23,941 bases of DNA from the NCBI RefSeq assembly GCF_000003605.2, contig NW_003156744.1:229109-253049 (forward strand), read 5' to 3'. A program made the position numbers and the translations under genes. This document shows positions 1-23,941 of the stretch, in pieces. Every line of letters starts with the position of its first letter. Position 1 is the stretch's first letter. The notes under the pieces are model-generated. The model was not told the origin of the DNA. It made no database searches and worked only from the letters and a program-made list of their open reading frames with translations. Source of the stretch: Saccoglossus kowalevskii. Taxonomy: Eukaryota > Hemichordata > Enteropneusta > Harrimaniidae.

Positions 1-254
1 TTGCTCATACAGACATTGGCAGTGTCATAATAACCTCATCTGTACAGTACTGAAACTACACATTTTAAGTCGAGAAAGCTGTGATCAACTATTGTCTTTC
101 TAACCTTTTCACACCACCAGACTTTCTTTTGCCAAATTTTCTGCACTTAGGTTAAGGGGGTGATAATTTGTTTAATGATAAGCTAGTGAATATGGTAAAA
201 GTAGGATATAATGATGTAAACAATCCTTTGAATGTGGTCACTTTTAGGTGGTTA
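1..254. other. No recognisable feature
   Basis: AT-rich sequence with no convincing exon, repeat or RNA. The C-terminal FOXRED2 exon was looked for here on the minus strand and was not found. Confidence 0.4.
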
Positions 255-560
255 GTTGGTTGGATGAAAGTTGATTGAAATATCTTAAAATTTGTGTGAA
301 AAAAGTTGAATGGAAAGACGAAAAAGATTGGTTGAATATAGAGAAAGTGGTAAATGTTGGGTGGTTTGTCAGTAATCATGGCCAGAAAGTTGTAAACTTT
401 GCTTGGAAAGACATAAAAGTTGTTTGGAAAGCATTAGAAGTTGGTCGAAAAATCTAAAATGCGTTTTAGAAAGACCCAATTGTTGATTGGAATGATGATT
501 AAGTTGAGTGGAAAGTTGTAAAAGGTGTCCTGCATATGTTTGTTGGTTAGTCGCAAAATA
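255..560. repeat. Degenerate ~21-bp repeat-like tract, strand-biased
   Basis: The motif (A/G)GTTG...TTGGAAAG...AAA recurs irregularly. On the minus strand it reads as seven-residue steps (QLLMLSK, QLLCLSK, QSLQLSG). It has strong purine bias on the plus strand. The short open frames over it are probably by-products of this repetition. The unit length drifts, so the call is soft. Confidence 0.45.
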
Positions 561-1047
561 CTGTTTCGAAATAACAAAAGATATGGTTAGAAAAATCAAC
601 AAGTTTTCAAACATCTTCTAATGACCAACTAACAAGTTATTTGATGCGATCGGCACATAGTGGCTTTAAGCTGACAATACGTACACCGTGAAAAGTTGTG
701 CAAAGCGATTGCAAAGTTGGTAGGATGCATTTGTATATTTGACCTCAGTTGTTGGCATATCAAACCCCACAGATGTAAAATAAAAAAAAACGATTAAAAG
801 CCAGAGGAAAGAAGCCTATAATAGCAGATCGTCACATGAGATGACTGTAAAATGTTGTAAAATTGTGTAAAGCGATTGAAATGTTGGTGGAGGTACTTGT
901 ATGTTTGACTTAAGTCATTGTCATGACAACCTCGCAGCTATATTTCGAAAACATTGAATAAATGACTAGAAAATGCCCGTATACATGCAGAATATCTCGA
1001 CAGAGAACTGAAAAATGGAAGACTAACTGCTTACAAAGTTGTAAGCA
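560..1047. repeat. ~170-bp repeat family, block A
   Basis: Shares long stretches with 11926-12400 and 12575-13082, for example AGCAGATCGTCACAT, TTGTATATTTGACC and TTTCGAAAACATT. Inside it the phrase GCGATTGNAAAGTTGG...TTGTATNTTTGACC occurs twice, about 166 bp apart, so the family is itself a tandem of diverged ~170-bp units. Confidence 0.85.
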
Positions 1048-1148
1048 GAAACATGGTACACAGCTGTATCATTCGTTTCGCTATATCAAGCTGATTTGGA
1101 AATCCTCAAACCACTCACATAGGATTGTTGACACCCGATTGGTGGGTT
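1048..1148. repeat. 101-bp duplication, copy 1 (exon 7 end plus donor)
   Basis: It is 99 of 101 identical to 1216-1316. On the minus strand it holds the last ~35 nt of exon 7 ([10 protein letters not shown]), the GTGAGT donor and about 65 nt of intron. One of the two differences makes a TGA in the read-through frame. It directly abuts the end of the repeat-family block at 560-1047. Confidence 0.95.
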
Positions 1149-1215
1149 ACAGCAACATACAGCAAATTAATTTCAATCAAATTAAATTTATTTATTTTGA
1201 TATTGTTAAGCTAAC

Positions 1216-1316
1216 GAAACATGGTACACAGCTGTATCATTCGTTTCGCTATATCCAGCTGATTTCGAAATCCTCAAACCACTCACATAGGATTGTTGAC
1301 ACCCGATTGGTGGGTT
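1216..1316. repeat. 101-bp duplication, copy 2 (the copy that includes the exon 7 end)
   Basis: This copy contains the real 3' end of exon 7 and its donor. It is separated from copy 1 by a 67-bp AT-rich spacer (1149-1215) and lies in the same orientation. Confidence 0.95.
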
Positions 1317-1416
1317 CTTGTGCGTTATAGTCAGTTGAAAACACTCATCGTCGTAATTATATCGCAGACCCTGCCTTACACAGGACTCCAGGAATCGACG
1401 AAGTGATAGAATATGA
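1287..1416 (-). CDS. FOXRED2: FOXRED2-like exon 7, acceptor without AG
   Basis: The reading [30 protein letters not shown] and PPIGCQQSY matches vertebrate HILPLRRFLEN, ESCFLFALT and PPFCQQGYL. The donor TAT|GTGAGT (GT at 1286-1285) is strong and gives phase 0. From exon 6 the frame requires the exon to begin with the T at 1416. The bases before it are CTTGCG, not an AG, and no other in-frame acceptor lies between the upstream stop and the homology. Read through without splicing, this frame runs to a TAA at 1208-1206. Confidence 0.8.
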
Positions 1417-4400
1417 CGCAAGATATAACAATTATATTCAGATGCAAATTACAACCAAATTTGTCCGATAAACTCATCCCTTTGCTCCAAAATCGAAATT
1501 AATTAACATTTGTTTTTGTTCCAAAGAAGTTCTTGTTAAAATGAATATTACATATTTTTCTATTTATGCTAATTTCTCCATCTCGAAACTTTGATCGGAG
1601 AAATTTGATGAAACATTCATTTACTATTATTGATATGAATCTCTCTCAACTGACGTGTCAGTTTAATTGTCCACAGCTTGTGACCATTCGCATAATAAAT
1701 AAACAAACTTGTTCTTTGTATTATAATGGAATTTAAGCTTTGATAAAATAATTTTATTAATACGTCAACTATGAAAAAATGACATTCTTGCTAAGTTGCG
1801 TAAAGATATTATTTGGTCGATATGTGATTGTACCATTAAATATATATTTTTGTCACACGAATGACCGACACAAAACAAATTTCGAGCACTACGATATATG
1901 GCGTAGTAAGATAAATAGAGTATTTGTAATTCACCTGTTAGGTGCAGACCATGACGTCATAAGATCTGATGTTATATGGTGCATTTTGGTTGGCCGAGGC
2001 AGTCCGTTGTCTAAATGCTTATTATGCATAATCATATCTATCAACAAAATACACAAATAGTTATGGTAAAAATACTCTTACAGTTTACAGTTGATGGATT
2101 TTTTATTTATTTTTTACATATTTGGCAATTAAGGTAATATTCACGATAGTTTAATGTTAGAGTTGCATTCCGGGATCATTTATATGGCCTTATTGGAGTC
2201 TCAGTGTTGTTATGTGAAACATTTGATGAGCTGAATTGTTTTCTTGTTTGTCATTACGTCACCACATCGAAATCTTTGCTGCACATATTTTCTACAATTA
2301 TAACGAATTGTGGATTAACAACATATTTATTTGAATTGTTGACCAATAATATCTATAATGCTTTTATCGATTAGCGCAAAAGTAAACTGGAAAGTGGCCT
2401 AAAGAATTCCTACCTTCTAAGCAAATTACGTCATTATTCACTGGCATGTACCCTACTCTATTACAATACATATTTTTAAAAAGTCTAAATATTTCACATA
2501 ATACGCTGTATAGTACATGTCAGGAATGTCATTTGTTACGGTAGTTACCTCTTGGTATTTGCTCGTAATAATGAAAAATCGGGTGCAGAAAGAAGGTCGT
2601 GTGCGCCTTGCTGGCTAAGCTTAATTCCACTTCTGAATATGGAGAACAACAAAATAAAGAGAAAAAAATTAAACAGTCAACAGAAAATGGGAAAGTGAAA
2701 TAATATTATTTCCATCTTTGAACGCCGAAGGTTTGTCTCTATCATACTGGTTCGATAAACACCACGTAAATAGTAATCAGTGTGTAAATACCATGCCACG
2801 AAAATACAACATACTATATATTAAGTATGGTGCAGAACATTACTAGTAAACGAACTTTGAATAAAATCCAAGATCGTAATATTATTATTATCATCCTAAC
2901 CAGTGGGAATACAAGGCTATCTTACACTTTCACGTCAAATTATAATAGTTTTGATTATCCCGATTAATACCCGATAATGACGGAACTAGATATTTCTGAA
3001 ACCTGTGTTCACTTGAGGTGACTGCACAATGTTGTTTTGAATAAATAATGCGATACAAAGCAACCCTTTAGGGACGATGTTTAATTTCCAAAAAAATCTT
3101 CATGCAGTTTCCGCAACAAATACCATTTTGCAACAATCGAATGCAAATTAGACATTATCCTTACAACTAGAGTTTTATGATAGACCAGACAAGTTAAAAC
3201 TAACACAGCTATTAAAATTGTAATTTGTTTTGTGTGAAAATTTTACACCATTGGTTGTTTTTCTACAAAAAAAAGAGTCCGGTAGTGTGAATTTCAAACA
3301 ATGTGTCAATAGATTATAATAAAACAATATAATATAATATAAGACAGACGAAGCAATCAATATTAACGACAACAACATTGTAAGCACACCCCACCTTTCC
3401 AAGGTCCATACTGCAGAGTGAATACAATAATTCGTTGTGCTTCTTTCCCAGTAATATTCCTAAATCTTGGTAACAGTTGTAGTGGATAGTCTTCCAGATA
3501 TTCGTATGTTTCATCACTAATTGAAATTGAAAGAATAATTAAAATTGTGTGGGAGAAAAGAAAGTAAAAGAGGCGAAAGTCAGAATAATCACAAGACAAA
3601 AAAGTTTATCTTAATATTTCAAAGATATATCAAAAAATTAATAAAAAAAATCTTTGTTTAATTTGAATGTATTAAATGTCATAATTAAATCTGGAGACAA
3701 CAATCGGCGAAATAATTCAAGCATGATGAATGTATGTCACAACTATCTCTGAGAATAAAAACAGATTAATCCATTCACTGCAAGAAAAGGTGCAGGAATT
3801 ACACTAAGGTTGTTATAATGCTGAAATCCTACCTTGATAATATCATGACGTCACTTAATACGCCAAACATTTGGTACAAACCAGATGCTTCGCTCACTCG
3901 TTTGATAATATGATTCAATAATTCCGAAATTGACAGTTTAATGGACGGCCACGGTTTTTTGTGATTCTGGTATTCGAGTATTCGGTGAAGAGCCTGAGCT
4001 GAAAAATAAGATATCAAAACACGAACATGTTAGAAATTCTCGCTACCATTATATAAATCTAATCTTCTCATGCATGAGTTTGTTTACTAATACCACAAGC
4101 AGCATGGAGGATCAAACAGAGCAAAATGCAAGTGATATTTGTGCTATGTGGGAACAAACAAGATCAACCTATGTGAAGACCAGTAAATCCTGTCTGGGGT
4201 ACAAGCAGAAGAAAAAGAAGGATTCGTTGACACATGACAAACCATAGAGAGCAGGAGAGCATTAAAGAAACAAGTAATCGAGACAAAATCGGCTAGAAGA
4301 AAGATACAAGAAACAGTTCCAAGAAACAAACAAAGCAGTTCCAAGGAAAGCCACGGCTGACAAACATGCATACATAGAAGATCTAGCCAATCAAACAGAA

Positions 4401-6911
4401 AGGCAGCCAGGAAAGGCGAACAAGTGAAGGTCTACAATCTTACCAAAATAGTCCATGTCGTCATATCTAGAATACTTAAAACTATATCGCTATATTTTCA
4501 GTAATTTTGCCAAACATTGGTACCGTGGGTTAAAAGTATACAAATATAAAAGTATCGCATCCGAAAATACCATAAGCATAAAAATCAAGAAAATAACTTG
4601 ACAAGGTTTGGATATTCATTACTCTTTTAACTGTTTCATCCTTCATAGTATAAAACCCACATAATTGTTTTTACTTTCTCTTGAAATGCTGAGCAAATCC
4701 CAAAGTCATTATGAAACTATGGTCATTTGGCTCTAAGATATCAAACATAACAAAATATATACCACACATTTAATACATTTTAAAATGTTGCAAAATGTTG
4801 TACCAATATTTAACATGAAACACTATGGCGTCTAATAACAATAACATATTATATGGTCGGTGGGACTAACTTGCATATGTGGACAGTATCTTTCTGGTCT
4901 CTAATGAGAATAGACCCGCAGCTGTGTTATCACGTCCAACACTCACAATCGTTGTATTACACTGTATATGTATATTGCACTTAATCTTATATGCTTGGAA
5001 ATATTTTAGTATAGCATCAGCGTTGGGCAAAAAATCCCTTGAAAATTCCCTGTGAAATAATAAAAATAAACATCTAATTCGGGACTAAGCCGAAAGTCGA
5101 AGTTGATATTTTGTCTCACATGAAGTTAGCCCTTATATCACTTACTTGTTCACATGACATGCGCTTAGAAATAATCATCACCCAACGCTCAATAAATAGA
5201 TGAATGGATAATTTCAACCTTGAGACATTTATTTCAACTACACCTCTTCGAAGGTTGTTTTTGATTTGCTTTAATTCGCATTGTGGCGTGACGGAAGCGC
5301 ATCTCCCTACAGTGGTTAGGCGCATTTGCAGCGAATCTCGTGTGTTATGTTTATATGTTCTTATGTGCCTGTAATTGTGATGCGAATATTTAGGATATTT
5401 TATGATTTCTAATTCTCCCATTCAGCACCCAGATGCTGTACATGAAGATTCCCAATGAATTTCACACCGTGTTTCGTATTTGATGCTGATAACACAATGG
5501 GCATCTTCATACAGAAATCTCTTGTCAATTGTAGTAGCCGGCAACCTGTTGGGTTATGTGGATTCAGAATAGCCTCAAATGTCAGGTGAACTTCATCGCC
5601 CAAAATAATTTCGGACGTTGAAGCTTTACTGTGAAACCGAGTTCCTTAAATGAGTCAGAATAGCACATCCATGTCAGGTTCATTTTACCCGTGTTTTAAG
5701 TCTACACGGTAAACAAACACGTGTCCAAGTGTGAGTTTACTGTGAGATGCTTGAGTATTTTGTATTTCAATGTTCTGTTCCAATGCTCTACAATAAAGGA
5801 TTCGTGCTCACTGTATGTGTGAAACTATTCTATGTTAATATTGTTAGCCAGATTAGGAATTTATTGTTCATACACCAACCTTCTCATCTGTCTGCAGCGT
5901 CTTTAGATGATGACTCTTGGTGACTATTTGACGACCTTCAGGAATTTGTCAGTAGCCTTTGATTTGAAAAGTATATTTCAGACCCCCTTTCATCATATGT
6001 TTTCATCTTGTCCCTGTTTACAATCTGGTGGATTCTTCTTTGCATAATTCTCCTATCTTGGTCTCAGCAGTAAGAACGACCATTTCACAATAGAATAGCT
6101 TACATTGGAGCAGGTGTCCTATCGAACTGGATGGCACTCTGGATGTCAAAATCCATAATATAAAAAGCTTGGGATGGAGATTGAGACAACTCTTAATTTA
6201 TACACACAGAAATTGTTAGTGTTAACATCACACATAGTCTTCGCACCATTGTTTAGCGTACCATGCTTTTCTTTGTATTATAGTACATGCTTTCTGTTTA
6301 TAAAACAGGGTGTATAACATGTTGAATAAAACAAAAACAAAATACACTGGGTCAAGATTAAATGCTGTACAACCTAGAAACTGGAATAATTTCTGTTATG
6401 CGATCATTCTTTCTGATAGCTCGTTATTACTAGATGCGTAGCTGCTGTTATGCTGTTATATAATTTAAATTATAACGAATTTAAAACTCATAGATTTGAA
6501 TATCCCGAATAAAATATTAATAATTAATTAATTAATTAATTAATTAATTAATTAATTAATTAATTAATTAATTCAACGTTACTTGAAATATAAATCGCCA
6601 TCGCCAATAAGAGATTTCCAATCATGTCTGAAATTAAACTCCTTGTTTGTACTCCCAGTGTTAATCTTATTGATGCTTAGCAACTTGCGATGTCTTGGGT
6701 ACAGTTCGAAGAAGGATCCTGGCATATTTGTCTTCTCAAATATTACATAATCACGATTATCTTTCTCCAGAAAGTAACCCATCTGTAGACCTGCTGGTCC
6801 GGCGCCGATTAAGCAATATTGATGAAATCCTAATGCGTGGGTTACTGAAACAAAGCACGTGATCAGGGTCCATGTTCCGATTATCGCTGTATGGAGTGAA
6901 ACTGACAACAT
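1287..6911 (-). CDS. FOXRED2: FOXRED2-like FAD-dependent oxidoreductase, seven exons found, middle and C-terminus missing
   Basis: Joined exons are 6583-6911, 4871-5049, 3833-3998, 3395-3516, 2549-2632, 1935-2037 and 1287-1416 (1113 nt, 371 codons, phases 2,1,2,1,1(G),2,0 all consistent). FOXRED2 (ERFAD) is a luminal ER flavoprotein that works with OS-9, SEL1L and ERdj5 in ER-associated degradation. Seen: a signal peptide, a GAGPAG dinucleotide-binding motif at residues 36-41, and family-typical blocks such as [64 protein letters not shown] and [11 protein letters not shown], in the same order as vertebrate FOXRED2 as I recall it. Not found: the central part with the second Rossmann motif (GRGNSAFE-like) and the C-terminal exon, which in vertebrates ends in a KEEL-type ER-retention signal. 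The first intron of the gap region carries a LINE piece. This may be a real gene with lost or misassembled exons, or a decaying copy. Identity is very sure; functionality is not. Confidence 0.9.
1935..2037 (-). CDS. FOXRED2: FOXRED2-like exon 6
   Basis: The acceptor is GTTGATAG (AG at 2039-2038), behind a T-rich tract. AT completes the preceding G to Asp. The reading is [11 protein letters not shown] then [20 protein letters not shown]. The LPRPT..HH and W(S/T)AP blocks are FOXRED2-specific as recalled. A second in-phase acceptor (CATTTAG) lies inside and would shorten the exon; the longer form fits the vertebrate spacing better. The donor is AACAG|GTGAAT (GT at 1934-1933), phase 2. Confidence 0.9.
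2549..2632 (-). CDS. FOXRED2: FOXRED2-like exon 5 (84 nt)
   Basis: A pyrimidine-rich tract ends in CCATATTCAG (AG at 2634-2633). The first AA completes the G of exon 4 to Glu. The reading is [19 protein letters not shown] then [18 protein letters not shown] matches vertebrate NFLHPVIYYY. The donor is AGAG|GTAACT (GT at 2548-2547), phase 1. It is slightly shorter than the vertebrate stretch upstream of this block. Confidence 0.88.
3395..3516 (-). CDS. FOXRED2: FOXRED2-like exon 4
   Basis: The acceptor CAATTAG ends at 3517. The T at 3516 completes AG to Ser. The reading is [36 protein letters not shown] and PWK, matching the vertebrate FEYLEEFPMQML and LTGRKARHGLFVINMEYG blocks. The donor is AAAG|GTGGGG (GT at 3394-3393), phase 1. 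Confidence 0.9.
3833..3998 (-). CDS. FOXRED2: FOXRED2-like exon 3 (after the missing middle)
   Basis: The acceptor is a T-rich tract ending TTTTTCAG at 3999. The exon starts CT, completing a phase-1 codon, then [18 protein letters not shown] and [19 protein letters not shown]. It matches the vertebrate segment that follows the second nucleotide-binding domain. The donor is AAG|GTAGGA (GT at 3832-3831), phase 2. Exon 2 also ends in phase 1, so direct joining of exons 2 and 3 keeps the frame. Confidence 0.92.
4105..4445 (+). pseudogene. LINE ORF2 fragment, linker between endonuclease and reverse transcriptase
   Basis: The first frame reads [19 protein letters not shown] and [14 protein letters not shown], then a stop. 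Shifted frames continue with [15 protein letters not shown] and [13 protein letters not shown]. This is the basic linker found before the RT domain in many non-LTR retrotransposons (the pattern GYRKKKKKDW...RALKKQ...R.DKRAYIEDLA). There are several frameshifts and no RT core. It lies antisense inside the FOXRED2 intron that should hold the missing exons. Confidence 0.75.
4871..5049 (-). CDS. FOXRED2: FOXRED2-like exon 2
   Basis: The acceptor TTTCACAG ends at 5050. The first G completes the AA of exon 1 to give Lys. The 59 whole codons read [17 protein letters not shown], then [11 protein letters not shown] and GLFSLETRK. These align with the vertebrate HYSRAYFPDADTMVRYL, YNTTIAHV and HYFILTD blocks (recalled, not searched). 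The donor is A|GTTAGT (GT at 4870-4869), phase 1. It is too short and too divergent in places for a blind ORF call, but position, phase and motif order agree. Confidence 0.85.
5409..5645 (-). other. Orphan open frame, possible exon inside FOXRED2 intron 1
   Basis: A 78-codon open stretch with protein-like composition ([39 protein letters not shown]) that ends in TAG at 5411-5409. A possible acceptor CGGTTTCACAG (AG about 5629-5628) would give phase 2, which fits exon 1. No donor leaves it in the phase exon 2 needs, so inclusion would end the protein. It is not part of vertebrate FOXRED2 and I do not recognise it. It could be an alternative terminal exon or chance. Confidence 0.3.
6521..6573. 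repeat. (AATT)n microsatellite
   Basis: About 13 uninterrupted tetranucleotide copies in FOXRED2 intron 1, ending about 8 bp from the donor of exon 1. Confidence 0.98.
6583..6911 (-). CDS. FOXRED2: FOXRED2-like exon 1: signal peptide and FAD-binding Rossmann start
   Basis: The ATG at 6911-6909 opens a hydrophobic segment (residues about 6-26, ending VSVTHA) typical of a cleaved signal peptide. The strand-loop-helix [11 protein letters not shown] follows, with the acidic residue of the second strand in VIFEK. The blocks [18 protein letters not shown] and [11 protein letters not shown] are hallmarks of the family. The exon ends TTCAA at 6583 before a donor GTAACG (6582-6577), phase 2. An AATT microsatellite lies just downstream in the intron. 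Confidence 0.93.
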
Positions 6912-7197
6912 CGCTTAGTTGATTTTATATGTTTTAAATTCTGCAAAATACCCAAAATAAAGAAAAACTGTCAATATTAAATAAATATCAAAAAATATAT
7001 TCTATATATAGCACACCGTATGCAGGCCGATTGATATAATTGTATGTTTTCATCCCAGTCAATAGATTTTAAAACAGTTCGTGGAACAGCGCTTTACCCT
7101 ATAACGTATTTTCTCAACTCGGCTGAAGACAATATAAATTAAGAAGCACTTCAAAAGATGAGCTGTAAATGTAACATTCTTGCACGCAAATTCTCAC

Positions 7198-7283
7198 TAA
7201 AATCTTGGCCGACCAATGTAATGTTTCCCTTATGTAGTCTCCAGCACACAGAATTTGCTTCCTAAGCTTTCTTTGATCATCAA
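7198..7283 (-). CDS. Possible exon U4 of an unrecognised gene
   Basis: The acceptor ATAACTAG ends at 7284. TT follows, then 28 open codons, DDQRKLRKQILCAGDYIRET and LHWSAKIL, to a donor TTA|GTGAGA. The charged, helix-like sequence and intact frame suggest coding. If spliced to a CTTCAG acceptor near 7130 the next codons are CCG AGT TGA, a stop. No family is recognised. Confidence 0.3.
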
Positions 7284-7611
7284 CTAGTTATAAAAATAAC
7301 AGTTCATAAATGTAATTATCTATTTTTTTCATAAAATTGCGCTGCTTTTCAAAAAACCTCTCACCAAACTCTCAGTCTCTCTAATCTGAGCCATTATATC
7401 CCATAATAATAGGTCCAGAATACAGACAGATTTTTACCAACTTTGTAATTTGATGTGTAACACTGTTTAAATTTGATTTAACAAGTTATTGTTAATGACA
7501 CAGTCCCCGTCCAAAATTTTGTGATCTGACATATCAATTTGATGCTGATGAAGTCACTGAGATTAGATTGAAACCGTTAATAGGAGATGGATTTGTTAAA
7601 AAAAATATGAT

Positions 7612-8015
7612 TTAGTGCATTCATGGGAAAGTAGGCATGGGTATCATGAAAAACAATATGGCCACCAGTCAGCCATATTAGTTTGAATCACAGAAAAAAT
7701 ATGACATGCAACTATAACCCGATATGTAGGATCATCATACCAACTTTGATCTAAATTGGCCTAGTCATCTCTGAGAAACAGCTCCGGACATGTAAAAATG
7801 ATGATTTAGCACTTTTACATGAAAATTAGGCGTCGGCCAGCCATATTGAATTGAATCACAAAAATCATGTTGATGCAGATGTATCTCTTGGTATACTATC
7901 ATTGTACAAAATTTAAACAGAAACGTTCATTGCATTCAAGATAAAGCAGCATGGATACCATGAAAAACAAGATGGCCGCCAGTCGGCTATATTTGTTTGA
8001 ATCACGAAAAAAATG
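7612..8015. repeat. Degenerate ~150-190-bp tandem repeat
   Basis: The phrase ATGAAAAACAA(T/G)ATGGCC(A/G)CCAGTC and GGC(T/C)ATAT..TTTGAATCAC recurs at about 7645, 7830 (with a deletion) and 7957. The leading TTTAG(T/C)(G/A)C..T..CATG part recurs at 7612 and 7804. It resembles dispersed repeat debris; no coding is seen. Confidence 0.65.
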
Positions 8016-8378
8016 ACTTCGTCCGAACAAGGACTAATTACTATTAAAGAAAATACACCAGGGTTAAATTTGGAGTTCAAGCCTCAGTACATGCGTTTAA
8101 GTTGATACCCCCAATATGTATTTAATTTTCAGGTGGTTAAGTTTTTGTAATGCTCTGTATTTTTTTCCCAAGCATAAACAAAAAAACAAAACAAGAGACA
8201 TTTGTTTGTATTATGTGTGAGATAGGCTCTGCCTTTTAATCTAGTACGATGACTACCATATACCGGTACATGTAGGCTCGAATGAGATTATATCACAAGC
8301 TAGTTCTAATTTGGGGAGTATTACCACATGTTTTAATTTCATCAGTAGATGTTTTTTTATATATTGAATTAAAGTTAC

Positions 8379-8461
8379 CTCATGCTTATTTATATGTATC
8401 TCACTGAGTTCATTTTGTGAGACACTAGTCTGTGAAGATTGGGTTGCTTGTAGATACAAGT
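8379..8461 (-). CDS. Possible exon U3 of an unrecognised gene
   Basis: The acceptor ATTGTCAG ends at 8462 and the donor GAG|GTAACT has its GT at 8378-8377. AC plus 27 open codons read LYLQATQSSQTSVSQNELSE then IHINKHE. The start phase (1) fits the end of the candidate exon at 8591-8668, giving Tyr across the junction. The composition is Ser/Gln-rich and probably disordered. Unrecognised. Confidence 0.4.
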
Positions 8462-8590
8462 CTGACAATATCTATTGTTTTAGTATTTATTTTTATATAT
8501 TTATAAATTGTGCAGTATGTCTTGGTTGTATAACTTAAGGTATTAGAACTCAAAATTATTTCCTGTACCCAATAACCTAGACATACTTAC

Positions 8591-8668
8591 AACCCATCTC
8601 CGCTCCCCATCTTCCAATTATGATATTTGTCGATAGATTTGGGAGATATTGACCAGCAGTACAATATC
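8591..8668 (-). CDS. Possible exon U2 of an unrecognised gene
   Basis: A pyrimidine tract TGTCTGTGTCTGAG precedes 8668, and a near-consensus donor GTAAGTATG starts at 8590. GA plus 25 codons and one base read YCTAGQYLPNLSTN and IIIGRWGAEMG. Its end phase (1) matches exon U3. Another frame is also open, so the protein is uncertain. Confidence 0.4.
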
Positions 8669-9063
8669 CTCAGACACAGACACATGTAACTGTAAATTTG
8701 CAGTAAAATTGCAATTATCGGATTCTTACAATGCTGGCAGAATATCCATTGTTTAAAAATACCTTAAACTAGTATGTATGTTGGGTTGTGTTTTTAATAC
8801 CAGTATTGACACTAAAATTAGTATTGCTACTAAAATGTAGCATGTATTTAGAGTGTTGAAATAAATTACATGTACAATGCATAGCGGTACATGGTGTTTT
8901 AATCTTGGTATGTATCCTGGTCCTGTCAGACAAACAAATTATTTGATACTACAGTGGTAACCCCTTTTGGGAATTTAATCTATGTCATATTATGCATTGT
9001 ATCAGTCTACTGATGCGAACTGCCTTGACGGCAATGTGGATAACACTACTATTAGGTTTAAGA

Positions 9064-9390
9064 AATAGTTTTAGTTTAAGAATTTGCAATTATGCTACCA
9101 TTAGTTGTTCGTGAATAAAAAACAAACTAGTATGACTTAAAAAAGTGTCCCTTAATAGTTTTAGTTTGATAATTATGCATTAATGTCCACATTAGTTGAT
9201 AAGAATAGAACAAATAATATGACTTCAAAAGTGCCTCCGTGTCTTCTCAAGTATCCCAAAATAGTTGTAGTTTAATAACTTTGATTAGTGTCATCATTAG
9301 CTGTTCGTGAATAGAACACATTATTATGCCTTAAAAAGTGTCCTCATGTTTTCAAAAATGTCCCACAAATAGTTTTAGTTTAATGACATT
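9064..9390. repeat. Degenerate tandem repeat, ~90-108-bp units
   Basis: AATAGTT(T/G)TAGTTT starts units at 9064, 9154, 9260 and 9368. Each is followed by a TTAG.TGTTCGTGAATAGAAC-like stretch and TATGACTTAAAAAGTGTCC. Intergenic or intronic. Confidence 0.75.
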
Positions 9391-10028
9391 TTGTTGAGAA
9401 TGACATGCATTGGATTTAATAGGGATCGCCACAATTCTATCCCATTCCTATTTACGAGTTCAGAATGTATATCATGTAACAATGAATAGACAATCCAGGT
9501 TATTACTACATCAACACATTGTGCAATATTTTTCTTCTAGCAGTAGTAGTTATAAAAGTATATATACTCGGTGTTTAGTGTCTGCTAGCATTGCTGTCAT
9601 TTCACTGTGCTGGCTTACTACATCGTGACATAGGATACACATCGGACATAGCCCCCTTACTACATTTCATCACTGGAACACTTTTGAAATCTTAACAAAC
9701 ATGGTTGAACAGTAATCTTACGAAGCATTATTTTATCTTGGGATCTTTTCTCTTTCTAATGATTGACTTTTTTTGTCAAATTGGTGTTCTATTTGTTCCG
9801 TTAAACGACAATATTGGTTGAGTTGAGACACCACACACAAACAAACCCTAGAGGCTATTCAGTATAAATCACGAGTCAACACATAAGACCCATTTTACAT
9901 AAGCACAAAATAATTGCTTTGAACGGTAACACCCAAAGACCCTACTACCATACAATAGTTTTCATTCCATACTACAATCACTTTAAAAGTCATTATAAAC
10001 AACAGAATTGAAAAAGGTACGACATTAC

Positions 10029-10105
10029 CTCGTCTTCTGTTCACTTCCAGTCGTGAAATGGTGGCGGTAAAACAGTCTAGACGTAGAATAATACTCGTTG
10101 TCCAT
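10029..10105 (-). CDS. Possible first coding exon U1 of an unrecognised gene
   Basis: GCTATGGAC gives a good start context at 10105. The frame MDNEYYSTSRLFYRHHFTTG continues to a donor ACGAG|GTAATG (GT at 10028-10027), phase 2. A second frame is open too. It does not join in phase to exon U2, so at least one exon would be missing or the grouping is wrong. Confidence 0.35.
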
Positions 10106-11280
10106 AGCAACAATTTGGTAAATCCGTTTTATCCGCCGTTTGTTTTAAATACAACTTTTTTTATATTATGTTGGTTACATCTATCTCTGAGAGTGTTTTA
10201 AAATTAGATCAGTCATTGTGAACCTCAGACTGGTAAGATGTATCTTGCAGCCTGTCTGTATATCTATTATTATTATTATACATCTGTGACGCTGCAATTT
10301 ACAACGTGCCGTAATTTTGTGGTATTTTACGGGGTACTCAGACAGTACGCCGCGTGTAGGTCGATACTAAAGCTGTAATGTCTTCGTGCGTACGAAGGAC
10401 TTCGTTTCCGTTGCTGCCACTACGCCAATAAATAGATAAGACACCAGTGGAATGACACTACATCAACAATGAGACGGGCGAATTGCAAGATTATGAAAAA
10501 CTAGTAGAGTAATATGCGATATGTTTACTGGAGCTGTATGTGTCGTGATTTTCAGTTCATTTCATGTGTTATGCAGCATGGTCACACAGCGACGTTGGTA
10601 TTAGGTTTTGTATTTAAACACCATTTGTAAGACATGTAATTGGTGATTTGAATGAATGAATTGTGACATTAGGTGCCATTGTAAGGCATTAGTCTCAACA
10701 ATATACAATGGTTTCTAAGGAACCGTTAATTTTATCGGAATTGAATAGTCCATAGGGTACCACTAAAACCTATGCCTATATGTCGAATCTGAGGCTTGTA
10801 CATTGCATCTTAAACCATCTAAAGGACATATAATAAGGAAAAACCTCCAGACAATGAGGTGAAAAGGTTCATTAAATTACAAGTTATTCCAACCAGGTTT
10901 GCACAAAACAATCTTTGAAGACTTTCTTAGTTGCATCATAGACTATATAGAAGCTGATTGCTTGTATGTGTCTTGTTAAAGCTAGAAGTGGCATTACTGT
11001 CATGAATTTGTTTTCGCGTATCTGTTGACCGACTTAATTAACTGATTATTAGCGAATTGCTGTGTTATGTCTGTCATCGTTTAGGTCTATTTGAAGTTTT
11101 GGACGGAACTTGGCTCAGTGATTTGGAACTAATTACGAGATAATCGTCGCCATTTTGACAGTTTATATCCATAGTTATTAATGTAGTGAACGATTAATCA
11201 AAAGATATAACGTATTCAGTACTTAGTGTGATTGGCTTTATGATTGAAGGTTACGCCCTAGAGTCTTTTTACTGTTTTGT
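10106..11280. other. Intergenic, nothing recognised
   Basis: AT-rich with a few CpG-bearing stretches near 10290-10430 and a short ATT run at 10266-10279. No frame, RNA or repeat was convincing. Confidence 0.4.
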
Positions 11281-11690
11281 AATTGGTTAGAGTTTTGAAA
11301 ATGAATAAAGAGAGTTTGAGTTGGTCTTGGCGAATACTCCACGATAGATGCAGTAGAGAGAGAGTGCAGTCCTAGAGAGTCGAGTCGAGTCGAGAGTCCA
11401 GTCCAGGGGCGAGCCTTGAGGCAGTCCCGTCTTGGGCGAGTCTTGGTTCAGCCTTGTGAGAGTCTTGGGGACTTTTCCCCAGGGCGCTGTGTCTTATAGA
11501 GTGCTCCAAAAGATCGACTAAGACGAGAGCTGAAACGTATTTCGTTGTGTGTGCCTTATTTGACTGTAAAGTTAAAGTGATTTTCCCGATCCCGTACCTC
11601 AAGGGGACGAGATAGAGAGACGAGACGAGATTCCCCCCTGACACGTGTGGAGAACCCCGTGAAGAAGATTTACCCCTGATATTACATCAG
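11281..11690 (+). other. GC-richer island with GAGTC repeats and a poly(A) signal; possible LTR remnant
   Basis: An AATAAA at about 11304 with GT-rich sequence just downstream precedes a GC-rich stretch containing GAGAGAGAG, GAGTCGAGTCGAGTCGAGAG and later GACGAGATAGAGAGACGAG. A signal-then-GC-rich order resembles the R-U5 part of an LTR, but no clear terminal TG..CA with target duplication, primer-binding site or coding region was found. The open frame on the minus strand here is probably composition. Confidence 0.3.
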
Positions 11691-11925
11691 CCAGTACAGC
11701 TTTGATTGATTGGGGATTCATAGCACCGCGTTTTGACCAGTAATTATGCTTCTACGTAAACATTTCTCACATAAAGAGTTAAATAAAATGTGGGCAGGAA
11801 TTTAAGATAGTTGGCTCATTGATTACTGTTGCTTTGGGAATGTGGGAATGGTCACTAATGTGAAGGCTTAGCAAATAGCGTCCCGGCGAGTGAATACTAT
11901 GGAGGTGGTAAGTCCCTATTTTTAT

Positions 11926-12400
11926 AGATGTATTTGTATATTTGACCTATGTTGCTTGCATATCAAACCCAACTGTTGTAAAGTCGGAAAATGAATAAAA
12001 GCAAGATGAAACAGCTTATATTAGCAGATCGTCACATGAGGTGCCTGTACAATGACGAAAAACAAGCTTGCAAAGGAGTTCAAAGTGATTGCAAAGTTGG
12101 CGGAGGTGCTCGTTTATTTGACCTACGTCATTGTCATGCCAACCCCGCAGTTAAATTTCGAAAACATTAACTAAATGTATAGAAATATGTATCTAAACGG
12201 AGAACTGAAAAATGGAAGACAAACTGCTTACAATGTTGTGCAAAGCCATTGCAAAGTTCGAAAATGTGAATAAATATATCGGTAATTGCCGTTAAATTAT
12301 CGTTCTGTCTCTCCAAGCATGTAGAGGTCAAAGATAAATTCAAGAAGTTACTTGTGAAACGATATCAATTATAAAACATTTACAAACATGAAATAGTCAT
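11926..12400. repeat. ~170-bp repeat family, block B
   Basis: Aligned with blocks A and C in the same orientation. It carries TTGTATATTTGACC, AGCAGATCGTCACATGAGG, CCAACCCCGCAGTTAAATTTC and a third partial unit (GCAAAGCCATTGCAAAGTT). It ends AACATTTACAAACATGAAAT, as block C does. Confidence 0.85.
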
Positions 12401-12415
12401 GCAGCAGTCGACCGA

Positions 12416-12478
12416 CGTCTAAAGTTTAGCTCAATCGGTCATGGTTAGTACTTGCATGGGAGACCGCTTGATAAAACA
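12416..12478 (+). ncRNA. 5S rRNA-derived segment (pseudogene or 5S-headed SINE)
   Basis: Bases 12422-12468 align without gaps to the internal promoter region of animal 5S rRNA as I recall it (about 37 of 47 identical). The box C part GGTTAGTACTTGCATGGGAG is nearly perfect, with one change. The A-box part (AAGTTTAGC) is partly kept. The 5' third and the 3' end of 5S are not recognisable. Known 5S-derived elements include the SINE3 class; whether this one has such a body is unproven. It lies between repeat blocks B and C. Confidence 0.7.
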
Positions 12479-12574
12479 AGCTGGAGAATTTGTGTAGTCT
12501 CACCACAGACATGGAAAAGATATGAGGCAACTTTTGTGCATTCTTTCTTTCTTACAGTGATGTCAATCGTTCAT

Positions 12575-13082
12575 AGCAGAAAGTCATGGAAATTTATATA
12601 TTTTTAAAGTTCAAGTAAAGTTTTCAAATTCCGTCTAATGATCGAATAACAAGCTGTTGATGCTGTCGGTACACAGTGGCTTAAAGCCGTTAGTACACCG
12701 TGCAAAGTTGTGCAAAACGATTGCAAAGTTGGTAAATTTGTATTTGTATATTTGACCCAAGTTGTTAGCATATTAACCCCCCCCCAGTTGTAAAGTCGAA
12801 CAAAATGAATAACATCCAGAGAAATAAAGCCTATATTAGCAGATCGTCACATTAGGTTACTCTACAATGTTGAAAAACAATATTACAAAATTGTGTAAAT
12901 CGACTGAAAAGTCTGCGGAGGTGCTTGTATATTTAACCTAAGTCATTGTCATGCCAACCCCGCAGTTAAATTTCGAAAACATTAACTGAATGTCTAGAAA
13001 ATGCCCTATAAACGTGCAGATTATCTCAAAAGTGAACTGAAAAATGGAATTTTAAAACATTTAAAAACATGAAATAGCAGCC
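12575..13082. repeat. ~170-bp repeat family, block C
   Basis: Close relative of block A over its whole length, including the leading GTTTTCAAA..TCTAATGA part that block B lacks. It ends AACATTTAAAAACATGAAAT. Blocks B and C flank the 5S-like segment. Confidence 0.85.
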
Positions 13083-13384
13083 AATTCGGGTAAAATTCTA
13101 ATTGTTCGTGTGGTTATGCATTGAAGAAATTATTCAATCCGTAAACTGACTCCACATTAATGAATAGATAAGGAGGGACAAATATCAATGAACAACAATC
13201 AATAAGGCATCAGCCGAAGACAGAATATGTAAATATATATTTAAACTTGATTTAAAAGATTGTTTACATGAATCTCTCCATAAACTATTCAACATTATTT
13301 TGTCGACTCATCAAGTATATTCCCTGAGTTCGGGTCTTGACTTGTTCGGGTCGGGTCGGGTTTTGTTCCAATCCACAAATCAGG

Positions 13385-14035
13385 GCTCAAATAAAATTTG
13401 CAGGGGAATTAGAATATCTACTTGTTTGGGAAAGCTGTTTAAAGGATTGCTAAATTATCTAAATAAGACAATTATAATTCACAGTTTTAAATTTGGTTTC
13501 TGAATATATCTTATAACTAAAGATAATCTATTCATTTTAACACTGTTATCAAAAAATATCTCCAAAAAGACTGACTACCCCTAGAGAATTAACATTATAA
13601 AAAAACAAGAAATATACCTGTTTTGTTGACGTAAAAACGCGTTTGATAGTATCTGGCATGAAGGTCTATACCTACAATTGCTGAAATATAGGATTACAGA
13701 TAAACTATACAAGATATTAAAAGTATGAATCGCAAACTAAAACACAAAGTGGAGACAAACGGTTCGGCAGCAGAATTTGTCAATCAAATATAGGAGTGAA
13801 GCAAGGCTGTAATCTAACCTCACACTATTTCACTTTCCCAAAAATGTTATATATTTAAATACATACAAGCCGCTAACACTATTTAATACTCCAATCCACT
13901 GTATACTGATGATATTGTCATCCTTTCAGAATCAGAGAGTGGCTCACAATCTAGTCTTCAAGAAACAAAAACTATGTTTGTTTTTTATAAAACAGTCTTC
14001 ATTGGAAAATGACATTAATGTTACGAAAAATGAAA
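13385..14035 (+). pseudogene. Decayed LINE reverse transcriptase
   Basis: RT motifs appear in order in drifting frames: RGIRISTCLGKLFKG at about 13395, FVDVK then AFDSIWHEGLY at about 13622-13670, NRKLKHKVETNGSAAEFVNQ, IGVKQGCNLT at about 13790, and PLYTDDIVILSESESGSQ at about 13895 (the YADD box is now YTDD). At least four frameshifts and several stops break it. The non-LTR clade is not certain. Confidence 0.85.
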
Positions 14036-14327
14036 TTATATAGAAATATGTAAAACAAACAATACATATACATGTACTTAGAAAATTATGTTTAGCAAAA
14101 TTATAGTTTACATTTTTGATATAGCAGGGATTTCATGTTCTCTGACATCGGTTCTTTCGTATGGTTCGTTTCTGGTGTTCGAATAATATCGTACACATCA
14201 CCGAGATTTAACCAACACAAATAATAACAACATGAGTAAACTACAGTATACGGTATTTATTTATTTATTACTAAATCTTTTATATACAGGCCTTTTTATA
14301 TGTTTCATTCAGAGGAACAGAATCACA
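14036..14327. other. Nothing recognised
   Basis: AT-rich, with no supported feature. A short open frame from 14232 has no family match and poor composition. Confidence 0.4.
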
Positions 14328-14433
14328 CCAAACACTGGAGGCTTTTTCCTGTTTGACTTGTTCCCACTTCATGAACGAGAACATTGGACACGAGAACGAG
14401 CGAAACGTGAGTGATAGCGCCGCCAGTGTTTGG
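14328..14433. repeat. Imperfect inverted repeat with 15-bp arms
   Basis: CCAAACACTGGAGGC (14328-14342) and GCCGCCAGTGTTTGG (14419-14433) pair at 14 of 15 positions around a 76-bp loop. Outer CACAC/GTGTG bases extend the match with a small bulge. It may be a foldback or a tiny MITE-like end pair. Confidence 0.6.
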
Positions 14434-15023
14434 AGTGTGCAGCAGAAAGACCGGTATGGTACATGGTCGATGTTAGTTCATACTTGTTTTTATTAGTCAT
14501 TTGAGGTGTTACTACACATTGTAAATAAATGCAAAAATGAAAAATTATTCGAGCTGAATTCGGTAACACGGTAAAATTACAAGGAATATACTGTTATATA
14601 CTGTAAATATTGGCAAATATGTTGCTTTCATTAAATATTGGCTGTGCATTTTAAAAATGGACAAATCCAGATTGGTCTATAAATGATACAGCTTTTGGTT
14701 TCAAAGTAATAGAAAACGAAATTTATTGAGAAAGTACACCCAAGAGTGACTCTCTGGTAGATTTGGTACCTCTGAGCAATCCGAGGCAATTTAAACAAGT
14801 CGGGAAGGTGGGATTGAAAGCGACGCGAGATATTGCATTCCATATTCACATAATACAGTGGAGGACAAATTACATATTTTGTTTAGTTTGTCCAACTTAT
14901 CACATCATAATGGAATTATATATTTCGACGTTTTACCACATTCCAGTAACGTACAAACAATGTTGATGCACAGAGAAATATCCCTAAGGAAGTTTATTCT
15001 TAAAAGCTTTTTACTCAAAATCC
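14434..15023. other. Nothing recognised
   Basis: Short overlapping frames exist on both strands around 14630-14970 but lack motif, splice context or protein-like composition. Confidence 0.4.
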
Positions 15024-15227
<204 letters not shown>

Positions 15228-15474
15228 CTAATTTACAAATGCAATGTTCATTACAACTCTCTATCATAAATTCAAATAAAACATGAAAATAAACATTTCA
15301 AATAAAGAATATAACAAGAAATTAAATAGAAAGATAAAAACAGATACGTAAATTATTGTCACAAAACACGCAACAGTAGTCAATACTGGACTGAAACATA
15401 CTTAGGTACAAACGCAGACTCAAAAAATTACAAATTTTACACAAAATCCCAACACGCCCGGCTAACTTTTACAT

Positions 15475-15700
15475 AATTGCTCAACGTAGACATCCCAGGT
15501 AAGGCTGTTGTCGATGATAACACCGAGACATTCTTCTTGGCCATCAACAGCAAAGGGTGCTTCCTTAAGGCAGATTTTCAGGTGTTTATTTGTTGTACAG
15601 GAACTTCGAATACTGAAACGAAAACCAATAAGCTTACAGTCGATGCTAACGTTTGGTCTTCCGCATACATGTCAATTGCACTGGATTCCAGTAAGAATGG
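15475..15700 (-). pseudogene. LINE reverse transcriptase relic, minus strand
   Basis: On the minus strand one frame gives AIDMYAEDQTLASTVS, an altered form of the YADD(T/Q) box. A shifted frame gives CLKEAPFAVDGQEECLGVII and DNSLTWDVYVEQL, the typical C-terminal RT block (CLGVIID..L.W..H). The intervening part is frameshifted. It is oriented opposite to the other LINE pieces here. Confidence 0.75.
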
Positions 15701-16192
15701 GAGATCGTAATACAGATTAATAATAACAAACTGTCTGTACCGTGGACCCTATAGAAAGAATATCGTGATCCACAAGTCCAAGAAAGTAAGTTAATTGATG
15801 ATTGCTATATAATTGATTCGAAATATTATCATTTATTAATAATAACAAATTACCGCAATGTGTTTGACACATAATTCTTAAAGAACACAATACATCGAAA
15901 TATACGCAATTGAGCATAATACTACTAATGTATGACTTCTTCAACCCATGTCACCTAGATATGAATATACGAAGAAATAATTTCATTATTTAAGATATAT
16001 TAAATTCAAATTTTGACATTTTTATGACATTTCGGACTCTTCTTAAAAAAAAATGTCCAGTGACCCATTTTTTAAATTTTTGGCCGCGTGATGGAATGAA
16101 CCCGCAATCATGAAAGGATGGCTAACAATGACATGTAAAGATAAATTCGGCCGAAGCTCTGGCTGCGTGCAATTAAAGTTCCCGACCAATCA
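15701..16192. other. Nothing recognised
   Basis: AT-rich with homopolymer runs; no supported gene or repeat unit. Confidence 0.4.
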
Positions 16193-17578
16193 GACGTGTG
16201 CTGCATATATCTTTACTATTCAGTCTATTCAGTGGTTATAATGACCGTGAACACACCTGACATAAATGTATAACGCCGCGGGAGGATATAGGTCCTATAA
16301 TCACACGGATGATATTGTAACATTTTCTCGCTGTCGGCTCGTGTTTAACATGCTATTTTTCTGCTTCTCAAAAATGAAGAAAGACGATTATTTTGAAAAT
16401 GATTTACCTAAAATATCATTTAACAGCATAATATCATTATGTTGTTAAATCGTCTAATAAAATGTCTAATAAATAGAATGATATAATTAACTAGAGAGGG
16501 TGTTATCAATTGAAAACATGAATGAAAAAATGATCCAATGGAGGATGTAGCGCCCAGGTGTGCTCAATTAGACGGAGTAATTGCTTTCCTGTATAGTAAC
16601 AGAGTGAGCTTATGTTCTTTTAATCGCTCTCTTTTCTATTGTAAACTTGAACTGTGTGTATTCATGTATAATCACTCCCATTGGGCATATATAACATCAG
16701 AAGTCAAAGTCGATATAATATATACCGTATACCAATTAAATATTGTGGATTAAGTAAAATGACCGTCTAATTATCGTATTTATTTTAATTTTCTATTTTT
16801 GTGAAATTGAATAAAAATGTACATTGCGTGCATCAACAATAATTTAAAAAAATAACATACATTGATAACAAATGCAATGGTGTATACTTAAACAATTTGA
16901 AATTGTACTGACCAATCAATAACCCACACACGCACATCGGAATCACGTAAACAGTTGTTTGATTGGATACTATAACTTTACTGTCATAATTTGTTAGATT
17001 ACGAATTACTGTACAAAATTGAGTTACTATAAATGTTTCATTTTGGAAATATACTACACCAAATATTGGGCGAATTTTGTACCCAATAGATTGAACAGTG
17101 TTGATTATTGATGGGTACCATTCGTCTTTTATTAAATATATCAAATTAAAATATTAAAATATGATTATATTTATTACTGCCGTATGTCATCTCAGCATTC
17201 CGCCATTTGCCGGTTTGGATTCCGCCATTTGCCGGTTTGGATTCCGCCATTTGCCGGTTTGGATTCCGCCATTCGCCGGTTTGGATTCCGCCATTCGCCG
17301 GTTTGGATTCCGCCATTTGCCGGTTTGGATTCCGCCATTCGCCGGTTTGGATTCCGCCATTCGCCGGTTTGGATTCCGCCATTTGCCGGTTTGGATTCCG
17401 CCATTCGCCGGTTTGGATTCCGCCATTCGCCGGTTTGGATTCCGCCATTCGCCGGTTTGGATTCCGCCATTCGCCGGTTTGGATTCCGCCATTCGCCGGT
17501 TTGGAGATTGGCGTCTCACCCGAGGGGCCGTATTACTGCCGGTGTCTGGTGTCGGTTATAATCATGCCACCAGTGAAT
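16193..17578. repeat. Diverged duplicated segment, copy 1 (contains the 22-bp minisatellite)
   Basis: Shares an ordered series of blocks with 22333-23252: GGTTATAATGACCGTGAA, CACACCTGACA, CTGTATAGTAAC, TTATGTTCTTT, TAATCACT(T)CCCAT, CCAATAATTTAAAAAA-like, GATTACGAATTACTGTACAA, TATTTATTACTG(C/T)CGTAT, GGCGTC(T)CAC and AGGGGC. Gaps and substitutions are many, so the copies are old or are two members of a repeat family. Confidence 0.8.
17197..17504. repeat. 22-bp minisatellite, 14 complete units
   Basis: The unit is ATTCCGCCATTYGCCGGTTTGG with a single variable base. Reading T or C at that base, the units run TTTCCTCCTCCCCC, so units 3-11 form three TCC triplets of 66 bp. The unit has no stop in any frame and is not a multiple of three, so overlapping open frames of 90-150 codons appear on both strands. 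GC is far above the flanks. Confidence 0.98.
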
Positions 17579-18640
17579 CGATGTTTAAAATTCCGACAAC
17601 GTACAATATGTACTTGTTTTCTTCATACTAATACATATGATACAAAATATAGGTAGTATAAATATTCATGGTAATACTGATACTTTATTGATGATACTTA
17701 CACATTGATAGTTTTAGTTGTATTATATCATCATTTAGCTTTTCATCATCAAATTTGGAACCATAAATTAAAATTAATTGCCTCAGTATGGTGCTCGACT
17801 TTAAATCTGTAGTCCCTCGGCTAGCTTATTTTTGTCAGGCGATATTTGTATCGATCTTTGGCTTCTTACTCGGTTGGTTTGACGTCACACTTTTGCGTTG
17901 ACCTAGAGCCGGACTACTTTATGCGTGTACACTACTATTCACCGCCGTAAAAGTTAGTTATGTTTCATTATATCTGCCTGCGCTTGTTCGACTGAACTTA
18001 TTCGCTTGTAGAGTGTATCATGTTCCACAATCTTGCTCTCGTCACGAAACTACCAAGATTTTAATGGAAAACATAGTAAGACACAAATATCGACAAAAAT
18101 TACTGAAGTGAAATAAATATTCTTTGTGGGTCAGAAAAGGATTTTTTGGTCAAACTGCTCAGCTGTATCTGTAGGGGCAACACAATTCCATTTAATTTAG
18201 GCCAAATTTAGCACTATTGAGCATGCGTGCATATATATGCAATGCATTATACATGTAGAAAACAAGGTCCTATAGTAATAAATCGAAAACTATTATACTT
18301 AAAACTGACTAAATTATATGTATTTTTTGAAATGTTTTACTAATATTATCGATAATAAGCATTCCTTTTTCGTAATTTGAGATATAAAGAAATCATTTTA
18401 CAATAAAAACCAATGTAAAATGCAATTTTCGACGGACATGTCATTTAATTTGTGCAAGCGAATCTCCGACGGATCACTTGCATGCCGTATCGCCAATATA
18501 TCCATGCACGAATTTGTTCAAAAGACTATTTTGTCGGAAGTTATTTTCGTCGATTCACCAATTCGTCGGAAGTTGAATAATTGCGCTATTTAAGTATCCA
18601 AATACCAAGAAATATGGTATGAATTGCGTGTAGTTGTGCG
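17579..18640. other. Nothing recognised
   Basis: AT-rich sequence. A CRE-like TGACGTCAC lies at about 17880, and GTCGGAAGTT occurs twice at about 18535-18575. Neither supports a gene. Confidence 0.4.
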
Positions 18641-19419
18641 ACTGAAAGTGACGTGGTATTACGTATACAATATACATACACAAGGTTCACACGAAGATCG
18701 AATATGTTAATATTTACGATTTTATTTGTCCACGAAGGTTTACATAACGTGAGTGAAATAGACAAAGAGTTGGAAAGTACATTGACATATTTTGAAATTG
18801 AACAATATTACAAACGTCAGCAAAGAATCGACTAATACGCTTACTGGTGGCAAATATTGACCCAACGTGCAAACATTTATATTTTTGAACAATACAATTC
18901 AATTTGACACGATTCCTGAATCCGTCAATCGATTACTGGTGTCAAGTATCGACCATGCATACGACAAGCTTTTAAGTCAATCCAACGATTCATCTAATTT
19001 TAACTAATAAAATCAATACACATGCAAGGTACTACTAAAAGTGATATTGCTACGTTTACACGGCAGCATTCTATTGCCGACATTCAGTTTGTTCAGAGCT
19101 GAACGTGGCTAAAAACGATGTTGGTGTCGTGCTTGTGTTGTTGTTTCTTTACATGGCACGATGCATGTCAGAGTATTATCCTGTTGAGCGGAGAGCGAAA
19201 GGAACAGTCATTAGTCTGAGACAATGTAATAGTGTTATGATATAGGTATCTTGAATAAACAGTATATACGGCAGCTAAATGTGTTACAGCCTATTCACAT
19301 AAGTTATTGTCATGCAAATTAACCATCTTGTAATTTTTCAACTGTTGCGATATATGTAACAATTACTAGTATCAACCCAAACCTAGTAGGAACACGTCGC
19401 CGTATCATGACCGGTTAAC
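18641..19419. other. No gene; weak local repeat
   Basis: TTACTGGTG(G/T)CAA(A/G)TAT(T/C)GACC occurs at about 18841 and 18934, a degenerate ~93-bp repeat. No convincing coding region. Confidence 0.4.
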
Positions 19420-19461
19420 GGACGTTTCGACCCGGACGTTTCGGCCTGGATGTATCGTCCC
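19420..19461. repeat. Three 14-bp direct repeats at the LINE 5' boundary
   Basis: GGACGTTTCGACCC, GGACGTTTCGGCCT and GGATGTATCGTCCC run head to tail. The LINE homology begins at once after them. Confidence 0.85.
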
Positions 19462-20680
<1,219 letters not shown>

Positions 20681-21060
20681 GTGGTACCTGTAATGTTGCC
20701 GACATTAGTGAAGCTATACAGGAATATTTTCCAATAAAATCAAGCAAACATAGGTGGTTACTTTTATTGTTAATTACGTGATGAACATAAGACGACATAA
20801 CGTAGGCTTGTTTGAAAATGTATAGAAGAAGATAACAATAAGTGTTGACAGTATAAGTTTGTTCACAGAAAGTAATGAAATGACTAAGGTAAAAATATTG
20901 TTGGTAAAGATAATGACGTGCATTATACAATGCATGGCAGTAGTTGCACTGTTGTGTCAACTCGGTTTATTCTGGGGTGAAAAATAGTGATTTTTTTGGC
21001 CAGTAGACAACAAACATCGACACATTAGATATACATTGTTTTTTCAATGGTATATATTTA
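20681..21060. other. Nothing recognised
   Basis: AT-rich; an AATAAA at about 20735 has no associated gene. Confidence 0.4.
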
Positions 21061-21096
21061 TATTTCTAAATATTTATTACAAAATCTATTACAGAC

Positions 21097-21225
21097 ATAT
21101 TTAATACATAGTCTATTATGTGATGTCGGCATACAGTTGTTCACAGAAATATTTAATACATAGTCTATTATGTGATGTCGGCATACAGTTGTTTACAGAA
21201 ATATTTAATACATAGTCTATTATGT
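21097..21225. repeat. 52-bp tandem repeat, 2.5 copies
   Basis: Units start at 21097, 21149 and 21201 with ATATTTAATACATAGTCTAT. The first two differ by one base (TTCACAG/TTTACAG). A decayed partial copy precedes at about 21068-21092. Confidence 0.95.
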
Positions 21226-21780
21226 TAAAGTGTGAAATAGTTGATGCGATAAATAAATTCTATTTTTTACAATGCTCACTCCTTTGATTGGTTGGAACAT
21301 GGTTGGAATGTGTGAAATCGGCAACATAGACGAATAATATCTTACAAATGGCTGTGATAAATCAATTCTGATCAGTCCGTGTTAAATGTTAACTGCTCAA
21401 GTTATTCTACAAAGGAGTGTGAGAAATGCAGATAAGATTAAAAGTCTGTGGTGACGACAATCCAACACACACTGGAAGCTGACGTATACCGACAATAATG
21501 ATATAGATACTGTGATTATTATATGTAAGAGCAGAAGAATAGAAGATGTAAACGCAAACAAATCATTGATTGTAAAACACCTTCCCTTATACTTTCATTT
21601 AGAATATTTTCACTCTGTGGCTAAGATCATCTTACTATTAAAATCTACTTAGGCCGAAACGTCTGACATTCCCATGACCGCGTCTACTATTTTTATCATC
21701 GGTGTTTTTAAAACGTTTTGTAATTTCCATTGGATCTATTCAGTTGCATAATCTTATATGTCAGTTTTCTTTTTCCCGTT
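21226..21780. other. Nothing recognised
   Basis: No supported gene. GGCCGAAACGTC at 21652-21663 is the reverse complement of the 14-bp repeat motif at 19434-19447. Confidence 0.4.
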
Positions 21781-21840
21781 GAGCTACCAATCTATCGGCC
21801 TTATTTCTTTACTCTGTCATATAGATATTTGGATGCGTAC

Positions 21841-21894
21841 ATTTTCGTCAAGCCAGAAATTACGCGAATTCCCAGACGATTTTGTCTCCGCCAT
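21841..21894 (-). CDS. Possible first coding exon, low support
   Basis: An ATG at 21894 in context TTATGGCGG reads MAETKSSGNSRNFWLDEN to a possible donor AAT|GTACGC (phase 0). The upstream 200 bp (21900-22098) is clearly richer in CpG than its surroundings and could be a promoter/5' UTR. No further exon was identified. A plus-strand open frame of 122 codons overlaps it and looks less protein-like. Confidence 0.22.
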
Positions 21895-22332
21895 AATTCT
21901 ATTGAAATGAGAGGTTACTTGAAGAAGACGATTGGGGGTTTGATTTTGGCACCGATAGTTTGCCCCCTTCGCGTATTCACGGTCGGAGCCAAGTCGAGCT
22001 CAACCCTATCGGAGTGCAACCCCGAGGGTTTATTGGAGCCGAACGTATACACGGCTATTTTTGCTGGCTCGAACAAACACATTTTCGACGTACCGTAATA
22101 AGCAATGAGTCAGATGTGTTAAAAAGAATTTTAGATCTCGGAAAATTACCGGTATTTATACATCTGTAATTGTGAGAAATTACTTTATTAATTCGCAAAG
22201 CAAACTTCTACTTCCTAGCCTATCTGCATTATATTATATTTCTGTAACAACACTTTTAATAATTGTATTTACCTGCATGTACACAAATGTAAGGCAGTGT
22301 GGTTATAAACTAAAAAAAATAATTGTCTTTCG

Positions 22333-23252
22333 ACGTCAGCTTTAATACAGTTTATTCATTGGTTATAATGACCGTGAAGCACACCTGACACAAATGTAAT
22401 AGCCGTAAGACTTTATCAACGTGAAATCACATTGACACTGTAGCACTGTCTCTCTTTTGACGCGTTGCAAAAATCTAGAAAATTGAAATTCTGTAAAGTT
22501 AATCAACCAGAGAAGATGAAATCATTTGAAAACGCAAATGAAAACAATAATTGGATGAGGAATGTATTTTACTGTATAGTAACGGAATAAGGTTTATGTT
22601 CTTTCGATTACTTGTTTTCCTATTCTAACCTTGAACTGTATTCAATTATAATCACTTCCCATGGACATATAAACTAATATCTGTAAGATAAAGTCGATGG
22701 ATTGGATTGTATTATTTAAATTTAGTATAAGTTTTTTTTAATTAGCGTATTTATTTAATTTTACCATATTTGCAAAATTATAAGTAAATATATATATTGT
22801 GTTTTTCCAATAATTTAAAAAAAAAACATTGGTAAAAATCCAATGTTTAATGCATACAAAATGTGGGATTTAAGACCCCCCCCCCCCAACCTCCACAAAT
22901 TTCATCTGAAATACGCAAGACATTATTTGAGTGGGCGTTGTACATTTTCTGTCATATGTTTATTGGATTACGGATTACCGTACAAAATACAGGTTTTATT
23001 TTGCACTTTATAAACTGAACAGCGTTAGTGATGTTATATTATAAACAGGTGTTATTCAAAAGAGTAATATCTGTTTAATGTATTCTGCCATGACTTCATG
23101 GTTATTAGTATATTTATTACTGTCGTATACGTGATATGTGGCATAATATATAGTTAGCGTGCCCACTTGCCAGGCACGTAGCAATCCCTGTTTGGTGAAG
23201 GGCGTCACACCTAGAGGGGCGTAATACGTGTAGTTCATGCCCCAGTGAATGT
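22333..23252. repeat. Diverged duplicated segment, copy 2 (no minisatellite)
   Basis: Partner of 16193-17578 in the same orientation. At the place of the minisatellite it has only a short unrelated-looking stretch (about 23140-23195) with a CGTGCC..GGCACG hairpin. A run of 12 C lies at 22876-22887. Confidence 0.8.
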
Positions 23253-23941
23253 AATCCCACCATTTTTGGCATGGTGATTAGCAGATCACCGCGAGGTCAC
23301 TTTGACTGCCTTTTCTGAAATGGTGCGTAAATACAATAAAAAGTACACAAAAGAAGGTAATGAAAAACCATCGTGAATATCCACGAAGCGCCACTTGTGT
23401 AAGACAAAAGTCACCGATATCCGAACAAGGGTAAGATATTGTGCAATGTACTATTACTATACTACACGCCATGGTACATTTTTATTTATTATGAAGTCAA
23501 TAGTGCAAATACCATTTCGCGCGACAGTTGGTCATACTACTACCACGTTCGTTATATCATCATAGTCAACAAACCGCATATGCTTAAAATATGACTGAGA
23601 GGTCCGTCAAGTTAACGGTCGGCGATTAACGACCACCATAAAAAGGCCGGGCACAGATCTAGAAGCAGTACCTACACACGAATTGGTGACGTCATAAAAT
23701 ACATGACCTTCAATCGGGGTCGTTTCCTCGGTATATACGAATTGGTATATACAAATTACAATAAAGATACTTAAGACATTACACATAAGGTAAAACAAAT
23801 CACGTGACAATATAATGATAATAACGGTAATAAATCCTAGCTTACAGTTGAACAGAACGCTCATATAGTCAGTCGGGTGACGCCGAGGGTCACGACTGTG
23901 TTGCAAATGGCCGTGTGTTGAAACTGGGTCATGCATGACGG
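23253..23941. other. Nothing recognised
   Basis: A 109-codon open frame on the minus strand (23607-23936) has no recognisable family and mixed composition. A CRE-like TGACGTCAT lies at about 23688. The window ends here without a supported gene. Confidence 0.35.

Follow-up and report, generated by a model that had tools for sequence, protein, structure and literature searches.

The minus strand of the window, that is, the whole stretch of 23,941 nucleotides of Saccoglossus kowalevskii DNA analyzed here, carries a FOXRED2-like gene (exons 1–7 span 6911-1206) which is very probably a decaying, unprocessed (DNA-duplicated) pseudogene. Exons have been lost, exon 2 is frameshifted, the exon 7 acceptor is broken and the stop codon is gone, all of them disabling lesions. 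The same genome possesses a complete and functional-looking relative, C662B (on contig C662 of the same assembly), with an open frame of 604 amino acids. FOXRED2 (also called ERFAD) is described in two reports as an ER flavoprotein with NADPH-dependent reductase activity which acts in ER-associated degradation (PMC7563561, PMC3040216).

Two protein probes were used for the gene: human FOXRED2, in a version of the sequence that did not come from a database (here and in every other comparison using the human protein), and the homolog of Actinomadura sp. J1-007, taken from a public genome. The human probe gave seven colinear matches (6818-6582, 5060-4929, 4005-3838, 3566-3405, 2591-2553, 2002-1940 and 1415-1260), the weakest being that at 2591-2553 (E 0.15); the Actinomadura probe matched exons 1, 2, 3 and 6 at E ≤0.13. 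In the seven-exon model the phases join throughout, and the splice sites are GT/AG except for the exon 7 acceptor. The exons, with the partial duplicate that accompanies the last of them, are:

6583..6911, minus strand: exon 1, 329 nt, donor gtaacg, with a start that resembles a signal peptide (by eye) and the FAD-binding GAGPAG motif; 62% identical to residues 33-112 of the human FOXRED2 sequence, 91% amino acid identity to the C662 sister, Pfam Pyr_redox_3
4871..5049, minus strand: exon 2, 179 nt as read (180 in the sister), donor gttagt, with a one-base deletion near 4902/4903, based on the alignment with C662 exon 2
3833..3998, minus strand: exon 3, 166 nt, entered in phase 1, with GT/AG sites; 54% identity to human residues 403-458, 92.6% to C662
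3395..3516, minus strand: exon 4, 122 nt, from the human probe, the gene model and the C662 match
2549..2632, minus strand: exon 5, 84 nt, on the same three grounds
1935..2037, minus strand: exon 6, 103 nt, on the same three grounds
1206..1416, minus strand: exon 7 homology, to the first in-frame stop; acceptor AG destroyed (ends CG), sister's stop codon gone, 16 extra codons
1048..1148, minus strand: partial duplicate (101 bp, 98%) of the exon 7 sequence 1216-1316, with a stop kept at the position of the sister's stop

The borders facing the intron of interest, an exon 2 end at 4871 and an exon 3 start at 3998 on the minus strand, are where the earlier note had placed them. The gene has homology to the FOXRED2 family across both its N- and C-terminal blocks. 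An Rfam search of the window returned nothing at gathering scores, and a search of viral contigs with exon 1 found none. Within intron 1 there is a 78-residue stop-to-stop frame on the minus strand (5409-5645) of raised G+C content, only 5422-5470 of which was matched in C662; neither Pfam nor NCBIfam gave it a family match at E ≤1. Elsewhere the window contains a plus-strand retroelement remnant (19411-20680; RVT_1 match, E 2.6e-12) followed by a 123-bp TTA repeat, 14 near-identical 22-bp units which are open in several frames (17197-17505), a TTTA repeat of approximately 200 bp (15024-15227), and a dispersed repeat family with at least three copies in the window (681-1042, 11927-12262 and 12693-13071).

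The sister gene C662B (C662:170078-189029) has ten exons with GT/AG sites throughout and an open 604-residue frame closed by a single terminal stop; over residues 33-618 it is 45% identical to the human FOXRED2 sequence. C662 contains a counterpart of every one of the seven window exons, with amino acid identities over the matched parts of 91, 72, 93, 87, 73, 82 and 86%. At the DNA level the window from 1154 to 10240 is colinear with C662, unmatched stretches being interspersed. In the colinear set of 14 pieces, gaps not counted, aligned identity is 91.4% in exons (980/1072) and 84.6% outside them (3521/4162). The introns are thus retained, and the window copy is not a retrocopy; introns of the two genes are colinear. 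C662B differs from the window copy in having three additional middle exons, an exon 2 of 180 nt, an intact acceptor at exon 7 and a stop codon at SA. Since the non-exon DNA is only 84.6% identical, a paralog arising from an old segmental duplication would fit better than an allele. An allele or haplotig of C662 was judged unlikely, the non-exon DNA differing by 15.4% in addition to many gaps; an allele that divergent would be an extreme case.

The intron between exons 2 and 3 is the site of the exon loss. Its features are:

3999..4870, minus strand: intron between exons 2 and 3, 872 bp; the equivalent region of the sister holds three extra exons (EX1, 252 nt; EX2, 237 nt; EX3, 179 nt)
4101..4102, no strand assigned: deletion junction on the exon 3 side, where homology to the sister (C662 184798) stops
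4102..4480, plus strand: LINE-like reading (from translation) that runs antisense to the gene and is interrupted by stops and frame changes; approximate at either end
4554..4587, minus strand: last sister-like sequence on the exon 2 side, 34 bp, 91% to C662 177618-177649
4588..4846, no strand assigned: stretch of 259 bp absent from the sister intron, either an insertion in the window or a loss in the sister

By comparison with the sister gene the missing part amounts to 668 nt, or approximately 222 residues. The earlier note had reported that this block is absent from the intron, and its absence holds with three sets of probes, elsewhere in the window as well. The middle block of the human protein gave a best E of 6.7 over the window and that of the Actinomadura homolog 1.2, while the middle exons of the C662 sister reached 21.9 bits at best, where its exons 1, 2 and 3, serving as controls, scored 213, 82 and 103 bits. 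The proposition that the middle exons are hidden in 3999-4870 or shuffled within the window was rejected, the matches being at noise level only. None of the 30 matched pieces between the window and C662 falls inside C662 177650-184797, although homology is colinear on both sides; a lax search in that interval gave weak matches (best E 2e-5), mostly to the TTTA repeat. Relative to the sister, approximately 7.15 kb has gone from the window copy, and three exons with it. A search of the 572-Mb assembly with the missing block yielded at least 28 matches at E up to 10, at least 25 of them below 0.01, on seven contigs; the counts for such families are lower bounds, and none of the listed matches lies on the window's own contig, C4620, of which the window spans 229109-253049. 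Because these matches lie on seven other contigs, the block is missing from the window copy yet present elsewhere in the genome.

Adjoining the deletion junction is the antisense LINE-like reading, which sits within the 452 bp (4102-4553) between the two ends of sister homology. The earlier note had called a LINE fragment here; an antisense LINE-like reading is indeed present, but Pfam gave no support for its identity as a LINE. The 4102-4480 stretch may be the linker of a LINE ORF2. Its one Pfam match, to XRCC4 (E 0.0086; 16.5 bits, where the cut-off is 26.2), was taken as chance. Comparison of the LINE-like and 259-bp stretches with 21 stretches of the genome (two of them all N) using blastn and tblastx gave no match at 1e-3.

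According to the earlier note exons 2 and 3 stay in phase across the gap, so that splicing would still give an open protein. As the letters stand the join is open, but the native phase is another one and the match arises through a separate frameshift. The three exons of the sister total 668 nt, which leaves a remainder of 2 modulo 3; since this is not a multiple of three, skipping them in the native gene would break the frame. Exon 2 of C662B is 180 nt in length and ends in phase 2, as do by eye two C1742 copies (L011, L013) at the same intron, i.e. three of the three copies looked at. The window's exon 2 appears to end in phase 1 because its own one-base deletion, located approximately 32 nt before its end, shortens it to 179 nt; the last ten or so codons are out of frame, and 11 residues replace the DQKG-type sequence. 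A natural phase match was therefore rejected: the frame match across the gap is the sum of two lesions. A chance origin is not unlikely: single-base deletions, which by reasoning make up about half of all one-base indels, produce the match, and single-base insertions do not.

At the other end of the gene the acceptor of exon 7 reads CG in the window versus CAG in C662, and exon 7 could not be brought into frame with any AG tried in the interval that separates it from exon 6. Both C662B and the partial duplicate within the window have the stop codon, but exon 7 itself has lost it, and its reading frame continues for another 16 codons. The sequences at 1048-1148 and 1216-1316 form a 101-bp tandem partial duplication (98%) which includes the 3' part of exon 7. 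The exon 7 frame ends in ...VSLA in the window and in ...RSA in C662B, with no ER retention signal in the exon 7 frame of either; an additional exon is possible. The C-terminal ER retention signal reported for human ERFAD is KEEL (PMC3040216).

The window copy has in common with known FOXRED2 the exon-coded blocks and their order, the FAD-binding GAGPAG start, and the C-terminal region up to the CQQ(S/G)Y block. It differs in the broken exon 7 acceptor and in lacking approximately 222 residues, which comprise the ATG-type block, the NADP(H) block that resembles GRGNSAFE, and the second FAD block as far as FIHGFRYT. When exons 1–6 are joined the product matches Pyr_redox_3 profile positions 2-124 of 305, compared with 2-305 for the sister; the complete two-dinucleotide-binding core (Pyr_redox_3 to its end, with the GxGxSA-type NADP(H) block) is not there. 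The exon loss removes the NADP(H) domain along with the second half of the FAD domain. Because both are gone a working flavoenzyme would not be expected, to judge from the fold family, and we infer that the window copy makes no working protein.

Over 379 codons the comparison of the window copy with C662B gave dS 0.19, dN 0.07 and dN/dS 0.37 (0.22 in exon 1, 0.34 in exon 2 and 0.47 in exons 3–7), omitting the exon 2 gap codon, those that straddle the exon 2/3 join and exon 7 past the sister's stop. The two copies differ at 56 residues. With all outgroups 25 of these changes were assigned to the window branch, 12 to C662B and 19 to neither (one-sided p 0.024), and with the near outgroups only the corresponding figures were 21, 5 and 30 (p 0.0012); the polarization depends partly on the choice of outgroup and on the human row, which is the non-database version, and the C1742a row was assembled from two opposite-strand stretches (L011, L012). 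This excess on the window branch, 25 to 12 or 21 to 5, is the relaxed constraint looked for in a pseudogene. For exons 3 and 4 the count with all outgroups is reversed, at two for the window and five for C662B. Of 73 conserved columns the window copy has kept 59 and C662B 65. The seven remaining exons, read in the sister's frame, have no premature stops. Taken at face value the window branch would have been unconstrained for approximately one third to one half, or 0.03-0.047 substitutions per site, and the probability of zero premature stops under such neutral decay is roughly 0.06-0.17 (the upper value was interpolated). The lack of premature stops thus agrees, roughly, with a recent death of the window copy. 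As a counterpoint, the lack of premature stops and the overall dN/dS of 0.37 suggest that the copy was under constraint for much of its history, and it might be expressed in part even now.

The earlier note had put forward lost exons, exons skipped by the assembly, or a decaying copy. Exon loss gains support from C662B, complete in appearance and still in possession of the three exons, and decay from the exon 2 frameshift, the exon 7 acceptor, the lost stop and the excess of amino acid change. By contrast we consider it most improbable that the three exons exist at this locus and were passed over by the assembler, perhaps through collapse of a repeat at the LINE-like piece. The deletion junction does adjoin a repeat-like stretch, and the flanks of the window are all N (L023, L024), but the window itself contains no letter N. 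Moreover the LINE-like piece, broken as it is by stops and frame changes and having no second copy among the compared loci, is unlike a fresh identical repeat, and a skip would leave the other lesions and the excess of amino acid change unexplained. The lesions were read from a single assembly, in which base errors are possible. The LINE-like piece could itself have triggered the exon loss, whether its insertion was coupled to a deletion or two copies of it recombined; this we regard as doubtful. Sister homology stops at 4101, where the LINE-like reading adjoins, and the C662 stretch fetched is without such a piece. However, its edges are undefined, it is broken, it has no second copy among the 21 compared stretches (two all N), and, if it is a LINE ORF2 linker, it is missing the 3' end expected in a fresh insertion. 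The deletion may have been mediated by the piece, or a later deletion may simply have cut through it. A LINE trigger is compatible with a decaying duplicate, as it concerns the trigger only.

A living, shortened gene would require an out-of-frame loss whose effect on the reading frame was then repaired by the one-base deletion in exon 2, with exons 1–6 still being translated into a small protein with part of the FAD domain. The join is open, every splice site between the donor of exon 1 and that of exon 6, both included, is GT/AG, there is no premature stop and the overall dN/dS is below 1. Nevertheless, exon 7 could not be spliced in frame via a normal AG, the product would be without Pyr_redox_3 profile positions 125-305, there are more amino acid changes on the window branch than on the sister's, and chance suffices for the frame match. 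We find this reading barely credible, and equally so its extension, that the exon 2 deletion was selected as compensating and gave rise to a new, shorter, expressed ER protein with half of a FAD-binding fold. An unprocessed pseudogene is the best reading. As with unprocessed pseudogenes in general the window copy keeps its introns, has a whole sister elsewhere and combines deletion, frameshift and splice loss; it is of the same kind, and the apparent frame match is the sole odd touch.

The history would then run as follows. An old duplication would have copied a segment that covers approximately 9 kb of the window, and the C662B copy would have stayed whole. The window copy would have lost approximately 7.15 kb between exons 2 and 3, including the three exons for the NADP(H)-binding domain and for the second half of the FAD domain, and would have gathered, in one order or another, the exon 2 frameshift, the break in the exon 7 acceptor and the loss of the stop. 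The tidy look of its remaining exons might reflect the recency of the decay.

Additional members of the family were noted in this genome. Upstream of the sister gene lies a remnant of exons 5–7 (C662:160048-161508), for which no earlier exons were found in the preceding 34 kb (126001-160048), and downstream of it an inverted piece of exon 7 (C662:193116-193027). FOXRED2-like sequences also occur on contigs C1742, C4070, C1506, C3160, C2592 and C1555. In five of these loci (C4070, C1506a, C1506b, C2592a and C2592b) a single match runs from exon 1 into the EX1 region, which suggests that introns are absent there. On C1742, 66.5-70.5 kb of the minus strand holds the N-terminal half (exons 1–2, EX1 and EX2) and 78.4-80.7 kb of the plus strand a C-terminal half running from EX3 to exon 7 (L011, L012), as if one gene had been broken by an inversion or two partial genes were present. 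Outside the animals compared, the Actinomadura protein (L001) is 41% identical to the human sequence over 560 positions, and an actinobacterial homolog from Nonomuraea (L002) is 77% identical to that of Actinomadura. A literature search on FOXRED2 together with pseudogenes returned nothing about the present subject, by title and abstract opening, and neither did the records listed by two more general searches.

Matched intron phases are no proof of function, and here it is a second lesion, in exon 2, that makes the match. Gene predictors may fuse exons 2 and 3 and so produce a spurious short FOXRED2 protein. What appeared to be an exon-skipping gene resolves, most likely, as a duplicate in decay, in a genome that also contains a complete-looking FOXRED2-like gene and a wider family.
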